The notes under the pieces are model-generated. The model was given only the letters and a program-made list of their open reading frames with translations. It had not been told where the DNA came from and made no database searches. Made by a program: the position numbers and the translations under genes. A stretch of 64,000 nt of DNA from positions 186,001 through 250,000 of the forward strand of contig JAIUOC010000006.1 in the NCBI GenBank assembly GCA_020161265.1, read 5' to 3'. Of the stretch, positions 1-64,000 are shown one piece after another. Positions within the stretch are counted from its first letter, which is position 1. Every line of letters begins with the position of its first letter. Source of the stretch: Chloroflexota bacterium. Lineage in GTDB: Bacteria; Chloroflexota; Chloroflexia; Chloroflexales; Herpetosiphonaceae.

Positions 1-248
1 TCGCAGCCTTGTCGATTCCAATTACTGCGGCCTATGTTTTGCGGGTTGGCTATATGGCGTTTATGGGCGAGGTCAAAGACCCGCACTACCATGATTTGCC
101 ACCGCTGACTTGGCAAGAAAAATTCTCAGGCACAGTTTTGGCAATCGTCGTGGTTGGGGTTGGCTTATTCCCCAGCATCATCATGGACTACATTGCGACC
201 GGTGTCCAGCCCATTGCCCAGCGCATGATTGATCTAGCAGGACGTTAG
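1..248 (+). CDS. nuoM: NADH-quinone oxidoreductase subunit M (C-terminal part)
   Basis: This is the last 82 or so codons of a gene that begins upstream of the window; the frame is open from base 3. The visible protein has a transmembrane stretch (AAYVLRVGYMAFMG), the conserved loop HDLPPLTWQEK and a final membrane helix (TVLAIVVVGVGLFPSII), the usual ending of NuoM, one of the antiporter-like proton-pumping subunits of respiratory complex I. nuoN follows after 11 bases, the standard order at the end of a nuo operon. The family call is firm because of this context, although only the tail can be seen. Confidence 0.88.
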   Translation, partial: AALSIPITAAYVLRVGYMAFMGEVKDPHYHDLPPLTWQEKFSGTVLAIVVVGVGLFPSIIMDYIATGVQPIAQRMIDLAGR

Positions 249-259
249 GGAGGAATGAC

Positions 260-1879
260 GTGAATTTTCAAATAGCTGATTTTACGCGGCTCATCCCTGA
301 GTTTTTGCTACTGGCGATTGCGGCCATGGTGCTGCTTGGCGATGTCCTGACGCGTTGGTCGAAGGGCAAGGAAGCATTAAACGATCGTACCGAAGAAGCT
401 ATCAGCATGACCTTGATGGGCTTGGGTTTGGCATTTGTGATGGTGCTGATCCAAGGTGGTTTCTTCACTTGGGTGCAGTTTGGCGATTGGAAGTTCTACG
501 ACTTCAGTATCTTCCAAAATCTGCGCAGCAGCGGCCTTGATGGCAGTATTCTGGGCGGGGCATTTGTGGTTGACCCACTGACCCACATTGGGCGCTTGGT
601 GTTTATCGGCGCAGCCTTTGTGACAGTGATTTTGACCAGCAAAGCCAAGCCCTCGAACAACCCAGCTGAATTCTATGCTCTGATCTTATTTGCTACCCTT
701 GGCATGATTTTCATGACCGCTGGCGGCGAATTAATTATGATTTACTTGGGCATTGAATTGACCAGTATTCCGTTGTATGTGTTGGCTGGCTACTTCCGCC
801 GCAACCCTGTCAGCACCGAAGCTGGGGCCAAATACTACATTTTCGGGGCGCTTTCATCGGCAATCTTGCTGTTTGGCATGAGCTTGCTCTTGGGCTTGAC
901 CTTGATGAATGGCCAGACCATGACCACAACTCCAACCAGCTTGCGTTCAGTCGCAACGGCGGTTGAATTGGCCTTTGTTAACCCCGAAGGCCCAAGCCAA
1001 GGTGTTGCCATCTTAGCGCTGTTGTTCATCCTCGCGGGGATGGCCTACAAAGTTGCGATTGTGCCGTTCCATGCTTGGTCGCCTGACGTGTACCAAGGTG
1101 CGCCAACTTCGATGACGGCCTTTATCTCGACCGCCTCAAAAACCGCTGGCTTCTTCTTGCTCTATCGGGTGTTGGTGACCGGCTTCGGCGCACCCAGCAT
1201 TCTTGGTACGGCAGCAATTGGCACGAGTACCAGTTTTGGCGGCTGGACGAGCCTGATCGCGATTTTGGCAGCCTTGACCATGCTGGTTGGCAACTTGGCG
1301 GCTTTGCCCCAAACAAATGCCAAGCGTATGCTGGCCTATTCATCAATTGCCCAAGCAGGCTTCTTGATGTTAGGCTTGGTTGGCACCCAACGCGATAGCG
1401 GCATCTCGCTCTTGATGTATTTGATTGCCTATACCGTCACCAACTTGAGTGCCTTCGGTATCTTGGCCTTGGTCGAAGATGCAGTGGGTGGCACCGACTT
1501 TAGCAACTTGAATGGCTTAGGCCGCCGTGCGCCTGGCTTGGCGTTGCTCTTAACGGTTGCAATCTTGTCGTTGGCGGGGATTCCACCACTCTCAGGCTTC
1601 TTTGTGAAGTTCTATGTCTTTATTGCTGCTTGGCAAGAAGGCGCAAAGTGGCTGGTGATCTTCGCAGTCAGCAATACCGTAATCAGCTTGTACTACTACC
1701 TGCGTTTCCTCAAGGCTGTCTATTTTGCGCCTGCGGAAACCGACGAACCAATCAAGGTTGGCTTTGGGCCTGGCATCGTCATGACCGCCATTACCCTGTT
1801 GATCTTTGGTTTGGGGATTGTACCAACCTGGTTGTACGGGGTGCTTGAACAAGCTACCATCCGGATTGCGGCTCAATAA
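260..1879 (+). CDS. nuoN: NADH-quinone oxidoreductase subunit N
   Basis: The 539-residue polytopic membrane protein is an antiporter-like proton-pumping subunit of complex I. It carries the Proton_antipo_M core: a membrane glutamate in LGIELTSIPLYVLAGYF (about residues 160-180) followed by AKYYIFGALSSA, and a membrane lysine in GMAYKVAIVPFHAWSPD (about residue 264) followed by VYQGAPT. Length is a little above the usual 480-500. The start is GTG at 260, preceded by GGGAGGA at 248-254. It is the last gene of the nuo operon, because a strong hairpin with a T-run follows at 1900-1940. Confidence 0.95.
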   Translation: MNFQIADFTRLIPEFLLLAIAAMVLLGDVLTRWSKGKEALNDRTEEAISMTLMGLGLAFVMVLIQGGFFTWVQFGDWKFYDFSIFQNLRSSGLDGSILGGAFVVDPLTHIGRLVFIGAAFVTVILTSKAKPSNNPAEFYALILFATLGMIFMTAGGELIMIYLGIELTSIPLYVLAGYFRRNPVSTEAGAKYYIFGALSSAILLFGMSLLLGLTLMNGQTMTTTPTSLRSVATAVELAFVNPEGPSQGVAILALLFILAGMAYKVAIVPFHAWSPDVYQGAPTSMTAFISTASKTAGFFLLYRVLVTGFGAPSILGTAAIGTSTSFGGWTSLIAILAALTMLVGNLAALPQTNAKRMLAYSSIAQAGFLMLGLVGTQRDSGISLLMYLIAYTVTNLSAFGILALVEDAVGGTDFSNLNGLGRRAPGLALLLTVAILSLAGIPPLSGFFVKFYVFIAAWQEGAKWLVIFAVSNTVISLYYYLRFLKAVYFAPAETDEPIKVGFGPGIVMTAITLLIFGLGIVPTWLYGVLEQATIRIAAQ

Positions 1880-1899
1880 TACTAGCGATCCAATTGGTC

Positions 1900-1940
1900 A
1901 AATGCCTGCTCGCTGAGTGCGTAGCGGGCATTTGCTTTTT
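1900..1940 (+). terminator. Rho-independent terminator after nuoN
   Basis: AAATGCCTGCT at 1900-1910 pairs with AGCGGGCATTT at 1923-1933 (one G-U pair), followed by GCTTTTT. It ends the complex I transcript and separates it from the kinase gene. Confidence 0.85.
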
Positions 1941-2071
1941 AACGGAAACACAACTGTGCATCCAAACGTCAATTATGAAGGAACGTTTAAGCAATATTCA
2001 TCGTTTGTACATACAATCTTGCTATGGTGTGCTAAGATGGATCGGCGTGGTGCATGCAACAAGAGGCGATC

Positions 2072-4024
2072 ATGACAGATTTAACCAACACAACCTTAGG
2101 CAAATATACGCTGGGCCAACCCTTGGGGGCTGGTGGTATGGGCGCTGTGTATCGCTCGATCCATCCACAACTTGGGCGTTCTGTGGCAATTAAAATTATT
2201 TTGGGTAATGCAACCGAGGATGCTCGCCAGCGCTTTTTGCGCGAGGCCCAGGTGGCAGTACAGCTATCGCACCCCAATATTGTGCGGGTATTCGATGTTG
2301 ACGAAGATAAAGGCATGCCCTTTATTGTGATGGAAATGATCGAAGGTCCAAGCCTTAGCGATGAGTTGCGCCAAGGTCGCATGCCCTTGGAAAAAGTGCT
2401 GAAAATTACTGCCGAATTAGCCGATGCCTTGGAATATGCCCATAGCCAAGGGATTTTGCACCGCGATATCAAACCAGCCAATGTCTTGATTCGCCTCAAT
2501 GGCAGCGCTGTATTGGTTGATTTGGGCTTGGCGCGTTTGGCCGATAGCGAATCGAAAGAACATCAATTAACCCAAAGTGGCATGATTATTGGCACGCTTT
2601 CGTATATGGCTCCTGAGCAAATTCAAGCACAACCGCTTGATGCCCGCACTGACATTTATGCCTTGGGTGTGCTGCTGTTTCAAATGATAACTGGACGCTT
2701 GCCATTTGAGGGCGATACGGCCCAAATTATGTTTGGCCATGTTTATACTCAGCCGCCAGCCCCCAGCACCACCGGAGCCTTGTTGCCGCCAGCCCTTGAT
2801 GGCTTGATTATGGCGATGATGGCCAAAGCGCCGCAAAATCGCCCGCAAAGCATGGGCGAGATTGCCCGTGTGCTGCGCTCGATTATGAATAATGCGGCAA
2901 CTCCAGTTGGCTATGAAAATTATTCAGGGCCAACGGTTGTACGTCCACAGCAGCCTATGCCTGCTAATTATGCTGCTTTCCCAAGCCAGCAAAGTTATGG
3001 CGCAGCCCAGCCGAGCCAGCCGCAATATGGCGGACATCCTAGTCAGCCCAATTATGCTGGCCATCCCAGCCAGCCGCAATATGGCGCGATGCCAAACACT
3101 GGCAATTTAGGACCAACCCAACCGCAGTATGGCTCAATGCCCCAAGCGAATCCAGTGCTGATTGGTCAACCACCACGGCGCGGCATTTCGCCATGGTTTT
3201 GGTTAGCCTTACTCTCAATCGTGATCATTGGTGGTTTGGGCGTTTATACAATAAATTCGGCTTTTGATGAAAAACTACCGCCCAAAGATCCCGATATTTT
3301 TGTGCAAATTCCTGATCTGGCAACCCAACGCCCACGTCCAACCATTGGCAGTGCTGCCACCGCAGTTGCTAATAGAAAAACTCCAACGCCTGAGGTTGTG
3401 GCGGCTGAACCACCTGCGAAAACTCCGCAGGCCGCCGATCCGAATGCTGAAGATGAATTTACGCTTTCGAATATTGGTTCGCGTAGGGCTGGCACAACCT
3501 TATTGATGTATGGCATGGTGACCAATAACACCGATACGCCCAAAAGTGCGATCAAAATTGAAGCAACCTTTTTGGTTGATAACAAAGAAGTTGACTTTGA
3601 GACAGGTTATGGAGTGCTCGCAGTGGTCAATCCGGGCGAACGAGCACCATGGATTTTGGTGCTCAGCGATGCACCTGAATATCAAACAATTGAATATGAA
3701 GCATTTGGTTTAGATAATGCCTTGGGCAGTGCCTTTGAATACCCTGACTTGAAGATTGATGATTTAGCAATTAACCCCGATGGAATTTTCTATGAGGTAA
3801 CTGGCAAGATCACCAACACAGGCGGAAAACGCACGCGAACAATTATCATCTATCTGGTAACCTACAACGAAAAAGATGAAATTATTGGGGTCGATACGAT
3901 CACCCCTGGCAATAGTACGCTTTCGCCCGATGCAACTGCCCGCTTCGAAGGCAGCATCTTGTTTAGCCCCAGCCAATATAAAATTGCCCGTTATGAGACC
4001 TATGTTCGAGGAACGACTGAATGA
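2072..4024 (+). CDS. Membrane-anchored serine/threonine protein kinase
   Basis: A 650-residue Hanks-type kinase. The kinase domain spans about residues 11-275: glycine loop GAGGMGAVY (19-27), ATP-binding lysine in VAIK (41), catalytic loop HRDIKPAN (about 130-137), DLG in place of the usual DFG, and APEQ. A Pro/Gln/Tyr-rich linker with imperfect repeats of the type HPSQPQYG follows, then one membrane helix (about 374-393), a Pro/Thr linker and two FxLYD-like beta domains outside the membrane. The start at 2072 was preferred over an ATG at 2054 because GAGG lies 5 bases upstream. Its stop overlaps the start of the lipoprotein gene (ATGA), so the two are probably co-translated. The ligand and substrates are unknown. 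Confidence 0.92.
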   Translation: MTDLTNTTLGKYTLGQPLGAGGMGAVYRSIHPQLGRSVAIKIILGNATEDARQRFLREAQVAVQLSHPNIVRVFDVDEDKGMPFIVMEMIEGPSLSDELRQGRMPLEKVLKITAELADALEYAHSQGILHRDIKPANVLIRLNGSAVLVDLGLARLADSESKEHQLTQSGMIIGTLSYMAPEQIQAQPLDARTDIYALGVLLFQMITGRLPFEGDTAQIMFGHVYTQPPAPSTTGALLPPALDGLIMAMMAKAPQNRPQSMGEIARVLRSIMNNAATPVGYENYSGPTVVRPQQPMPANYAAFPSQQSYGAAQPSQPQYGGHPSQPNYAGHPSQPQYGAMPNTGNLGPTQPQYGSMPQANPVLIGQPPRRGISPWFWLALLSIVIIGGLGVYTINSAFDEKLPPKDPDIFVQIPDLATQRPRPTIGSAATAVANRKTPTPEVVAAEPPAKTPQAADPNAEDEFTLSNIGSRRAGTTLLMYGMVTNNTDTPKSAIKIEATFLVDNKEVDFETGYGVLAVVNPGERAPWILVLSDAPEYQTIEYEAFGLDNALGSAFEYPDLKIDDLAINPDGIFYEVTGKITNTGGKRTRTIIIYLVTYNEKDEIIGVDTITPGNSTLSPDATARFEGSILFSPSQYKIARYETYVRGTTE

Positions 4025-4491
4025 AACGATTATGGCTTGGATTGCTGTTGTTGGTTTTGGCAAGCTGTGGTGGCGCAACTCCAACCAGCGTACCAGCTAC
4101 CGCCACAACTGCGCCAATTGCAACCAGTGCAACCAACCCTGAAGTGCTGCTGACATTCGCCCAAACTGGTGGAATTGCTGGAATCAATGAAACCCTAACA
4201 ATTTGGAGTGATGGCAAACTAGAATTAGCCAGCGTGAGCGCTGCAAGTACCTTACGTGTCGGCGATGCCACGCCCGAACAATTGACCGCACTCCAAGCGA
4301 TTTTGAATGATCCGGCCTTTGCGAGTCTTGACCCAAGTTATGGGGATTTGGGCAGTTGCTGCGATATGTTTAGCTATACCCTGACTACGGGTAGCAAATC
4401 GATCGCCACGATTGATGGTGCCGAGTATCCCGAAATTTTGGCGAAATTATTTACCGAATTGCAAACCCTCAAACAAGCAATCCCTCAATAA
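4021..4491 (+). CDS. Lipoprotein coupled to the kinase
   Basis: A 156-residue secreted lipoprotein. The signal peptide is MKRLWLGLLLLVLASCGG with lipobox LASC (Cys16), followed by a Thr/Ala/Pro-rich spacer to about residue 40. The rest is a small globular domain (about 42-154) with an aspartate/proline-rich end and a CC pair in GSCCDMFSY; I do not recognise a named family beyond this. It overlaps the kinase stop by four bases, which suggests that it works at the outer face of the membrane with the kinase's extracellular FxLYD-like domains, perhaps as ligand binder or partner (inference). A terminator follows directly. Confidence 0.82.
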   Translation: MKRLWLGLLLLVLASCGGATPTSVPATATTAPIATSATNPEVLLTFAQTGGIAGINETLTIWSDGKLELASVSAASTLRVGDATPEQLTALQAILNDPAFASLDPSYGDLGSCCDMFSYTLTTGSKSIATIDGAEYPEILAKLFTELQTLKQAIPQ

Positions 4492-4509
4492 GCCCGATGT
4501 AGCTTGCTG

Positions 4510-4546
4510 AAATCCCCTTGGTTCAGCTTTGAATCAGGGGGATTTT
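4510..4546. terminator. Bidirectional terminator between convergent genes
   Basis: AAATCCCC (4510-4517) pairs with GGGGATTT (4538-4545), with an extra G bulge and T/A tracts on both sides. It sits between the plus-strand lipoprotein gene and the minus-strand cyclase gene and overlaps the latter's stop. Confidence 0.75.
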
Positions 4547-7500
4547 ATACATATTCACGCAGCATTGCAGGGGTATTCATCTGCTCAAATAAAATATCGG
4601 CGCGTTCTTGATGGGCTAGGGCAATATTGTAATCGCCATTCAGGCGCTTAATCGTTGCGCCAATGGTTAAGCCCAATGCTAACAAATAATTATTGTTGAC
4701 CGATAATTGCAGCAGCTGATCGATCGCCTCGCTGGCTTGGCGACGTTGGCCGTTATAGGCTTGCAAATAGATCTGTAAGGCTTGGCTGCGAAACAGCGAT
4801 TGCGGTTCATTGAGTTGCTGGGCCAGTCGCAAAGCACGGGCTGCCATTCGATTGGCACAAGCCCGCCGACCTTCAACAAAGCCAATTCGTCCAAGCATTT
4901 CGGCCAAAATTACCCGCTTGGGGTCGTAATGGCCTAGCTCACGAAATAGTTGCTCGGCTTGTAAATAGTAGCGCCGAGCACGTTGATAATCTTGAACGTA
5001 AAACGAAATCGTGCCTTGTTGAATTAAGGCTGTAGCCATATGTAATTTTGCGCCAATTTGGCGGGCCAAACGCAAGGCCATTTGCGAGAAACGCAGCGCA
5101 TCGTTGAGCAAGCCAAGCATCAACATACAATGTGAACGATTGTTGATTGCCAAAATCTGGCCATTCAAATCGCCGATAGCTTGGGTGGTTTCTAGGCTTT
5201 GCTCGTAGTAATTGGCGGCAGCATGCCAATCGGCTAGCTCCATCGCAATTACCCCAAGATTGTTGAGTGCCCGACTCATCGCTGGTAAATCGCCTAAATA
5301 GCGACTGACCGCCAAACTTTGGTTGACCAAGGCTTGGGCAGCTTTGAGACTCCCCCGTTGCCAATAGACTCCCGCTAGGCGATTGGCGGCCAGCGCTTGC
5401 AAGCCATGGTGTTGATTCAGTTCGCTGATGGTCAAGGCATTGTTGAGCAACCGCTCAGCCTGGGTCAAATTGCCGCGATGAAAGGCGATCCAGCCTGCAT
5501 CACAGTCAATGCGGGCATGATCAAACAAAGCTCCATCAGCTAAAACTAAACGAGCTTGCTCCAAATGCAGCATCGCTTCGTCGTAATTGCCCTGTTTTTC
5601 ATAGGTTGCCGCTAATTGGCGCAAAATCGTGGCATGGGTTGCTTGGCTTTCCGAGCTTGGCTGAATTTGGCTGATCGCTTGCTGATAGGCCATGCGTGCT
5701 TCATCGTAGCGCCCAACAAAACTGAGCACATCGCCACGCCCATGAAACAAACTGACGGCTTGCTCGGTTGCTGGGTGATCCAGTTCGCTAAGCAAGGGCA
5801 TAGCTTGATCATACAAGCGCAGCGCGTCGTCGTTAGCAAAACGGCTGGCTGCCCGTTGCGCCGCCAACAGCAAATATTCCAAGGCTTTGTGGGTCAGCTG
5901 CGAGCGACTGAAGTGATAGGCCAAGGCATCGATATACAATTCAGGCCGTTGCTCATCGTGGGTTTCGAGTGCTAGCGCAACCTCGCCGTGCAAGCTATAG
6001 CGTTGTTGCTGCAATAGGCTGGAGTAAATTGTTTCTTGCAGCAGCAAATGGCTAAATGCCCAATCATCGTGATGGTTGGCGATTGGCTGCACAAACCCCC
6101 GTTGCTGCAATTGTTGGAGTTGCTGATTGATCGATTGCTCAGGCCGTAGTTGGCAGAGTAGTTGCTGGCTAAAACGGCGGCCAATCACCGCCGCCAGCGC
6201 CAAACTATGCGCCAAATCGTTGGGTAGCCGATCATAACGTGAACGCATTAGCGCTTGTAGCGAAAGCGGCATTGACGGCATTTGTAGGCTATCGCTACTT
6301 TGAGCTTGAATATCAAGGCCAGCATGCAGCGCATGACGCGCTAATTCTTCTAAATAAAATGGCACACCATCGGCTTGGCGCACCAAATGATCGATCATCA
6401 CGGCTGAGGCTTGGGGCAGAATTTGTTTGATCAAGGCTTCGGCTGCTTCAGGACTAAGTGAATTAAGTTCAAGCACCAAACCACGTTGGCGGGCTTGGGC
6501 CAAAATCCGATTGAAGGTTTGGCGAATCTGCGGTGTTTCATCATCACGCGCCACCATATAGAGCAGCAACGACGAAGCATCAAAGGTTTCGGCAATAAAT
6601 TCGAGCAATTCCAACGACAGATCATCGGCCCATTGCACATCGTCGATCACAATTGCCATCGATTGTTGGCGGGTACAGGCTACCAATAATTCGCGAATTG
6701 CCAAAAAGACATGGCGCTTCAATTGAGCCGCATCAAGATGCTGCACCCGCTCAACCAAACTTTGATCAATAAAATCGAGCGAGAGCAAATATTCAATGTA
6801 AGGCAAAAGATCGAGCGGCATATTGCCCAAACTATGAATCATCAATTGGATTTTATGGTGAATTGTGGCGGCAGAATCGGCATGATCAATCTGGAAAAGC
6901 TGGCGAATCAAGCCCAAAAAGGCACTGTAAGGCACAATTCGAGTGGCGCTGCTACAATCGTTGGTCAATACTTTGACCTCACGGCTATGCAAATGCTGAA
7001 TAATTTCGGCGGTCAGGCGGGTTTTGCCAACGCCAGCCCGGCCAGTTAGGCCAATCACGCCGCCCATACCGTTGTGTAATAGCTCGGTTGCGCCAATCAG
7101 ATTCTGCAATTCGGCTTCGCGCCCAATCAAGGGCAATCCAAAACTACCATCAACTACCGCCTGAGCCAATTGTTTGCCCGCTAAAATAGCCGCAGCGATT
7201 GGTTGCTCAAAACCTTTGAGGGCAACTGGATGCTGTTCGTTGAACATAAAATTCGTTTGTAATGATTGAGCTGAATCGCCATCGACCATAATCGTGCCAG
7301 GATCGGTCACTTGTTGCAGCCGCGCCGCCAAGTTGACTGGGCCGCCGATCACGGTCAAATCGCTATAGCGATCAGAACCAAGCAAACCAGCAATCACTTC
7401 GCCGCTGGCCAAGCCGACCCGAATTTGAAATTGCACCCCTGCCTGAGCGATCGTTTCGTTGTAGGCGGCTAATTCTTCAAACATGGCTAATGCGGCGTAC

Positions 7501-7916
7501 GCAGCTTGGGCAGCATGTGCTTCTAGCGCGACTGGCATGCCAAAAACCGCCATTAAACCATCGCCGGTAAATTTATCGATTGTACCTTCGAAGCGCCGTA
7601 CTGTTTCGCCCAAGCGTCGCAAACATGGGTCGAGCAAACTATACATATGCTCAGCACCCAGCCGATTGGTCAGGTTGGTATAGTTGCAAACATCGGCAAA
7701 CAGAATTGTGACCACGCGCCGTGTTGTGGCCGCAGGAATATACTCAATCAAGCCAGTGGCGCATGTGCCGCAAAAGCGAAAGCCAGGTGGATTGGCCGCG
7801 CCACAGCTAAAACAGTGCAGTGGCAAAGGACTAGCGCAATTGCCACAAAACCGCGCACTCGGCGGGTTTTCGGCAAAATTGCAGGTTGAGCAGCACGTAG
7901 TCGTTTGAACTGTCAT
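4545..7916 (-). CDS. Zinc-ribbon / class III nucleotide cyclase / AAA ATPase / TPR signalling protein
   Basis: A 1123-residue multidomain protein. Residues 9-52 hold four CxxC pairs (9/12, 24/27, 35/38, 49/52), a double zinc ribbon. A class III adenylate/guanylate cyclase homology domain follows (about 66-240), with metal aspartates in ILFADV (D75) and FTGDGLMAVFG (D119) and GxxxNLAARLQ. Next is a large AAA/STAND ATPase module: GREAEL, Walker A GRAGVGKTR (about 290) and Walker B IVIDDVQWAD (about 420). The C-terminal 450 residues are tetratricopeptide-like repeats. No LuxR-type DNA-binding domain is seen. This architecture is common in Chloroflexota and actinobacteria; cyclic-nucleotide production is likely because both metal residues are kept, but the substrate and partner are unknown. 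It ends convergent with the lipoprotein gene. Confidence 0.92.
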   Translation of the reverse strand: MTVQTTTCCSTCNFAENPPSARFCGNCASPLPLHCFSCGAANPPGFRFCGTCATGLIEYIPAATTRRVVTILFADVCNYTNLTNRLGAEHMYSLLDPCLRRLGETVRRFEGTIDKFTGDGLMAVFGMPVALEAHAAQAAYAALAMFEELAAYNETIAQAGVQFQIRVGLASGEVIAGLLGSDRYSDLTVIGGPVNLAARLQQVTDPGTIMVDGDSAQSLQTNFMFNEQHPVALKGFEQPIAAAILAGKQLAQAVVDGSFGLPLIGREAELQNLIGATELLHNGMGGVIGLTGRAGVGKTRLTAEIIQHLHSREVKVLTNDCSSATRIVPYSAFLGLIRQLFQIDHADSAATIHHKIQLMIHSLGNMPLDLLPYIEYLLSLDFIDQSLVERVQHLDAAQLKRHVFLAIRELLVACTRQQSMAIVIDDVQWADDLSLELLEFIAETFDASSLLLYMVARDDETPQIRQTFNRILAQARQRGLVLELNSLSPEAAEALIKQILPQASAVMIDHLVRQADGVPFYLEELARHALHAGLDIQAQSSDSLQMPSMPLSLQALMRSRYDRLPNDLAHSLALAAVIGRRFSQQLLCQLRPEQSINQQLQQLQQRGFVQPIANHHDDWAFSHLLLQETIYSSLLQQQRYSLHGEVALALETHDEQRPELYIDALAYHFSRSQLTHKALEYLLLAAQRAASRFANDDALRLYDQAMPLLSELDHPATEQAVSLFHGRGDVLSFVGRYDEARMAYQQAISQIQPSSESQATHATILRQLAATYEKQGNYDEAMLHLEQARLVLADGALFDHARIDCDAGWIAFHRGNLTQAERLLNNALTISELNQHHGLQALAANRLAGVYWQRGSLKAAQALVNQSLAVSRYLGDLPAMSRALNNLGVIAMELADWHAAANYYEQSLETTQAIGDLNGQILAINNRSHCMLMLGLLNDALRFSQMALRLARQIGAKLHMATALIQQGTISFYVQDYQRARRYYLQAEQLFRELGHYDPKRVILAEMLGRIGFVEGRRACANRMAARALRLAQQLNEPQSLFRSQALQIYLQAYNGQRRQASEAIDQLLQLSVNNNYLLALGLTIGATIKRLNGDYNIALAHQERADILFEQMNTPAMLREYV

Positions 7917-8215
7917 AAACCGATTGTTGCTCCATACGAAACGATACTGAGCCTATAGCAAAAAATCGGCCACAAGCTCAAAAACGAGGGGTCAGAGGCT
8001 AGGGATCAGGGATCGGTTGTTGGGGATCGGGGATCGGAAGGGTGGAGAACTAGGGATGAGTCAATGCGGAACCGCGAAGGGTGCGAAGGGTGAGGATTAG
8101 CAAAATAACGAACAATTCATAGAAACGTGCAAATGTTAAGCAGTATGCTATAGTTACTGGCGATCAACGGCGATCGTGCGACAACAACTTTACCAATGGA
8201 CAAGGAACTAAGGCT
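7917..8215. other. Divergent intergenic region with purine-rich repeat strings
   Basis: This 299-base gap lies between divergent genes. It holds degenerate copies of the GGGGTCAGGGGCTAGGG family (7988-8050) and a CCGCGAAGGGTGCGAAGG string (about 8071-8090), both families found elsewhere in the window. GGCGATC occurs twice at about 8159-8175, close to the downstream start. No coding frame, tRNA or recognised riboswitch was seen. Confidence 0.55.
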
Positions 8216-10069
8216 ATGGCGAATCCATTTCTTGAACAACTAGGGCAACGAGCCTTGCTGTGTGATGGCGCGATGGGCACTCAACTGTATGGTCGCGGCA
8301 TTGATTTTGATGAGTGCTTCGATGCCTTGAATCTGACCCAGCCAGATGTCGTGCGTGAAATTCACCAAAGTTATATTGAGGCTGGGGCCGATATTATTGA
8401 AACTAATACCTACGGCGCAAATCGCTTCAAACTGGAGCCTTTTGGCTTGGCCGATAAAGTCCGCCAAATTAATCATCGCGGCATGAAGCTGGCTCGTGAA
8501 GCCCGCGAGATTGCTGGCACCAACACCTTGATTGCTGGTGCGGTTGGCCCATTGGGTGTTTTATTGCAACCCTATGGCCCCTTGACTGAGCAAGCAGCCC
8601 ACGAAGCCTTTGCCGAACAAATTGGTACATTGCTGGAGCAGGGTGCTGATCTGTTGATGTTCGAGACATTTAGCGATTTACGCGAGATGCTGATTGCGGT
8701 TAAAGCTGCCAAACAAGTTGGCGATTTGCCAATCGTGGCGCAGATGACCTTTGCTGAAGATGGCCGCACGGTGCTTGGTAACACGCCTGAGGAAGTAGTG
8801 CGCAAGCTGGTTGAGTTGGGCGTGGCGGTGGTTGGGGTCAACTGTTCGGTTGGCTCACAACGGGTCTTTCGGGTCGTCCAGAGCATGCGAGCCGTTAATG
8901 CCACGATTCCGATCTCGGCGCAACCAAACGCTGGTTGGCCGACCGAGCGCCATAACCGCGTATTTTATCCATCGTCGCCTGAATATATGGCCGATTATGC
9001 CCGCCGGATGGTCGAAGAATTGAACGTGCAGATTGTTGGTGGCTGTTGTGGCACTACTCCGCAGCATATTAGCAGCATGCACAGCGCCTTGCAGGATCTG
9101 AATCCAGCTAGCACACTGAATATTACGATTGTTGATGAAGAAGCGCCAAGCGTGCAATTGCCCAGCAAGAGCGCCGAAACGACCCAACTTGGCCGTATGT
9201 TGGCTGATGGTGCCTTTGTTACCAGCGTTGAAATCGATCCACCCAAAGGCCACAACCCACGGCGCTGCCTCGAAGGTGCTCGCCAAATGCAGGCAGCTGG
9301 AGTCAATTTTATCAATGTTGCTGATAGCCCGATGGCACGGGTGCGGATGAGTGCCTTGCCCATGTGTAACTTGATTCAGCAACAAGTGGGCATGGAAACG
9401 ATTTTGCACTTTACGACTCGCGACCGCTCGTTGATGGGCTTGCAAAGCGATTTGCTTGGGGCGCATGCCTTGGGGGTGCGCAACATCTTGGCCTTGAAAG
9501 GCGATCCACCCTCGTTTGGTGCCTATCCTGGTACATCGGGCGTGTTCGATGTTGATACCATTGGCCTGGTTAAGGTAATTGCGGGTATGAACAGCGGGGT
9601 GGATACTGCTGGCAACGATATTGGCACGCCAACCAACTTCTTAATTGGGGTGGCGCTGAATATCAACGCTGAAGACCCCGATTGGGAAATTGATCGATTG
9701 CATCAAAAAGTGGCGGCTGGCGCACACTATGCCATGACCCAAATTTCGTATGATGCGACTGAACTTGATCGTTTCCTCGATAAACTTGGTTCGCTCCCAA
9801 TTCCAATTATTTTGGGCTTGATGCCAGTTCAGAGCTATCGCCATGCTTCATTTTTACATAACGAAGTGCCAGGCATTACCTTGCCCAAGGATGTATTGGC
9901 ACGCATGAAAGAAGCCGGGGCTAATGGTCGGGCGATTGGGGTGCAAGTTTCGCAAGAAATTCTAGCTTCGGCCTATGATCGCATCCAAGGGGTCTACATC
10001 ATGCCATCGTTTGGGCGCTACGAAATGGCCGCCGAAGTGCTGGAAGTCTTGAAGGCAACCAACGTTTAA
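8216..10069 (+). CDS. Bifunctional homocysteine S-methyltransferase / methylenetetrahydrofolate reductase
   Basis: A 617-residue fusion. Residues 1-290 form a zinc-dependent homocysteine S-methyltransferase barrel: DGAMGTQLY near the N-terminus, zinc cysteines in VNCSVG (Cys210) and GGCCGTTP (Cys277, Cys278). From about 310 to the end is a flavin-dependent methylenetetrahydrofolate reductase domain (SVEIDPPKGHNP, LALKGDPP, TQISYD). The pair links 5-methyl-THF production to methionine synthesis from a methyl donor. The same fusion is known in Bacillus (YitJ type) and Chloroflexota. The start ATG at 8216 fits the domain start. It is a single-gene unit apart from the small zinc-ribbon gene 45 bases downstream. 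Confidence 0.93.
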   Translation: MANPFLEQLGQRALLCDGAMGTQLYGRGIDFDECFDALNLTQPDVVREIHQSYIEAGADIIETNTYGANRFKLEPFGLADKVRQINHRGMKLAREAREIAGTNTLIAGAVGPLGVLLQPYGPLTEQAAHEAFAEQIGTLLEQGADLLMFETFSDLREMLIAVKAAKQVGDLPIVAQMTFAEDGRTVLGNTPEEVVRKLVELGVAVVGVNCSVGSQRVFRVVQSMRAVNATIPISAQPNAGWPTERHNRVFYPSSPEYMADYARRMVEELNVQIVGGCCGTTPQHISSMHSALQDLNPASTLNITIVDEEAPSVQLPSKSAETTQLGRMLADGAFVTSVEIDPPKGHNPRRCLEGARQMQAAGVNFINVADSPMARVRMSALPMCNLIQQQVGMETILHFTTRDRSLMGLQSDLLGAHALGVRNILALKGDPPSFGAYPGTSGVFDVDTIGLVKVIAGMNSGVDTAGNDIGTPTNFLIGVALNINAEDPDWEIDRLHQKVAAGAHYAMTQISYDATELDRFLDKLGSLPIPIILGLMPVQSYRHASFLHNEVPGITLPKDVLARMKEAGANGRAIGVQVSQEILASAYDRIQGVYIMPSFGRYEMAAEVLEVLKATNV

Positions 10070-10114
10070 CCTTGAACGTATTGCATGGCGAATTCTGGTT
10101 TTGAGGAGATCGCC

Positions 10115-10630
10115 ATGCAATGCCCACGTTGCCAGCAAAAAGTTGCGCTGCATATTAATCAATGCCCCAACTGTAAACGAATGCTCAAGCCCCTGATTAT
10201 GAGCCAACACATCGCGTTATCCACGCAGCAACGCCAAGGATTGCGGCGAAATATTGTTACCTTATTGGTTGCGCTGCTATTTCTTATAGGCATTATTGTC
10301 ACGTTCCATGTTGCACTTAAGCAGGTTTCAGCCTTGATTTGGCCCATAATCGGACTGATGATCGCCGTAGTGGGCTTTTATCTCGTGCAATTGGTGCGCG
10401 ATTGGATCAGCGGTCAGGTGCTAGTGCAAATTGATCAATTGCAATCATTACAAGAGGTACGCAAGCGTGGTGGCAGGCGGTTTTATGGCGATTTTAGTGC
10501 AATTGGCAACCAACAACTGCAACAATATCACTACGAACGAGTAATTGAAGGTAATTATTATGTTGTAACCTATAGCCAGCATAGCAAAATCGTCTGGGAA
10601 TTGGCGCTGGTTACCCGTAAAATTGCCTAG
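10115..10630 (+). CDS. Zinc-ribbon two-helix membrane protein, detached member of the 20-23 kb family
   Basis: A 171-residue protein: N-terminal MQCPRC...CPNC zinc ribbon (residues 2-20), two membrane helices (about 45-65 and 72-92), then a soluble domain ending in YYVVTYSQHSKIVWELAL. The arrangement and the final YS-x-x-SK-x-x-W motif match the four tandem genes at 20249-23451. The start at 10115 was chosen because GAGGAG (10103-10108) lies six bases upstream; an earlier in-frame ATG at 10085 has no such signal and would add ten residues before the zinc ribbon. The TAG stop shares bases with the stop of the convergent regulator gene. Function unknown. Confidence 0.8.
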   Translation: MQCPRCQQKVALHINQCPNCKRMLKPLIMSQHIALSTQQRQGLRRNIVTLLVALLFLIGIIVTFHVALKQVSALIWPIIGLMIAVVGFYLVQLVRDWISGQVLVQIDQLQSLQEVRKRGGRRFYGDFSAIGNQQLQQYHYERVIEGNYYVVTYSQHSKIVWELALVTRKIA

Positions 10631-11658
10631 CTCAGGCTACTGTCGCGCACGATCAATTGAGTTGGCATGGTTGTTACAACTGGTGGCATTTGGCCTTCAC
10701 TCGGATTGATCAATTGCAACAGGGTTTGAACGGCCAAGCGGCCTAATTCACGCAATGGTTGGCGAATCGTGGTGAGTGCTGGTGAAAAATAAGCGGCCTC
10801 AGCTAAATCATCAAAGCCTACAACTGCCAATGCTTCGGGCACGCGAATGCCATGTTTGCTGGCATAATGCAACGCACCCAAGGCCATTTGATCGTTACAA
10901 GCGAATACGGCATCCATTTGCGGGTAGCGTTTGAATAATTCAGCACAGGCTTGCTCGCCGCTGGCCGCCGACCAATTGCCAATACCAATTTGCTGCTGGG
11001 TTGGCGTAATGCCTGCTGCCTCTAACCCATCGTACCAGCCGCTACGGCGTTGACGGGTTTCGAGCCATTCGATTGGCCCGCAAATCAGGCCAATTTCGCG
11101 TCGCCCAATGCTCAGCAAATGTTCGACTGCTTGGCGTGCACCGCCATAATTATCGATGCCAATCGTGGTAAAGCGCTCATTAGGTTGGCTTTTGACAAAG
11201 ACAATCGGTGGGCAGGTTGCTGGAAGTTGAGCCTGCACCAATTCGACATTTTCGTTCAGTTCAGCCGCCGCAAAGATAATTCCATCGACATGGCGAGCCA
11301 TGAGCGCTTCAATAATTGGCACAATGTTGGTCAGATCAAAGCGCGGCAATTCCTTGAGCAACAGCGCATAATTCGAGGCTTCGCTTTCCTCGGCAATTCC
11401 ATTCAACGTGAGCGACACGCCCATATATTGCAAGCCTGCGGTAATCACCCCCAAGGTAAAGCTTTGCTGTTGCACGAGGCTGCGGGCTAAGGCACTTGGC
11501 TGATAGCCCATATCAGCGATGGCTTTTTCAACGGCCTCACGGGTTTGCGGCGAAACATCAGGCCGATTGTTGAGCACCCGCGAAACGGTTTGGGTCGAAA
11601 CATTACACAGTTTGGCAATATCTTTGATCGTGACTTTTTGTGGACGATGAATGGTCAT
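10627..11658 (-). CDS. LacI-family transcriptional regulator, probable arabinose repressor
   Basis: A 343-residue LacI/GalR protein. The helix-turn-helix is at residues 8-30 (VTIKDIAKLCNVSTQTVSRVLNN), followed by the hinge helix (ALARSLVQQQSFTLGVI) and a periplasmic-binding-protein-like sensor domain with FACNDQMALGAL and VGFDDLAEA. It is preceded by GGGAG six bases before ATG. It is the last gene of the minus-strand arabinose cluster, so L-arabinose or a derivative is the likely inducer (inference). The palindromic sites at 20053-20090 before chvE have the centre-CG form typical of LacI-family operators and are its probable targets. Its 3' end overlaps the convergent gene by four bases. Confidence 0.9.
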   Translation of the reverse strand: MTIHRPQKVTIKDIAKLCNVSTQTVSRVLNNRPDVSPQTREAVEKAIADMGYQPSALARSLVQQQSFTLGVITAGLQYMGVSLTLNGIAEESEASNYALLLKELPRFDLTNIVPIIEALMARHVDGIIFAAAELNENVELVQAQLPATCPPIVFVKSQPNERFTTIGIDNYGGARQAVEHLLSIGRREIGLICGPIEWLETRQRRSGWYDGLEAAGITPTQQQIGIGNWSAASGEQACAELFKRYPQMDAVFACNDQMALGALHYASKHGIRVPEALAVVGFDDLAEAAYFSPALTTIRQPLRELGRLAVQTLLQLINPSEGQMPPVVTTMPTQLIVRDSSLS

Positions 11659-11691
11659 GGCGAACTCCCAATAGCATGGTGCATTTCAGAT

Positions 11692-11734
11692 CGCTGGGAC
11701 GCAAGTCGGTAGTATAGCCGATTTTGTCCCAGCG
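11692..11734. promoter_or_regulatory. Inverted repeat upstream of the regulator gene
   Basis: CGCTGGGAC (11692-11700) and GTCCCAGCG (11726-11734) are a perfect 9-bp inverted repeat. They flank a TATACT-like hexamer on the minus strand (about 11711-11716), 34-76 bases before the lacI-type start codon. It could be an autoregulatory site or a stem in the leader; it does not resemble the sites before chvE. Confidence 0.4.
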
Positions 11735-11772
11735 TTGCTCACGCCAAGTTGCCCTGCTACTCAAGGCTAGAG

Positions 11773-11800
11773 GATCGCCAATCCACCACAGTTGGCGATC
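11773..11800. other. Hairpin downstream of araA
   Basis: GATCGCCAA (11773-11781) pairs with TTGGCGATC (11792-11800) around a 10-base loop. It lies just after araA on the minus strand. There is no T-run, so it may be an RNA-stabilising or processing hairpin rather than a classical terminator. Confidence 0.4.
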
Positions 11801-11847
11801 GTTGCCAAGGTTGCGCAGCGTTGCGACTTGGGTTGCTTGCCGTGGGT

Positions 11848-13353
11848 TTACAAACCTTTGGCCAAGTGATAGTACAGATCGTTCCAACGAAGTTCTTGTT
11901 TGAATTGCTGAACGTTGGTGTTGCGATCAATTTGCAAATATTCCATGCCAGCAATTTCAGCAAAGTCGGCGAGATGTTCGCTGGTCAGATCAAAACTAAA
12001 GCCCGTGTGATGCGCTCCGCCTGCGTAGATCCAAGCCGCCGCAGCGGTTTTGAGATCGGGCTGGGGTAGCCACAAGGCGCGGGCAACTGGTAATTTGGGC
12101 AAGGGTTGGTCGGTTTCAACTGCATCAACCACGCTATTGATCAAGCGCAAACGATTGCCCATTTCTACGATTGAGGCATTGACGGCTGTCCCAGTTTTGG
12201 CATCAAATACCATACGCACTGGGTCGGCCTTGCCACCAATGCCCAAGGGATGGACTTCGAGCCGTGGTTTAGTCGCAGCGATTGATGGACAGATTTCGAG
12301 CATATGTGCGCCCAGCACTTTCATGCCGTTGCTGCCAAAGTGATAGGTGTAATCTTCCATGAACGAGGTGCCACCGTTTAGCCCAGCGCTCATCACTTTC
12401 ATCGCCCGCACCAGCGCAGCGGTTTTCCAATCGCCCTCGCCAGCAAAGCCATAGCCGCGATCCATCAGGCGTTGTGGGCCTAAACCTGGCAATTGCACCA
12501 AGCCATGCAAATCTTCAAACGTTGTTGTAAAGCCTTTGAAATTGCCATGCTCAAGGAAATAGCGCAAGCCTAGCTCGATGCGGGCGGCTTCGCGTAGCGA
12601 TTGATGCTGCTCGCCGCCAGTTTGCAAGCCTGCTGCCAATTCATACTGTTCGGCATATTCTTGCAACGTGCTGTTGATATCGGCATCGCTAACTTCGTTG
12701 ATAAAGCGCACGAGATCGCCCACGCCATAGCCGCTGACGCTATAGCCAAGCCACATTTGAGCATTAACTTTATCGCCTTCGGTCACGGCAACTTCACGCA
12801 TGTTGTCGCCAAAGCGGGCGAAGCGGGCTCCTTGGGCATCGTGCCAAGCAGCGGCGGCGCGAGTCCATGCAGCAATCCGATCATGCACTTCGCTATCTTG
12901 CCAGTGCCCAACAATTACTTTGCGTTCTAGGCGCATACGGCTGACAATAAAGCCAAATTCGCGGTCGCCGTGAGCCGCTTGGTTGAGATTCATAAAATCC
13001 ATGTCGATTTCCGACCATGGAATTTCGCTGTTGAATTGGGTGTGCAAGTGAGCCAATGGTTTTTGCAAGCTGCGTAGGCCAGCAATCCACATTTTGGCTG
13101 GCGAGAAGGTATGCATCCACGCGACCAAGCCAATGCAGTTTTTGGCGGCGTTGGCTTCGAGCACCAAATTGTAAATTTCGTCGGGCGTTTTGAGCACAGG
13201 CTTGAAGACCACCCGCACCGGAATTGTGCTGCTTTGATCAAGCCCAGCGGCGATAATTTGTGAGTGTTTGGCAACTTGTTCTAAAGTTTCGGGGCCATAC
13301 AAATGTTGGCTGCCCGTAATAAACCAAACTTCGTATTGTTTCAAGTCAAGCAT
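11848..13353 (-). CDS. araA: L-arabinose isomerase
   Basis: A 501-residue protein, the usual length, converting L-arabinose to L-ribulose in the cytoplasm. Landmarks of the family are [13 protein letters not shown] at the N-terminus, the catalytic glutamates in [10 protein letters not shown] and [13 protein letters not shown], the metal histidine in [11 protein letters not shown], and [10 protein letters not shown] near the C-terminus. The start ATG is preceded by AAAGG. It follows araD with a 132-base gap filled by a repeat element, and precedes the LacI-type regulator by 189 bases. With araB and araD it completes the route to D-xylulose 5-phosphate. Confidence 0.97.
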
Positions 13354-13373
13354 TGACTGGCCTTTCTATAGTT

Positions 13374-13482
13374 GAGGGGTCAGGGACGAGAGATCAGGGA
13401 TCAGGATTAATTAAACTGACTCCTAGCTCCTAAATTCTGACCCTTATCGTTTTTCAAACTGACCCCTAGCCCCTGACCCCTC
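13374..13482. repeat. Inverted GGGGTCAGGG / CCCTGACCCC string element
   Basis: GAGGGGTCAGGG at 13374 is matched in reverse complement by CCCTGACCCCTC near 13472-13482. Between them lie degenerate copies (ATCAGGGATCAGGA, CTGACTCCTAGCTCC, CTGACCCCTAGCCCC). The whole araD-araA spacer is made of this element, and it ends four bases before the araD stop. Related strings occur at 7988-8050, 53041-53080 and 55820-55950. Confidence 0.75.
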
Positions 13483-13485
13483 GTG

Positions 13486-14127
13486 TTATTGACCATACAC
13501 ATGGGTATAGCGATAGTGCAATTTGGCAACGTCATCGCTGGCAATTTCTTGGGGCTGGCCGATTTGCAAGGCATACCACGTTGTTCGTGCTACATCTTCG
13601 GTCATTACAGCAGCCTTGACGGCAGCTTTGGCCGATTTGCCGATCGTGAAAACGCCATGATTTTGCAGCAATACCGCTGGCGATGTGCCAATGTGCTCAA
13701 CCACCTGTTGGCCAATTTCTTCGCCACCAATTAAGGCAAAGCCAGCACATGGAATCGGTCCACCAAATTCATCGGCCATTGCTGTGAGATAAACCGGAAT
13801 TGATTTGCCATTGGCGGCAAAAGCCGTGGCAAATGGCGAGTGGGTATGCACAATCCCATTCACATCAGGGCGATGGCGATAAATATACAAATGGCTGGCG
13901 GTATCCGATGATGGTTTTAAGTCGCCTTCGATCACATTACCATTTAAATCGACGACTACGTGATCGGCTGGGCGCAAATCTTCAAACATCACGCCGCTCG
14001 GCTTGATCACCACCAAATTGGTTTCAGGATCACGGGCACTGACATTGCCCGAAGTCCAAGTCACCAAGCCATTTTTGGGCAATTCAAGGTGCAATTTCCA
14101 AAGTTCGTGTTTAATTGTTTCTAACAT
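13486..14127 (-). CDS. araD: L-ribulose-5-phosphate 4-epimerase
   Basis: A 213-residue class II aldolase-like epimerase (E. coli 231) converting L-ribulose 5-phosphate to D-xylulose 5-phosphate. Visible motifs are LVTWTSGNVSARD, VIKPSGV, SSDTASHLYIY, the metal site GIVHTHSPFA, and LLQNHGVFTIG; the C-terminal LHYRYTHVYGQ is typical. ATG at 14127 (MLETIKHEL) was preferred because it aligns with the E. coli start MLEDLKRQ; a TTG eight codons further upstream also keeps the frame. It starts 24 bases after the araB stop, so it is in one transcript with it. Confidence 0.95.
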   Translation of the reverse strand: MLETIKHELWKLHLELPKNGLVTWTSGNVSARDPETNLVVIKPSGVMFEDLRPADHVVVDLNGNVIEGDLKPSSDTASHLYIYRHRPDVNGIVHTHSPFATAFAANGKSIPVYLTAMADEFGGPIPCAGFALIGGEEIGQQVVEHIGTSPAVLLQNHGVFTIGKSAKAAVKAAVMTEDVARTTWYALQIGQPQEIASDDVAKLHYRYTHVYGQ

Positions 14128-14151
14128 TGTCGTATTCCAATCTGGCTGCAA

Positions 14152-15840
14152 CTAAGCCGTGAGTGCGGCGTGACGCAGCATGCGGAGCCGCTTCATCACA
14201 TCGTTTTCGCCACGGCCAAAGTAGTTGTACAGCACTTTATATTCAGCGTAGAGCTGGTCGTAAATTTCAACATTGGCGGGAATGGGCTTGAACGTTTCGG
14301 TTTTAAGCCGACCCATGTGTTTGGCGGCGCTGGCAATATCGGCGTAGCCACCTGCTTCAACCCCAGCGGCAACTGCGCCGTGCATGGCCGAACCGAGCGC
14401 TGGAGCTTGTTTGCTGGCGATCACGCTAATTTCATAGTTGGTCACATCAGCATAAATTTGCATCAGCAGCTGGTTTTTCTCGGGCAGGCCGCCAGCCGCA
14501 ATCAATTTGCGAATTGGCACGCCCGATTGATTGAAGGTTTCGATAATTTCGCGTTTGCCATAGGCCGTCGCTTCAAGCAAGGCACGGTAAATTTCGGGCG
14601 CAGTGGTGGCCAAGGTCATACCCAACACCAAGCCGTTGAGTTCAACATCGACCAAGGTTGAGCGATTGCCATTGAACCAATCGAGCGCCAAGAGACCGCT
14701 CTCGCCAGGCTTAAGGGTCGCGGCTTCACGTTCGAGCAAGCTATGAATATTGAGGCCTTCGGCTTTGGCTTGCTCAAAATAGTTGCCAGGCACACCATGC
14801 TCAATAAACCAAGCGAAAATATCGCCAACCCCGCTCTGGCCTGCCTCGTAGCCCAGCATGCCCGGCACGATCCCGCCATCGACTACGCCGCACATGCCCT
14901 CGACAATTGGCAATTCAGCGCGATGTTCGCCGTTCATCACGTCACAGGTGCTGGTGCCCATAATCATCACCATCGTGCCGATTTCGGTATTGCCGGTAAC
15001 TGGCAGGGTGACGTGGGCATCAACATTGGCGACGGCAACTGCTGTGCCAGCCCGCAAGCCCGTCCATTCGGCGGCTTGTTGGCTGAGACCGCCAGCTTTT
15101 GCGCCAAGCGGCAAGAGTGTGCGCGACATTTTTTGATCGACGATCTGTTCCATGCGTTCGTCGAGTGCTTTGAAAAATTCGTTGGGTGGAAAGCCCTCGG
15201 ATTTCGACCACATGGCTTTGTAGCCTGCGGTGCATTCGTTGCGGGTTTCAACTCCGGTCAATTGCCACACTACCCAATCGGTTGCTTCGATCAAGCGATC
15301 GGCGGCGGCATAGACTTCGGGGGCTTCGTTGAGAATTTGCCAAGCCTTGGGGAAAAACCACTCCGAGCTAATCTTGCCGCCATAGCGATCAAGAAAGCTA
15401 TAGCCAAGCTCACGAGCAATCTGATTGAGTTGATTGGCTTCGGGCTGGGCCGCGTGATGTTTCCACAATTTGACCCAAGCATGAGGAGTGTTGCGCCACT
15501 CGGGCAGCATACACAATGGCGTGCCGTCGGCTTTGGTTGGCAACATCGTACAAGCGGTGAAATCGACCCCAATCCCAATCACATCGGCTGGATCAACGCC
15601 ACTTTCTTTGAGAATAGCAGGAATGGTTATTTTGAACACATCGAGATAATCATTGGGGTCTTGTAGTGCCCAATCTGGCTCCAGCCGAATGTTGGTGCCG
15701 GGCAGCTTCTCGTCGATTACACCATTGGCATAGGGATAGATTGCCGTGGCGATTTCTTGACCATTGCGCACATCAACGAGCACAGCACGGCCCGACTCGG
15801 TGCCGAAATCGACACCGATCGCGTATGTTTGCCGACTCAT
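14152..15840 (-). CDS. araB: L-ribulokinase
   Basis: A 562-residue FGGY-family sugar kinase (E. coli AraB 566) that phosphorylates L-ribulose. The N-terminal phosphate loop [16 protein letters not shown], the middle segment [13 protein letters not shown], and the C-terminal [18 protein letters not shown] with [13 protein letters not shown] are all present. AAGGAG lies five bases before the ATG. It is 64 bases downstream of the transporter permease gene and directly upstream of araD, which places uptake and catabolism in one likely polycistronic unit. Confidence 0.96.
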
Positions 15841-15904
15841 GGCAACTCCTTTTAGATTGGTGAAGGCACTAGCCTAGCGAGACTAATGCCTTGGCTACCT
15901 GCAA

Positions 15905-17122
15905 TTAACCTTTATTTTTGCTGGATACATCGAAGTAGACCGCGACCAATAGCACAGCGCCTTTGATCACTTGTTGCCAATCGACACTTACGCCAGCGAT
16001 CGACATACCGTTGTTGAGTACGCCCATCACCAGCGCCCCGATCACAACGCCAAAGACTGTGCCAATGCCACCTGAGGCTGATGCACCGCCGATAAAGACC
16101 GAGGCGATTACATCAAGCTCAAAGCCGGTGCCCGCTTTGGGCGTGGCTGAGTTCAAACGAGCGGTGAAGATCAAACCACCGATGGCTGCCAAAACCCCCA
16201 TATTGATGAAGGTGTAGAAAGTTAGGCGGTCGGTTGGCACACCAGAGAGCTTAGCGGCTTTTTCGTTGCCACCCAAGGCATAAATCCGTCGCCCAATCAC
16301 GGTCTTTTTGGAGACAAACATATACAGCGCGATTAAGCCGATCAAGATCAGTAAGACATTGGGCAAGCCTTCGTAGGAAGCAAGGATATAGCAGAAGGCC
16401 AGAATAATCCCAACGATTAGGGCATTTTTGGCGATAAATAATGGAGTAGACATAACTGGGAAGTTAAATGAGCGGCTATTTTTGCGACCGACTAGATCTA
16501 GGTAAACGATGATGGACGCAAAGGCTAAGCCTACAATCAGTGTTGTGATGTGGAGAGCTGATTCAGCTCCGCCGATTGGGTCGCCAATAAAGCCAGTGCT
16601 CATTTCGCGGAAGCTTGAAGGGAAGGGGCCAAGTGAGGTGCCACCTAACATAACCAAGGTCAAGCCGCGAAAAATCAACATGCCCGCGAGGGTCACAATA
16701 AAGGCTGGAATTTTGCGGAAGGCCACCCAATAGCCTTGAAACGCGCCAATTGCTGCACCGATGCCGATACAAGCAGCAAAGGCGACGATTACTGGATAAT
16801 CTTTTTCGACCAGCATATAGCCAGCGACTGCTCCGACGAAGGCTGCTACCGAGCCAACCGAAAGATCGATATGGCCTGCCACGATAATCAGCAGCATACC
16901 CAAGGCCATCACCACGATATAGCTATTTTGCAAAATCACATTGGTGACATTGAGTGGTTGCAGCAAGACCCCATCGGTTTGAAATTGGAAATACAGCACA
17001 ATGATCACAAGGGCAACCAGCATGCCATATTCGCGCATATTGTTTTTGACGAAATCGACAACGGTGGCGAAGTTGAAACCAGCCGCTTTGCTGGATTCAT
17101 TGGTTTTTAGTTCAGCGCTCAT
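15905..17122 (-). CDS. mmsB: Multiple-monosaccharide ABC transporter permease (MmsB/GguB type)
   Basis: A 405-residue inner-membrane permease of the ribose/xylose/arabinose type with about ten membrane helices. The motif [18 protein letters not shown] and the late [29 protein letters not shown] are hallmarks of BPD_transp_2 permeases. AGGAGG precedes the ATG, which overlaps the ATPase stop by four bases. It forms the membrane channel for the ChvE-like binding protein and the MmsA ATPase; L-arabinose is the probable substrate given the araBDA neighbours, though the family also handles xylose, glucose and galactose. Confidence 0.93.
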
Positions 17123-18657
17123 GGCTGGTTAACCTCCTGCTGCATAATGCATTTCATGATTTTCTCTTGCGAGGCATCAGCAGCAGGCATCTCGCCCACA
17201 ATCTGGCCTTCATTCATCACATAAATGCGATCACACATGCCGAGAATTTCGGGTAATTCCGAAGAGATTACGATGACGGCTTTGCCTTCTTGCGCCAAGC
17301 GATTGATAATCGTGTAGATTTCGTATTTGGCCCCCACATCAATCCCGCGAGTTGGCTCATCGAGAATCAAAATATCGGGGTTGGCAAACAGCCATTTGCT
17401 CAACACAACTTTTTGTTGATTGCCACCCGAGAGATTGACGGTTTTTTGCAAGACGCTGGAGCTACGAATGGCTAAATCATCACGATATTGATTGGTGACG
17501 CGCAACTCTTTTGGCTCGTTGATCACCGAGTTGCGGGCGACGGCTGGTAGATTGGCGAGGGTAATATTATTTTTAATCCCATCGATCAACACCAAACCAT
17601 AGCCTTTGCGATCTTCGGTGACATAGGCAATGCCATTGCGAATGGCCTTTTGGATCGTGCGAACATCGATCTCACGGCCATTTTTATATACATGGCCACT
17701 GATATGCTTACCATAAGCGTGGCCAAAAATACTCATTGCTAATTCGGTGCGGCCCGAACCCATCAGGCCAGCGATCCCGACAATTTCGCCTTTGCGCACA
17801 GTAAAGCTGACGTTATCGACAACTTTGCGCTCGGCGTGGAGTGGGTGATAGACATTCCAATCGCGGACTTCAAACATCGTTTCGCCAATCGTGGCCTCGC
17901 GCGGCGGGAAACGATGGCTCAAATCGCGGCCAACCATGCCGCGGATAATTCGGTCTTCGCTAATTTGTTCTTTGTGGCAATCGAGAGTTTCGATGGTTGC
18001 GCCATCACGGAGCACCGTAATCGCATCGGCAACTTTAGAAACCTCATTCAGTTTGTGTGAAATGAGAATTGATGAAATGCCTTGTTGTTTGAATTGCAAG
18101 AGCAATTGCAATAAGGCTTCGCTGTCGCTTTCGTTTAAGCTAGCAGTTGGTTCATCGAGAATCAGCAGTTTTACTTCTTTGGCAAGCGCTTTGGCAATTT
18201 CCACCAGTTGCTGCTTGCCCACGCCCATATCAGTAATTAAGGTATTGGGTGATTCACTCAGCCCCACTTTTTTGAGCAATGCTTGGGTTTTGGCAATTGC
18301 CGTATTCCAATTGATCACGCCGCGTGAGGCAGTTTCGTGGCCGAGAAAGATATTTTCGGCAATTGAGAGAAACGGAATCAAGGCCAGTTCTTGGTGAATA
18401 ATCACAATCCCCAGTTTTTCGCTGGCGCTAATATCGTTGAAACGACACTCCTGGCCCTCGAAAATAATCTCGCCAGTGTAGGTTCCGTGGGGATAGACCC
18501 CGCTGAGCACCTTCATCAAGGTTGATTTACCTGCGCCATTTTCGCCGACCAAGGCGTGAATTTCGGCTCGGCGCACTTGCAGGTTGACATCATTCAGCGC
18601 TTTGACCCCAGGAAAGGTTTTGGTGATTCCGCGCATTTCAAGTAGTACATCAGACAT
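17119..18657 (-). CDS. mmsA: Multiple-monosaccharide ABC transporter ATP-binding protein (MmsA/GguA type)
   Basis: A 512-residue protein with two ABC domains. The first has Walker [10 protein letters not shown], signature [13 protein letters not shown] and Walker [15 protein letters not shown]. The second has a degenerate Walker A ([10 protein letters not shown]), a full [15 protein letters not shown] signature and [14 protein letters not shown]. This asymmetry is normal for the RbsA/XylG group. The start at 18657 ([10 protein letters not shown]) was preferred to one 75 bases upstream because that extension is not family-like. It is separated from chvE by 96 bases that fold into a hairpin. 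Confidence 0.93.
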
Positions 18658-18701
18658 AACCTGTGCCTCGTTTGCTGAGAAGATGGCCAAGTTGTTCATA
18701 T

Positions 18702-18745
18702 GCAAGCAGGTCTGTGCATGAGCGTTGCCCACACACAGACCTTGC
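18702..18745 (-). other. Intercistronic hairpin between chvE and mmsA
   Basis: GCAAGCAGGTCTGTG (18702-18716) and CACAGACCTTGC (18734-18745) pair with a small bulge. There is no T-run after it on the minus strand. A stem just after a binding-protein gene usually protects that part of the message and raises its yield over the membrane components. Confidence 0.6.
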
Positions 18746-18753
18746 TGCCAGAA

Positions 18754-19893
18754 TTATTTGGTTATGTCTTCTTTTTTGTAGTAACCACTGTCGATCAACA
18801 CTTTTTCCCAGTTGGTTACATCGACGACCACCGGAACCAGCAATTGTGAAGGAACAACTTTGACCCCATTGTCATAGGTTTTGGTATCGTTGACGGCAAC
18901 TTCTTTGCCTGACAACGAAGCTTCGACCATGCCTACCACTGATTTAGCAAGCTCGCGGGTATCTTTGAAGATGGTTGAGCTTTGTTCGCCAGCGATAATT
19001 GACTTGACTGAGGGCACCTCAGCATCTTGGCCTGAAACGACTGGCATTGGTTTGTCGGCGCTGCCGTAGCCAACACCCTTGAGCGATGAGATGATCCCGA
19101 TGCTGATACCATCGTATGGTGAGAGCACTGCATCAACCCGTTTGTCGCCGTAGAAGGCGCTCAAAATGTTGTCCATACGCGATTGAGCGGTTGCACCGTC
19201 CCAGCGCAAGGTGGCAACTTTATCCATGCCAGTTTGGCCACTAACAACCACCAACTTGCCGCTATCGATGTAAGGTTGCAAGACCGACATAGCGCCATTG
19301 TAGAAGAAGAAGGCGTTGTTATCGTCGGATGAGCCACCGAACAACTCGATATTGAATGGGCCTTTGCCTTCTTTCAAACCAAGTTTGTTTTCGATTGAGC
19401 TAGCTTGCAAGACACCAACTTGGAAGTTATCGAAGGTGGCGTAGTAATCAACGTTAGGGGTTTTCTTGATCAAGCGGTCGTAGGCGATAACCAGAATTTT
19501 CTTGTCTTTAGCACTTTGCAGAACATCTGAGAGGGTTTCGCCGTCGATTGCCGCAATCACCAAAACATTGACCCCTTTGGTGACCATGTTTTCAATTTGG
19601 GAAAGTTGGGTTGGGATATCGTCTTCAGCGTATTGAAGGTCGGTTTTGAAGCCTTTTTCTTGGAAATATTTCACCATATTATCGCCGTCGGCAATCCAGC
19701 GGGCTGATGATTTGGTCGGCATTGAGATCCCAATGGTGAATTTGCTGTTGTCAGTATTGGCGGTCGTGCCACCAGTGCCGCCATCGGTTGGCGCAGTGGT
19801 TGGGGTTGCGGCTTCGCCACAGCTGGCCAAAACCATCGTCATGAGCAACATCAAAACCATCATGAACTTCGCGCGAGGAGACTTCATCGTCAT
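18754..19893 (-). CDS. chvE: Sugar-binding lipoprotein of the ABC transporter (ChvE type)
   Basis: A 379-residue substrate-binding protein. The signal peptide ends in lipobox LASC ([17 protein letters not shown]), then a Thr/Gly linker and a type I periplasmic-binding fold: [15 protein letters not shown], the middle [14 protein letters not shown] and [14 protein letters not shown], then [15 protein letters not shown]. It is closest in pattern to ChvE/GguE multiple-sugar binders. The ATG at 19893 has AAGGAAGG six bases upstream, which decides it over a longer reading. As first gene behind the 20.1-kb promoter it delivers sugar to MmsAB. Confidence 0.94.
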
Positions 19894-20052
19894 GTCCTTC
19901 CTTGGAGTAAGTTTTCGTGGGTGGTGGCTTGGGTTTTGCCACAAATGCTGTTGATGAGCTTAATTGCACACCCAACGAACACAAGTTGCGAACACTGTAG
20001 TTTAAGTTGAAACGGCGAATGGAAGGGAGGGTTTTAGAGGTGGTACCGACCT

Positions 20053-20090
20053 CGTTATCGATCCCGTTATCGATCCCGTTATCGATAACG
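20053..20090. promoter_or_regulatory. Three phased LacI-type operator repeats
   Basis: CGTTATCGAT starts at 20053, 20065 and 20077, exactly 12 bases apart; the last copy is completed to the perfect palindrome CGTTATCGATAACG (20077-20090). The centre-CG palindrome is typical of LacI-family operators. The sites begin five bases downstream of the -10 hexamer, so a bound repressor would block initiation. The probable ligand is the regulator encoded at 10627-11658. Confidence 0.82.
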
Positions 20091-20095
20091 GTCGC

Positions 20096-20124
20096 ATTAT
20101 AGCAATCCAAATTAGCGCTGTCAA
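20096..20124 (-). promoter_or_regulatory. Consensus sigma-70 promoter of the arabinose cluster
   Basis: On the minus strand TTGACA (20119-20124) is followed after exactly 17 bases by TATAAT (20096-20101), a full match to the sigma-70 consensus. Transcription would start near 20089, inside the operator array, giving a leader of about 195 bases before chvE. Confidence 0.88.
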
Positions 20125-20248
20125 GCGCGTACTATCGGTATTTTGAACTATCCCGATCTAGCCCATCTGGGGGGATTTTGTCTGATCGCTGTTGGCTAGC
20201 GCAACACGCGATGCTTCTAGGCGTACACTATTAATGGAGGAAATGCTG

Positions 20249-20983
20249 ATGAAATGCCCAAATTGTTATAGCAATGTTTCAAATAGCACTGAAAAATGCC
20301 CGCGTTGCGATTGGCCGTTGCGTGCGCCGGCAGCCGCAACTTCTTCAGCCGCCTTTGGTGAATCGCCAACCGCCAATGCTTGGAGCCGCGATCAAACCAA
20401 TGATGCTGGGGTTTGGGAGCCAACTATGCCTGCTTCGATGCCTGCGAATCCAGCAACCCAAGCGCTGGGTTCATGGGAGCAAGCAACTGCTGAGCCTGCT
20501 TCGACCTGGGATCAAGCGCCGATGCAAAGCGTTGCGCCACCACCAAACGCCACAATGATGGGCAACGCCATGCCCACAACTGTACCGTTGACCAGCGGCC
20601 AAAAGACCCAATTGCTATTTGGCGCGTTTTTTCCACTCATCATCTTGGCGATCCCCATTTGGTTTATTGGAGGATCGGGCTTTTCCGAGGAGATTAGCTT
20701 TTTTTGGTTTATTTTGGGGCTATTTGGCTTGGTGATGGGCTGGCAAGCAATTATGAATTTGGTCGATTTTTTCAGTGGCGTGGCCCAAGTGCAAGTTGAT
20801 CGTTTGACCAAAACCCAAGTTGTTAAAAATAAAAATAGCCGTACCTACTATGGCAATTTCGAACGAATTGGCCGCTTGAATATTGGCCGCGAAAACTATA
20901 ATGCAGCCTTCCAAGGCGCAATTTACCAAGTGACCTATAGCCCACGTAGCAAACGGCTGTGGGCGATGCAACAGGTTGGCTAA
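20249..20983 (+). CDS. Zinc-ribbon two-helix membrane protein, paralogue 1
   Basis: A 244-residue protein. MKCPNCYSN...CPRCDWPL (residues 3-22) is a zinc ribbon; a low-complexity Ala/Pro/Thr/Gln-rich stretch runs to about residue 115; the PLTSGQKTQ motif precedes two membrane helices (about 125-170); the soluble end (about 180-244) has VDRL, RTYYGNFERIG and YQVTYSPRSKRLWAM. ATG at 20249 is eight bases after GGAGG, better spaced than the ATG at 20243. First of four tandem paralogues with short gaps (21, 32 and 51 bases), so probably one operon. The function is not known. Confidence 0.8.
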   Translation: MKCPNCYSNVSNSTEKCPRCDWPLRAPAAATSSAAFGESPTANAWSRDQTNDAGVWEPTMPASMPANPATQALGSWEQATAEPASTWDQAPMQSVAPPPNATMMGNAMPTTVPLTSGQKTQLLFGAFFPLIILAIPIWFIGGSGFSEEISFFWFILGLFGLVMGWQAIMNLVDFFSGVAQVQVDRLTKTQVVKNKNSRTYYGNFERIGRLNIGRENYNAAFQGAIYQVTYSPRSKRLWAMQQVG

Positions 20984-21004
20984 TTCAGCAGAATAGGAAT
21001 CTCG

Positions 21005-21319
21005 ATGCAATGTCCAGATTGTGACGCGACCCTCACCAATGCGGCTGGCAATTGTGCCAATTGTGGCGCAATGATCGACGAACAAGCCTTGCAGATTGTG
21101 GTTGCGCCACCTGGTTCTCAGCCACTGACTGCCAAGCAAGCCTGGCAATTCTTTTTGGTTGGCTTAGTGCCTTGGTCAATAATGCTCATTGTTTGTTGGT
21201 GGTTTTTCAGCTCATATGGCTGGTTGTATTGGCTGATGATCGGGATTTTTGGGTTCTATCTAGTGGCTAAAATTGGCCGATTAAGCTTTGATCTTTGGCG
21301 AAGTAAACGCGAAAAGTAA
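21005..21319 (+). CDS. Short zinc-ribbon two-helix membrane protein, paralogue 2
   Basis: A 104-residue member of the tandem family: MQCPDCDATLTNAAGNCANCGA zinc-ribbon spacing with four cysteines, the motif QPLTAKQAWQFFLVG, and two membrane helices (about 48-68 and 72-92). It ends right after the second helix (FDLWRSKREK) and so lacks the soluble YSPRSK domain that all its neighbours carry. It may be a truncated copy that is still translated, or a natural short form. Confidence 0.72.
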   Translation: MQCPDCDATLTNAAGNCANCGAMIDEQALQIVVAPPGSQPLTAKQAWQFFLVGLVPWSIMLIVCWWFFSSYGWLYWLMIGIFGFYLVAKIGRLSFDLWRSKREK

Positions 21320-21351
21320 GTTCTAGCATGTGAGAACGATGGAGCAGGGTT

Positions 21352-22353
21352 ATGTATTGTCCAAATTGTTATATCAAATTCCCATCAGGTGAAACCCGCT
21401 GCCCTAAATGTGGTGGGCCTGGTGTACCAAGAAACACTCAATCGCAGCAAGCTAAGGTAGGTTTAGCTCAGCGTAATGCTGTGCCCCTAAACGGCAAACA
21501 ACGTTGGAATTTTTTTCTGAGCAGCCTTTTTGGGTTATTACTGCTTGTAATACCAAGTATTATTATTTTTGGTATTCTTTTACCAATGCAATTTAATTGG
21601 TTAGTATTTGGATTAGGTATCAGCATTATAATTATTGGTATTTATAAAATTCCTAGTTTACATGAATTAATTGACGGAAATTCCTATATTAAGTCAGCTC
21701 AAATCATTAGGGTTGAGCGTGTTCAAAATAGCAGAGTTTACTACTTTGGTTTCTTTAAAGATCTTGGCTGTGTGACAATTGATGCTGAGATGTTTGATAA
21801 CGCTAAGTTAGGAGCAATATATCAGATACAGTATAGCCCAAGAAGTAAAATCATTTGGAGTATGAAAATTGAAGATGAAAAACCTGATAACATGATTTCT
21901 GATATAAAACCAAATGATCAGGAAAATACAAGTAATAAACAAAGAAAAATGACATTTATTCAGCGAAAAGAATTATTATTTACACTGATGAAACATAGTA
22001 TTCTTGTTTCTTTGTACCCAATATATGTTATTTTTAATCCAAATTTAGAGTTATCTGATTTGAATGTATTTATAATTATTATATATATCTTTATTTTTTA
22101 TAATCTAGGAATCATTGTTCTTGCTCTATTAGATTTAATTTCGAATACGAATGAGCTTGATAATGATCGATTGATTCGGGTGGAATTTACCTATGGCCGA
22201 AGAGGGAAACGTTTTTATGCAATATTTGAAGGAAATAATCGCCTGAATATTAATGAGCAACAGTATATAGATCTAATTGAAAATCAAATATATCAAATTA
22301 CGTATAGTCGCTGGACTAGAACGTTATGGGAGGCACAATTACTCGATTCTTAA
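21352..22353 (+). CDS. Zinc-ribbon membrane protein with duplicated module, paralogue 3
   Basis: A 333-residue protein. Zinc ribbon CPNC...CPKC (residues 3-22), PLNGKQRWNFFLSSLFG, two membrane helices (about 50-100), then soluble module 1 (VERVQNSRVYYFGFFKDLG, ending YSPRSKIIWSM near 175). A second two-helix segment (about 210-260) and a second soluble module (RRGKRFYAIFEGNNRLN, ending YSRWTRTLWEA) follow, without a second zinc ribbon. The helix-soluble unit is therefore duplicated. Coding DNA is clearly more AT-rich than its neighbours, especially in the second half. Unknown function; a membrane sensor role is only a guess. Confidence 0.78.
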   Translation: MYCPNCYIKFPSGETRCPKCGGPGVPRNTQSQQAKVGLAQRNAVPLNGKQRWNFFLSSLFGLLLLVIPSIIIFGILLPMQFNWLVFGLGISIIIIGIYKIPSLHELIDGNSYIKSAQIIRVERVQNSRVYYFGFFKDLGCVTIDAEMFDNAKLGAIYQIQYSPRSKIIWSMKIEDEKPDNMISDIKPNDQENTSNKQRKMTFIQRKELLFTLMKHSILVSLYPIYVIFNPNLELSDLNVFIIIIYIFIFYNLGIIVLALLDLISNTNELDNDRLIRVEFTYGRRGKRFYAIFEGNNRLNINEQQYIDLIENQIYQITYSRWTRTLWEAQLLDS

Positions 22354-22404
22354 ACCTAAATTATTGGCTAAGCTAATTATTGATGCGATGAGCGAAGGAG
22401 TAAA

Positions 22405-23451
22405 ATGATGAATTGCCCAAATTGTTATACCAAAATTCCCGATAATCAAGCTACGTGTGAACGCTGTGGCTGGCCAGATTTAGCCGAAAAAACTGAATTA
22501 AAGCCTGCAACGCTTCGTTCAAAGCAGGCTCCAAGCATGGCAATGACTGGCAAACAACGCTGGTATCATTTTGTTAAAGCCTTGTTTCCATTATTATTTG
22601 CCTTAGTGCCAATTATTGGAATCTTTACGCTTGTTTCACCCAAAAATTTTACCTTGATTCCATTGTTGATCGTTATCGGTTTGATTGTTGCGGCTACATA
22701 TTTTAATAAACATTTACATGATCTTGTCTATGGGGTTGTGTATGTTGAATCGGACCAATTACTCAAAGTAGATCGGTTTCATGGTCATAAAGGAAGCATC
22801 ATCTATATGGCTTTTTTTAAGCGTCTTGGTGATTTTCAAGTTGATCAAGAAATATATAATACTGTTGAATTGTCATCATTCTATCGAATAATGTATAGCC
22901 CAAAAAGTAAAAAGCTTTGGAAGGTCAAACTTGAATCGAATCAAGCGACTATTGATCAGTTAACCAATGAAGAATCAGCAAGTCATACGCCATTAACAAA
23001 CTTGTCAAAACCATTTGAATTATCGAATAGTCAACGTAAAGAAATTATATGGTCAATTATAAATTTTGTGATTTTTGTAATATTAATCTATCTATTTTTA
23101 GGTAATTCTATAAAAAGATTATTATGGAATTTTGATAATGCATTTGTAGGTGTTATAATATCTTTTGTGTTTCTATTTATATTCCTGAATTTGGTTAAAG
23201 AAGTAATATTTAAAATTATCGATTTGATTACAGGAAAGATTGAATCTGTGATTGATACATTTATCGGTTTTGATACGAGACGTAGTATTCCTGGGGTTGA
23301 ATACACGGCGAAATTTCAACAACTTGGCAACGTATCAGTTAAGCAACAGCACTATCTTGAAATGGTCAAAGGTGAGAAGTATCAAATATTCTACAGTCGT
23401 TGGAGTAAGCGGGTTTGGGATGTGCAAAAAATTAACGAGAAATCGGCCTAA
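22405..23451 (+). CDS. Zinc-ribbon membrane protein with duplicated module, paralogue 4
   Basis: A 348-residue protein with the same layout as paralogue 3: zinc ribbon MNCPNC...CERCGWPD, MTGKQRWYHFVKALFPLL, two helices, soluble module ending YSPKSKKLWKV (about residue 175), then helices and a second module ending YSRWSKRVWDVQ. The second membrane part is very AT-rich. The start may be 22405 or 22408; GAAGGAG lies just upstream and favours the second slightly. It is the last gene of the tandem array, and a bidirectional hairpin follows. Confidence 0.78.
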   Translation: MMNCPNCYTKIPDNQATCERCGWPDLAEKTELKPATLRSKQAPSMAMTGKQRWYHFVKALFPLLFALVPIIGIFTLVSPKNFTLIPLLIVIGLIVAATYFNKHLHDLVYGVVYVESDQLLKVDRFHGHKGSIIYMAFFKRLGDFQVDQEIYNTVELSSFYRIMYSPKSKKLWKVKLESNQATIDQLTNEESASHTPLTNLSKPFELSNSQRKEIIWSIINFVIFVILIYLFLGNSIKRLLWNFDNAFVGVIISFVFLFIFLNLVKEVIFKIIDLITGKIESVIDTFIGFDTRRSIPGVEYTAKFQQLGNVSVKQQHYLEMVKGEKYQIFYSRWSKRVWDVQKINEKSA

Positions 23452-23483
23452 AAAACTAAAACCGCCACTCAACTGAGCGGCGG
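23451..23483 (-). terminator. Terminator between the zinc-ribbon array and the response regulator
   Basis: CCGCCACTCA (23462-23471) pairs with TGAGCGGCGG (23474-23483) with one mismatch. On the minus strand it is followed by TTTTAGTTTTTT, so it ends the response-regulator transcript; it may also stop plus-strand transcription. Confidence 0.8.
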
Positions 23484-23494
23484 CTTGCGCCAAA

Positions 23495-24160
23495 CTAGCG
23501 TCCAGGTAAGGGATCATCCATGGGGACGAGGCGTTGGCGTAGGGCATAAATCGCGGCTTGGGTACGATCCGCCAAGTGCAATTTCGACAAAATGTTGCTG
23601 ACGTGGGTTTTGACGGTTTTTTCACTGATAATCAGTGAATCAGCGATTTCACGGTTGGAATGGCCACGGGCGATCAAGCGCAACACATCCATTTCGCGCT
23701 CGGTTAGGGCTTCAGCATCGGGGTCGTTGTTGCGTGGTGCAGAGAATTCTTGCATCAATTTGGCGGCAACTTCGGGATGCAACACCGCCTCGCCGCGTTT
23801 GGCGGAACGCACGGCCCGCGCTAATTCCAGCGGACTAACATCTTTTAATAGGTAAGATATTGCCCCTGCCTTGATTGCCGGAAAGACTTTTTCATCGTCA
23901 GAGAACGAAGTGAGGACAATCACTTGAGTGGTGGGGCTGACGGCCTTGACGCGGCGGGTGGCTTCTACCCCGTCGATTTCAGGCATCACCAAATCCATAA
24001 TCACCACGTCGGGCAACAGTTGCTTAATCTGGCCAACTGCCTCAACCGGCATTCCCGAATCGCCGACAACTTCAATATCATCTTGGAGTTCGAGAAAATC
24101 GCGCAAGCCTTGGCGAACAACCAAATGATCATCGACTAAAAAAACGCTAATACTTTCCAT
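23495..24160 (-). CDS. NarL/FixJ-family response regulator (orphan)
   Basis: A 221-residue two-component regulator. The receiver domain (1-120) has acidic pair D10/D11, phospho-acceptor Asp56 in DVVIMDLVMPE, the switch threonine in VIVLTS and the lysine in YLLKDVSP. The LuxR-type helix-turn-helix (about 150-210) reads LTEREMDVLRLIARGHSNREIA...SEKTVKTHVSNIL. ATG at 24160 follows GAGG by five bases; an upstream in-frame extension has no ribosome site. No histidine kinase lies next to it in this window, so its partner is elsewhere. Signal and targets unknown. Confidence 0.93.
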   Translation of the reverse strand: MESISVFLVDDHLVVRQGLRDFLELQDDIEVVGDSGMPVEAVGQIKQLLPDVVIMDLVMPEIDGVEATRRVKAVSPTTQVIVLTSFSDDEKVFPAIKAGAISYLLKDVSPLELARAVRSAKRGEAVLHPEVAAKLMQEFSAPRNNDPDAEALTEREMDVLRLIARGHSNREIADSLIISEKTVKTHVSNILSKLHLADRTQAAIYALRQRLVPMDDPLPGR

Positions 24161-24317
24161 AAGAACCTCATTGTGAGTGAATCGCGCTCTATTGATTGTA
24201 CACGCAATCGGCAAATGAACGCCAACTGCTCACCACTTTTTCACTTCCAAGCGGCCAAAGCTGTGATATGCTCAATACACGTTTGAGAGATCTCGGCCTA
24301 GTTTTGAAGGAATGTCC

Positions 24318-25847
24318 ATGAATCGAACACGTTTCGCAATTATTGGTTTGGTGGTGTTGCTGTTGGCGGCGCTTGGTGCTAGCGGTTGGCTCTGGTTTGA
24401 ACGCGGCACAATTATCTCGCGCGATGCTACTACCCAAGCTGAATTTGGCAAATTGAAAGATCAAATTACTGCTGCTGATGAGGTGCAAGATAAAAACCGT
24501 CAGTTGCAAGACCAAGTGAATGATTTACAAGAGCGTTTGAATAATCCGCCAACCAGCATTGCTGAGCCAACTAGCCCAGCGCTTGAGCCAACGCCTGAAG
24601 CTGGCCCAACTCCAACGGTTGATCCGACTGCCCCGACCCCGACAGGCCCAGGTGGCGTGGAGCCGCCAGCGCAAATTGTTGAAGTAATGAAGCAAATAGA
24701 GCAAGAAGTGATCGCGCTACGAGGTTTGCCAGAAGAACGCCCAGTCACGCGGCGCATGCTCACTCGCGATGAATTGCGCAATTATATTGTCAAAGAGATG
24801 GAGACCGAAAATACCCCCGCAGATTTCCGTCATGAAACTAGCCAATTGTGGATGCTTGGCTTAGCCGAAAAAGATATTGATTTGCAGCAATTGTATATCG
24901 ATTTGCAAACTGAACAAATCGGCGGCTTTTATGATCCCGAAACTGATACCTTTTATATTATTGCTGAAAATAGTGAATTTCCACCAGCAGATCAAATTAC
25001 CTATGCCCATGAATTCAATCATAACTTGCAAGATCAATTGATTAACTTGCAAGATGGCCTGAAAGTTGGCGAATTTGATGCTGATCGATCATTGGCCTTT
25101 CGTTCGTTGGTTGAAGGCGATGCGACTAAATTAATGAGTGATTGGCTGCAAAACGATCTTGTGCCGCGCATGTCGCCTGCCGAGTTGCAAGAATTATTGC
25201 GAACCTTGCAAGAACAACAAGATAGCAGCAGCATTCTTGATCAAGTGCCTGGTGTGTTGCGCGATGGGCTAGTCTTTCCTTATGAAGATGGCCTAGCTTT
25301 TGCTGAAGCAGTTTATGCCGAAGGTGGTTGGGATGCAGTGACCAAGGCGTTGCAAGACCCACCAACCTCGACCGAACAAATTTTACACCCTGAAAAATAT
25401 TTGAGTGCTACCCGCGATAACCCAACCCTGCCCGATCAATTTGATCTGTTGCCAGTGCTCGGTGCTGATTGGACAACCGCTATGACCAATACAGTTGGCG
25501 AGTTTGACGTTAAATCGTTGCTCGAATATACCGCGACTGCTGGCGATATGGACGCTGCGGCAGCAGGAATTGGCGGCGGTCGCATGACCCTGTATGAACA
25601 CAGCAGCGATTTCACGCCTGTGTTGCAATGGACATTGCGCTGGGATAGCGCCGCCGATGGCGATGAATTTTTGAGCTTATTCAATGGCACGCTTAACCCA
25701 AATGGCGATTTATTGATTCGGGCTGGAGATCCAAACCGAAGCGATGATGATGTCCATGTTGGGGTTAAAGGCAGTGGCCAAGAATTTGTGATTATTTTTA
25801 GCGCGAACCAAGATTTGGTGCGCAATGCGCTGAATGCCTTGCCATAA
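24318..25847 (+). CDS. Membrane-anchored protein with a HExxH zinc-peptidase-like core
   Basis: A 509-residue protein: N-terminal membrane anchor (about residues 5-28), short coiled coil (KDQITAADEVQDKNRQLQDQ), Pro/Thr-rich linker (about 78-115), then an extracellular domain. YAHEFNHNLQDQ holds HEFNH (H231, E232, H235), and SLVEGDATKLMSDW some 32 residues later supplies a glutamate in the place of a third gluzincin ligand. A zinc metallopeptidase is therefore likely, but the family is not one I can name and activity is not shown. ATG at 24318 was chosen over 24312 since AAGG then has a seven-base spacing. A strong terminator follows. Confidence 0.78.
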   Translation: MNRTRFAIIGLVVLLLAALGASGWLWFERGTIISRDATTQAEFGKLKDQITAADEVQDKNRQLQDQVNDLQERLNNPPTSIAEPTSPALEPTPEAGPTPTVDPTAPTPTGPGGVEPPAQIVEVMKQIEQEVIALRGLPEERPVTRRMLTRDELRNYIVKEMETENTPADFRHETSQLWMLGLAEKDIDLQQLYIDLQTEQIGGFYDPETDTFYIIAENSEFPPADQITYAHEFNHNLQDQLINLQDGLKVGEFDADRSLAFRSLVEGDATKLMSDWLQNDLVPRMSPAELQELLRTLQEQQDSSSILDQVPGVLRDGLVFPYEDGLAFAEAVYAEGGWDAVTKALQDPPTSTEQILHPEKYLSATRDNPTLPDQFDLLPVLGADWTTAMTNTVGEFDVKSLLEYTATAGDMDAAAAGIGGGRMTLYEHSSDFTPVLQWTLRWDSAADGDEFLSLFNGTLNPNGDLLIRAGDPNRSDDDVHVGVKGSGQEFVIIFSANQDLVRNALNALP

Positions 25848-25871
25848 GATTAATCAACTTGCTTGATCAAC

Positions 25872-25905
25872 GCCCTGTTCGACTTCGGTTGAGCAGGGCT
25901 TTTTA
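25872..25905 (+). terminator. Rho-independent terminator
   Basis: GCCCTGTTCGAC (25872-25883), TTCG loop, GTTGAGCAGGGC (25888-25899) with two weak pairs, then TTTTTA. It ends the metallopeptidase-like gene. Confidence 0.88.
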
Positions 25906-25949
25906 TATTTAGAACGTATACATTCTTGAGCAAGTTTGTGTTTTAGCTG

Positions 25950-26025
25950 GATCACCACCCCTCCGCCCCGCCTCAAGGCGGGGAACGCAGGGTGTTTTCA
26001 TCCCCCTGCACCCCCTAAAGGGCAA
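25950..26025 (-). repeat. 76-bp two-hairpin dispersed repeat, copy 1
   Basis: Read on the minus strand this 76-base block matches the plus-strand block at 30596-30671 with about eight differences by hand alignment. It contains the palindrome CCCCGCCTTGAGGCGGGG and a second, weaker GCAGGG...CCCTGC stem. It lies in a 328-base gap with no other recognisable content except the ribosome site of the next gene. Confidence 0.82.
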
Positions 26026-26175
26026 TTTGTGAATTGTCGTCGTAAGAGAGATCGACCAAGAATAACTGGGTTTACTGCTGATTAGGTTTAAGTCGATGGC
26101 TAGCGCTAAGCTGCGAGACAATGCTATAATCCTTGCGACTGCCCATCGTTTTTGCAGTGGAATTTCGGAGGAGCT

Positions 26176-26832
26176 ATGTCACGGCTCAATCATGAGACAA
26201 ATGAATGGCATTGCAAAGTCGTGCTGTTTGGTCCACCTACCCGCAATGCAGTGAAACTAGCCGCCCAATTGGTTACAGCGATTCCATTGGCTGAACGCGA
26301 AGTAACGTGGGATACCCCGCCAGCCGAAGAACCAACCCTCGTAGCTCGCTACCGTCCTGCAAATGCTGCCCTTGGCGATATTAAGCCAGTTTATATGCTA
26401 CATACTTTGCGTTCGGCTGGATCGACTGCCGCTGATCGTCAGCATGTATTGCATAATACCGATGGCGTGATTTTGCTGCTTGATTTGGAAAGCGAAGATC
26501 AATCGATTTTTGCCGAACGCGAACTCGAACGCTTTTTGAGCACCTATGGCAAAACGATCGCTTCGATGCCCGTCATTTTGCTGGGCGCTAGCCCGCTTGA
26601 TGATGGCCAGCAGGCCCGTTTGAATGCCAATAGTCTCTCGTATTTTGCAGCTGAAAATGCGACAACCTTGCAACGGGCTTTGCATACGCTCACCAGTGGC
26701 CTCGAAGAAGATTCGGGCTTGGCAGGAATTGGCTTTGACCTTGATGACTTTGATAGCGACGGCAGTGCCGTCGATCTCGATGATATAGAGTTTGATGATT
26801 TACATGCCTACGACGACGACGATCTCAAATAG
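26176..26832 (+). CDS. Small-GTPase-like protein with degenerate P-loop and acidic tail
   Basis: A 218-residue cytoplasmic protein. The first strand KVVLFGPPTRNAVKLA sits where MglA/Rag-type GTPases have GxxxxGKT, but the GK[S/T] residues are missing. Later blocks look like the fold: RQHVLHNTDGVILLLDL (strand after switch II) and MPVILLGASPLDD where NKxD would be. The last 30 residues are almost all Asp/Glu (DDFDSDGSAVDLDDIE...DDDD). It probably does not bind GTP in the usual way. GGAGGAG lies four bases before ATG 26176. The acetyltransferase gene begins one base after its stop, so the two are coupled. Confidence 0.68.
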   Translation: MSRLNHETNEWHCKVVLFGPPTRNAVKLAAQLVTAIPLAEREVTWDTPPAEEPTLVARYRPANAALGDIKPVYMLHTLRSAGSTAADRQHVLHNTDGVILLLDLESEDQSIFAERELERFLSTYGKTIASMPVILLGASPLDDGQQARLNANSLSYFAAENATTLQRALHTLTSGLEEDSGLAGIGFDLDDFDSDGSAVDLDDIEFDDLHAYDDDDLK

Positions 26833-26833
26833 A

Positions 26834-27637
26834 ATGACGTTGCGCCCAGCAACCCTCGCTGATCGCGAGCCGATTGTAGCTTGGTGCAACACCCTCTGGA
26901 ATGGTCAGCCCGATTATATTGGCGATGTTTGGGAATATTGGTTGCCGCAAGGCCATTTGTATGTTGGCGAGATGGCAGGTTGGCAAGTGCCAGTCGTGGT
27001 ATTGCGCCTGCGAGTGCTCTCGCCAACTCAGGCTTGGTTTGGTGGACTACGCATTCATCCTGAGCTCCAAGGCCAAGGTTTGGGTCGCGAATTGATCGAC
27101 TATTCAATTGCTTGGGCCAAAAGTTGGAGCGCAGCTACGCTTGGCTATATGACCGAGCAGAGTAATCAGCGCATGCATTCGATGGCCGAAAAACTCAATT
27201 TTGCCAACGTAGGCTTTATTGAGTGGTACAAATTGAATGATCTGCCTGCTGCTCAAGCCGAAATTTCGCACGACCCAAGTTTGGTTGATCTGAGCCAAGC
27301 GTCGAATTTGCAGGAGCAAGCGGGGCGCTATGTCTATCAGTGGACGGTGCGCAATCTCGATCAAGCTGAGCTTGAACGCTGTGCCGAGCGCCAAGAATTG
27401 TATGTGCTGGCGGATGGCAGTGGCTGGATGATTTGCGAACATGATGGCTTTATTGCCCAAATTGAGGGTGATTTGGCCGCCCAAACGCAGCTTTTGGCTC
27501 ATGCTCGCACCCTGCCCGAATGCGGAAATTTATTAACTCCAATTTGGCGAGGCAGTCGGCAGGCTCAATTAATCACCCAACTCAACTGGCATAATACCAA
27601 CGAAGCCTATAGTTTGTTTGAATTAAGCCTAACCTGA
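26834..27637 (+). CDS. GNAT-family acetyltransferase
   Basis: A 267-residue protein. The N-terminal half (1-150) is a GNAT domain: MTLRPATLADREPIVAWCN, VLRLRVLSPTQAWFGGLRIHPELQGQGLGRELIDYS with the acetyl-CoA loop QGQGLG, then TLGYMTEQSNQRMHSMAEKLNF. The C-terminal half (about 155-267) may be a second, degenerate GNAT-like or ligand domain. The acceptor substrate is unknown. ATG 26834 follows the previous stop by one base, which suits translational coupling; upstream in-frame ATGs lie inside the acidic tail of the preceding gene and give no family-like sequence. Confidence 0.86.
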   Translation: MTLRPATLADREPIVAWCNTLWNGQPDYIGDVWEYWLPQGHLYVGEMAGWQVPVVVLRLRVLSPTQAWFGGLRIHPELQGQGLGRELIDYSIAWAKSWSAATLGYMTEQSNQRMHSMAEKLNFANVGFIEWYKLNDLPAAQAEISHDPSLVDLSQASNLQEQAGRYVYQWTVRNLDQAELERCAERQELYVLADGSGWMICEHDGFIAQIEGDLAAQTQLLAHARTLPECGNLLTPIWRGSRQAQLITQLNWHNTNEAYSLFELSLT

Positions 27638-27675
27638 TGCACAAATAGCCCATCAGCATCGTGTATAATCAATCA

Positions 27676-27784
27676 GGCTATTGGCTCTAGGCTCTAGGCT
27701 TTTGTGTCCATAGCTTGCAAAAGATAATCAATCACCGACTTATTATTTGGTGGCTATAGCCTATAGCCTTATGCCTATAGCCTT
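27676..27784. repeat. GGCTCTAGGCT / CCTATAGCC string pair before alaS
   Basis: GGCTATTGGCTCTAGGCTC-type strings at 27676-27700 and GGCTATAGCCTATAGCC-type strings at 27751-27784 fill most of the 165-base gap between the acetyltransferase gene and alaS. They are partly complementary and could fold into a long hairpin. No T-box motif is present. Confidence 0.65.
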
Positions 27785-27802
27785 TTTACTGAGGTTTCCT
27801 AA

Positions 27803-30472
27803 ATGAAAGGTTCAGAGCTACGGCAGCGTTTCTTAGACTACTTTGCGCGGCAAGGGCACGCCGTCGTGCCAAGTAGCTCGCTGATTCCTGCCGATAATCC
27901 CACCCTGTTGTTTACAGTGGCTGGGATGGTTCAGTTTAACGATGTCTTTTTAGGTCGCGAAAGCCGTCCCTACAGCCGCGCAGTTTCATCGCAAAAATGT
28001 TTGCGCATCTCTGGCAAGCAAAACGACCTTGAAAATGTCGGGCCATCGCCCCGTCACCACACCTTTTTTGAGATGCTGGGCAATTTTTCGTTTGGCGATT
28101 ATTTCAAAAAAGATGCCATCCGCTTTGCCTGGGAGTTTCTGACCCAAGAAATTGGGCTTGATCCCAAACGTATGTGGGTCAGTATTTACGAAGGCGATGA
28201 GCAAATTCCTGCCGATGAAGAAGCTCATGATTTATGGCTGGCCTATATGCCTGCCGAGCGGATTCTGCGCTTCGATGCTAAAGATAATTTGTGGTCGGCA
28301 GGTGATGTTGGGCCACGCGGGCCATGCTCGGAAATTCATTATTACATTGGCGATGATCCTGATAACCAAGTGCCTGAAGGTGTTAACTCTGAAGACGACA
28401 CCTATATGGAAATTTGGAACTTGGTGTTTATGCAATACAACCGTGATGAAAACGGTGTATTAACGCTGCTCCCTAAGCCATCAATCGACACCGGCATGAG
28501 CCTCGAACGCTTGGCAATTGTCAAGCAAGGCGTGTTTCGCTCGTATGAAACCGACTTGTTCACGCCAATTATCCACACGGTGATGGAATTACTGGGTAGC
28601 AGTAGCGAACATTATCAAGCCAATAGCTCGGCCTATCACGTTGTCGCCGACCATAGCCGCTCGATCGCTTTTATGATTGCCGATGGCTTGCGGCCTGGTA
28701 ACGAAGGTCGTTCGTATGTGTTGCGGCGATTGGTGCGGCGGGCGGCCTATTTTGGCCAAACCATCGGCTTCAAAGCGCCGTTTTTGGCCGAAACGATCGC
28801 AACAGTGATCGATATGATGGGCGCTGCTTACCCTGAGTTGCGCAGCAAACAAGCCTATATTGCCGAGGTTGTGACAGGCGAAGAAGAACGTTTCAACAAA
28901 ACCTTGGCTGGTGGTTTGCGCCAACTCGAAGCGATGTTGCCCAATCAAGCTGACAAAGCCGTTTTCAGTGGCGCTGATGCCTTCAAACTCTACGATACCT
29001 ATGGCTTTCCGCTCGACTTGACCGAACGAATCGTGGCCGAACGTGGTTTGACGGTTGATTTGGCGGGCTATGAGGCTGAACTTGAGGCTCAACGCGCTCG
29101 TGGCCGTGGTGCTGCCCAATTCAAAAAAGGCGCAGTGACTGAACGCTGGGCTGAGCGTAATTTGGCTCCAACCAGCTTTACTGGCTACAACGAGCTGGAA
29201 AGCTGGGGCCATGTCTTGGCGCTCGAATTCGATGGCGAGGAGCTTGGCACGGTTCAACGTGGTCAAGAAGTGGCCTTTGTGCTTGATCGCACGCCCTGCT
29301 ATGCCGAAAGCGGCGGCCAAATGGGCGATAGTGGCGTGTTGGTCGGGCCGCATGGTACCATCGTGATTGACGATGTGCAAAAGCCCGTACCTGGTGTATT
29401 TGTCCATCGTGGCAAGGTCAGCGAAGGCAGCGTGAGCCTTGGCGAGCAAGTCACCGTGACGGTTGATGCAGCACGTCGCCGCGATATTGTGCGCAATCAT
29501 ACAGCGACCCACTTGCTGCATCGAGCCTTGCGCGATACGCTTGGCGATCACGCTGAGCAAAAAGGCTCGTTGGTTGCGCCCGAACGCTTGCGTTTCGACT
29601 TCAACAACCAAAAAGGCTTGAGCAGCGAACAACTCCAGCAAATTGAAGATCAAGTCAATGCCTGGATTCGCGCTGATAGCAAGGTTGAGGCTGCCGAAAT
29701 GGCCTTGCCGCAAGCCCGCGAATTGGGCGCAATGGCCTTGTTTGGCGAAAAATATGGCGATGTGGTGCGGGTGGTCACCGTTGGCTGTGGCAATGCAAGT
29801 GATCACATCCATACCAACAGCGAAGCGCCAGTTTGCTCACGCGAGCTTTGCGGTGGCGTTCACGTTGCCCGCACAGGCGAAATTGGCTTCTTCAAAATCG
29901 TCAGCGAAGGCTCGGTTGCCTCAGGTGTGCGGCGGATCGAGGCGGTAACTGGCCGCGCTGCTGCTGAATGGGTCAGCCAACAAGCTCAATTGATTCGCAC
30001 GCTCGGCGATAAACTGGGTGCACAACCAGGCAAAGTCGAAGAAAAACTCGATGCCCTGTTGCTCGACCAAAAAGCTCGCCGTGACGAAATCGAACGCTTG
30101 CGCGGCGAACTTGCTGCTGGTCAGGTTGATAGTTTGCTCGCCCAAAAAATTGAGCAAGCTGGCACGCCATTGGTGGTTGCCCGCGTTGAAGCCAGCGATG
30201 CTGATAGCTTCCGCCGTTTGGGCGAACAACTACGCGATAAACTTGGCAGTGGCGTGGTGATTCTCGGCACGGTGATCGATGGTAAGCCTTTGCTGCTAGC
30301 CGCTGCAACCGCCGATCAAGTCAAAGCTGGTCGGCATGCTGGCAATTTAGTCAAAGCCTTGGCGGCCAAAGTTGGCGGTGGCGGTGGCGGTCGCGCCGAT
30401 TTTGCCCAAGCTGGCGGTCGCGATGTGGCTGCGCTTGATCAAGCCTTAGCCGAAGCCAGCGGTTTGCTGTAA
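27803..30472 (+). CDS. alaS: Alanyl-tRNA synthetase
   Basis: An 889-residue class II synthetase of standard length. The catalytic core has HHTFFEMLGNFSFGDYFK and GDVGPRGPCSEIHY with MEIWNLVFMQYNRDE; the editing domain has RNHTATHLLHRALR (HxxxH) and CGGVHVARTGEIGFFKIV; the C-Ala domain ends in the flexible glycine tract KVGGGGGGRADFAQAGG. It charges tRNA-Ala and clears Ser/Gly mischarging. The start ATG at 27803 has only a weak AGG upstream. Confidence 0.98.
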   Translation: MKGSELRQRFLDYFARQGHAVVPSSSLIPADNPTLLFTVAGMVQFNDVFLGRESRPYSRAVSSQKCLRISGKQNDLENVGPSPRHHTFFEMLGNFSFGDYFKKDAIRFAWEFLTQEIGLDPKRMWVSIYEGDEQIPADEEAHDLWLAYMPAERILRFDAKDNLWSAGDVGPRGPCSEIHYYIGDDPDNQVPEGVNSEDDTYMEIWNLVFMQYNRDENGVLTLLPKPSIDTGMSLERLAIVKQGVFRSYETDLFTPIIHTVMELLGSSSEHYQANSSAYHVVADHSRSIAFMIADGLRPGNEGRSYVLRRLVRRAAYFGQTIGFKAPFLAETIATVIDMMGAAYPELRSKQAYIAEVVTGEEERFNKTLAGGLRQLEAMLPNQADKAVFSGADAFKLYDTYGFPLDLTERIVAERGLTVDLAGYEAELEAQRARGRGAAQFKKGAVTERWAERNLAPTSFTGYNELESWGHVLALEFDGEELGTVQRGQEVAFVLDRTPCYAESGGQMGDSGVLVGPHGTIVIDDVQKPVPGVFVHRGKVSEGSVSLGEQVTVTVDAARRRDIVRNHTATHLLHRALRDTLGDHAEQKGSLVAPERLRFDFNNQKGLSSEQLQQIEDQVNAWIRADSKVEAAEMALPQARELGAMALFGEKYGDVVRVVTVGCGNASDHIHTNSEAPVCSRELCGGVHVARTGEIGFFKIVSEGSVASGVRRIEAVTGRAAAEWVSQQAQLIRTLGDKLGAQPGKVEEKLDALLLDQKARRDEIERLRGELAAGQVDSLLAQKIEQAGTPLVVARVEASDADSFRRLGEQLRDKLGSGVVILGTVIDGKPLLLAAATADQVKAGRHAGNLVKALAAKVGGGGGGRADFAQAGGRDVAALDQALAEASGLL

Positions 30473-30490
30473 CTGGAACTTCACCCATAG

Positions 30491-30519
30491 CCCCCTCTCC
30501 CGCACGCGAGGCGAGGGGG
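30491..30519. repeat. REP-like CCCCCTC / GAGGGGG hairpin
   Basis: CCCCCTC (30491-30497) and GAGGGGG (30513-30519) lie 18 bases after the alaS stop. A better formed relative occurs at 37326-37352. It may stabilise or end the alaS message; there is no T-run. Confidence 0.5.
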
Positions 30520-30595
30520 AACCAGTTTGCAATGGTAGGTTTTAATCATGGTCTGTTTCGAACCACGGAATCGGTGGATGTGAGACATTCCCGAA

Positions 30596-30671
30596 TTGTC
30601 CTTGAGGGGGTGCAGGGGGATTAAAGCCCCCTGCGTTTCCCGCCTTGAGGCGGGACGGAAGGGTGGTGATC
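30596..30671 (+). repeat. 76-bp two-hairpin dispersed repeat, copy 2
   Basis: This copy is the inverse of 25950-26025. It holds two perfect stems, GCAGGGGG with CCCCCTGC, and CCCGCC-TTGA-GGCGGG, separated by CGTTT. It lies in the 417-base gap between alaS and the gp47-like gene. Confidence 0.82.
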
Positions 30672-30782
30672 ACCGATTTTTGATGATCACCATACTATTG
30701 GTTAAAACCTATCCTTGAAAGGAATGGGCTAAGGGTGATGGTTCACTCATAGCTCACCCCAATCGCCCAATGAGGGACCAAA

Positions 30783-30847
30783 CTGTGGTGTTGCCCTCAT
30801 CAGGATAAGATCGTTGTACAATATTGCCGATCCTGCCAACACCACAG
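30783..30847. promoter_or_regulatory. Long nested dyad upstream of the gp47-like gene
   Basis: CTGTGGTGTTG (30783-30793) and CAACACCACAG (30837-30847) are perfect complements. Inside them AGGAT..GATCG and CGATC-CT form a second, inner dyad around TTGTACAATATTGC. The structure ends 42 bases before the ATG at 30890. It may be an RNA leader stem or a looped operator over a promoter (TACAAT lies in its centre). Confidence 0.55.
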
Positions 30848-30889
30848 CATCCGATGTGTGTTCATTCTGAAAGCTTTGGGGGCAACCCA

Positions 30890-32857
30890 ATGACAACTGG
30901 CAAAACTGAACTGATCACGATTGCCCTTGCTGACCCAATTGATAGCATTATTCAGCAAGTGCGCAATGCCAAAGCAGAGCATGTTGATATTTTCATGCCC
31001 GAAGGCTCGATTTCGTTACAAAGCCGTAAAACCTGTGATCGCTTGCGCGAAACTGCCAATCGCGAGGGCATTGAGTTAACGCTTTATACCAGTGATCCCA
31101 AGGTGGTGAAAGCGGCTTTGACCTGCCAGATGATGGTGGTTGAAATTGAGTCAGCCGTTGTTTCAACCAAAGCACCTGCTGCTCCGCCAGCTCCAGCTAA
31201 ACCAGTTGCGCCAGCTAGCCCCGAAGAAGATTTTTTGGCTTCGCTGGAAGGGTTGCCCTCTGCTTCAACCACCGATCGGTTGCAAACCAGCCCCAGCATT
31301 AGCAAACCGATCCCAACGGCAGCACCCAGCCAACCAGCTCGCAGTGAAATCGACGATTGGGCTGATGCCCTCGATAGCCTTTCGGTGGCTTCGACTGCTG
31401 GCGAAACTGGCTTGCGTCAGCATGAACAAGCGCGTGGTAACGATAGCTGGGATTTTGATTCATTCAACGATCTTTCTGATGCGCTGAGTGGCGATACTGC
31501 CAGCGCTGCGCCAGCCCGCCCACGGATTCGCCCCGAAGATATTGAATTAACCAGCGATGATATGCATCGCCAAGATGCCAAAGCTCGCCGCGCCCGAGCT
31601 GAGCAAAAACGCGCTGACGAAAAAGCTGAACTCAAACAACAAACCGCGCCCAAACGCAATTATCCCTTGTGGGGCATGGTTATTTTGGGGGCGATTGCGA
31701 TTATCGCGTTGTTATGGCTGCTGTTTGGCAATAAATTGGCTAGCGGCGTAACCGTGGTGGTGCGGCCAGCTCCAACCTCGGGCGGCCAAACCTACGAAGA
31801 TGTGCGGCTCAACTATCAAGCCGACCCAATTAGCGAGCCAAGCTCGGCGGCGATTCAAGGGCGCTTGATCAACGTGCCAATTTCGGTGAGCGTGCGTGGT
31901 ACGGTAATTACGGCGACCGAACAACCTGATCAAGCAGCAACTGGCATCCTCGAAGTTTATAACCGCAACACGCAGGCCTACCCAATTCCTGCCAATACGC
32001 GGGTACGAGTGCTCAACTCGGCTGGCGAAGAAATTATCTTTTTGACCCAAGCCGAAACGACGATTCCAGCCGCTACAGGCAATTTTGCCGGAATTGTCAG
32101 CGGGGTTGGTTCGTTGCAAATTGTGGCCAGTGCTGGTGGTACGCGCTACAACATGCCTGCTAGCCAAGATCCGGTTTGGACGATTGAAGGCTATGAAGGC
32201 GCGCTCTTTTCGATCAATCCTGAGCCAATTCAAGGTGGTACAACTGCGCTGCTGAAATTGCCAGTCGAAAGTGATTGGATGCCCTTGTTGCCCCAAGCTG
32301 TTGCTCAATTTCGCAGTGCGATTCCTGCTCAAATGCAAACCGTGCTGCAAGAAGGCGAAGTCTTGGCTGATGTTGAATTTTTGCCGAATGTCGATGCCTT
32401 GACTCAAGACCCTTCGCTTTACGATATTCAAACCCGACCCGTGCCCGAAACCGATGGCGGCTTTGAGTTGGTCGTGACGGCGAATTTCCAAGGCTTGGCG
32501 GTGCGTGGCAGTTTTGCCGAGCAGTTGAATCGGGCTTTGCCGAATGCCTTGCGGATCAAAGACCCATCATTCAGCACTGACACCACTAGCATTGTGCGCA
32601 GCCAAGTGCGCTTGGATGATTCAGGCGCTAGTTTGTTGCTGGCAACGGTCGAAGTTGCTCCCAAAACCGCAGTTGGCCTGCCCGATAGCACCAAACTGAA
32701 AATCGCCGAGAGCATCAAAGGCCTAACCCCAGCCGAAGCCTTGGCGCAGTTGGAAGCCTTACGCGAAAGCGGCTTGATTGGTGATATTGTGTCAGTTCCC
32801 GAAGTCGAGCGCTTGCCCGTCGATCCAGCCGAAATTAATGTTCAGGTGCAGGAATGA
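30890..32857 (+). CDS. Membrane protein with gp47/baseplate-J-like extracellular domain
   Basis: A 655-residue protein. The N-terminal 90 residues form a small alpha/beta domain (TELITIALADPIDSIIQ...VDIFMPEGS). A Pro/Ala/Ser linker (100-250), basic/acidic segment and one membrane helix (about 262-284) follow. The extracellular part has beta-rich stretches like those of baseplate J/gp47 proteins: GILEVYNRNTQAYPIPANTRV and GNFAGIVSGVGSLQIVASAGG. The C-terminal 200 residues repeat alpha/beta units. Function unknown; no phage or secretion genes are adjacent, so the gp47 label is structural only. Its stop overlaps the ruvX start (ATGA), so the two are co-translated. Confidence 0.72.
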   Translation: MTTGKTELITIALADPIDSIIQQVRNAKAEHVDIFMPEGSISLQSRKTCDRLRETANREGIELTLYTSDPKVVKAALTCQMMVVEIESAVVSTKAPAAPPAPAKPVAPASPEEDFLASLEGLPSASTTDRLQTSPSISKPIPTAAPSQPARSEIDDWADALDSLSVASTAGETGLRQHEQARGNDSWDFDSFNDLSDALSGDTASAAPARPRIRPEDIELTSDDMHRQDAKARRARAEQKRADEKAELKQQTAPKRNYPLWGMVILGAIAIIALLWLLFGNKLASGVTVVVRPAPTSGGQTYEDVRLNYQADPISEPSSAAIQGRLINVPISVSVRGTVITATEQPDQAATGILEVYNRNTQAYPIPANTRVRVLNSAGEEIIFLTQAETTIPAATGNFAGIVSGVGSLQIVASAGGTRYNMPASQDPVWTIEGYEGALFSINPEPIQGGTTALLKLPVESDWMPLLPQAVAQFRSAIPAQMQTVLQEGEVLADVEFLPNVDALTQDPSLYDIQTRPVPETDGGFELVVTANFQGLAVRGSFAEQLNRALPNALRIKDPSFSTDTTSIVRSQVRLDDSGASLLLATVEVAPKTAVGLPDSTKLKIAESIKGLTPAEALAQLEALRESGLIGDIVSVPEVERLPVDPAEINVQVQE

Positions 32858-33330
32858 GTGATCGTCCAACCCATGGCCGAATCATCGCTTTGGATGTTGG
32901 CAACAAACGGATCGGGGTGGCTATGTGCGACCCCGACCGAATTATCGCCAGCGGCCAGCCAACCCTTCCAGCACAGCCAACCGATAAAGCCTATGCTCAG
33001 CTTTTGCAAATGATTGCTGATAACGAGGTCGTTGAGGTGGTGATTGGCTTGCCTTTGACCTTGCGTGGCGAGGTTGGGGCGCAGGCCAAAGCGGTGCAAG
33101 CCTTCAGTCGTGGGCTGGAAAAACGCACCAAAATTCCGATTACCTTGTATGATGAGCGCTTTACCAGCGTTGAGGCTGAGCGTTCGCTCGAAGCCATGGG
33201 CATCAAAAAAAGCAAACATCGTGATCATGTCGATGAATTAGCCGCTATTTTGATTCTGCAAGATTATATGAGTTCAATCGCGCCGCCCCGCCCACGCTAC
33301 CACGACCCCGACCACGAAGATTGGGATTAA
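32854..33330 (+). CDS. ruvX: Holliday junction resolvase-like YqgF/RuvX
   Basis: A 158-residue RNase H-fold protein of the YqgF/RuvX family: RIIALDVGNKRIGVAMCD with the first catalytic aspartate, VVIGLPLTLRGE, ITLYDERFTSVEAER, and DHVDELAAILILQDYM with the last catalytic acid. The family is tied to pre-16S rRNA 5'-end processing and possibly junction resolution. It starts inside the stop of the gp47-like gene, and a strong terminator follows. A short C-terminal Pro/His/Asp tail is lineage specific. Confidence 0.93.
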   Translation: MSDRPTHGRIIALDVGNKRIGVAMCDPDRIIASGQPTLPAQPTDKAYAQLLQMIADNEVVEVVIGLPLTLRGEVGAQAKAVQAFSRGLEKRTKIPITLYDERFTSVEAERSLEAMGIKKSKHRDHVDELAAILILQDYMSSIAPPRPRYHDPDHEDWD

Positions 33331-33336
33331 CTACAA

Positions 33337-33366
33337 AGCCCTGTTGATTTTCAACAGGGCTTGTTT
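33337..33366. terminator. Terminator after ruvX, between convergent genes
   Basis: AGCCCTGTTGA (33337-33347) pairs with TCAACAGGGCT (33351-33361) around TTT, followed by TGTTT. It separates ruvX from the minus-strand beta-galactosidase gene. Confidence 0.88.
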
Positions 33367-33369
33367 GAT

Positions 33370-35304
33370 TTAGGGTTGTTTGAGCCAGCGAATGCCTAAA
33401 CTTTCAATTGAACACTCGCCACTGCATTGCTCACCACTGAGGCAATCATGCCAGGTGCCTTGGAGCTTGATGCTTTGGGCTTGCTCGCCATGGTTGAACC
33501 ACAACACGCCATCGGTCAACTCGATGCGTTCGATTTCGCTGGGCAAGCGTTGGGCAGCGGGCCAGAGCCGTGGCAACAGATCGCCCAAAATTTCTTCGGT
33601 GGGATAGCAACCCATCAACACCGCTAGGCCTTTGCCATAAGTCGCGGCGGTGATTGCAGCCTGACCCTTAGCATAACTCTTGCTCCAGGTTGCTAAGGTG
33701 TTGGCATGGGTCACATTCAGCACTTCCATCCAAAGTGGTGCGGTGTGGCTCGTCTCGCCAAATTGTACCGCCCATGGCTTGGCTGGGTCGAGGGCACTCC
33801 ACTCGGCGACATCAGCTCCAAATAAATCGGTCAAGCCACTGGGGAAGCCATCAGGAGCAGTGCGATTGTCGCGGCGTTTGGTTAAACTGCGTGGCGTGCA
33901 GATCAACGTGCCGCCTGCCTGAACCCACTCGCGCCAGCCCGCAGTTTCGGCAGGGTTATCAAGCATTGGGGCGACAGCAATCGCTAGTTGATAGGCATCG
34001 AGTGGCGTGCCACGCTGGACAATATCAACCCCAACCCCATAGCTGGTAAGCGTGCGATGGATTGTGCGCAGCAATTGCCAATAATTCCAGCCTTGAGCAT
34101 GGGGATCGAGTTGTTGCGCCCAATGATCGTCGTAGGAAACCAGCAAGGCAACCTTGCGCGGCGCAGCTTCGGGCTGGCCATGCTGCTGCCATTCATTGGC
34201 AACAATCCGGGCTTCGGTGCTGCCACGCGCTGGCCGATTGGCATGATCGCGCAGGCCGCTATGATATTGCTCTTGGCCCAACCAACATGCCCGCCAACGA
34301 AAATACAGCACATTAGCTGCGCCATGGGCAGCATCTTGATAGCTCCACAGCCGCACTTGGTTGGGTGGCACTGGCGGATTGGTGGGAGTCCAGTTGATTT
34401 GGCCTGGCTGTTGCTCCATCACCCAAAATGGCTGACGCTTGAGGCCGCGAATATGGTCGTGATACATCGCCACCGTTTGCCAATCGGGAAAGCCATGCGG
34501 GTAATTATCCCAAGCAATTGTATCGACTTGCTGCGCCATATCAAACCAATTAATCTCATCGTCGCCAGGTGCAATGTTGGTTAAAATCGTGCGATTTGGT
34601 GAGTGCTGGCGCAAAATTTCTGCCTGCATCGCACAATATGCCACCTGCTGATCCGAGGCAAAGCGGCGATAATCGAGCACCAACGAGGGATTATGACCGC
34701 CGCCAACTGGTACATTTGGCAAAGGAATTTGCTGCCAATCGCTGTAGGTTTGGCTCCAAAAGGCCGTGCCCCATGCTTGATTGAGGCTTGCTAAATCGCC
34801 GTAGCGTTGGCTCAGCCATTGGCGAAAAGCCGCAGCGCAATGATCGCAGTAGCACCGCGCCGAGCCATGATTGCCAATTTCGTTATCGATTTGCCAAGCG
34901 GCAATCGCCGGATGCTGACCATAGCGTTCGGCCATGGCCGTGACGATCTGGCGGCTATATTCGATGTACTGCGGATTGACCAAACAAGCTTGGCGACGAC
35001 CACCATGGCCTAAACGCCGACCTTGGGCATCGATCCGCATTAAATCGGGCTGGTTATGGGTTAGCCAAGCGGGCGGGGTGGCGGTGGGCGTGCCAAGCAC
35101 AATGTTCAAGCCTTGACTCGCCAATGTTTCAATTGCTTGGTCGAGCCATGCCCAATCATACTGACCAGCGGCTGGCTCCATCAAAGCCCAAGCAAACTCG
35201 CCAATCCGCACATACTCCAAGCCCAAGGCCTGCATCTGTTTGGCATCATCGGCCCACCACGTTTGGGGCCAATGCTCAGGATAATAACAAACACCTAATG
35301 GCAT
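33370..35304 (-). CDS. Beta-galactosidase, glycoside hydrolase family 42
   Basis: A 644-residue GH42 enzyme. MPLGVCYYPEHWPQTWW at the N-terminus opens the barrel; the acid/base glutamate is in WQIDNEIGNH (about residue 142) and the nucleophile in FWVMEQQPG (about residue 299). A zinc-binding cysteine group CYCDHC is visible near 158. A trimerisation-like domain follows (about 395-600). AGAGG lies five bases before ATG 35304; the upstream in-frame codons are read from a repeat (HPSSF-type) and were rejected. It is probably cytoplasmic. Its neighbours are MalG, MalF and binding-protein genes on the same strand, so it likely cleaves an imported beta-galactoside. Confidence 0.95.
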   Translation of the reverse strand: MPLGVCYYPEHWPQTWWADDAKQMQALGLEYVRIGEFAWALMEPAAGQYDWAWLDQAIETLASQGLNIVLGTPTATPPAWLTHNQPDLMRIDAQGRRLGHGGRRQACLVNPQYIEYSRQIVTAMAERYGQHPAIAAWQIDNEIGNHGSARCYCDHCAAAFRQWLSQRYGDLASLNQAWGTAFWSQTYSDWQQIPLPNVPVGGGHNPSLVLDYRRFASDQQVAYCAMQAEILRQHSPNRTILTNIAPGDDEINWFDMAQQVDTIAWDNYPHGFPDWQTVAMYHDHIRGLKRQPFWVMEQQPGQINWTPTNPPVPPNQVRLWSYQDAAHGAANVLYFRWRACWLGQEQYHSGLRDHANRPARGSTEARIVANEWQQHGQPEAAPRKVALLVSYDDHWAQQLDPHAQGWNYWQLLRTIHRTLTSYGVGVDIVQRGTPLDAYQLAIAVAPMLDNPAETAGWREWVQAGGTLICTPRSLTKRRDNRTAPDGFPSGLTDLFGADVAEWSALDPAKPWAVQFGETSHTAPLWMEVLNVTHANTLATWSKSYAKGQAAITAATYGKGLAVLMGCYPTEEILGDLLPRLWPAAQRLPSEIERIELTDGVLWFNHGEQAQSIKLQGTWHDCLSGEQCSGECSIESLGIRWLKQP

Positions 35305-35319
35305 AGAAACCTCTTTTGA

Positions 35320-35508
35320 AAGGATGAAGGATGAGGGATGAAGGATGAAGCCAAAATGCAAGAGATTGAGTTGTAACCACGAAGAGCACGAAGGACACTA
35401 AGTTTTGCGCAATCGGTTACTACCATTTTGTTGCAATTTAGGCATTTAACAAATCTAAAATTCGTGTTCTTCGCGGTTAAATTTCATCCTTCATCCCTCA
35501 TCCTTCAT
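35320..35508. repeat. Nested inverted repeat of GGATGAAGG and ACCACGAAG strings
   Basis: The left half is GGATGAAGGATGAGGG-type sequence, then AACCACGAAGAGCACGAAGG; the right half is TTCGTGTTCTTCGCGGTTAA and CATCCTTCATCCCTCATCC. Both modules are inverted in the correct nested order, so the 189-base spacer between malG and the GH42 gene is one imperfect palindrome with a loop of about 60 bases. Confidence 0.8.
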
Positions 35509-35511
35509 AAT

Positions 35512-36390
35512 TTATCCTTTGACTGCGCCTGCGAGTGCGCCGGAGATGAATTGGCGCTGGAAGGCGATAAAGATCATCATAATTGGTAGGGTGGTGAGCG
35601 CTGTGCCCATCATCAATTGGCCATAATCAATAATTGATAAGCCAACGAGGGCGTTGATCCGCACGGGCAGGGTTTCCATGGCTTTGTCGCGCATAATAAT
35701 CAACGGCCAGAAGAAGCTGTTCCATTGAAACATAAACGAATAAATTGCCAAGGCTGCAAGGGTTGGGCGCATAGTTGGCAGCGCCACGCTGGTGAAAACC
35801 CGCCACTCGCCAGCGCCATCAATTCGCGCCGCATCAAGCAGATCATCAGGCAAGGCTTGCATGCTTTGGCGCATCAAGAAGATGCCAAACGGATTGGCCA
35901 GCGCCGGCAAAATCACCGCTTGATAGCTGCTGATCCAGGTTGGATCGCCAAAGAGCGTGATTTTGGCCATGAGTTGAAACAGTGGCACGGCGGTGACATG
36001 ATAGGGAATCATCAAGACTAACAAAAACATGCCAAATAAGATTGAGCGCCCGCGAAAGCGGAATTTGGCAAAGGCATAACCCGCCAGCGAAGCGATAAAG
36101 ACGCTGAGGCTAGCATAAACCACCGCAATAAAGGCCGAATTGAATAGCGAACGCCCAAAGCCATTGTCAAACAGGCCTTGAATATTCGACCAAGCAGCGC
36201 TGCCAAACCACAAATGTGGTGGAAAGCGCAGCACTTCGCTTGAGGGCTGCGAGGCTTGGACAAACATGTAGTAGAAGGGGAATAGTGATAAAAATGCCCC
36301 AACGACTAATAAAAGGTAGATCGCGCCACGCTGGAAGCGGCTCACAAAGGGCTTGGGCACAAGTTCATCGGAAAGCTTGGTTTTTGCCAT
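35512..36390 (-). CDS. Carbohydrate ABC transporter permease (MalG type)
   Basis: A 292-residue inner-membrane permease with six helices. The cytoplasmic EAA loop reads LLDAARIDGAGEWRVFTSVALPTMRP, and the C-terminus ends QRQFISGALAGAVKG as in MalG-like proteins. It starts three bases after the MalF-like gene's stop, so the two are in one operon. No ATPase gene lies in the cluster, so a shared MsmK/UgpC-type ATPase encoded elsewhere is expected. The substrate is likely a galactoside, by association with GH42. Confidence 0.93.
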   Translation of the reverse strand: MAKTKLSDELVPKPFVSRFQRGAIYLLLVVGAFLSLFPFYYMFVQASQPSSEVLRFPPHLWFGSAAWSNIQGLFDNGFGRSLFNSAFIAVVYASLSVFIASLAGYAFAKFRFRGRSILFGMFLLVLMIPYHVTAVPLFQLMAKITLFGDPTWISSYQAVILPALANPFGIFLMRQSMQALPDDLLDAARIDGAGEWRVFTSVALPTMRPTLAALAIYSFMFQWNSFFWPLIIMRDKAMETLPVRINALVGLSIIDYGQLMMGTALTTLPIMMIFIAFQRQFISGALAGAVKG

Positions 36391-36393
36391 CGC

Positions 36394-37290
36394 TTAATCC
36401 TCCCCGCGCTGGGCGATGCGAAATTGTAAAAGCGAAAAGACGGCGATGATCAAGACCATGGCATAGGCAATTGCCGAAGCGTAATTAAACTCGGCATTTT
36501 GGAAGGCCGTGCGATAGAGCAAGGTGGCCATGCTGAGGGTTTCGTTGGATGGCCCGCTGCGGGTCAGCAGATATGGCTCATCGAAAATTTGCAACGTGCC
36601 AATGGTTGAAAGCACCGTAGTCAGCAAAATGGTGGGGCGCATCATCGGCACGGTAATCGCCCAGAATTTGGCCCATGCGCCTGCGCCATCAAGCTCTGCC
36701 GCCTCGTACAACTCGGTTGGGATACTCTGCAAACTGGCGAGATAAATCACCATGTTATAGCCCGTCCAGCGCCACGTAATTGCCATAACCAGCGAGAATT
36801 TAGCGGGCCAAGCATTGGTAAGCCAGGGCACTGACTGCACGCCCAAGCCATTGAGCACATAGTTGATCAAGCCTTTTTCATCATTCAGCAGCAGCCGAAA
36901 GATCAAGGCCACGGCAAATAAGGCCGTGATTGCTGGCAGAAAATAGATTAAGCGAAAGGCTGTGCGAAATTTGAGCACCGCGCTATTGAGCAACACCGCC
37001 AAGACCATTGCGAGGCCAAGTTGCAGTGGCACTTGAAATACCAGCAAAAACACCGTGTTGATCAGCGCTTTACGAAACACCGTGTCGCCGAACAAGCGCC
37101 GATAGTTATCGAGGCTGAAGCCGCTGTTGGGGTTGAGTTGGCTCTCAAAGCTCAATTGCAACGAGGCAATAATTGGGTAGAGCATAAAGATGCCAAAAAT
37201 CAACAATGCTGGTAGCAAAAACATGTACGGGGTTAGTCGCCGTCGCCATTGGTAGCGGCGCTCTGCTGGTGTAAGTAGCTGCGACCCCAT
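36394..37290 (-). CDS. Carbohydrate ABC transporter permease (MalF type)
   Basis: A 298-residue permease with six helices. The N-terminal basic segment RRYQWRRRLTPYMFLLPALL leads into the first helix, and the EAA loop reads ELYEAAELDGAGAWAKFWAITVPMMRP. It pairs with the MalG-type protein to form the channel. A REP-like hairpin separates it from the binding-protein gene upstream. AGGAGGG lies before the ATG. Confidence 0.93.
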   Translation of the reverse strand: MGSQLLTPAERRYQWRRRLTPYMFLLPALLIFGIFMLYPIIASLQLSFESQLNPNSGFSLDNYRRLFGDTVFRKALINTVFLLVFQVPLQLGLAMVLAVLLNSAVLKFRTAFRLIYFLPAITALFAVALIFRLLLNDEKGLINYVLNGLGVQSVPWLTNAWPAKFSLVMAITWRWTGYNMVIYLASLQSIPTELYEAAELDGAGAWAKFWAITVPMMRPTILLTTVLSTIGTLQIFDEPYLLTRSGPSNETLSMATLLYRTAFQNAEFNYASAIAYAMVLIIAVFSLLQFRIAQRGED

Positions 37291-37325
37291 AGAACCCTCC
37301 TAGGCAAAGGCTATTAATTCAAACT

Positions 37326-37352
37326 CCCCTCTCCCGTATGGCGGGAGAGGGG
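37326..37352. repeat. REP-like hairpin between binding-protein and permease genes
   Basis: CCCCTCTCCCG (37326-37336) and CGGGAGAGGGG (37342-37352) are a perfect 11-bp stem around TATGG. It lies 20 bases after the binding-protein stop on the minus strand, the usual place for a message-stabilising stem. Confidence 0.75.
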
Positions 37353-37371
37353 TTGGGGGTGAGGGTATGAA

Positions 37372-38706
37372 CTATTGGGCGATTTCGCGGCCAGTTTGGT
37401 TGGCCAATTCGGCAGCAGCTTCTTGCAGAGCTTGTTTGGGGTCCATGCCTTGGCTCAGCACTTTGGCTTGAGCTGAAGCCAAAACTGCTTGGCCTTTGGC
37501 ATAATCTTTGGTGTAGGTTGCTGCTGGAATGTTCTTGATCTCATCAGCAAACAGTTTCCAAATTGGTTGGTTGTTGAAGAAGGCCACTGGCTTGCTATAG
37601 AGGTCAGCGCTGTAGGCTGGCTGATAGCTTGGCCAAATGCCGAATTTTTCCATCATAATGTTTTGGCCTTCGCTGGTGGCCAAGGCATGCTCAACGAACA
37701 ACCAAGCTGCATCGAGATTTTTGGTTGCAGCCGGAATTGCCAAGGTTGAGCCACCTAGGTTGGCAGCGCGATTGCCGCCTTTTTCGAAGGCTGGCAACAA
37801 CATCACATCCCATTTGCCTGAAAGATCTGGCGCTTGGTCGATGATTGTGCCGCTATACCAGACCCCAAATGGAACCGTGGCAACATCGCCATTTTTGGTC
37901 GCGGCAACTGTGCCATCCCAACCATTGATATTGGCAACTAAGCCTTTATCGTTGATTTCTTTGAGCAAGGTCAATGCTTGAACCGATTTGTCGTTGTTGA
38001 GGTTGATTTTGCCATCGCTATTGAAATAGCAGCATACGCCCAATTGGCTGGTCATCATACGGAAGCCAGCATCATCGGCCACAATATCGACTGGCAAGAG
38101 CTTGGTTTTGCCATTGGTCGCGGCCAAAATCTTTTCGCCAGCAGCGATCAAATCGGCCCATGTTTCGATCGATTTAGGATCTACGCCAGCTTGCTCGAAA
38201 ATATCAACCCGATACCACAAACCAGTTGGGCCGGAATCCCAGGGAATCGAGCGAATTTTATCGCTAATTTTGGATTGTGCCCATTTGGAAGGATCAAAAT
38301 CTTTTTCGTATTTGCTAGCGCGGCTGGTTAAGTCGGCCAAGCCGTCGGGGAAGGTTGACGTATACACATCCATGCGGTCGGATTCGATCGCGACCACATC
38401 GGGTAAGCCAGCGCCGCCAGCTTGCAAGCCTGAAGTCAGCTTATCGTAGACATCTGTGCGCCCAATATCTTGGACAGTAACTTTGACGTTGGGATATTTT
38501 TGGTTAAACGAGGGAACCGTTGCTTCGAGGCTCTTGGCGGCCACATTCCAAGCCCAAACTGTAATTTCGCCTTTAACTTCGGCGGGATTGGTGGAGCCAG
38601 TGTTGCTGGTCGTGGTTGTGGTGCTCTCGCTGCCACACGCAGCCAAAATCAGCGTCAATACCAACAGGCTAATTAACGAACGATGCATATTTCGGCGAAC
38701 CATCAT
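37372..38706 (-). CDS. Sugar-binding lipoprotein of the GH42-linked ABC transporter
   Basis: A 444-residue family 1 extracellular solute-binding protein. The signal peptide has lipobox LAAC (SLLVLTLILAACGS), followed by a Ser/Thr linker and a two-lobed fold: GEITVWAWNVAAKSLEATVPSFNQKYPNVKV, DVVAIESDRMDVY, PWDSGPTGLWYRVDIFEQAGVDP. ATG 38706 has AAGGAG five bases upstream. It is the first gene of the operon, upstream of the two permeases and the GH42 gene. Ligand unknown; an oligosaccharide with beta-galactosyl ends is likely from context. Confidence 0.93.
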   Translation of the reverse strand: MMVRRNMHRSLISLLVLTLILAACGSESTTTTTSNTGSTNPAEVKGEITVWAWNVAAKSLEATVPSFNQKYPNVKVTVQDIGRTDVYDKLTSGLQAGGAGLPDVVAIESDRMDVYTSTFPDGLADLTSRASKYEKDFDPSKWAQSKISDKIRSIPWDSGPTGLWYRVDIFEQAGVDPKSIETWADLIAAGEKILAATNGKTKLLPVDIVADDAGFRMMTSQLGVCCYFNSDGKINLNNDKSVQALTLLKEINDKGLVANINGWDGTVAATKNGDVATVPFGVWYSGTIIDQAPDLSGKWDVMLLPAFEKGGNRAANLGGSTLAIPAATKNLDAAWLFVEHALATSEGQNIMMEKFGIWPSYQPAYSADLYSKPVAFFNNQPIWKLFADEIKNIPAATYTKDYAKGQAVLASAQAKVLSQGMDPKQALQEAAAELANQTGREIAQ

Positions 38707-38843
38707 CGGGTCTCCTTGCGCTACATTGCACATACCACCATACTGCGAATTATTAGGTACGTTCTGGCTTGTGGGAATTTAATCGGGGATGACCTCCTTT
38801 GCTTAGCTCTAGGTACGCATCAACAGAGATCATGGATTAAATC

Positions 38844-38891
38844 ATTATAGCTATCATAGCATATTCTGGCTATTTCGTGGGAGCGTTTCCA
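38844..38891 (-). promoter_or_regulatory. Candidate promoter and LacI-type operator of the GH42 transporter operon
   Basis: On the minus strand TAGCCA (38867-38872), 17 bases and TATAAT (38844-38849) form a plausible promoter. TGGGAGCGTTTCCA (38878-38891), a palindrome with central CG of LacI-family form, lies just upstream of the -35. No regulator gene is adjacent. The rest of 38707-39126 (420 bases) holds no coding frame I can support. Confidence 0.55.
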
Positions 38892-39126
38892 TTGCTGTTA
38901 ATTATTGATTTCTACGCTTGCTTGCAGCCGTGAACGTTGTATGCTTGGGGCAAGCCGTTGCTGACTGCCAGCAAAACAATAATCTCAAAACGGGCAACCT
39001 ATTCTTGGTGGCTGAGCAAGGATCTGCATGTAACCGCAATGCTTAGCTTAGGGTGATGCATGAGGAATAGCTAAAGAAGCATAAAGATGTCTACCGATAA
39101 CAAATATTAATCAAGAGGAATTACTG

Positions 39127-39634
39127 TGACCTTCGTCAATCTAATTAGAAATGGTTTACACAACTACTCGTCGATTGAGTTGGTACGCTATGCCTTGCAT
39201 GATCCCGCCAATTTCAAGCAGGTTGATGCAGTGCTTGCTCAGCGGATGCCCGACCCTGCGCTGCCGAATTGCTGATTGCTGCATTTGAGGCAGGCACAGC
39301 TCCCGTGTGGTTGGTGGCGTATTTGCTTGGGCGAATTGGCACAGCTTGTGGTTATGCTACAGCTCGCACGATTGTGTTGGCTGCACCTGGTAAACTTGCT
39401 GAAAGCTACGCCGCTGTGGCAATGGTACGTATTCGCGGAGCACAAGCCTTTGGCGAGTTGGCAGAATTGCTTAAAACCGCCCCGCAATGCGCTAGCCGCG
39501 AGGCCGCAGCGAGTGGGCTGGCTGAGTTTGGCTCAGCTGAAGCGGCTGAACTAATTTTGACGGCTAGCCAAGCCCAAACAATTCGGGCAAGTATTGCGCG
39601 ACGCTTGCTCACCCCAACCCCTCGGCAATTGTAG
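39127..39634 (+). pseudogene. HEAT-repeat-like protein gene broken by a one-base frameshift
   Basis: GTG at 39127, preceded by AGAGGAA, opens a frame (VTFVNLIRNGLHNYSS...LAQRMPDP) that stops at 39274-39276. From about 39260 the next frame continues smoothly (AAELLIAAFEAGTAPVWLVAYLLGRIG) to 39634 with alpha-helical HEAT-like units such as LAESYAAVAMVRIRGAQAFGELAELL. One missing G near GACCCTGCG would restore a single 169-residue protein. Both parts are similar in codon use. It may be a real pseudogene or a sequencing error; function unknown. Confidence 0.65.
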
Positions 39635-39660
39635 GCGAGGGGTTGAGTGAAAAGCATGAT

Positions 39661-40500
39661 TTAGGGAGTAGCAACTTTTTGCTTGAGGCTCGTTTGTAGT
39701 TCGCTGCTCAAATTGGTGAAAAAGGTGTATTTGGTTTTTTCTTCGATGGTCGCAACCGAAACGATATAATCGCGCCAATCTTTATCGCGAATCCCATCGC
39801 GATTGGGCATGCGCAAGGCAATCACTTCGGTATTGCGATTGATATCGCTGATCTGATCGTTAGCATCAAGCACCAGCGCAATCTTCCAAACATACTTGGG
39901 CACGCGAATTTTGGGATCGCCGATGCTGCCGTCGGAGCCTTCGGGGCCAGCAATCAAATAAAGTTGCTTGCCATCACGCACCAAATCGCGGCAATAATCC
40001 TCGAATTCTTTCCATGGGCCTTGGTTGTTGTCGGGAGCTTGGGGCACGATGTTGGTCATATAAAACACCGAGCGATTGATACTTTCCGAGGCGGTGCGAT
40101 CGGCTGATGGCAACATATGGCCGCGATCATAGCCGCTGTTGGTGTAATCGGTCGGCTTAACCCGATACCAGCCTTCAGGCAAATCGGGGTCGGTGGTGAA
40201 TTGGCTGCGGTCGGTGCTACCCAAATCGCTAATATCCAAATGCCAACTGACCCAATTGAGAATATTCAGTTTGCGATTGTAGGCTAGGCTATATTCTGGG
40301 CGCTGGATCAAGTAATTATCGCTGCTGCTGGTTTCGGGCAAGGCTCCGCTAGGATTGCCCAACGCCATGTGATTAACATCGGCTTGCGGTTGATTTGAAT
40401 TATTGGAGCTACTGGGCTTTGGCGTGGCCAGAAATTGCTGGGCATCGCAGCCACTCAGCAATACAATCAGCGTGATGATCCCAATCCAAAAACGGCGCAT
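39661..40500 (-). CDS. DNA/RNA non-specific endonuclease, lipoprotein form
   Basis: A 279-residue NucA/NucG-type nuclease. The signal peptide MRRFWIGIITLIVLLSGC ends in a lipobox, so the enzyme is probably anchored outside the cell. A Ser/Asn-rich spacer runs to about residue 45. The beta-beta-alpha metal active site is YDRGHMLPSADR with its general-base histidine, then VFYMTNIVPQAPDNNQGPW supplying the metal asparagine. ATG 40500 has GAGG six bases upstream, while the earlier ATG 40506 touches it. Likely role: nucleic-acid scavenging, which suits a predatory or saprophytic life (inference). Confidence 0.93.
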   Translation of the reverse strand: MRRFWIGIITLIVLLSGCDAQQFLATPKPSSSNNSNQPQADVNHMALGNPSGALPETSSSDNYLIQRPEYSLAYNRKLNILNWVSWHLDISDLGSTDRSQFTTDPDLPEGWYRVKPTDYTNSGYDRGHMLPSADRTASESINRSVFYMTNIVPQAPDNNQGPWKEFEDYCRDLVRDGKQLYLIAGPEGSDGSIGDPKIRVPKYVWKIALVLDANDQISDINRNTEVIALRMPNRDGIRDKDWRDYIVSVATIEEKTKYTFFTNLSSELQTSLKQKVATP

Positions 40501-40566
40501 AAACATCCTCACAGCAAATGTAGTGGTTTCTGCTAGGCAGTGTAGCACAGTTGGGCGCTTTCAAGG

Positions 40567-43254
40567 CTAGCGAATCTGGATAATCGCAAAATCTAAGGCG
40601 CTTTCAAGGCTAGCTAGGGGCTTGGTATTGGCTAAATCATCAATCAATAGCTGAGTTAATTGTTGATATTTGGCTTGATACAGCGGTGGTCGCTGAATCG
40701 CGAGGCTTTGGCGTAAATGCTCGCTGCTAAGGTACAGGCAGGCCGCAGCTTGTGGTTGATGCTGGCTCAGATATTCAGCGCAGGCTTCAATTACCAACAA
40801 GGCTCGCCATTGTTCGTTCAAGGCTTGTTGTAAATGCAGCGATTCATGCAAGTAGTTGCGAGCTTGAGCCAGCTTGCCTTCATTCAACGCCAACAAACCT
40901 AAGCTATAGTTGGCTAGCTCAATACAACCACGATAGCCAATTTCATGGCTCAAATTGAGGCAATTATGCAGTAATTCGCTGGCTTGCTCCAAGCGTTGTT
41001 GTTGCAATGCCAATTCGCCCAGATAATTGAGCGTTTGACAAACCATAGCGCTGCGGTTTGCTCCGGTGGCCGTGCTAACCTGTAAACATTCTTCCAAATA
41101 GTGTTGAGCCTTGGCAAAATCGGCTTGATACAAGGCTACTTGGCCAAGATGGCCGAGGGCAAACATCGCGCCCCAGCTTGAATCGAGCACCTGAAAGAGA
41201 TCGAGGCTTTTGTGAAATAGTCCATAAGCTTGCTCGAACTGACCCTGACTTAAGGCTAAACGCCCCAAATGTTCTAACGACCAGGCCTGCAATTCCTGTT
41301 GCTCAAGGTTTTGGAAAATTGTGAAACTTTGCTGGAGTTGGCTTTGCGCTTGTTGCCAATTGCCATGCATCTGAGCCAATTCGCCCAATCCATGTAGCGA
41401 CAACCCCAAACTATGGTGGTCGGCCATGCCCTCGGCCATCTCAACACTTGCCTGAAACGAATGGTGCATCAGGGTATATTCGCCCAGATCATGGGCCAAC
41501 CAACCAACTAAGCGCAACAATTGGGCACGTAATGGCGATTGTAAGCTGGCGGTTTGGGCAATCACGGCCTCAGCAATTTGGCGACCCTCTTGTTGATGCC
41601 CATAATAAGTCCAAAAATCCCAGAGCAGCACCACCAAGCGCACACTCAGATCGGCTTCGTGATGGTCGAGCGCCCATTGAATTGCCGCTTTGAAGTTGCG
41701 ATATTCCTGTTGCAACATTTCGGTGCGCCGTTGAAAAAGCTGCGGTGCTTGCCAAGCCATAATATGTTCGGCCAACCGCAAATAATACAAGGCATAGCCG
41801 CGTTGCAACAGCAGCGTTTCGCCGCGATTGTTGAGTTGTTGCAGGGCGTATTCGCGCGTAACTTCGAGCATCTGAAAGCGCGGTTCGCCATGGCTTGCGA
41901 TTGTTTGTTGCAATAAACTTTGATCAACCAAGGCCATCAAGCCTGCCTGAACTTGGTCGACTGCTTGGGGCAGGCTTTCCAAACGTAGACCACTAGTTTG
42001 CTCTGGTTGTGGCTCAAGGCTCGCGCAAATCACCGCCGCAGCTTCGATTGTGCTGCCACCAGCAAATACCGCCAAACGACTAAACAGGCTTTGCAAATCT
42101 GGTTCGAGCAGGCCAAAGCTCCAATCGAGCGTGCCGCGCAAGGTTTGTTGGCGGGCTGTGCGCTGTTGGGGGCGTTGCAAAATATTTAAGCGTTGCTGCT
42201 GATTAATCCGATTGAGCAAGGCTTGGGGGGCGAAAAATTTGCTTTGCAAGGCGGCTAATTCGATTGCTAAAGGTAAGCCTTCGAGCGCGATGCTTAGTTC
42301 GCTGATGGCTTGGGCATTGGTTTGATCAAGCTGAAACTGCGGATTGACCGCTTGTACTCGTTGCAAATAGAGTTGCACCGCTGGAATTTCGGCCAACTCG
42401 CTGGGGGGTAGATAATCGGCGGGATGTGGAGTTGCCAAGGGCTGAACCTGATATTCGTATTCACCATAAAGCTGCATTGCGCGGCGGCTGGTTACTAACA
42501 TTTTGAGGCTAGCCGCGCTACTTAATACGTTTTCGAGCAATTCAGTCAGCGGAAATAGATGCTCAGCATTATCAAAAATCAATAATGTGGATTGCTGGTC
42601 GAGCTGCTGAATTAATCCACTGAGGGTTGGGCTAGTTGGCTGAATTAAGCTAATTAATGCTGGCTCAATTGCCGTCATGGTTGTGATATTGGCCAAATCG
42701 AGATACCAGCAAGCAGTAAATTGGGTTTGTTGAGCTAAGGCCAAGGCTAAGCGCGATTTACCCACGCCTGCATGGCCAAGCAAGGTTAGTAGCCGCACTT
42801 GTGGTTGTAACAGCAAGGGTTTGAGCAAAGCTAGGGTTGGTTCGACCCCAACCAAACTGGTTAGTGGCTGTGGCAAGGTTGGTTTGGAATGTGTTGCAAG
42901 GGTCAGCGGCTGATCGATTTGCCAAGTATTTAGGGCATAGGCCACGGCGGGTAGCAATTCGTTGAGGCGATGAAAATAGGTGGTACGGCTGATGCTCAAA
43001 TGATCAGCATAAAAATCGGCGGTAGCTTCGGGGCTTGCTAAAATAACGGCTAAAATTCGTTGTTGGCTGGCAACAAAAGCATATTCATGCAGATATTTGT
43101 AAATATTTGCTAAACCACCGCGCTGATTGAGCCAGGTTTGCCATGGATCGGCCTGCAACAAGCGTAGCGGATAGCGCGGAAACCGCAACAAAGCCTTGAT
43201 ATGCTCTTCATCCCATGGTTGGTTGAGGCTTGGTTGGGTGAGCGCTATCATCAT
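40567..43254 (-). CDS. STAND ATPase with TPR repeats (AfsR/NB-ARC-like)
   Basis: An 895-residue signalling ATPase. The N-terminal 120 residues contain a helix-turn-helix-like stretch (ADHLSISRTTYFHRLNELLPAV) and may bind DNA. The NB-ARC-like core has Walker A LLGHAGVGKSRLALALA (about 155-170), Walker B STLLIFDNAEHLF and MLVTSRRAMQLYGE. The C-terminal 420 residues are TPR-like repeats (QAYGLFHKSLDLFQVLDSSW and similar). AAGGAG lies five bases before ATG 43254; upstream codons were rejected. It stands alone on this strand; target and ligand unknown. Confidence 0.88.
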   Translation of the reverse strand: MMIALTQPSLNQPWDEEHIKALLRFPRYPLRLLQADPWQTWLNQRGGLANIYKYLHEYAFVASQQRILAVILASPEATADFYADHLSISRTTYFHRLNELLPAVAYALNTWQIDQPLTLATHSKPTLPQPLTSLVGVEPTLALLKPLLLQPQVRLLTLLGHAGVGKSRLALALAQQTQFTACWYLDLANITTMTAIEPALISLIQPTSPTLSGLIQQLDQQSTLLIFDNAEHLFPLTELLENVLSSAASLKMLVTSRRAMQLYGEYEYQVQPLATPHPADYLPPSELAEIPAVQLYLQRVQAVNPQFQLDQTNAQAISELSIALEGLPLAIELAALQSKFFAPQALLNRINQQQRLNILQRPQQRTARQQTLRGTLDWSFGLLEPDLQSLFSRLAVFAGGSTIEAAAVICASLEPQPEQTSGLRLESLPQAVDQVQAGLMALVDQSLLQQTIASHGEPRFQMLEVTREYALQQLNNRGETLLLQRGYALYYLRLAEHIMAWQAPQLFQRRTEMLQQEYRNFKAAIQWALDHHEADLSVRLVVLLWDFWTYYGHQQEGRQIAEAVIAQTASLQSPLRAQLLRLVGWLAHDLGEYTLMHHSFQASVEMAEGMADHHSLGLSLHGLGELAQMHGNWQQAQSQLQQSFTIFQNLEQQELQAWSLEHLGRLALSQGQFEQAYGLFHKSLDLFQVLDSSWGAMFALGHLGQVALYQADFAKAQHYLEECLQVSTATGANRSAMVCQTLNYLGELALQQQRLEQASELLHNCLNLSHEIGYRGCIELANYSLGLLALNEGKLAQARNYLHESLHLQQALNEQWRALLVIEACAEYLSQHQPQAAACLYLSSEHLRQSLAIQRPPLYQAKYQQLTQLLIDDLANTKPLASLESALDFAIIQIR

Positions 43255-43332
43255 TGAAGCTCCTTTGGGGTTGGCCGCTGGCTTGATCTTACCATATCTG
43301 AGCAACTTTGTGCATTCAATAGAAGAAGTAAC

Positions 43333-43361
43333 AAAAACACACGCTCCAAATGGAGCGTGTG
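43333..43361 (-). terminator. Terminator of the M4 protease gene
   Basis: CACACGCTCCA (43338-43348) and TGGAGCGTGTG (43351-43361) form an 11-bp stem; on the minus strand TTTTTG follows. It lies 26 bases after the protease stop. Confidence 0.88.
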
Positions 43362-43386
43362 CTTGGAAACGAGATTTAGCTAGCGC

Positions 43387-44985
43387 TTATTGCACGCCAC
43401 AAGCCGTCCAGGCTTGAGCGGTTGCGTTGTATTCAGCGCTGCTTGCGCCATAGAGGTCGCGGGCGGCGTTGAGGGTTGCAGTGCGCACGGCCTTGAAGTT
43501 TGAGCTTGGGGTCAAGTAGACCGTCAAGGCGCGATAGAAGATCGCAGCGGCTTTTGGTCGGCCAATGCCAGTTACTGCTTGACCAGAGGTGCGGTTGGTG
43601 CCACCTTGAGCCAACAGATAGAAGACTTGGTTTTGAATCCCGCTGTTGATGTGCACGCCGCCATTATCGCCAGTGCCAGTGTAGCGCTTGCTGTAGTGGT
43701 CGGGGTCGCCTTCAGCAGCTGGGTTCGACATATTGCGCAAAGCATCGCCAGCGGTGGCTGGGGTGTAGATATCTTCGCCAATCAGATAATCGCCTGAGCC
43801 ACTGCTATATTCGACCATCGTGCCGAAAATATCCGAGAATGATTCGTTAGCAGCACCCGATTCGTTGCTATAGATCAAGCCAGCGGTTTTTTCGGTCAGA
43901 CCGTGGGTAATTTCGTGGCCTGCAACATCGAGCGAAACCAATGGGCGGAAGGTTGTGCCATCGCCATCACCATAGGTCATGCTTGAGCCGTTCCAGAAGG
44001 CGTTGTTATAGCGATTGCCATAATGCACGCGGCTCAACACGCGGAAGCCATTGCCATCGATGCCACGGCGGCCAAAGCTGCTCAAGTAGTAGTCCCAAGT
44101 CAATTGAGCGCCATAGTGGGCATCAACGCCAGCGCTTTGAACATTAGCAGTCGTGTTGGTGCCCCAAACATTATCAGCATCGGTGAAGGTGCTACCGCCA
44201 GTGGTGCGGTTGTTCATGTTAGTGGTGTACATCCCGCCGCGTGAGTTATCGCGCAGATAGTAAACCCCACTCACCAAATCGGTAGTAATTGAGACATTGC
44301 CGCTGTACAAGCTCTTGCCAGTTCCAGTTGCGTTGACTCCATCCATGTCGTTGTAGTACAGCTCGGTTTCGCCAGTCTTGGCGTTGATGAAGAACTCGTG
44401 GTGAGCAGTTGCTTCGGTGCCATCTTCAATGTGCAAGCTAACATGGAAGACGATCACTGAATCTTGGCCTTCGCGTGGCAAGATTTTGAGTTCGCTGCTG
44501 ACTTCTGCGCCACCAGCTTTTTTGGCGTTGAAATCATATTTGACTTGGCTTTGGGCAATTTTGATTGCTTCAGCTGAGCTTAAGCTAGCGCTGGTATCAA
44601 TCCCATCAACCGCGAAGAGTTCACCACTTTCTTGGGTCACATTGCCTTTATTGTCGAGGTGCGCAATTACTTGGCCGCCAAAGACTGGCAAGCCAGCGTA
44701 GGTTTGGTCAAGGCGCACGTTGATGCCCAGATCGTCTTGATCAACGCCACGCACTTGCAAATTGGCGCTATTTGCACCTTTGCCAGCGAAGTGATCCAAG
44801 CTGGTATCAACCGCTGCGGTGACCCAATCTGGGCGCACGCCTTTGGCTTCGGCTTCGCGATAAGTGCGGATCAACTGCCCGCGAACTTTGTCGTAATCTT
44901 GAGCACCAGTGCTAACAGCAGAACCAAAGACAGCCCCAACTAAACCGAGCAATGCAGCAACAGTGATTAAACGTTTGCGAACCAT
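43387..44985 (-). CDS. Secreted M4-family (thermolysin-like) metalloprotease
   Basis: A 532-residue preproprotease. A signal peptide (residues 1-28, AALLGLVGAVFGSAVSTGAQ) is followed by an FTP/PepSY propeptide (about 30-200, LDHFAGKGANSANLQVRGV and SLHIEDGTEATAHHEFFIN). The mature enzyme (about 210-532) has the zinc site HEITH, the third ligand glutamate in GAANESFSDIFG, and the catalytic histidine in NGGVHINSGIQNQVFYLLA. No C-terminal binding domain is attached. GGAGG lies 12 bases before ATG 44985. An extracellular protein-degrading enzyme; a palindrome at 45108-45123 may regulate it. Confidence 0.96.
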   Translation of the reverse strand: MVRKRLITVAALLGLVGAVFGSAVSTGAQDYDKVRGQLIRTYREAEAKGVRPDWVTAAVDTSLDHFAGKGANSANLQVRGVDQDDLGINVRLDQTYAGLPVFGGQVIAHLDNKGNVTQESGELFAVDGIDTSASLSSAEAIKIAQSQVKYDFNAKKAGGAEVSSELKILPREGQDSVIVFHVSLHIEDGTEATAHHEFFINAKTGETELYYNDMDGVNATGTGKSLYSGNVSITTDLVSGVYYLRDNSRGGMYTTNMNNRTTGGSTFTDADNVWGTNTTANVQSAGVDAHYGAQLTWDYYLSSFGRRGIDGNGFRVLSRVHYGNRYNNAFWNGSSMTYGDGDGTTFRPLVSLDVAGHEITHGLTEKTAGLIYSNESGAANESFSDIFGTMVEYSSGSGDYLIGEDIYTPATAGDALRNMSNPAAEGDPDHYSKRYTGTGDNGGVHINSGIQNQVFYLLAQGGTNRTSGQAVTGIGRPKAAAIFYRALTVYLTPSSNFKAVRTATLNAARDLYGASSAEYNATAQAWTACGVQ

Positions 44986-45107
44986 AAAGAATTATAACCT
45001 CCGCAATTTGTAGGGATTTCGAGAACAACTAGCTCATCAGTAAGCCACCACATAAACCAGCAGCTTATTCAGAAAACTGACGAAAATAGTCATACAGCTG
45101 GCGCATC

Positions 45108-45123
45108 AACAACGAGCGTTGTT
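45108..45123. promoter_or_regulatory. Perfect palindrome upstream of the M4 protease gene
   Basis: AACAACGAGCGTTGTT is palindromic except for its two central bases, and lies 123 bases before the protease start. It is the only clear regulatory-like signal in the 511-base gap 44986-45496, which otherwise holds an AT-rich stretch and no supportable gene. Confidence 0.4.
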
Positions 45124-45496
45124 AATAGCCAATTACGAAATTGCAGTGCCGTGGCAGGTCTGGCGCTGGCTTCTCTGATGAGGTCGGGCGACATCATACT
45201 AGAAGTCATCGGTTGGCCAAAGCTGGAGCATTATCATGCTCATGGCGCTTATGGAAGGGTCTGAATCTTGGTTTGCTTGAATAGTACTATCGGCGCAGTA
45301 AAACGATACCACGGCCTATTTCAATATGCAAGATTGTTGATACGTTGTTTCAACTAATTTTTAACTATTTTTAGGCCATTACAAAGGGATAAAAATTATT
45401 TTACTATTTTTCACCACTATCCAGTGGCAATAGTGACATGGGGGATTTTTAGGGGATTGCGGCTCTAAAAAACCAGCATTATTGAGGAGTTTGCAT

Positions 45497-46966
45497 ATGC
45501 GACTTTGTGGTTTTACTGCTGGATGGTTACTTGGGCTGTGGTTAAATGATAGGCTGCAAATAGCATGGTATCTATATTTTATCGCATCAATAGCAATTAT
45601 TTTAATCATTATCTATATCCGAAAATCATGGCAGGTTATGCTGATAGCAATATATGCTGGTACTATGCTAGGGGTAGTACGAATGGCGGTCAGTCAAAAT
45701 TCCTCAAATCTTGACGATATTCGTCAACAGATTGGCATGACGACCCGTTTAGAAGGGGTGATTGTCGGTGAGCCACAATGGACTCCTCAGCAACAACGGG
45801 TGGTGTTAGCCGTCCACGCTTATCAGCATGAACAGCAACGTGTTGCCACAACTGGCCAAATTATGTTGACCTTGCCCGCCGAGCCACCGCGCAGCAATGG
45901 CGAACGCTTGTTAGTCAGCGGCACAATCATCACGCCAACCGCTAGCCCAAATTTCGATTATGCCGAATATCTGCGTCGCCGCTCAATCTATGCCATGCTT
46001 GAGCCTGCAACCGTTGAACAAGCCTTGCCTGCGAAAACTTCAGCCTATCAACGCTTACTCACGCTCAAACAGCGCTCCCAAACAATCATCAATCAAACGC
46101 TGCCCCAACCTCAAGCAGCAGTTTTGGTCGGAATGTTGCTGGGAGTCAAAAGCAGCGTGCCTCAAGCTGTGTGGGATACCTTCAATCGCACTGGGCTTTC
46201 GCATATCTTAATCATCTCAGGCTGGAATATTACAATTGTGGTGGCGGCGTTATTGGGTTTGGGCAAGGCCTTAAAGCTCAGTCAACGCCACGCCACCATG
46301 GTGGCAATTGGCGCAATTGTGGTGTATGTGGCCTTTGTGGGAGCCAGCGGGGCTGTGATTCGCGCTGCCTTGATGGGCGCAATTGTGGCCTTGGCCCAGC
46401 CGCTTGGCCGTAAATCCGATGCTTGGGCAGCGCTTGCGGCGGCAACTTGGCTCATGACCCTAATCGATCCGCATACCTTATGGGATTTAGGCTTTCAACT
46501 ATCAGCGTTGGCCACGGCTAGCCTATTTGCCTGGGGCAAGCCAATTGAAGCCAAATTGCGTCGGTGGCTGCGTTGGCGCTGGCTCGAATGGATGATCGAG
46601 CCATTGACCGCAACCTTAGCCGCCCAAATTTGGACACTGCCGATCATTCTGTATCATTTTGGCAATCTCTCGTTGATTGCACCTGTGGCTAATGTATTGA
46701 TTGTGCCAGTTGTACCGTTGATCATGGCCAGCGGCGCGGTATTGGCCTGTTTAGGCTTATTTGGTCGTTGGTTAGCCTTTTTGGCCTTGCCAATCACATG
46801 GGCGGCACTAACTTGGGTTGTAGAGGTGGCTGCATGGCTGGCCGATTTGGCTTGGGCAGCGGTCGAAATTCCTAGGTTTGGCATAAGCTGGCTGTTGCTG
46901 GCGTATGGCTTGAGTGTTGGGGCGAAGGCGTGGATGGAGCGAGAGAACATAGAGCAAAGAACATAG
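45497..46966 (+). CDS. comEC: ComEC/Rec2-family competence membrane protein, short form
   Basis: A 489-residue polytopic protein. Two N-terminal helices lead to a DUF4131/OB-like extracellular domain (about 70-180, RLEGVIVGEPQWTPQQQRVV), then the Competence membrane domain with VLVGMLLGVKSSVPQAVWDTFNRTGLSHILIISGWN. The C-terminal metallo-beta-lactamase domain seen in long ComEC proteins is absent. It forms the DNA channel of natural transformation. ATG 45497 is seven bases after GAGGAG. The last eight codons (RENIEQRT) are read from a GAACATAGAGCA-type repeat string, so the native C-terminus has been replaced or extended. Confidence 0.9.
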   Translation: MRLCGFTAGWLLGLWLNDRLQIAWYLYFIASIAIILIIIYIRKSWQVMLIAIYAGTMLGVVRMAVSQNSSNLDDIRQQIGMTTRLEGVIVGEPQWTPQQQRVVLAVHAYQHEQQRVATTGQIMLTLPAEPPRSNGERLLVSGTIITPTASPNFDYAEYLRRRSIYAMLEPATVEQALPAKTSAYQRLLTLKQRSQTIINQTLPQPQAAVLVGMLLGVKSSVPQAVWDTFNRTGLSHILIISGWNITIVVAALLGLGKALKLSQRHATMVAIGAIVVYVAFVGASGAVIRAALMGAIVALAQPLGRKSDAWAALAAATWLMTLIDPHTLWDLGFQLSALATASLFAWGKPIEAKLRRWLRWRWLEWMIEPLTATLAAQIWTLPIILYHFGNLSLIAPVANVLIVPVVPLIMASGAVLACLGLFGRWLAFLALPITWAALTWVVEVAAWLADLAWAAVEIPRFGISWLLLAYGLSVGAKAWMERENIEQRT

Positions 46967-47236
46967 AGCATAGAGGGATGAGGGGCTAAGGATGAAGATT
47001 GAGTAGTTGGGTTTTTAACCACGAAGCAGGAATTTAACGCAGCGGCGCTGAGGGAAGTAAGAAGGATGAGGGATGAAGGATGAACAGCTCATTCGTGTAA
47101 TTCGTGCAATTTGTGGCGAAACAACTCTTCGCGTGCTTCGTGAATCAAAAAACTTAAATCTCCAGGTACAATATTATGTTCTATGCTCTATGTTCTATGT
47201 TCTGGCTTTCATCCCTCCTCCTTCATATTTCATCCT
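46951..47236. repeat. Composite repeat block after comEC
   Basis: In order: GAACATAGAGCA strings (46951-46972), GAGGGATGAGGGGC, ACCACGAAGC, TTTAACGCAGCGGCGCTGAGG (part), GGATGAGGGATGAAGG (about 47070-47083), inverted AATTCGTGCAATT and CTTCGCGTGCTTCGTG, inverted TATGTTCTATGCTC (47175-47203) and inverted CATCCCTCCTCCTTC (47209-47226). The families and their orientation give a nested inverted repeat of about 285 bases. Nothing coding was seen. Confidence 0.78.
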
Positions 47237-47237
47237 T

Positions 47238-47278
47238 AAATAAAAGCCCCAGCCCTGAGCAAACGCCAGAACTGGGGC
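47238..47278 (-). terminator. Terminator after korB
   Basis: GCCCCAG (47246-47252) pairs with CTGGGGC (47272-47278); on the minus strand TTTTATTT follows. It ends the korAB transcript. Confidence 0.82.
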
Positions 47279-47296
47279 GGTAGGCCAAAGCGAGAA

Positions 47297-48343
47297 TTAG
47301 TACAAATCAGCCAAGACTGATTCGAGGGCTTCTTTGCTTGGGCGCAGTTGTTCGGCTGAGAGTTGGCTCAAGGGCTTTTCGTCCATGTGCAACAAATCGT
47401 GGATGGTACGATTGTTGTTTTGATTGACATAAATCAAGCCAGTGATGAACTCTTGGTTTTCGCGAGCAGCATCCAAGCGCGACAAGGCAGCAACGCGGTT
47501 GGTTGGATCGTACTCGTTCTCAAGTTTCTTGAGTACAATCGTTGAGCCGTCGTGCATCTTGACTGGAATTGCTTCGCCTTCTTCGTAGTCAACCGTGATT
47601 TCTTCTTGGGCGCGGATGAAGGTCATGTCGTGCAGACGTTCTTCGTGTTCCTTGCCGTAAGCGTAGCTCTTGGTTGAATCTTCGTGGTTGTTGAAGGTCA
47701 CACAAGGGCTGATGATATCGAGAATCGCCAAACCACGGTGGCTCAAAGCAGCCTTGAGCAAGGCTTCAACTTGGCGTGGGTCTCCAGCAAATGAACGAGC
47801 AACAAAGGTTGCGCCACCGATGATCGCTTCTGAACAGAGATCAATTGGGGGGAGTTCGTTCAAGCCAGCGTATTTCAGCTTTTGGCCGATATCGGCGGTT
47901 GCTGAGAATTGGCCTTTGGTCAAACCATACACGCCGTTGTTTTCGACGATATAGACCATTGGTACGTTACGGCGTACCAAATGCTTGAATTGACCCATCC
48001 CGATTGAGCCAGTATCGCCGTCACCGCTTACTGCTAAACCGATCAAGTTGCGGTTGGTGACGATTGCACCAGTGGCAACTGAGGGCATGCGTCCGTGAAC
48101 GCTATTGAAACCGTGGGAGCGGCCCAAGAAATAAGCCGGAGTTTTCGATGAACAGCCGATGCCGCTAAATTTGGCAACTTGATAAGGCTGGACACCTAAT
48201 TCGAAACAAACCGAAACAATCCGTGATGAGATTGAGTCGTGGCCACACCCGGGACACAGCGTCGAAGGTGCGCCTTTGTATTCACCTTGTTCAAACCCAA
48301 GCAGGTTAATTTTTGGCTTGGGAGTCGCTTTGGTCGTTGCCAT
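47297..48343 (-). CDS. korB: 2-oxoacid:ferredoxin oxidoreductase, beta subunit
   Basis: A 348-residue thiamine-diphosphate subunit. STLCPGCGHDSI gives two cluster cysteines, GIGCSSKTPAYF a third and DIISPCVTFNN a fourth for the [4Fe-4S] centre. The TPP/Mg motif is SGDGDTGSIGMGQFKHLVRRN with ENNGVYGLTKGQFS. Pattern is closest to 2-oxoglutarate:ferredoxin oxidoreductase (KorB). It starts three bases after the alpha-subunit stop. With KorA it interconverts 2-oxoglutarate and succinyl-CoA with reduced ferredoxin; pyruvate or branched-chain 2-oxoacids cannot be ruled out. Confidence 0.92.
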   Translation of the reverse strand: MATTKATPKPKINLLGFEQGEYKGAPSTLCPGCGHDSISSRIVSVCFELGVQPYQVAKFSGIGCSSKTPAYFLGRSHGFNSVHGRMPSVATGAIVTNRNLIGLAVSGDGDTGSIGMGQFKHLVRRNVPMVYIVENNGVYGLTKGQFSATADIGQKLKYAGLNELPPIDLCSEAIIGGATFVARSFAGDPRQVEALLKAALSHRGLAILDIISPCVTFNNHEDSTKSYAYGKEHEERLHDMTFIRAQEEITVDYEEGEAIPVKMHDGSTIVLKKLENEYDPTNRVAALSRLDAARENQEFITGLIYVNQNNNRTIHDLLHMDEKPLSQLSAEQLRPSKEALESVLADLY

Positions 48344-48346
48344 GGC

Positions 48347-50182
48347 CTATGCTTCCCCTTTTTGTACTGATTCAGTCACCCAGCGGGCGGTTAATGGCAA
48401 GCCATCGCAGCTTGCAACAGCAATAATCCGGCCAGCTAATTCTGGGTATTCCATCCGCAATAGTTGTGCCATTTGGCCGTTGTAGTTGTTGTCAACCACA
48501 TAAATGCGTTCGTACTTAGCCACAAATTCGCCAACTTCTTTGGTGAATGGCAATGCCCGCACCCGTTGGTAGGCGGCGTTGATGTTGGCTTCGCGCAAAC
48601 GATCCAAGGCTTCGATGATTGCTGGATCATTCGAGCCATATGAGAGAATCCCGATCGTGGCGTTTTCTTCGTTGACCGTGACTGGCGCTGGAACAATTGT
48701 TCGCGCAGTTTCAAACTTGCGGGCCAAGCGATCCATGTTAGCGACCCACTCGTCTGAGCGTTCGGTATACTTGGCATCTTGATTGTGGCCTGAACCACGG
48801 GTGAAGAAGGCGGCTTTGGGGTGGTTGGTGCCAGGCAGCGTGCGGAAAGGAATTCCATCGCCATCAACATCGCGATAGCGGCCCCAATCGCCCACAGCGG
48901 TCAAAGCATCGGCATCAAGCACCTTACCGCGATCCATTGGCTCGGTTGGATACTCGAATGGCTCCGACATCCATTGGTTCATGCCCAAGTCGAGGTCGCT
49001 GAGCACAAAGACAATCGTTTGCAAGCGTTCAGCCAAATCGAATGAGCGCCAGCCAAACTCAAAACATTCCTTGATGCTTGAAGGCAACAAACAAACGTGT
49101 TGGGTATCGCCGTGGCTCAGGAAGTAGGCTGAGAGCAAATCGCCTTGGCCAGTGCGAGTAGGCATACCCGTACTTGGCCCCATGCGCATCACATCCCAAA
49201 CCACACATGGCACTTCGGTGAAATAGGCCAAGCCGGTAAACTCAGCCATCAACGAAATCCCAGGGCCGGAAGTAGCGGTCATTGAGCGAGCGCCAGCCCA
49301 ACCAGCCCCAATAATCATCCCAATCGCAGCCAATTCGTCTTCGGCCTGGACTACGGCATACGTTGGCTTGTTGGTTTCTTTATTGATGCGCAATTCTGGC
49401 AAGTAGTCGTTGAGGGCATCGACCAAGCTGGTTGAAGGCGTAATTGGATACCAAGCGACGAATGAAACGCCACCGAATACCGAGCCAAGTGCACCAGATG
49501 TATTACCATCGAGCATAATCATGCCCTTGGTTTTATCCATGCGCTCAACGCGGAATGGCGATGGAGTGGAGATATTCGCAGCAGCCCAAGCTACCGCAGC
49601 ATTCACCACATTCATGTTTGAGGCAATGGCTTTTTGCTTGCCTTTGAAGTGTTTATTCAAGGCGCTTTCGATTTCGGCAACTTCAATGCCGACCAAGTGC
49701 GCCAAAACTCCAACATAAACCATGTTGGCAATATAATCACGCAAGCTCGCATCGACCCCTGAATTCTTCACCAATTCCTTGACAGGCATGGGGAAGTAGG
49801 TCACGTCGCTACGTGAAAGCTCTTGGCGTGAATCATCAGGATACAGACAAATCCCACCTGGCTCAAGCGATTGAAGGTCATCGCCAAAGCTAGCTGGATT
49901 CATTGCCACCAAGACATCGCGTTTGTGGCGACGAGCTTGATAGCCATCCTTGCTCAAGCGAATTGAATACCATGTGGGTAAACCCTTGATGTTTGAAGGA
50001 AACAGGTTCTTGCCTGTGACCGGAATACCCATGTTGAAACATGCACGGAGGATGGTATTATTGGCGGTTTGGCTCCCAGAACCATTGGGAGTAGCCACAA
50101 TAATCGCGAAGTCGTTAATATTCACGTCCTCACGGGCGATTTCAGCGGGCTGTTGCTCCGTCTGATAATCTACGACTGCCAT
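48347..50182 (-). CDS. korA: 2-oxoacid:ferredoxin oxidoreductase, fused gamma-alpha subunit
   Basis: A 611-residue protein. The N-terminal 190 residues are the gamma domain (FAIIVATPNGSGSQTANNTILRA, PASFGDDLQSLEPGG); residues about 220-611 are the alpha (pyrimidine-binding) domain with GNTSGALGSVFGGVSFVAWYPITPST, AIGMIIGAGWAGARSMTATSGPGISLM and PTRTGQGDL. The gamma-alpha fusion is normal for one KorA group. ATG 50182 has AAGGAG nine bases upstream; earlier codons are not family-like. A candidate promoter lies at 50337-50365. Confidence 0.92.
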   Translation of the reverse strand: MAVVDYQTEQQPAEIAREDVNINDFAIIVATPNGSGSQTANNTILRACFNMGIPVTGKNLFPSNIKGLPTWYSIRLSKDGYQARRHKRDVLVAMNPASFGDDLQSLEPGGICLYPDDSRQELSRSDVTYFPMPVKELVKNSGVDASLRDYIANMVYVGVLAHLVGIEVAEIESALNKHFKGKQKAIASNMNVVNAAVAWAAANISTPSPFRVERMDKTKGMIMLDGNTSGALGSVFGGVSFVAWYPITPSTSLVDALNDYLPELRINKETNKPTYAVVQAEDELAAIGMIIGAGWAGARSMTATSGPGISLMAEFTGLAYFTEVPCVVWDVMRMGPSTGMPTRTGQGDLLSAYFLSHGDTQHVCLLPSSIKECFEFGWRSFDLAERLQTIVFVLSDLDLGMNQWMSEPFEYPTEPMDRGKVLDADALTAVGDWGRYRDVDGDGIPFRTLPGTNHPKAAFFTRGSGHNQDAKYTERSDEWVANMDRLARKFETARTIVPAPVTVNEENATIGILSYGSNDPAIIEALDRLREANINAAYQRVRALPFTKEVGEFVAKYERIYVVDNNYNGQMAQLLRMEYPELAGRIIAVASCDGLPLTARWVTESVQKGEA

Positions 50183-50336
50183 GAACGTATTCTCCTTAAT
50201 TGGCTTCTTTGCCAGGTTATAGCCTCTAAAGATACTGCGAACACAATGGTTCGTCAACCAACAAAACGCTGGTTTTTGCGGTTATCTAAACCATAATTGT
50301 ACGCCGTGATTGCTTTAGCTGCGATGTATTATATCT

Positions 50337-50365
50337 ATTATATCCATAGACAGAATCTATGAGAA
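50337..50365 (-). promoter_or_regulatory. Candidate korAB promoter
   Basis: TTCTCA (50360-50365), 17 bases, TATAAT (50337-50342) on the minus strand, about 155 bases before korA. It shows korA need not depend on the transcript that ends at 50411. Confidence 0.55.
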
Positions 50366-50410
50366 CAGCAGTTTTTACCAGTTTTAGGGGCGATTTGCTA
50401 TTCTAGTGCT

Positions 50411-50606
50411 AAAAGAAGAACCAGCCGCTCTGTGCCATGAGCGGCTGGCGTGCCAACTGGAGAGGGGAGAGAGGAGCACCGAGATGCGCAGTTGCCGCTA
50501 CGCCCTCGTATCAATGCTGACGCTTTGCCGATGAATGCATGTCCAGTGCTTCAGAACTGCGTCATAATAAAAACTGTTTTATCGGATAAATCAGTTTTTA
50601 TTGATG
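50411..50606 (-). ncRNA. Candidate small RNA, about 195 nt, with C/U-rich loop
   Basis: A self-contained minus-strand unit. From a predicted start near 50605 the transcript would begin with a long stem (AATAAAAACTG 50566-50576 with CAGTTTTTATT 50592-50602, with TTTATC/GATAAA-type pairing inside), then TGACGC with GCGTCA, then GCGTAG with CTGCGC, then an unpaired CTCCTCTCTCCCCTCTCC run (about 50452-50469), and a perfect 10-bp terminator stem (CCAGCCGCTC, GAGCGGCTGG; 50421-50448) followed by TTCTTCTTTT. The C-rich run could pair with ribosome-binding sites, as in several Gram-positive regulatory RNAs. No open frame longer than about ten codons was found. Confidence 0.6.
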
Positions 50607-50611
50607 GGCGT

Positions 50612-50640
50612 AGTGTACCCAAGGTTGGATAGTTTGTCAA
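50612..50640 (-). promoter_or_regulatory. Consensus-like promoter of the candidate small RNA
   Basis: TTGACA (50635-50640), exactly 17 bases, TACACT (50612-50617) on the minus strand. No gene begins downstream before the terminator at 50411-50448. Confidence 0.75.
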
Positions 50641-50653
50641 GTAGCAATGTTTG

Positions 50654-50918
50654 GAAGGATGAAGGATGAAGGATGAGGGATGAATGTTAGAACAAAGAAC
50701 ATAGAGCATAGAACATAAGGTTGTTATTGGGATCGAGAATTGTGAGGCTTGACCCACTAAGAACACGAAGTTACACGAAGGATTATTTTTTAGCCACGAA
50801 TTGCACGAATGAGCTGTTCATCCTTCATCCCTCATCCTTCATCCTTCCCTTAGCGCCTCTGCGTTAAAAAATAACCCCATAATCGTTATGTTCTATGTTC
50901 TATGCTCTTTGTTCTATA
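50654..50918. repeat. Composite repeat block after the Uma2 pseudogene
   Basis: Order: GGATGAAGGATGAAGG and GGATGAGGGATGAA (50656-50684), GAACATAGAGCATAGAACAT (about 50697-50716), AAGAACACGAAGTTACACG, GCCACGAATTGCACGAAT, then inverted CATCCTTCATCCCTCATCC (50819-50847), inverted CTTAGCGCCTCTGCGTTAAA and inverted TATGTTCTATGTTCTATGC (50887-50906). The same families as at 46951-47236, again nested and inverted. It contributes the stop codon of the Uma2 frame. Confidence 0.78.
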
Positions 50919-51515
50919 ACTTGGCATAAACCTCTTGAACCGTCAGTCTACACTGAATTGAGCGTAATTCCAGCACCGCTTGCGGATCGTCGATTTCACT
51001 CAAGAGCCATTGATTGGCTGCCTGACGACTATAGTGCTCAATATGGTAGGGATCTTGGGCAACTAACAGATATTCACGTAGCGAGGGAATTTGACGATAA
51101 TGCTGAAATTTCCCCCACGATCATAGTGTTCAGTTGATGGCGAAAGCACTTCAATAATCAGCGTGGGGTTGAGCAAGGTATCTTGATGGCTATCGTCAAA
51201 CTAGGTTTCGCCACACACAACCGAGACATCAGGATAGGTATACAAGCCTGTAGCCGAGATTTTGATCCGAAGATCGCTGGGGAAGACTGTACAAGAACGT
51301 TGCTTTAACTGGCTATGTAATTCGGCAATCAAATTGGCCACAATCAAATTATGGTTGCGACTCGCGCCAGCCAAGGCATAAACCTGCCCATTCAGAAATT
51401 CATGCTTGGCGGGGCTGGTTCGCTCACCAGCCAAATATTCCTCAATGGTCATTGGGCTAATTGATTCGGCACGCATACACTCGCCATCCACTAAATTCAA
51501 TCGCCCTTGCATCAT
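50914..51515 (-). pseudogene. Uma2-family endonuclease gene, broken by a stop and a frameshift
   Basis: The Uma2 (DUF820) restriction-fold family is recognisable across the whole stretch: MTIEEYLAGERTSPAKHEFLNGQVYALAGASRNHN at the front, then FPSDLRIKI and TYPDVSVVCGE. A TAG at 51201-51203 interrupts the frame, after which [24 protein letters not shown] continues in the same frame. At about 51107 a one-base loss near GGGGGAAATTTC shifts the frame; the rest ([20 protein letters not shown] ... VQEVYAKL) reads on to a stop at 50914. Two lesions make it a pseudogene. The start (51515, 51512 or 51476) is unclear because repeats abut it. Confidence 0.85.
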
Positions 51516-51558
51516 AGCACATGGCTTTGGGGTTGGTTGTTGGGAAGCGGAAGGCTTG

Positions 51559-51701
51559 ATCCACGAAGAACACGAAGTTACGTTTAAACCGCGAAGGGCG
51601 CAAAGAGCACGAAGGAACTGATCGTAGCGATCCTTCGCGCTCTTCGCGGTTAAAAAACTTTTCACTAGATCTTCATCCCTCATCCTTCATCCTTCATCCC
51701 T
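51559..51701. repeat. CCACGAAGAACACGAAG and CATCCTTCATCC block
   Basis: Two direct strings (CCACGAAGAACACGAAG; ACCGCGAAGGGCGCAAAGAG) face the inverted CCTTCGCGCTCTTCGCGGTT (about 51630-51649), followed by inverted CATCCCTCATCCTTCATCC at 51676-51701. It fills the gap between the Uma2 pseudogene and the CBS gene and ends five bases before the CBS stop. Confidence 0.75.
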
Positions 51702-51705
51702 ACAA

Positions 51706-52122
51706 TTAGTGGCCTTCTTCGCCCAATTTGCGCACAATATCGGTTTGCGAGAGCACGCCGATCGGCCAAACGCGGCCATCGTTGCGCTCCTCAACCACGA
51801 CCAAGCGATGAATTCGGTTGCTGGTTAGCAGATTGGCGGCGCGGCTCAGATCAACGTGAGGCATACAGGTAATAACATCGCGGGTCATAAACTCGCCAAC
51901 TGGGCTGTCCATCGAGCGCTCATAATCGAGGCCACGACTCCACGCACCAAGGGCATCGGTTTGCGAAAAAACGCCCGCTAAAGAACCAGGGCCATCAACC
52001 ACCACCAAGGCTTGAATGCGGTTGCCTTGCAGGAGCGTGATCGCCTCGCGGAGGCTGGTTTCGGTTCGACAGGAGATTACTTCTGCGTTCATGGTATCGC
52101 CAACGGTTAACTGAGCAGTCAT
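51706..52122 (-). CDS. CBS-domain pair protein
   Basis: A 138-residue cytoplasmic protein made of two CBS motifs: residues about 5-60 (TVGDTMNAEVISCRTETSLREAITLLQG, ALVVVDGPGSLAGVFSQTDAL) and about 72-135 (GEFMTRDVITCMPHVDLSRAANLL, RLVVVEERNDGRVWPIGVLSQTDIV). Such pairs bind adenine nucleotides and act as energy or redox sensors for partner proteins. ATG 52122 is seven bases after GGAG, better than 52128. A good promoter (TTGATA-16-TATAAT) lies upstream. Partner unknown. Confidence 0.9.
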   Translation of the reverse strand: MTAQLTVGDTMNAEVISCRTETSLREAITLLQGNRIQALVVVDGPGSLAGVFSQTDALGAWSRGLDYERSMDSPVGEFMTRDVITCMPHVDLSRAANLLTSNRIHRLVVVEERNDGRVWPIGVLSQTDIVRKLGEEGH

Positions 52123-52173
52123 TGCCATGCTCCTTTGCATTTCTGAGGTTTGGCCGAGGTTCGATTGTTGGCT

Positions 52174-52201
52174 ATTATACCATGACGCATTGCATTATCA
52201 A
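52174..52201 (-). promoter_or_regulatory. Promoter of the CBS gene
   Basis: TTGATA (52196-52201), 16 bases, TATAAT (52174-52179) on the minus strand, about 50 bases before the CBS start. Confidence 0.75.
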
Positions 52202-52223
52202 GTACTTTTTCAGCGAATTTTCG

Positions 52224-52889
52224 CTAGATCGTAAAATTCTCATCTGGGCTGATAATAAAAACAACTTGGACATTGACTTCAATCTGTTTGCGATGAATCA
52301 TAGCAAGGCCCAGATCATCTTTGCTGATTCCACTGCCGCCACTCCGCATGAAACTAGCCGATTTACGAAACTCGCCATCTTGGGCATACGGATGGTGTTC
52401 ACTGCCATATTGATCATCAACCCGATGCACGCCGATAATCCGCACGCCAAGGGTTTGCGCCATTGCTTTGGCCTTGGCTTTGGCTAATTCCAAGGCAGAT
52501 TGTAGCCATCCATTCAAGATTGCTGGATCATCGGGAAAGCCCCACGTAACATGTTCAAGGCTGGCTTGTTTTTGGCTGGTAATAATGCCGAGCACATCGG
52601 GCAGTTGCTCTAAATCGGCGCAGCGAATCAAAAGGGTATAGGTGGCGCTCGAACTACGCAGCAACACGCCATTATTCACCTCAGCCACCACGCTTTGGAG
52701 TTGGATGGCCGTCTTGTCCAAGCCATAGCTGGTCAAGGCTTCGACCAACTGGCGCACTTCTTTGGCTTTTTCCAAGGCGGTATTGTTGCTAATGACCGAT
52801 GAACCTTTGATCCGCACGGTTATTTCGGCTCGATTAGCATCAATCAGCTGGCGATAACTGCTGCTGACATTTAAGAGGTTTGATTCCAT
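52224..52889 (-). CDS. SIMPL/DUF541-domain protein
   Basis: A 221-residue protein matching the SIMPL (DUF541) pattern: EITVRIKGSSVISNNTALEKAKEVRQLVEAL, then GLDKTAIQLQSV, YTLLIRCADLEQLPDVLGII, and ALELAKAKAKAMAQTLGVRIIGVHRVDD. Most family members are secreted (BP26/OMP28 type), but no signal peptide is visible here, so this one is probably cytoplasmic. AAGGAG lies eight bases before ATG 52889. Biochemical role unknown. Repeats follow upstream, and the CBS gene lies downstream on the same strand under its own promoter. Confidence 0.85.
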   Translation of the reverse strand: MESNLLNVSSSYRQLIDANRAEITVRIKGSSVISNNTALEKAKEVRQLVEALTSYGLDKTAIQLQSVVAEVNNGVLLRSSSATYTLLIRCADLEQLPDVLGIITSQKQASLEHVTWGFPDDPAILNGWLQSALELAKAKAKAMAQTLGVRIIGVHRVDDQYGSEHHPYAQDGEFRKSASFMRSGGSGISKDDLGLAMIHRKQIEVNVQVVFIISPDENFTI

Positions 52890-52906
52890 AAACGACTCCT
52901 TGATTG

Positions 52907-53163
52907 ATCCACGAAGGACACGAAGGGTTGAAACCGCGAAGAACGCGAAGGCTATATTTAGCCACGAATTGCACGGATTCCACGAATTATTCTTTTGCTA
53001 TTCCCAATATGTTCCGGCATTGACTCAGTGCTATGCTTAATCCTGACCCCTAGTCCCTGAATCCTGACCCCTAGCCCTTTTGCATTAATTATTTTGCCTT
53101 TTGATTTCTGCCTTTTGACTTGCTCCAATTTGCCTTTTGACTTCTGCCTTTTGACTTGCTCCA
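52907..53163. repeat. Mixed repeat block between SIMPL gene and oxyR
   Basis: CCACGAAGGACACGAAGG, ACCGCGAAGAACGCGAAGG and GCCACGAATTGCACGG (52909-52970) are followed by CTGACCCCTAGTCCC and CTGACCCCTAGCCC (53042-53078), then four alternating TGCCTTTTGACTTC / TGCTCCAATT units (53093-53162). The last array lies inside the oxyR 3' end. Confidence 0.78.
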
Positions 53164-54029
53164 AGGTTTGTACACAATAAATCGAGCACACTGCTGCTTG
53201 GTGGGCGTTGATGATGCCAGGCGGCGACGATCCTGCGTTGTGGCTGGGCATCGAGCAACCGTCGATAGACCACATTGGGATGCGGCTCGGCTTGGGTTAA
53301 TGATTGTGGCACAAACGCCATACCCAAACCTGCGGCTACACAACGTTGAATCGTGGTTAAATTGGTCACTCGCCCAACCACTTGCGGCTCCAAATGTTGT
53401 TCGTAGCAAAATGCATCAACTTGTTGGCTCAAACAATGGTCATCGTGTAACGCCAGCAACGGCATGTGATATAAATCATTTAATTGCAAGACCGAACGCT
53501 GAGCATATTGATGATCGTGTGGTAATGCTACCAACAACGCTTCATCAAATAAAGGCTCAATCTGGATCAACGGATGCTCGATCGGCCCGCTGGCAACCAG
53601 CAAATCGAGGCTATATTCGATTAGTTGAATTAATAATTGGCTCGTCGTATGTTCAACTATGCTTAATGTTGTTCGAGGAAAATGGTGTTGAAAGGCTTGG
53701 CTGACGTTCGGAAAAAAGCGCGGAGCCAACGTCGGAATAATTCCAATTGCCAAACGACAAGCGTGCTGCTCAACACTGTCGCTGACATGTTGTTTGATCG
53801 AACGCCATTGGCTTAGCAATTGCTGCGCTTGCGGCAAAAGTGCTTGGCCTGCGGTGGTCAAGCGAATCGTGCGGCCCAAACGTTCAAACAGCGCTTGACC
53901 GAGTTCATGCTCCAATTTAATAATTTGTTGGCTGAGCGAAGGCTGGCTAACGGCGCAACGTTGGGCAGCACGGCTAAAACCACCAGTTTCAGCGACCGCC
54001 ACAAAATAGAGCAATTGATGAATTTCCAT
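53085..54029 (-). CDS. oxyR: Peroxide-sensing LysR-family regulator OxyR
   Basis: A 314-residue LysR-type protein. The helix-turn-helix is at residues 18-37 (GFSRAAQRCAVSQPSLSQQI). The sensor domain holds HDDHCLSQQVDAFCYEQ: the cysteines fall at residues 199 and 208, exactly the numbering of the redox pair in E. coli OxyR, and the downstream TIQRCVAAGLGMAFVPQS also matches. The catalase gene is divergent with 180 bases between, containing paired ATAG/CTAT elements. The last about 25 residues (two GASQKAE-KRQ units) are read from the TGCCTTTTGACTTC repeat and are not part of the family, so the natural end is near LLCTNLG. Confidence 0.93.
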   Translation of the reverse strand: MEIHQLLYFVAVAETGGFSRAAQRCAVSQPSLSQQIIKLEHELGQALFERLGRTIRLTTAGQALLPQAQQLLSQWRSIKQHVSDSVEQHACRLAIGIIPTLAPRFFPNVSQAFQHHFPRTTLSIVEHTTSQLLIQLIEYSLDLLVASGPIEHPLIQIEPLFDEALLVALPHDHQYAQRSVLQLNDLYHMPLLALHDDHCLSQQVDAFCYEQHLEPQVVGRVTNLTTIQRCVAAGLGMAFVPQSLTQAEPHPNVVYRRLLDAQPQRRIVAAWHHQRPPSSSVLDLLCTNLGASQKAEVKRQIGASQKAEIKRQNN

Positions 54030-54038
54030 AGTTGTTGC

Positions 54039-54100
54039 CTATAGATTGTATAGTTAATAAGATGTTGCAACTATGGATATAATAGCATACAGTATAGTTG
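54039..54100. promoter_or_regulatory. Candidate OxyR-binding region between oxyR and katA
   Basis: CTATAGATTGTATAG (54039-54053) is an imperfect palindrome with ATAG/CTAT ends, and CAACTAT (54068-54074) is mirrored by ATAGTTG (54094-54100). The known OxyR site is made of four ATAG-type elements spaced about one helical turn. TATAAT at 54078-54083 may be the katA -10. Confidence 0.6.
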
Positions 54101-54209
54101 TAGGCATGGTCTGCACACCAACGCCTGTAACGATTACCCTGCTCAGCTTGTGCCAACAGAACGCTGAGCGTCCTCCCGTTTTCTCAGTTTACCTTAGGAG
54201 ATTTGTTCG

Positions 54210-55667
54210 ATGGATGAGCAAGAACAACTGACGACCGCCCATGGTGCGCCAATTGCCGACAATCAAAACTCGTTGACGGCTGGTCCCCGTGGCCCACTGT
54301 TGATGCAAGATTATCAACTGTTGGAAAAAATGGCGACCTTCAATCGCGAACGGGTGCCAGAACGGGTCGTCCACGCCAAAGGCTCAGGGGCATTTGGGAC
54401 GTTTACCGTTACCAATGATGTAACGGCCTATACCAAGGCTTCGATCTTTGGAGCAGTTGGCAAGCAAACTCCAGTCTTGTTGCGCTTCTCAACCGTTGCG
54501 GGCGAACACGGCGCAGCCGATGCCGAACGTGATGTGCGCGGTTTTGCCGTCAAATTCTACACCGATGAAGGCAACTGGGATTTGGTCGGGAATAACACCC
54601 CAGTCTTTTTTGTGCGTGATCCCTACAAATTCAGCGATTTTATCCATACCCAAAAGCGCGATCCCAAAACCAATACCCGCTCGCCTCAAGCCATGTGGGA
54701 TTTCTGGTCGCTCTCGCCCGAAAGCTTGCATCAAGTAACCATCTTGTTCAGCGATCGCGGTTTGCCAATTAGCTATCGGTTTGTGCATGGCTTTGGCAGC
54801 CACACCTATAGCTTTATCAACGCTCAAGGCGAACGTTTCTGGATCAAGTTCCACTTCCGCTGCCAACAAGGCATCAAGAATTGGACGAATGCCGAAGCTG
54901 CCGAAGTAGTTGGGGTTGATCGCGAAAGCTCACAACGCGATTTGTTCGATGCAGTCGAACGCGGCGAATATCCAAGTTGGAAGCTTTGCGTCCAAGTGAT
55001 GCCCGAAGCTGATGCTGAAACCTACCACCTCAACCCATTCGATTTGACCAAAGTTTGGCCACACGCCGATTATCCGTTGATCGAAGTTGGCACGATGGAG
55101 TTGAATCGCAACCCTGAAAACTATTTTGCTGAAATCGAGCAAGCTGCCTTTGAACCATCAAACATTGTACCTGGCATTGGCTTCTCGCCTGATAAGATGT
55201 TGCAAGCGCGAATTATGTCGTATGCTGATGCCCATCGCTATCGCATTGGCGTAAATTATGCTGCACTGCCAGTCAACAAACCGCATTCACCAGTCAACAC
55301 CTATCATCGCGATGGCCAAATGCGCTTCGATGGCAATGGTGGTGGTTCGGTTAACTACGAGCCAAACAGCTTTGGCGGGCCTGCTCAAAACGAGCGCTAT
55401 GCCGAGCCAGCTCTCAAAATCAGCGGTGATGCCGATCGCTACAACCATCGCGATGGCAACGACGATTACACCCAACCAGGCAATTTGTTCCGCTTGATGA
55501 ATGCTGATCAACAACAACAGTTATTCAACAATATTGCAGCGGCGATGCAAGGCGTGCCCGAATTTATCCAATTGCGCCAAATCGGCCACTTCTTGAAAGC
55601 TGATCCTGCCTATGGTCGCGGAGTTGCCGCCGCCTTAGGCCTCGATATCAGCAGCCTCGAAGCCTAG
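54210..55667 (+). CDS. katA: Monofunctional haem catalase
   Basis: A 485-residue small-subunit clade 3 catalase. The catalytic histidine is in [18 protein letters not shown], the catalytic asparagine in [18 protein letters not shown], and the haem tyrosine in [17 protein letters not shown]. It decomposes hydrogen peroxide in the cytoplasm. The divergent OxyR and the ATAG-type elements between them show peroxide-induced control. ATG 54210 has AGGAG 10-14 bases upstream. A terminator stem lies at 55751-55800. Confidence 0.97.
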
Positions 55668-55674
55668 TTTTATT

Positions 55675-55950
55675 AAGGATGAAGGCTAAATTATGAGGGA
55701 TGAACATCTAGCGCCTTTGTAATGCAGTGGCGCAGAGAAATTAAAGGTTGAGGCTCTTGGCCGTAGTAGACGATTATCTACCGGACCAAGAGCCTTTTTA
55801 TGGATCTACGAAGGGCGAGGGTTCAGGATTCAGGGGCAAGGGGCCAGATTTGACTTACCCAGCCCAATCATACAGCCTGACCCCTAGTTACTGACCCCTG
55901 ACCCCTCTCACTATTTGGGTTAAAAACTGCCCGACCCCTGAACCCTCGCC
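55675..55950. repeat. Mixed repeat block after katA
   Basis: GGATGAAGGCTAAATTATGAGGGATG and AGCGCCTTTG...GTGGCGCAGAG strings (55675-55740, in pieces) are followed by GGGTTCAGGATTCAGGGG (55818-55836) and inverted CCTGACCCCTAGTTACTGAC and CCCGACCCCTGAACCCTC (55857-55949). The last part codes for the C-terminus of the next gene. Confidence 0.72.
55751..55800 (+). terminator. Terminator downstream of katA
   Basis: AGGCTCTTGG (55751-55760) pairs with CCAAGAGCCT (55786-55795), then TTTTTA. It lies 84 bases after the katA stop, inside a repeat block. Confidence 0.75.
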
Positions 55951-56924
55951 ACTGCCCCCTGATTTACAACGACACTCGTAAACAAGACACTGCCAACTAC
56001 CAAGCCAATCCATGAGATCAAGGTGGTTGCATCAGGTTGGAGTAGGGCTTGACCACGCAATGCTTGCACCGTCACGCTGGCGACGAGGCCGAGATAAGCG
56101 ACCGCTGCGCCCCATGTCAAGGCCAAACGTTGCTTATCGTTGAAACGTTGTTTGGCGTTATAGAGCAACCAGCCAATCAAAGCCAGCACTTGTGCGCCAT
56201 GAATGCCAACAAAGTGGGCAATGCGTAAATCGCCATGCTCACTGCTCCAGCCCAAAATCGCGATGCCACGACCGCCATCAGCAGCGCCGATGGTATGCGC
56301 ACCAATTGCGGGAACCGAACCACCAGCTTGCAACACTTCCATCTGGGCCGGGCTGGGGTTGGTCATCAAAAAGCCAAGGCCGAAGCCAAGCAACATCAAG
56401 CCCATTCCCAATTTCAAACTGAGCATAAAAACGCGATCAGCAATTGGCTTTTGGCGCAGGAAGACCACAAATCCAACAATATTAATCAGATAGAAGACCG
56501 TGATCGTCGTGCCCATGATGCTCCACAAGGTTTCATCAATTGGCGTTGCAACGTTGAAGTGCATTGGTTGGCCGCGCACAGCTTGGGTAATAAATAGCAC
56601 AATTTCGATTGAAAGCGCAGCAGCACAAGCATCCATCACAAAACGCATCAAACGTGGCCGTAGCTTAACATAGCTAAACATCCACAAAACGGTAGGCGCA
56701 TAAACTACAAACGAAACCGCAAATTTTAGGCTTTTCATCCAAACTGGTTGGCCGAGTACCTCACGCGGGTCAACAATCACCCCGGCGATTGCGAGCACCA
56801 AGAAAAAGCAACTAAGCAGAAAAAAGATCGTCATGCCTTTGCTGGTGGCCCAAAATTGGCGCAAAATAGCTCCGGCTCCCGACGTAGTACGCCGAGCCTC
56901 TGGGAATTGAGCAGTCGTTGTCAT
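55920..56924 (-). CDS. Seven- to eight-helix membrane protein of unknown function
   Basis: A 334-residue integral membrane protein. After a short soluble start (GAILRQFWATSKGMT) there are about eight helices, among them FFLLSCFFLVLAIAGVIV, SLKFAVSFVVYAPTVLWMF and a long loop GAHTIGAADGGRGIAILGWSS with HGDLRIAHFVGIHGAQVLAL, whose histidines could bind metal or haem. I do not recognise a named family. The last residues (VARVQGSGSF) are read from a GGGGTCAGGG-type repeat. It lies 10 bases downstream of the ABA4-like gene and is probably in one operon with it. AAAGGAA precedes the ATG. Confidence 0.72.
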   Translation of the reverse strand: MTTTAQFPEARRTTSGAGAILRQFWATSKGMTIFFLLSCFFLVLAIAGVIVDPREVLGQPVWMKSLKFAVSFVVYAPTVLWMFSYVKLRPRLMRFVMDACAAALSIEIVLFITQAVRGQPMHFNVATPIDETLWSIMGTTITVFYLINIVGFVVFLRQKPIADRVFMLSLKLGMGLMLLGFGLGFLMTNPSPAQMEVLQAGGSVPAIGAHTIGAADGGRGIAILGWSSEHGDLRIAHFVGIHGAQVLALIGWLLYNAKQRFNDKQRLALTWGAAVAYLGLVASVTVQALRGQALLQPDATTLISWIGLVVGSVLFTSVVVNQGAVARVQGSGSF

Positions 56925-56934
56925 GGCTGTTCCT

Positions 56935-57393
56935 TTATTTAGTTACAGGTTGAGCAATTGTAAGGTTGGGTGAACGAACAAGACCGTGGATCGTGCGCAC
57001 GACCATATAGATCAAAAATCCGACGGGTCCGACCATAAGTACGCTGACAAGGATAGGACTGATGATTAGGGCAAAAATGTTGCGTTCACGGCTATCTAAA
57101 TAGATCCAGCGAGCCACAAAGAGATCAAAGGCCAAAAAGTGCACCCAACTGAGTGTGGCACCGCTCTCATTGCTGATCAATTCAATCACGCCAGGCAAGG
57201 TTGGGTTGCTTACGCCAGCCCAAACGGTGGCGAAAATTGGCAACAAGACAATCGCATAAATTAGTGCTGGGCCAAGAATAATCCATGGCGATTGGATAAT
57301 CCGCTGCGTCCATTTCCAAAATGGCAACACCACCATCAGAAACCAAAATGGCATGACAAACAAACTACTAAGCGAAAATAATTGAGCCACCAT
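56935..57393 (-). CDS. ABA4-like (DUF4281) membrane protein
   Basis: A 152-residue protein with four membrane helices. SLFVMPFWFLMVVLPFWKWTQRI, SPWIILGPALIYAIVLL and WVHFLAFDLFVARWIYLDSRE fit the ABA4/DUF4281 family, whose plant member takes part in neoxanthin formation. Function in bacteria is open; a carotenoid-related role is only a suggestion. GGGAGGG lies five bases before ATG 57393. The following membrane protein gene starts 10 bases after its stop. Confidence 0.82.
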   Translation of the reverse strand: MVAQLFSLSSLFVMPFWFLMVVLPFWKWTQRIIQSPWIILGPALIYAIVLLPIFATVWAGVSNPTLPGVIELISNESGATLSWVHFLAFDLFVARWIYLDSRERNIFALIISPILVSVLMVGPVGFLIYMVVRTIHGLVRSPNLTIAQPVTK

Positions 57394-57632
57394 AATGCCC
57401 TCCCGCATTGCAAGGTTCAATCAAACTGCTGGTATTCTAGAGCGTGAAATAGGGCTTGTGATGGCTATTTGGGGCTAGGTGCGTTATACCGAAAGAACTA
57501 GAGCGATCCTAGGCTGAAAACGCTAGACGAATCATTGCTCCGCTTGGTACTATTGGAGTGGGTGGTAAGCGGGCGCTTTTGAACCTAACTGCTAACAGCA
57601 TGTTAGAAATTAGCCGTTAACGTTGCATTATC

Positions 57633-57661
57633 TTGACATGCCATGGTGAGCGACGTATGAT
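57633..57661 (+). promoter_or_regulatory. Consensus-like promoter of the dnaJ-like gene
   Basis: TTGACA (57633-57638), 17 bases, TATGAT (57656-57661). The palindrome CTAACAGCATGTTAG (57592-57606) lies 26 bases upstream of the -35 and may bind a regulator. No CIRCE-type repeat was found. Confidence 0.7.
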
Positions 57662-57699
57662 CAAATCACGTTCAGAAGTTCGCACTAGAAGGGGTTGTA

Positions 57700-58704
57700 A
57701 TGGATTACAAGGATTACTACACAATTCTTGGAGTAACAAAAACTGCAACCGAAGCTGAAATCAAAAAAGCCTATCGGAAATTGGCGCGTCAATATCACCC
57801 AGACCTCAATCCCGGCGATTCTGAAGCTGAACGTAAATTCAAAGAAATCAACGAAGCCTATGAGGTAGTGTCGGACAAAGACAAGCGAGAGAAGTACGAT
57901 CGCTTCGGTGCCGATTGGGGACGCGCCCAAAGTACAGGTTCGGGGTTTAATTGGAGTCAATATGCCTCGCAACCAGGTGGTTTTGGTGGCAACTTTGGCG
58001 GCGATTTCGCCAATGGTGAGTTCTCCGATTTTTTCGAAATGTTGTTTGGCAATGCCAGCCGCCGCCAAACCAGCGGGGTCTATGGCAATCGCCGACCACA
58101 ACGCGGCCAAAATGTTGAGCAAGCCATTGATGTTACTTTAGCTGAAGTGCTCAGTGGCACCCAACGCACACTTCAATTGCAAGCTCCCGAAATGTGTAGC
58201 AATTGTGGTGGCAGTGGCGCGAGCCGTGGTAGTATTTGCCCAACTTGTGGCGGTACTGGCGTGAGCGGCACAAGCACTCGCACGATCAATGTGCGCATTC
58301 CTGCCGGAGTCGATCAAGGCTCACGTATTCGCGTTGCTGGCGAAGGCAGCCCTGGCATCGACCAAGGCAAACGTGGCGATTTGATGTTGGTGGTCAATCT
58401 CGTGCCCGATAGCCGCTTCGAGCGCAAAGGCAACGATTTATATACCGATCTCGCAGTCGATTGGCATACCCTCATCCTTGGCGGCAAAATAAAAGTTCCA
58501 TTGCCTGATGGCAAGCAATTAACCTTAACGGTGCCTGAACAGACTCAAAATGCTAAAGTGTTTCGTTTGCGCGGCCAGGGCTTGCCCAGCCTGCGTGATC
58601 AGAACACTCGCGGCGATTTGCTGGTCAAAGTTCAGGCAGTGCTACCAACCAGCCTGACTCCCAAACAGCGCGAATTGGTAATGGCTCTACGGGACAGCGA
58701 TTAA
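57700..58704 (+). CDS. DnaJ-family co-chaperone with half a zinc finger
   Basis: A 334-residue Hsp40. The J-domain (residues 2-70) has [11 protein letters not shown] with the HPD triad; a Gly/Phe-rich region follows (about 85-120). The cysteine region has only two CxxCxGxG units (CSNCGGSG and CPTCGGTG) instead of four, and the two C-terminal beta domains run to the end ([21 protein letters not shown]). It is therefore between CbpA-like and full DnaJ forms; it would work with a DnaK encoded elsewhere. AGAAGGGG precedes ATG. The clpC gene lies 84 bases downstream across a repeat hairpin. Confidence 0.92.
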
Positions 58705-58709
58705 CCGAA

Positions 58710-58775
58710 AGGATGAAGGACGAAGGATAAAGGATGAAGCTGTTTCATCCCTCATCCCTCATCCTTCATCCCTTC
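58710..58775. repeat. GGATGAAGG / CATCCTTCATCC hairpin between dnaJ-like gene and clpC
   Basis: GGATGAAGGACGAAGG and AGGATGAAG (58711-58739) face TTTCATCCCTCATCC and CTCATCCTTCATCCC (58743-58773) around a loop of a few bases. This is the tightest example of the GGATGAAGG family and fills nearly the whole gap; AAAGGG just after it serves as clpC ribosome site. Confidence 0.82.
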
Positions 58776-58788
58776 AAAGGGTTTTTAT

Positions 58789-61257
58789 ATGAAGTTAGAA
58801 CGATTTACCGAAAAAGCGCAAGAAGCGTTTCAACATGCCCAAGAGTTGATGCACGAACAGCATCACTCGCAGCTCGATGTTGAGCATATCTTCTTGGCGT
58901 TGTTGCGCCAATCGGATGGGATTGCCGGGCGGGTTTTGGGTCGCCTCAGTGTCAATGTTGAATCGGTGATTGCTCGTGTCGAACGCGAGCTTGATAAATC
59001 GCCCAAAGTTTATAACTATGGCTATCCACAGCAAAGTGTCTATGTAACGCCGCGCACGCAACGCTTGGTCAAACGTGCCGAGCAAGAAGCTGAGCGCATG
59101 GGCGATCAATATGTCTCAACTGAGCATTTGTTGATTGCAATTGCTGGCGAACGCGAAGGCGCATCAGCTCGTATTCTGGCCAGTTTTGGCATCGACACCG
59201 AGCGCTTGCTTTCAATTTTGATGGAGATTCGTGGCTCGCAACGCGCCGATGATCCAACTGCCGAGAGCCGTTATGAAGTGCTGGAAAAATACAGCACCGA
59301 TCTAACCGCCCTCGCATCTCAAGGCTTGCTTGACCCGGTGATTGGCCGCGATAGCGAAATTACCCGTGTGATTCGGATTTTGAGCCGTCGCAGCAAAAAT
59401 AATCCAGTGTTGGTGGGCGAAACTGGTGTTGGTAAAACTGCCATCGCTGAAGGCTTGGCCCAACGCATTGCCAACGGCGATGTGCCTGAGTTGTTGCGCA
59501 ATCGGCGTGTACTGGCACTCGATTTGGCAGGCATGGTCGCTGGCTCTAAATTCCGTGGTGAGTTTGAAGAACGGCTCAAAGCAGTAATGGATGAGGTGCG
59601 CTCAGCCAAAGGCAAAGTGATTGTCTTTATCGATGAATTGCACACTGTGGTTGGAGCTGGCTCAGCGGCTGGCTCAATTGATGCCTCGAATATGCTCAAA
59701 CCAGCCTTGGCGCGGGGCGAGATGCAGGCTGTTGGCGCAACGACCACCGACGAATATCGCAAGCACATCGAAAAAGATGCAGCCTTAGAACGCCGTTTCT
59801 CGCCAGTCTATGTCGAAGAGCCAGATGTTGAAACTACGATCGAGATGCTGCGTGGTTTGCGTCGCCGCTACGAAGAACATCACAATTTGACGATTAGTGA
59901 TGCTGCTTTGAAAGCTGCCGCCAACCTTTCGCATCGCTATATCAACGATCGTTTCTTGCCCGATAAAGCGATCGACTTGATCGACGAGGCTTCGGCCAAG
60001 CTGCGGATTGATATTTATTCGATGCCCAAAGAGTTGCGCGAAAAGCAACAAGCGATTCGCGATTTGCACCGTGGCGAAGAAGATGCTGGCAATCAACGCG
60101 ATTACGAACGCGCCGCGATTCTCAAAGCCGAAGCCTTGGCCTTAGAAAGCGAATTTCAGCTTGAGCGTCAGCAATGGCTTGAAACCAATCAGCTCGATGA
60201 TGTGGTTGATGAAGAAGATGTAGCCACCATTGTTGCCAACTGGACGGGAATTCCAGTGCAGCGCATGCTCGAAACCGAAAAACTCAAGTTGGTCGAGATG
60301 GAAGAACGCTTGCATGCCCGCGTGGTTGGTCAACATGAGGCGGTAACTGCGGTTTCCGATGCAATTCGCCGTGCTCGTTCAGGCCTCAAAGACCCACGCC
60401 GCCCAATCGGCTCGTTCATTTTTGTTGGGCCAACTGGGGTTGGTAAAACTGAATTGGCCAAAGCCTTGGCAGCTTTCTTGTTTGACGACGAAGATGCCAT
60501 GACCCGCGTCGATATGTCGGAATACCAAGAACGTCACACCGTGTCGCGCTTGGTTGGTGCACCTCCAGGCTATGTTGGCTACGACGAAGGCGGCCAATTA
60601 ACCGAATCAATTCGTCGCCGCCCATATCAAGTGATTTTGTTCGATGAAATTGAAAAAGCCCATGGCGATGTCTTCAATTCGTTGTTGCAAGTGCTTGATG
60701 ATGGCCGCTTGACCGATGCTCAAGGCCGCACCGTCGATTTCCGCAATACCGTGATCATTATGACCTCGAATGTGGGCACTGATGAGATTCGGGCTGGCTC
60801 GATTGGCTTCCGCCGCGAGAACAAAATTGATATGGGTGAAGTACGCAAGCGGGTTGACGATGCCATGAAACGCACCTTCCGGCCTGAGTTCTTGAACCGC
60901 ATCGATGAAATTATTTTGTTCAAGCCGTTGGAAATGGCCGAATTGACTGGAATTATCGATGTGTTGGCTAACGAAGTTGCAGGCCGTTTGGGTGAATTGC
61001 AAATTACCTTGCATCTGACCCGCGCTGCCAAAGAATTGTTGGTGCAAGAAGGCTACAACCCCGTGTATGGGGCACGTCCATTGCGCCGCACCTTGCAACG
61101 CTTGGTCGAAACGCCGCTCTCCCGCGCCTTGCTCAAAGGCGAATTCAGCGCTGGCGATGTGGTCGAAGTCGATGTTGAAAATGGCGTGATTATTTTCAAC
61201 AAAGGCGAACGCTTGCAAATTACCAGTAGCAAGCCAGTTGAGCCACTTTCAGCCTAA
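58789..61257 (+). CDS. clpC: ClpC-type AAA+ unfoldase of the Clp protease
   Basis: An 822-residue Hsp100. Two N-terminal Clp repeats (residues 4-145, [20 protein letters not shown]) are followed by ATPase domain 1 (Walker A GETGVGKT, about residue 212), a short middle coiled coil of about 70 residues, and ATPase domain 2 ([15 protein letters not shown], about 548). The short middle part is ClpC-like, not ClpB-like. [18 protein letters not shown] carries an IGF loop at the ClpP-contact position, so it should feed ClpP. AAAGGG lies seven bases before ATG. A strong hairpin follows the stop. Confidence 0.95.
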
Positions 61258-61275
61258 ATCACCTTTGATTCGAAA

Positions 61276-61306
61276 CAGCGGTCGGGAAGTTGCTTCCCGA
61301 CCGCTG
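61276..61306. terminator. Bidirectional hairpin after clpC
   Basis: CAGCGGTCGGGAAG (61276-61289) and CTTCCCGACCGCTG (61293-61306) are a perfect 14-bp stem around TTG. No T-run follows, but it lies between convergent genes and is the only terminator-like structure there. Confidence 0.75.
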
Positions 61307-61312
61307 AATGGT

Positions 61313-62167
61313 TTAAGTCAACAAACGCACCACAATCGCCGCATGCTTATCGCCCTCAGCAGCCATTGATTGAGCATGTTCGGCGGTTTGCCACCATTGC
61401 CAATCAAGATGATGATACAAACCCAACACATCAAATGGCACATCGTGTGGTAGGGTCGCGGCAACATTGGCGGGGTTTTGCATTTGCCAGCGTTGTACAT
61501 TGGCTTGCTCAGCCGCAGGCACTGGATGATAAGCAATTCGCGCAATACAGGCCGCATCTTTGGTTACGAATTGGCGATTAAATTCCATGGTCAAAATCGA
61601 GCCAGAGAAGGCTGTGCGATATTGCGAATAGCCGCAACGACTGCCTGAATCCAAGGCCAAGGCTTGCAAACTCAGCCACGGGTTGAACACCATTGAATTT
61701 TCCAACTCAATAATCGTTTGATCGTCGATCAAGCCCAAAAATAGATGAAATTGCTGATAACCATCACCCAAAAACGTCGCCAGATCAAACGGCGCTGGTT
61801 GTGAGCGTAATTGCACAACTTGGCGCAACAGATTGATTCCGCTGGATTGAGGCCGCCCATTGAAGCGCTGAAAATAGCGTTGATACACCAGACTGAGCGC
61901 TTCGAAATTTGGCTCGCAGCTTAACCATGGTGTGTCTGGTTCCCCACAAAAATCTAGCCAAAGCTGCTGTGGCTGGCTTGGATCAAGCAAAATACTGGCT
62001 CGGGTATGGCGGGTGGTGACCGAAGGGCAAGAACCCAAGCTGATCAAGCCATCGGCGCGAGCTGGCGTGCGGCTTAATCGCCGTTGCGAATGCCAACGAA
62101 AGCCCCATTGATTAAGCGTTTGGTTGCGCCGCAATTCGCTGTGCCAAGCGGGCAAAATCTGGCTCAT
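61313..62167 (-). CDS. Conserved-looking protein of unknown function
   Basis: A 284-residue soluble protein without signal peptide or membrane helices. It is rich in Trp and Gln and has an even spread of aromatic residues (LWLDFCGEPDTPWLSCEPNFEALSLVYQRYFQRF; IIELENSMVFNPWLSLQALALDSG). The C-terminal 60 residues (HPVPAAEQANVQRWQMQNPANVAA) look like a separate small segment. I recognise no family or catalytic motif. AAGGAG lies eight bases before the ATG. It follows mbtH on the same strand, with a terminator between them. Confidence 0.68.
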   Translation of the reverse strand: MSQILPAWHSELRRNQTLNQWGFRWHSQRRLSRTPARADGLISLGSCPSVTTRHTRASILLDPSQPQQLWLDFCGEPDTPWLSCEPNFEALSLVYQRYFQRFNGRPQSSGINLLRQVVQLRSQPAPFDLATFLGDGYQQFHLFLGLIDDQTIIELENSMVFNPWLSLQALALDSGSRCGYSQYRTAFSGSILTMEFNRQFVTKDAACIARIAYHPVPAAEQANVQRWQMQNPANVAATLPHDVPFDVLGLYHHLDWQWWQTAEHAQSMAAEGDKHAAIVVRLLT

Positions 62168-62184
62168 AGCAGGCTCCTTGCACG

Positions 62185-62214
62185 AAAAAACGACTACCCT
62201 TGTAGGATAGCCGT
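62185..62214 (-). terminator. Terminator of mbtH
   Basis: On the minus strand ACGGCTATCC (62205-62214) pairs with GGGTAGTCGT (62190-62199) through two G-U pairs, followed by TTTTTT (62185-62190). Confidence 0.78.
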
Positions 62215-62247
62215 TACGTGTGTCAGGGATTGACCTTTACAAACCGA

Positions 62248-62475
62248 TTATTGGCCTTCGCGAGCCATTTCTTCCATTTTTTTGCGCAAACTCAAGGGGC
62301 GCATATCCGTCCAAATTTGTTTGATATGCTCCAAACATTCAGCTTTTGGGCCAACTTTACCTTCATCATTCCAGCCAAGTGGGTTTTCACGATCGGCTGG
62401 CCAGATCGAGTATTGCTCTTCATGATTCACGACAACTTTGTAAATGGTGGTATCTTCTTCTTCGTTCCAACCCAT
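62248..62475 (-). CDS. MbtH-like protein
   Basis: A 75-residue MbtH protein, full family length. MGWNEEEDTTIYKVVVNHEEQYSIWP and GPKAECLEHIKQIWTDMRPLSLR are the signature stretches, including the NHEEQYS and the conserved tryptophans. MbtH proteins bind and activate the adenylation domains of non-ribosomal peptide synthetases. No such synthetase is in this window, so it probably serves clusters elsewhere. ATG 62475 is nine bases after GGAGGG; the longer upstream reading was rejected. Confidence 0.95.
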   Translation of the reverse strand: MGWNEEEDTTIYKVVVNHEEQYSIWPADRENPLGWNDEGKVGPKAECLEHIKQIWTDMRPLSLRKKMEEMAREGQ

Positions 62476-62634
62476 GGTCAAGAACCCTCCATCATATGCC
62501 AACATTGCTGTTGGTAAACTTTGATAATTGCAGCAGCTAGGGCGATTGCGAGGATGAGGCTTGCACCACAAATGCTTGTGCTGCAACGTGGCTTTATTTT
62601 ACCGCATCCCTTCATGGCCTAGCAAGAGCCAAAT

Positions 62635-63351
62635 TTAGGCGTGGCGGGCTAGAATTTGGCGCAATACGGGCAAGGGCTGTGCTCCGCTGGCTTGTTCGAC
62701 TACTTTGCCACCCTTGAATACTAACAAAGCTGGAATGCCTTGGATATTGAAGCGTTGGGCGATGCGTGGGTTTTCATCAACATTCAATTTGGCTACGACT
62801 GCTCGTCCAGCAAATTCTTTGGCTAAGCTTTCGATCGACGGCGCGATTGCTCGACACGGCCCACACCAAGCCGCCCAAAAATCGACTAGTACAGTTTGGC
62901 CGCTACGAATGGTTTGTTCAAAATTGGCATCAGTTAGCGTCAACGGAGTCGAGCCGCCTGCAACCGCCGCTGCGGGTGTTAGCGGTGTACTGGCGGCATT
63001 CGGCAGATTGCCCAAGGCTTGGCCATTAACTAAGGCCTCAAGTACTGGCTGCAATTGCTCCTTGCTCAATCCACCAACACAACGGCCTTGCATCTCGCCT
63101 TGGCGAATAAAGACAGCAGTTGGAATCGCGCTAATTGCATAATCTTTGGTAAGCTTTGGGTTTTCCTCAGGATTGACTTTGACGATCAAAGCCCGACCTT
63201 CAAATTGAATCGCCAAAAGATTGAGAACTTTATCGAAGGCTTGGCTCTGTGGATCGGCTTTGCTGCTCCACACAACCATCAAGGGATACCCAGTATTGAG
63301 CACGCGCTCGAAACTTTGATCGTTGGTATGAATTGGGGTTGAGAATGTCAT
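62635..63351 (-). CDS. Tandem thioredoxin-domain protein
   Basis: A 238-residue cytoplasmic protein with two thioredoxin folds. The first (residues 1-110) has SSKADPQS where CxxC would be and is redox-dead, but keeps VKVNPEENPKLTKDYAISAIPTAVF with the cis-proline. A Pro/Ala linker (about 115-132) leads to the second (133-238), a full thioredoxin with FWAAWCGPCRAIAPS and IPALLVFKGGKVV. AAGGAGG lies six bases before ATG 63351. The dead domain may bind substrates (inference). Confidence 0.93.
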   Translation of the reverse strand: MTFSTPIHTNDQSFERVLNTGYPLMVVWSSKADPQSQAFDKVLNLLAIQFEGRALIVKVNPEENPKLTKDYAISAIPTAVFIRQGEMQGRCVGGLSKEQLQPVLEALVNGQALGNLPNAASTPLTPAAAVAGGSTPLTLTDANFEQTIRSGQTVLVDFWAAWCGPCRAIAPSIESLAKEFAGRAVVAKLNVDENPRIAQRFNIQGIPALLVFKGGKVVEQASGAQPLPVLRQILARHA

Positions 63352-63427
63352 CACTGACCTCCTTGGTGTTACTAGTTTGAGTGTAACACGCTGCCACCGC
63401 TCGATGCATTAGCAATCTGTCAATGTT

Positions 63428-64000
63428 TTAGAAAATGCTCGGTTGGGTTGCTAATTGTTCAATGATGTTTGGCTCAACGTTGTAGGCGTGTAATTGCTGA
63501 GCAAAACTAATTTCATCGCGCATATCCAGCGATTGAGCCGAGGTCAGGCTATCAGTGCCCAAGCCAACGCGAATACCTTGGGCCAGCATCTGTTCAAGCG
63601 GCATGCGTCCACACAAGAGGTTGTGGTTGGATCGGGGGCAATGCACCACAGCACAATCATATTGAGCAATTAACGCTAGGTCATGGGCATCGACTTGGAC
63701 AGCATGCACCAGCACTGGCTGGGTTTCGAGCACGCCCAAACGTTCGAGATAGGCGATTGGCGAGCATTGAGGAGCTTGCCACTCAATATGGGGGGTAATG
63801 CGGCGATTGAGTTCGCGTAATGGGCCAATGCCCTGTTGTAAAAAAGCCACTTCGGCAGGTGATTCGGCAATGTGGATGGCCCAAGGCACAGCTTCAGCTC
63901 GACACCAACGCGCCGCAGCTTCGAACAAACTGGGTGCACAACTATAGGGCGCATGAATGCTCAAGCCAATTTTCATGGCAGTTTCTCGTTTGCGCCAGGT
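63428..64000 (-). CDS. Amidohydrolase (cytosine/aminodeoxyfutalosine deaminase-like), 5' end outside the window
   Basis: The reading frame is open to base 64000, so the N-terminus lies beyond the window. The visible part has the metal-site and substrate motifs of the amidohydrolase fold: LSIHAPYSCAPSLF, VPWAIHIAESPAEVAFL, VLVHAVQVDAHDLALIA, CAVVHCPRSNHNLLCGRMPLEQML and RVGLGTDSLTSAQSLDMRDEISFA. It then stops at ATQPSIF, where family members normally continue for 80-100 more residues, so it may be truncated at the 3' end. Exact substrate cannot be decided; deaminases of the MtaD/MqnX group look nearest. Confidence 0.75.
   Translation of the reverse strand, partial: TWRKRETAMKIGLSIHAPYSCAPSLFEAAARWCRAEAVPWAIHIAESPAEVAFLQQGIGPLRELNRRITPHIEWQAPQCSPIAYLERLGVLETQPVLVHAVQVDAHDLALIAQYDCAVVHCPRSNHNLLCGRMPLEQMLAQGIRVGLGTDSLTSAQSLDMRDEISFAQQLHAYNVEPNIIEQLATQPSIF

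What the first reader, a model, noticed from the sequence alone, without database searches (positions are those of the whole stretch)
46951..47236. Families of short strings assembled into nested inverted repeats
After comEC, strings of several families (GAACATAGAGCA, GGATGAGGGATGAAGG, ACCACGAAG, TTTAACGCAG) occur forward and then inverted. Members of the same families are found in at least eight other gaps in this window. The mix of several independent strings in mirror order is not a standard REP, MITE or CRISPR layout and may represent an own class of modular intergenic element.
Basis: partly seen in the sequence, partly recalled or inferred. Interest (0 to 1): 0.75.

Follow-up and report, generated by a model that had tools for sequence, protein, structure and literature searches.

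The report
Inverted tandem-array ends of mini-elements
The odd strings between these genes look like the worn, nested ends of tiny mobile elements: short tandem arrays facing each other, which in intact copies enclose one small gene of one of two kinds, and the same design turns up in many bacterial phyla.

Summary
In 864 kb of this genome (genus Herpetosiphon by its relatives), intergenic tandem arrays have two periods, 7 nt (52) and 9 nt (15). In a gap one strand's strings come first and inverted ones second (80 of 94 gaps with both signs; 4 reversed), whatever the gene directions; the halves need not match, so this is nested pairs of facing arrays, not one hairpin. Intact copies explain it: 18 of 18 GxxExxY (PF13366) and S23 (PF05635, 23S rRNA intervening-sequence protein) genes examined in the genus (five or six sites) sit between facing arrays of a shared family; control genes 3 of 164. 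S23 goes with 7-nt arrays (15 of 15 Chloroflexota genes, 17 of 20 plasmid-borne ones), GxxExxY mostly with 8-10 nt. At one site sister genomes carry arrays plus S23, the same arrays without it, or another family. I read the finding as nested gene-less copies of two classes of minimal element resembling 23S rRNA intervening sequences. Recognition of arrays by the two proteins is inferred; how units move, and whether arrays are ends or landing sites, is open. My paper searches found no link of these genes to such arrays.

The parts
46944..46975 (+). 7-nt array family A (AGARCAT), outer left arm; holds the comEC stop codon
   Evidence: the family encloses S23 genes elsewhere in the genome
46976..46996 (+). 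7-nt array family B (GGATGAR), left
47015..47028 (+). start of 9-nt array family C (TTAACCACGAAG), one unit, left
   Evidence: the family encloses GxxExxY genes
47031..47053 (+). 9-nt family D (TTTAACGCAGCGGCGCTGAGG)
   Evidence: the family encloses a GxxExxY gene in sister genome G003
47062..47084 (+). 7-nt array family B, inner copy
47091..47118 (-). 9-nt array (rc CCACAAATTGCACGAATTACACGAAT), right side
47129..47146 (-). 9-nt array family C, right side
47175..47203 (-). 7-nt array family A, right arm
47207..47237 (-). 7-nt array family B, outer right arm; similar in five of the six sister gaps read (the L004 print covered another stretch), one search shows it aligned in all
13377..13482 (.). 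facing F-family (GGGRTCA) 7-nt arrays
35322..35500 (.). nested B and C facing arrays; G004 carries GTCAAAAGGCAAAA arrays here instead
50657..50901 (.). nested B, A, C, D facing arrays
51560..51699 (.). C then C, B facing arrays
52907..53077 (.). C arrays facing F arrays (different families)
55677..55919 (.). B, D, F arrays facing F
58711..58771 (.). facing B arrays between dnaJ and clpB genes; G001 and G002 have facing GTCAAAAGGCAAAA arrays of about the same length here

Best explanation
The finding is a nest of gene-less, partly eroded copies of two related classes of minimal intergenic element. A unit is a short tandem array reading inwards, a small interior, and a facing array of the same family. 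In the 7-nt class (families A, B, E, F, G) the interior of intact copies is an S23-type four-helix-bundle gene; in the 9-nt class (families C, D and CCACAGATT) it is a GxxExxY gene of the PD-(D/E)XK nuclease superfamily. Units land inside one another, which gives the mirrored mosaic and the strand rule. Shown: the arrays, the two periods, the strand rule, genes inside facing arrays, the link of gene type to period, and turnover at fixed sites. Inferred: each protein recognises its class of array; gene-less copies are served in trans; in RNA the facing arrays pair into a stem that sets the insert apart, as in 23S rRNA intervening sequences, so inserts inside operons are tolerated. The step that moves the DNA is unknown; my guess is cutting inside an array-bearing site by the nuclease and repair from another copy. 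The confidence refers to the identity of the elements; for the movement mechanism it is about 0.3.
For: Only two array periods in 498 gaps: 7 nt 52, 9 nt 15, 6 nt 1, 12 nt 1, others 0. Strand rule 80 of 94, 4 reversed, repeated in sister stretches: 32 R-Y, 1 Y-R, 20 mixed among 183 gaps, and outside the genus: facing array downstream 48, upstream 4 of 89. All 18 GxxExxY/S23 genes examined in the genus lie between facing arrays of a shared family, control 3 of 164. Best flank period 7 for 15 of 15 S23 genes; of 29 GxxExxY genes 9 for 14, 8-10 for 22, 7 for 1; control 35 of 165 at 7. Plasmid-borne S23: facing flanks at shuffle p 0.005 in 17 of 20, period 7 in 17 of 20; in a Nostoc plasmid the S23 gene alone of 46 genes stands out, 26.0 against 12.0. 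Over 301 Chloroflexota genomes, 14 of 15 with five or more C strings have PF13366 against 44 of 286 others; without the genus 8 of 9. Site turnover: arrays with S23 (G000, G002, G005), the same arrays without it (G003, G004), another family (G001); D arrays with GxxExxY (G003), D arrays with other families nested inside (G001). RNA of an S23 unit folds with a terminal stem, z -5.07.
Against: Most elements have no gene, and no gene relic was found in 864 kb by tblastn (the second S23 query of that script was mis-framed, so it tested four proteins). String-rich genome G214 has neither PF13366 nor PF05635. Families B, E, F, G were not seen as the enclosing family of a gene in the genus. The GxxExxY link is weak on plasmids: clear facing arrays in 2 of 8; a GxxExxY motif was seen in 3 of 92 array loci. 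No clean empty site or target duplication was found. The folded RNA of the finding itself is only mildly stable, z -1.93. Genes may have landed in pre-existing arrays.
Confidence: 0.72

Rival explanations
1. Arrays are landing sites: slippage-born 7-nt and 9-nt repeats arise first, and S23 or GxxExxY genes insert into the loop of facing arrays of a matching class.
For: Most arrays have no gene; arrays without gene and with gene occur at one site; heptamer slippage has been proposed in print (PMC4692102, passages).
Against: Slippage does not explain facing orientation, shared family of both halves (39 of 80 innermost pairs alike, permuted mean 15.2), exact strings shared between phyla or swaps of the whole unit at one site.
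Confidence: 0.2
2. Bidirectional terminators or other regulatory hairpins kept by selection.
For: Purine-rich 5' arm and pyrimidine-rich 3' arm resemble terminators; the finding lies between convergent genes; regulator-site readings of heptamers exist (PMC2700814, PMC4679880, passages).
Against: R-then-Y pairs are about as common in divergent gaps (19 of 99) as in convergent (17 of 82) and codirectional ones (44 of 317); halves share no family in 25 of 80; sequences are replaced wholesale.
Confidence: 0.04
3. Telomerase-like addition: a reverse transcriptase adds tandem repeats to broken ends that are then joined.
For: Facing arrays look like fused telomeres; DRT10 makes 9-nt tandem repeats (PMC12632851, abstract and one section); all six genomes carry an RT of PADLOC group UG37.
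Against: Full-length UG37 is present without C strings in G073, G124 and G196 and in 0 of 54 string-bearing genomes outside the genus (G196 has one control match only); 9-nt units vary in two bases; genes inside arrays are unexplained.
Confidence: 0.03
4. REPIN/MITE elements moved by a Y1 (RAYT) transposase.
For: Facing conserved ends with variable spacers; similar centre in two loci of one genome (L100, L119).
Against: Y1_Tnp was not found in G003 and G005, which have 334 and 296 C matches.
Confidence: 0.02

Closest known systems
23S rRNA intervening sequences (IVS) with S23 ORF
   Same: S23-family gene enclosed by terminal inverted repeats forming a stem (28 bp in Coxiella, PMC4990558, passages); sporadic spread suggesting transfer; here PF05635 and a terminal RNA stem.
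   Different: Here in intergenic gaps of protein genes, arms are tandem 7-nt arrays, many gene-less copies, nesting, and a second class with GxxExxY.
Cyanobacterial STRR and other bacterial heptamer repeats (Xanthomonas GGGAATC, Beggiatoaceae TAACTGA, Geobacter heptamers)
   Same: Tandem 7-nt units in gaps; Xanthomonas GGGAATC occurs in facing pairs, 70 cases in Xcc (PMC4692102, passages).
   Different: No link to S23 or GxxExxY genes was seen in the passages read; here that link is shown, also for plasmid-borne cyanobacterial S23 genes flanked by GGGAAAA, GGGAGTA, GGGAACA units. STRR is recalled from Mazel 1990, not read.
REPIN / MITE
   Same: Short inverted ends, variable middle, many gene-less copies in gaps.
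   Different: Ends are tandem arrays of two fixed periods; no matching transposase distribution; no target duplication seen.
DRT10 tandem-repeat synthesis
   Same: 9-nt tandem DNA.
   Different: Defence cDNA, not chromosomal; no matching RT distribution for UG37; DRT10 itself was not searched.

Membership tests
23S rRNA intervening sequence | encodes S23 / PF05635 protein | tested here: met
   7-nt class: PF05635 100 bits, TIGR02436 93 bits for L270; the finding itself carries no gene
23S rRNA intervening sequence | terminal inverted repeats forming an RNA stem | tested here: met
   predicted only: L270 unit folds with a terminal stem, z -5.07
23S rRNA intervening sequence | lies within a 23S rRNA gene | tested here: not met
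   units lie between protein genes
23S rRNA intervening sequence | excised by RNase III | not testable with these tools
   needs an RNA experiment
STRR / heptamer repeats | tandem 7-nt units in intergenic DNA | tested here: met
   52 arrays of period 7; the 9-nt class does not fit
REPIN / RAYT | Y1 transposase in the genome | tested here: not met
   no PF01797 match in G003, G005
MITE | target site duplication at empty/filled sites | tested here: inconclusive
   no clean empty site found
CRISPR | longer direct repeats with unique spacers | tested here: not met
   units 7 or 9 nt, inverted halves
telomerase-like RT product | RT distribution matches repeats | tested here: not met
   UG37 in 0 of 54 string-bearing genomes outside the genus

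The most novel reading that the evidence does not exclude
S23 and GxxExxY proteins are the recognition or mobility proteins of a trans-phylum class of the smallest mobile elements, whose ends are facing tandem arrays of a class-specific period (7 nt for S23, 8-10 nt for GxxExxY); the heptamer repeats of cyanobacteria, Xanthomonas and others are their gene-less copies, and 23S rRNA intervening sequences are the branch that entered rRNA.
Probability: 0.5. Interest if true: 0.9.

Novelty: new variant of a known kind. Interest (0 to 1): 0.8.

Why it matters
It gives an origin to heptamer repeats that have been described in several phyla without one, a genomic role to two common small protein families of unknown function (one named as a nuclease), and a testable rule (gene type sets array period). 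It would also place 23S rRNA intervening sequences within a larger class of intergenic element that enters operons, including CRISPR-cas and restriction operons.

Tried and rejected
Single hairpin: rejected, left and right halves share no family in 25 of 80 R-Y gaps. 3' UTR or terminator reading: rejected on gap types. Telomerase-like RT: rejected on distribution. RAYT: rejected. Regional strand bias of families along G001 was seen but not tested further. Purine polarity as such is only a by-product: one Anaerolineae GxxExxY (L285) has facing arrays that are pyrimidine-rich outside. Structure of GxxExxY: the AlphaFold2 model of L154 had mean pLDDT 52, so no fold search was run; no PDB relative by sequence (the profile gave only weak S100 matches, taken as chance). 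First null for L247-L266 (unpaired flanks) was poor because loci share families: only 1 of 20 exceeded its 99% point; against the Herpetosiphon control genes (95% at 11.5, slightly shorter flanks) 16 of 20 exceed it.

Family editing: before I dropped three auto-families that belong to a separate REP-like palindrome (F10, F12, F16), reversed F7 (purine fraction 0.51) and merged small ones. Unedited, adjacent R-Y to Y-R block pairs were 104 to 27; edited 94 to 14; the cruder first orientation gave 88 to 38 (training and test together). Two gaps longer than 1500 bases or otherwise outside 20-1500 were left out of the 498 (cut-off).

Full report
Place. The window is G000:C6:186001-250000 of a 6.04 Mb genome. 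Five other genomes of the genus are held; one has a 6,346,587-base contig, the length of Herpetosiphon aurantiacus CP000875.1, so the genus is taken to be Herpetosiphon. The finding lies between comEC and a ferredoxin oxidoreductase beta-subunit gene, convergent.

Observation. GAACATAGAGCA occurs 131 times in the genome, its reversed control never. Ten-base words enriched in gaps fall into families with tandem 7-nt units (AGARCAT, GGATGAR, GGGRTCA, GGCTATA, GGGGATC; also GTCAAAA/GGCAAAA by eye) or 9-nt units (CACGAAGNN, CGCAGAGNN, CCACAGATT). A family-blind scan of 498 gaps finds 52 arrays of period 7, 15 of period 9, one each of 6 and 12, none of 4, 5, 8, 10, 11 (Markov controls 0 to 0.3).

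Strand rule. In 94 gaps with strings of both signs, 80 have all purine-rich strings first and all inverted ones after, 4 the reverse; mean concordance 0.930 against at most 0.635 in 5000 sign shuffles. The 80 are 44 codirectional, 17 convergent and 19 divergent gaps. Sister-genome stretches: 32 R-Y, 1 Y-R, 20 mixed of 183 gaps. The two halves share a family in 55 of 80 gaps (permuted mean 36.4), the innermost pair in 39 of 80 (15.2), the outermost in 20 of 80 (13.0). AGARCAT is outermost 28 times and innermost 3, GGCTATA 1 and 32. This is what nested pairs of facing arrays give.

Turnover. Orthologous gaps differ far more than their flanks. Between dnaJ and clpB (58705-58788) three genomes have facing GGATGAR arrays and two have facing GTCAAAAGGCAAAA arrays of about the same length; flanking SNPs group the genomes differently from the arrays. 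Similar swaps occur at 35305-35511 and 51516-51705 and in the finding's own gap.

Other phyla. CACGAAGRRCACGAAGRRCACGAAG was found in at least 119 stretches (scan stopped at its limit; 80 listed) from Planctomycetota, Desulfobacterota, Gammaproteobacteria, Cyanobacteria, Acidobacteria, Gemmatimonadota and others; a few are in coding repeats. Of 89 oriented arrays outside Herpetosiphon, 48 have a facing array within 300 nt downstream and 4 upstream (a pair can be counted from both sides; the 12 Herpetosiphon arrays in that set had none of the same family on either side). In Chloroflexota 60 of 301 genomes have a two-unit match, all six of the genus 187 to 334 times, the sister genus none.

Genes inside. 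A Stieleria locus showed array, GxxExxY gene, facing array. PF13366 is found in 58 of 301 genomes: 14 of 15 with five or more C matches against 44 of 286 others, 8 of 9 without the genus (not corrected for phylogeny). PF05635 is found in 91 of 301. All 18 such genes examined in the genus (13 GxxExxY, 5 S23; five or six sites) have R strings left, Y strings right and a shared family; control genes 3 of 164. Families differ by site: CACGAAG, CCACAGATT and CGCAGAG around GxxExxY; AGARCAT and GGGGATC around S23. Flank period: S23 15 of 15 at 7; GxxExxY 14 of 29 at 9, 22 of 29 at 8-10, 1 at 7; control 35 of 165 at 7. Named plasmid records: of 21 with S23, 20 were examined; 17 have facing flanks at shuffle p 0.005 and 17 have best period 7 (two have 8, one 12); the second ten were fetched after the rule was stated. 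They lie in cas6-cas4, cas10-cmr3, nrd and hsdS-hsdR neighbourhoods. Of 8 plasmid GxxExxY genes, all examined, 2 have clear facing arrays. In a Nostoc plasmid stretch the S23 gene scores 26.0, the next of 46 genes 12.0.

One site, three states. Before a cimA-like gene (named by eye), G000, G002 and G005 have AGARCAT array, S23, facing array; G003 and G004 have the arms with a REP-like palindrome inside; G001 has facing CACGAAG arrays. At a second site G003 has CGCAGAG arrays around GxxExxY and G001 the same outer arrays with other families inside.

Proteins. GxxExxY sequences from five phyla keep G-L-E-Y and a D, E-x-K set, the signature of PD-(D/E)XK nucleases (Pfam name); catalysis is not shown. 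S23 matches PDB 2gsc and 2rld. The S23 unit's RNA folds with a terminal stem, z -5.07; the finding's RNA z -1.93.

Reading. The closest known thing is the 23S rRNA intervening sequence (PMC4990558, passages). These units work like it but are not in rRNA, so they are not filed as members. Searches of the paper library for the strings, GxxExxY, S23/IVS, heptamers and Herpetosiphon repeats gave no paper that, in the listings and passages seen, ties the genes to the arrays; subscription papers are mostly not held. One search's two hits were seen in the listing only. What moves the units, and whether arrays are their ends or their targets, remains open.

Noticed in passing
L290, L291, L003; also window gap 30473-30889: A separate REP/MITE-like palindrome (CCCTCACCCC..GGGAGAGGGG..GGTGAGGG) common in Herpetosiphon gaps; it sits in the centre of array elements where another genome has S23.
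   Followed up: partly
L065 709-3069, G000:C2: An RT of PADLOC group UG37 (1223 bits), 83-96% identical across the five other Herpetosiphon genomes, also in G073, G124, G196.
   Followed up: partly
G001:C1 (H. aurantiacus chromosome): CACGAAG and AGAACAT strings show regional strand bias along the chromosome in the first 100 places listed; cause not tested.
   Followed up: no
L299, L307, L318, L320: S23 genes sit inside CRISPR-cas (cas6-cas4, cas10-cmr3) and type I restriction (hsdS-hsdR) operons on plasmids.
   Followed up: no
window 46964-46966; L270 3869-3871: The stop codons of comEC and of a prephenate-dehydratase-like gene lie inside the first array unit (AACATAG).
   Followed up: no
G214 (L215-L219): Chloroflexota genome rich in CACGAAG and GGTGCTA arrays but without a PF13366 or PF05635 match; draft, 97% complete.
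   Followed up: no
orthologous gaps of window 43255, 57409, 63352: Another repeat (ACCACCCTTCCGTCCC..CAGGGGGCTTTAATCCCCCTGCACCCCCTAAAGGAC) inserted in some genomes.
   Followed up: no

Follow-up and report, generated by a model that had tools for sequence, protein, structure and literature searches.

A conserved small RNA gene upstream of korA in Herpetosiphon, with a palindrome in common with iron-acquisition genes

The minus strand upstream of korA in a Herpetosiphon genome (Chloroflexota) raises two questions: whether the interval holds a small RNA (sRNA) gene of its own or belongs to the leader of korA, and what such an RNA would do. The locus lies in a stretch of 64,000 nt, here called the window. 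For this locus the original prediction had described a self-contained sRNA unit with a promoter, a terminator with a 10-bp stem, two internal stems, a long 5' stem and a free C/U-rich run. korAB is located downstream of the unit on the same strand, the korA start being about 230 bp away. The features are collected in Table 1.

Table 1. Features of the sRNA locus in the window, and positions of short sRNA genes in genome G000
Feature	Position	Strand	Basis or remark
sRNA promoter TTGACA-17-TACACT, sigma-70-type	50612-50640	-	In 6/6 genus genomes; spacing and layout as in iron-gene promoters
Predicted sRNA, about 195 nt	50411-50605	-	Fold and conservation
37-bp palindrome, 31-bp core AAAAACTGATTTATCCGATAAAACAGTTTTT at 50569-50599	50566-50602		Probable operator of an iron-responsive repressor
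Internal stem-loop closed by TGACGC/GCGTCA	50517-50564	-	Fold; all pairs present in 6 genomes
Internal stem CGAGGGCGTAG/CTGCGC-A-TCTCG	50480-50508	-	Fold
Unpaired C/U run CTCCTCTCTCCCCTCTCC	50459-50476	-	Candidate target-pairing (anti-Shine-Dalgarno) region
Rho-independent terminator	50411-50449	-	Pattern search, fold, pairing across genomes
korA, 2-oxoacid:ferredoxin oxidoreductase alpha subunit	48347-50182	-	Separate gene downstream, preceded by a conserved leader and candidate promoter region of its own (TATAATAGATATAATACA)
Short-family copies, G000	C1:756202-756258(-), C4:13942-14001(+), C4:68859-68918(-), C5:419641-419700(+), C6:405173-405232(-)		
Sibling short sRNAs with AAUCCUUCCUCCUCACACACACUCUUCUCUCC or a close variant at the start, G000	C7:346116-346178, C1:125650-125712, C1:124029-124091, C1:186443-186502		

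The promoter was found exactly where it had been predicted, and the terminator consists of a strong and conserved stem of 10-11 bp at 50449-50420 followed by the tail TCTTCTTTT. As patterns alone both elements are unremarkable and prove nothing: a 3.5-kb stretch contains 10 promoter-like sites where 5.1 are expected, and 3 terminators where 4.0 are expected. They become significant because they are conserved. The minimum-energy fold of the RNA (-66.5 kcal/mol, z = -3.45; none of 200 shuffled sequences folded equally well) shows both internal stems that had been claimed, TGACGC/GCGTCA and GCGTAG/CTGCGC, and leaves the C/U run free, with a mean unpaired probability of 0.82. The long 5' stem is likewise present in this fold, but its meaning had to be corrected: it is the transcript of the 31-bp putative regulatory palindrome, which had been overlooked.

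The complete unit of promoter, RNA and terminator was found in all six Herpetosiphon genomes searched. Over these genomes the RNA is 96-100% identical, compared with 78-91% at the third codon positions of korA and only 19-40% upstream of the promoter. In the alignment, identity sets in abruptly at the -35 box (TTGCTACTTGACA) and declines directly past the terminator, where the spacer retains 67-97% (67% in three relatives; the two closest have 74% and 97%). Both the C/U run and the 5' palindrome are 100% invariant in the six genomes. When the stems were compared, 98.6% of the cells could pair, without double changes; the CGAGGGCGTAG stem shows one change from U-G to U-A that is still paired, and two of its pairs are broken in some genomes. 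No covariation support was obtained for the stems from the six genomes because their sequences are too similar. No conserved reading frame was found in the unit in these genomes. That it is a small-protein gene instead of a non-coding RNA is extremely improbable; short open reading frames do occur on both strands, but three genomes carry a one-base deletion in the region of the TGACGC/GCGTCA stem-loop, so that no frame could stay in register across the middle, and it is the stems and terminator, not codons, that are evenly conserved.

The same alignment bears on the question of the korA leader. In a conditional korAB leader the terminator would act as an attenuator and the whole stretch as an iron-controlled 5' UTR of korA, with which the shared strand, the distance of about 230 bp to the korA start and the Fe-S enzymes encoded by korAB would agree. 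Such a leader is nevertheless very unlikely, since the terminator is strong and conserved, the spacer falls to 67% identity while the sRNA remains at 96-100%, a sister-genus genome retains the conserved korA leader without the sRNA, and induction of Fe-S enzymes under iron shortage would make little sense. A stand-alone sRNA gene that is not part of the korA leader, as originally proposed, is well supported by the block of conservation, the diverged spacer and the sister genus. The window also contains, at 50314-50370, a conserved TATAATAGATATAATACA and a long conserved leader before korA, partly retained in the sister genus; this region could be a separate promoter or a regulatory leader.

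Among 84,980 species, a 24-mer taken from the C/U run had exact matches only in H. aurantiacus, H. giganteus, H. geysericola and H. llansteffanensis, at one site each. When 82 genomes of the order were searched with the covariance model of the sRNA (R1), nothing convincing turned up outside the genus, where the best E was 0.067, and blastn outside the genus returned short chance matches only. No Rfam family matched the window at gathering scores; with E up to 10, three matches to unrelated families appeared, far below gathering. RyhB, PrrF, FsrA and other Rfam families could be rejected as the identity of the RNA on the basis of their covariance models. The same applies to 6S RNA (RF00013), which gave no match here and is located elsewhere in the genome (C9:382036-382203). 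A plasmid origin was discarded, as no match was found in PLSDB.

That the AT-rich palindrome occurs a second time in the genome emerged from a side match by blastn. A strict search with 0 mismatches found exactly two copies in each of the six genus genomes, one in the sRNA gene and one at fbpABC; the reversed pattern gave no match in 60 genomes. The second copy lies directly behind the promoter TTGACA-17-TATACT of this ABC transporter, the binding protein of which resembles solved ferric-iron-binding proteins (best E 4.5e-86). When three mismatches were allowed, five sites were found in this genome, belonging to the sRNA, fbpABC, a siderophore operon, imelysin/efeO with an FTR1 permease, and a class-III aminotransferase; the relaxed reversed pattern matched once in this genome and not at all in the other eight. 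The siderophore operon is of the catecholate, dhb type, with SDR/dhbA-like, chorismate-binding dhbC-like and AMP-binding dhbE-like genes. In relatives the palindrome precedes FecB/FecCD-type genes, PepSY_TM, efeO and a dhbA-aroF-dhbC-dhbE operon, the dhbA and dhbE of which score above the NCBIfam cut-offs. All 11 sites listed are situated behind a TTGACA/G-17-TA(T/C)A(C/G)T promoter, with the motif 10-14 bp downstream in 10 of them.

Since the sRNA and the iron genes have this palindrome in common, the sRNA is very probably a member of an iron-starvation regulon, repressed by iron along with the uptake genes. The palindrome could instead be a general 5' stabilising hairpin, the regulation of the sRNA being unrelated to iron. 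A strong RNA hairpin would indeed form in the sRNA and in fbpA, where 13-14 of 15 positions are symmetric. This is highly improbable all the same, given that the palindrome occurs almost only before iron-acquisition genes and at a constant position behind the -10 box, and that several sites with a symmetry of only 8-9/15 retain the letters AAAAAC, C-N-G and TTT, beyond what pairing alone would call for. A hairpin in the RNA therefore fits less well than recognition of the DNA by a protein. Open reading frames from about 27% of the genome yielded no Fur or DtxR in a regular-expression search. Upstream of efeO (L225 and L231), a Fur-like AT-rich dyad beside the -35 box (GAATCATTCTC; GATAATCGTTATAAGAATGATTATC) accompanies the palindrome, which suggests two metal regulators at these promoters. 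In Herpetosiphon genomes a glutamate-1-semialdehyde-aminomutase-like aminotransferase likewise lies behind the palindrome (L066:5599-6909; palindrome at C2:627535-627565 in G000). This gene has no obvious role in iron metabolism and is possibly haem- or siderophore-related.

From the conserved unit and the operator common to the iron genes, we infer transcription, iron repression, pairing and targets as follows. In iron-replete cells, a metal-dependent repressor, for which a Fur-like or DtxR/IdeR-like protein is the candidate, would occupy the 31-bp palindrome downstream of the -10 box and block the promoter, as it would at fbpABC, the dhb siderophore operon and efeO. Under iron shortage the repressor would leave and the RNA of about 195 nt would accumulate, its 5' hairpin being the transcribed operator and its 3' end set by the terminator. 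The invariant C/U run would then pair in trans with purine-rich Shine-Dalgarno regions and reduce translation of selected mRNAs, most likely mRNAs that encode iron-containing proteins the cell can dispense with, in the manner proposed for FsrA and IsrR. Taken as a whole, a trans-acting iron-starvation sRNA that spares iron by means of its C/U run is the reading that we consider likely.

Iron-sparing sRNAs exist in enteric bacteria, Pseudomonas, Bacillus, Staphylococcus and Mycobacterium, with an unrelated RNA in each. The Herpetosiphon RNA would be of the same functional kind as RyhB, PrrF and MrsI, each of which is confined to its own lineage; no sequence relation was found to RyhB and PrrF, which are Hfq-dependent, or to MrsI, which is predicted to be controlled by IdeR. 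IsrR of Staphylococcus is a genus-wide RNA of 174 nt with Fur boxes, three hairpins, a terminator and unpaired C-rich regions (PMC9410917). Judged from its sequence alone, the Herpetosiphon RNA resembles it in length (about 195 nt), in a sigma-A-type promoter with an iron-regulator box, in three hairpins followed by a terminator, in an unpaired C-rich region and in its conservation throughout one genus. It differs in its iron box, which is another one and lies downstream of the -10, and no relation in sequence or synteny was found (Rfam; DNA matches in Herpetosiphon only). FsrA of Bacillus subtilis is an iron-repressed, Fur-dependent RNA of 84 nt with the helper proteins FbpA/B/C, and its single-stranded C-rich region is proposed to pair with Shine-Dalgarno sequences (PMC8464778). 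A C/U-rich single strand and iron repression, as predicted here, would be common to both, whereas the length is different and no sequence relation was found. For FsrA and IsrR, action of such C-rich single strands on the Shine-Dalgarno region has been proposed or shown (PMC8464778, PMC9410917).

A further sRNA family, distinct from the window sRNA and about 62 nt in length, came to light through a search with the complement of the C/U run; it has copies in nine Herpetosiphonaceae genomes. Genus genomes usually carry 5-10 identical copies, and three further genera of the Herpetosiphonaceae contain more. The copies have an invariant C/U-rich 5' end of 25 nt (AAACCUUCUCCUCUCUCUUCUCUCC) that starts a few bases past the -10 box, and individual, differing promoters. 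Their terminator hairpin covaries strongly, with 100% of cells paired and double changes in 9 of 13 pairs (0 of 500 shuffles). No Rfam match was obtained where this was tested, and the family is regarded as undescribed. The window sRNA is not a member: a model of the 25-nt 5' end and the terminator (R2) does not match it at E <= 0.01, and only the C/U run is common (16/18). Diverged sibling short sRNAs have promoters with CGTTA(GG)...GTAA(G/A)CT in place of TTGACA, perhaps read by an alternative sigma factor. Cuckoo RNAs of Alphaproteobacteria carry a CCUCCUCCC motif, an anti-Shine-Dalgarno-like pyrimidine run. They resemble the short multi-copy family more closely than the window sRNA, but motif and phylum are different, and homology was compared via Rfam only.

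The original prediction had the C/U run pair with ribosome-binding sites, which is plausible, as the run is complementary to purine-rich Shine-Dalgarno regions. Targets were predicted among 1,211 open reading frames from 1.64 Mb (about 27% of the genome). A reversed seed served as control because dispersed purine-rich repeats of the GGATGAGGGATGA type yield false target matches. In the window itself, intergenic purine-rich dispersed repeats (GGATGAAGGATGAGGGATGA and its complement) at 50655-50690 and 50815-50850 mimic sRNA targets. HemC was discounted, since the reversed seed scores nearly equally there. sdhD ranked 12th of 1,211, with the same pairing energy in 6/6 genomes; three other sdh genes ranked 208-873 (sdhC 873), and the operon-level value of about 0.04 for the best of four is weak. 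The top 45 predictions also include a cytochrome c, two P450s, a 4Fe-4S protein and a NifU/IscU-like scaffold. Genes with Fe-S motifs were not enriched among the predicted targets (p = 0.76, 1,211 open reading frames), and the favourable predictions for iron proteins are too few to decide. Aconitase, targeted by all iron-sparing sRNAs discussed in PMC9410917, ranked 1044th of 1,211 and is unfavourable as a predicted target.

The missing enrichment and the poor rank of aconitase would agree with an sRNA that is iron-regulated without sparing iron, its C/U run serving other targets (envelope, general translation) or a sponge that, for instance, competes with or mimics the multi-copy short sRNAs, to whose run it is 16/18 identical. 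This alternative is unlikely on balance, as the known iron-regulated sRNAs with C-rich single strands are mostly iron-sparing (PMC9410917, PMC8464778) and the best-ranked targets include sdhD and several haem or Fe-S genes; iron sparing is retained as the preferred reading. A more tentative idea, which we hold to be doubtful, is a post-transcriptional network throughout the Herpetosiphonaceae built on one C/U-rich anti-Shine-Dalgarno seed, in which the short sRNAs and the iron-controlled RNA would have overlapping targets. The short sRNAs would be switched on by different promoters, and iron shortage would be one input.

The locus represents a real sRNA gene, very probably of a known functional kind, the iron-starvation RNA, and the expectation that it had not yet been described was borne out as far as Rfam and the literature were searched. 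The literature searched contained nothing on iron control in Chloroflexota, which appears little studied, and the RNA is possibly the first recognised sRNA regulator of iron shortage in this phylum. If this is true, an independent example from Chloroflexota would lend weight to the view that iron-sparing sRNAs have evolved repeatedly, often with C-rich pairing directed to Shine-Dalgarno sequences. It would also offer a concrete 31-bp putative iron operator for Chloroflexota, together with an entry to an undescribed sRNA family.
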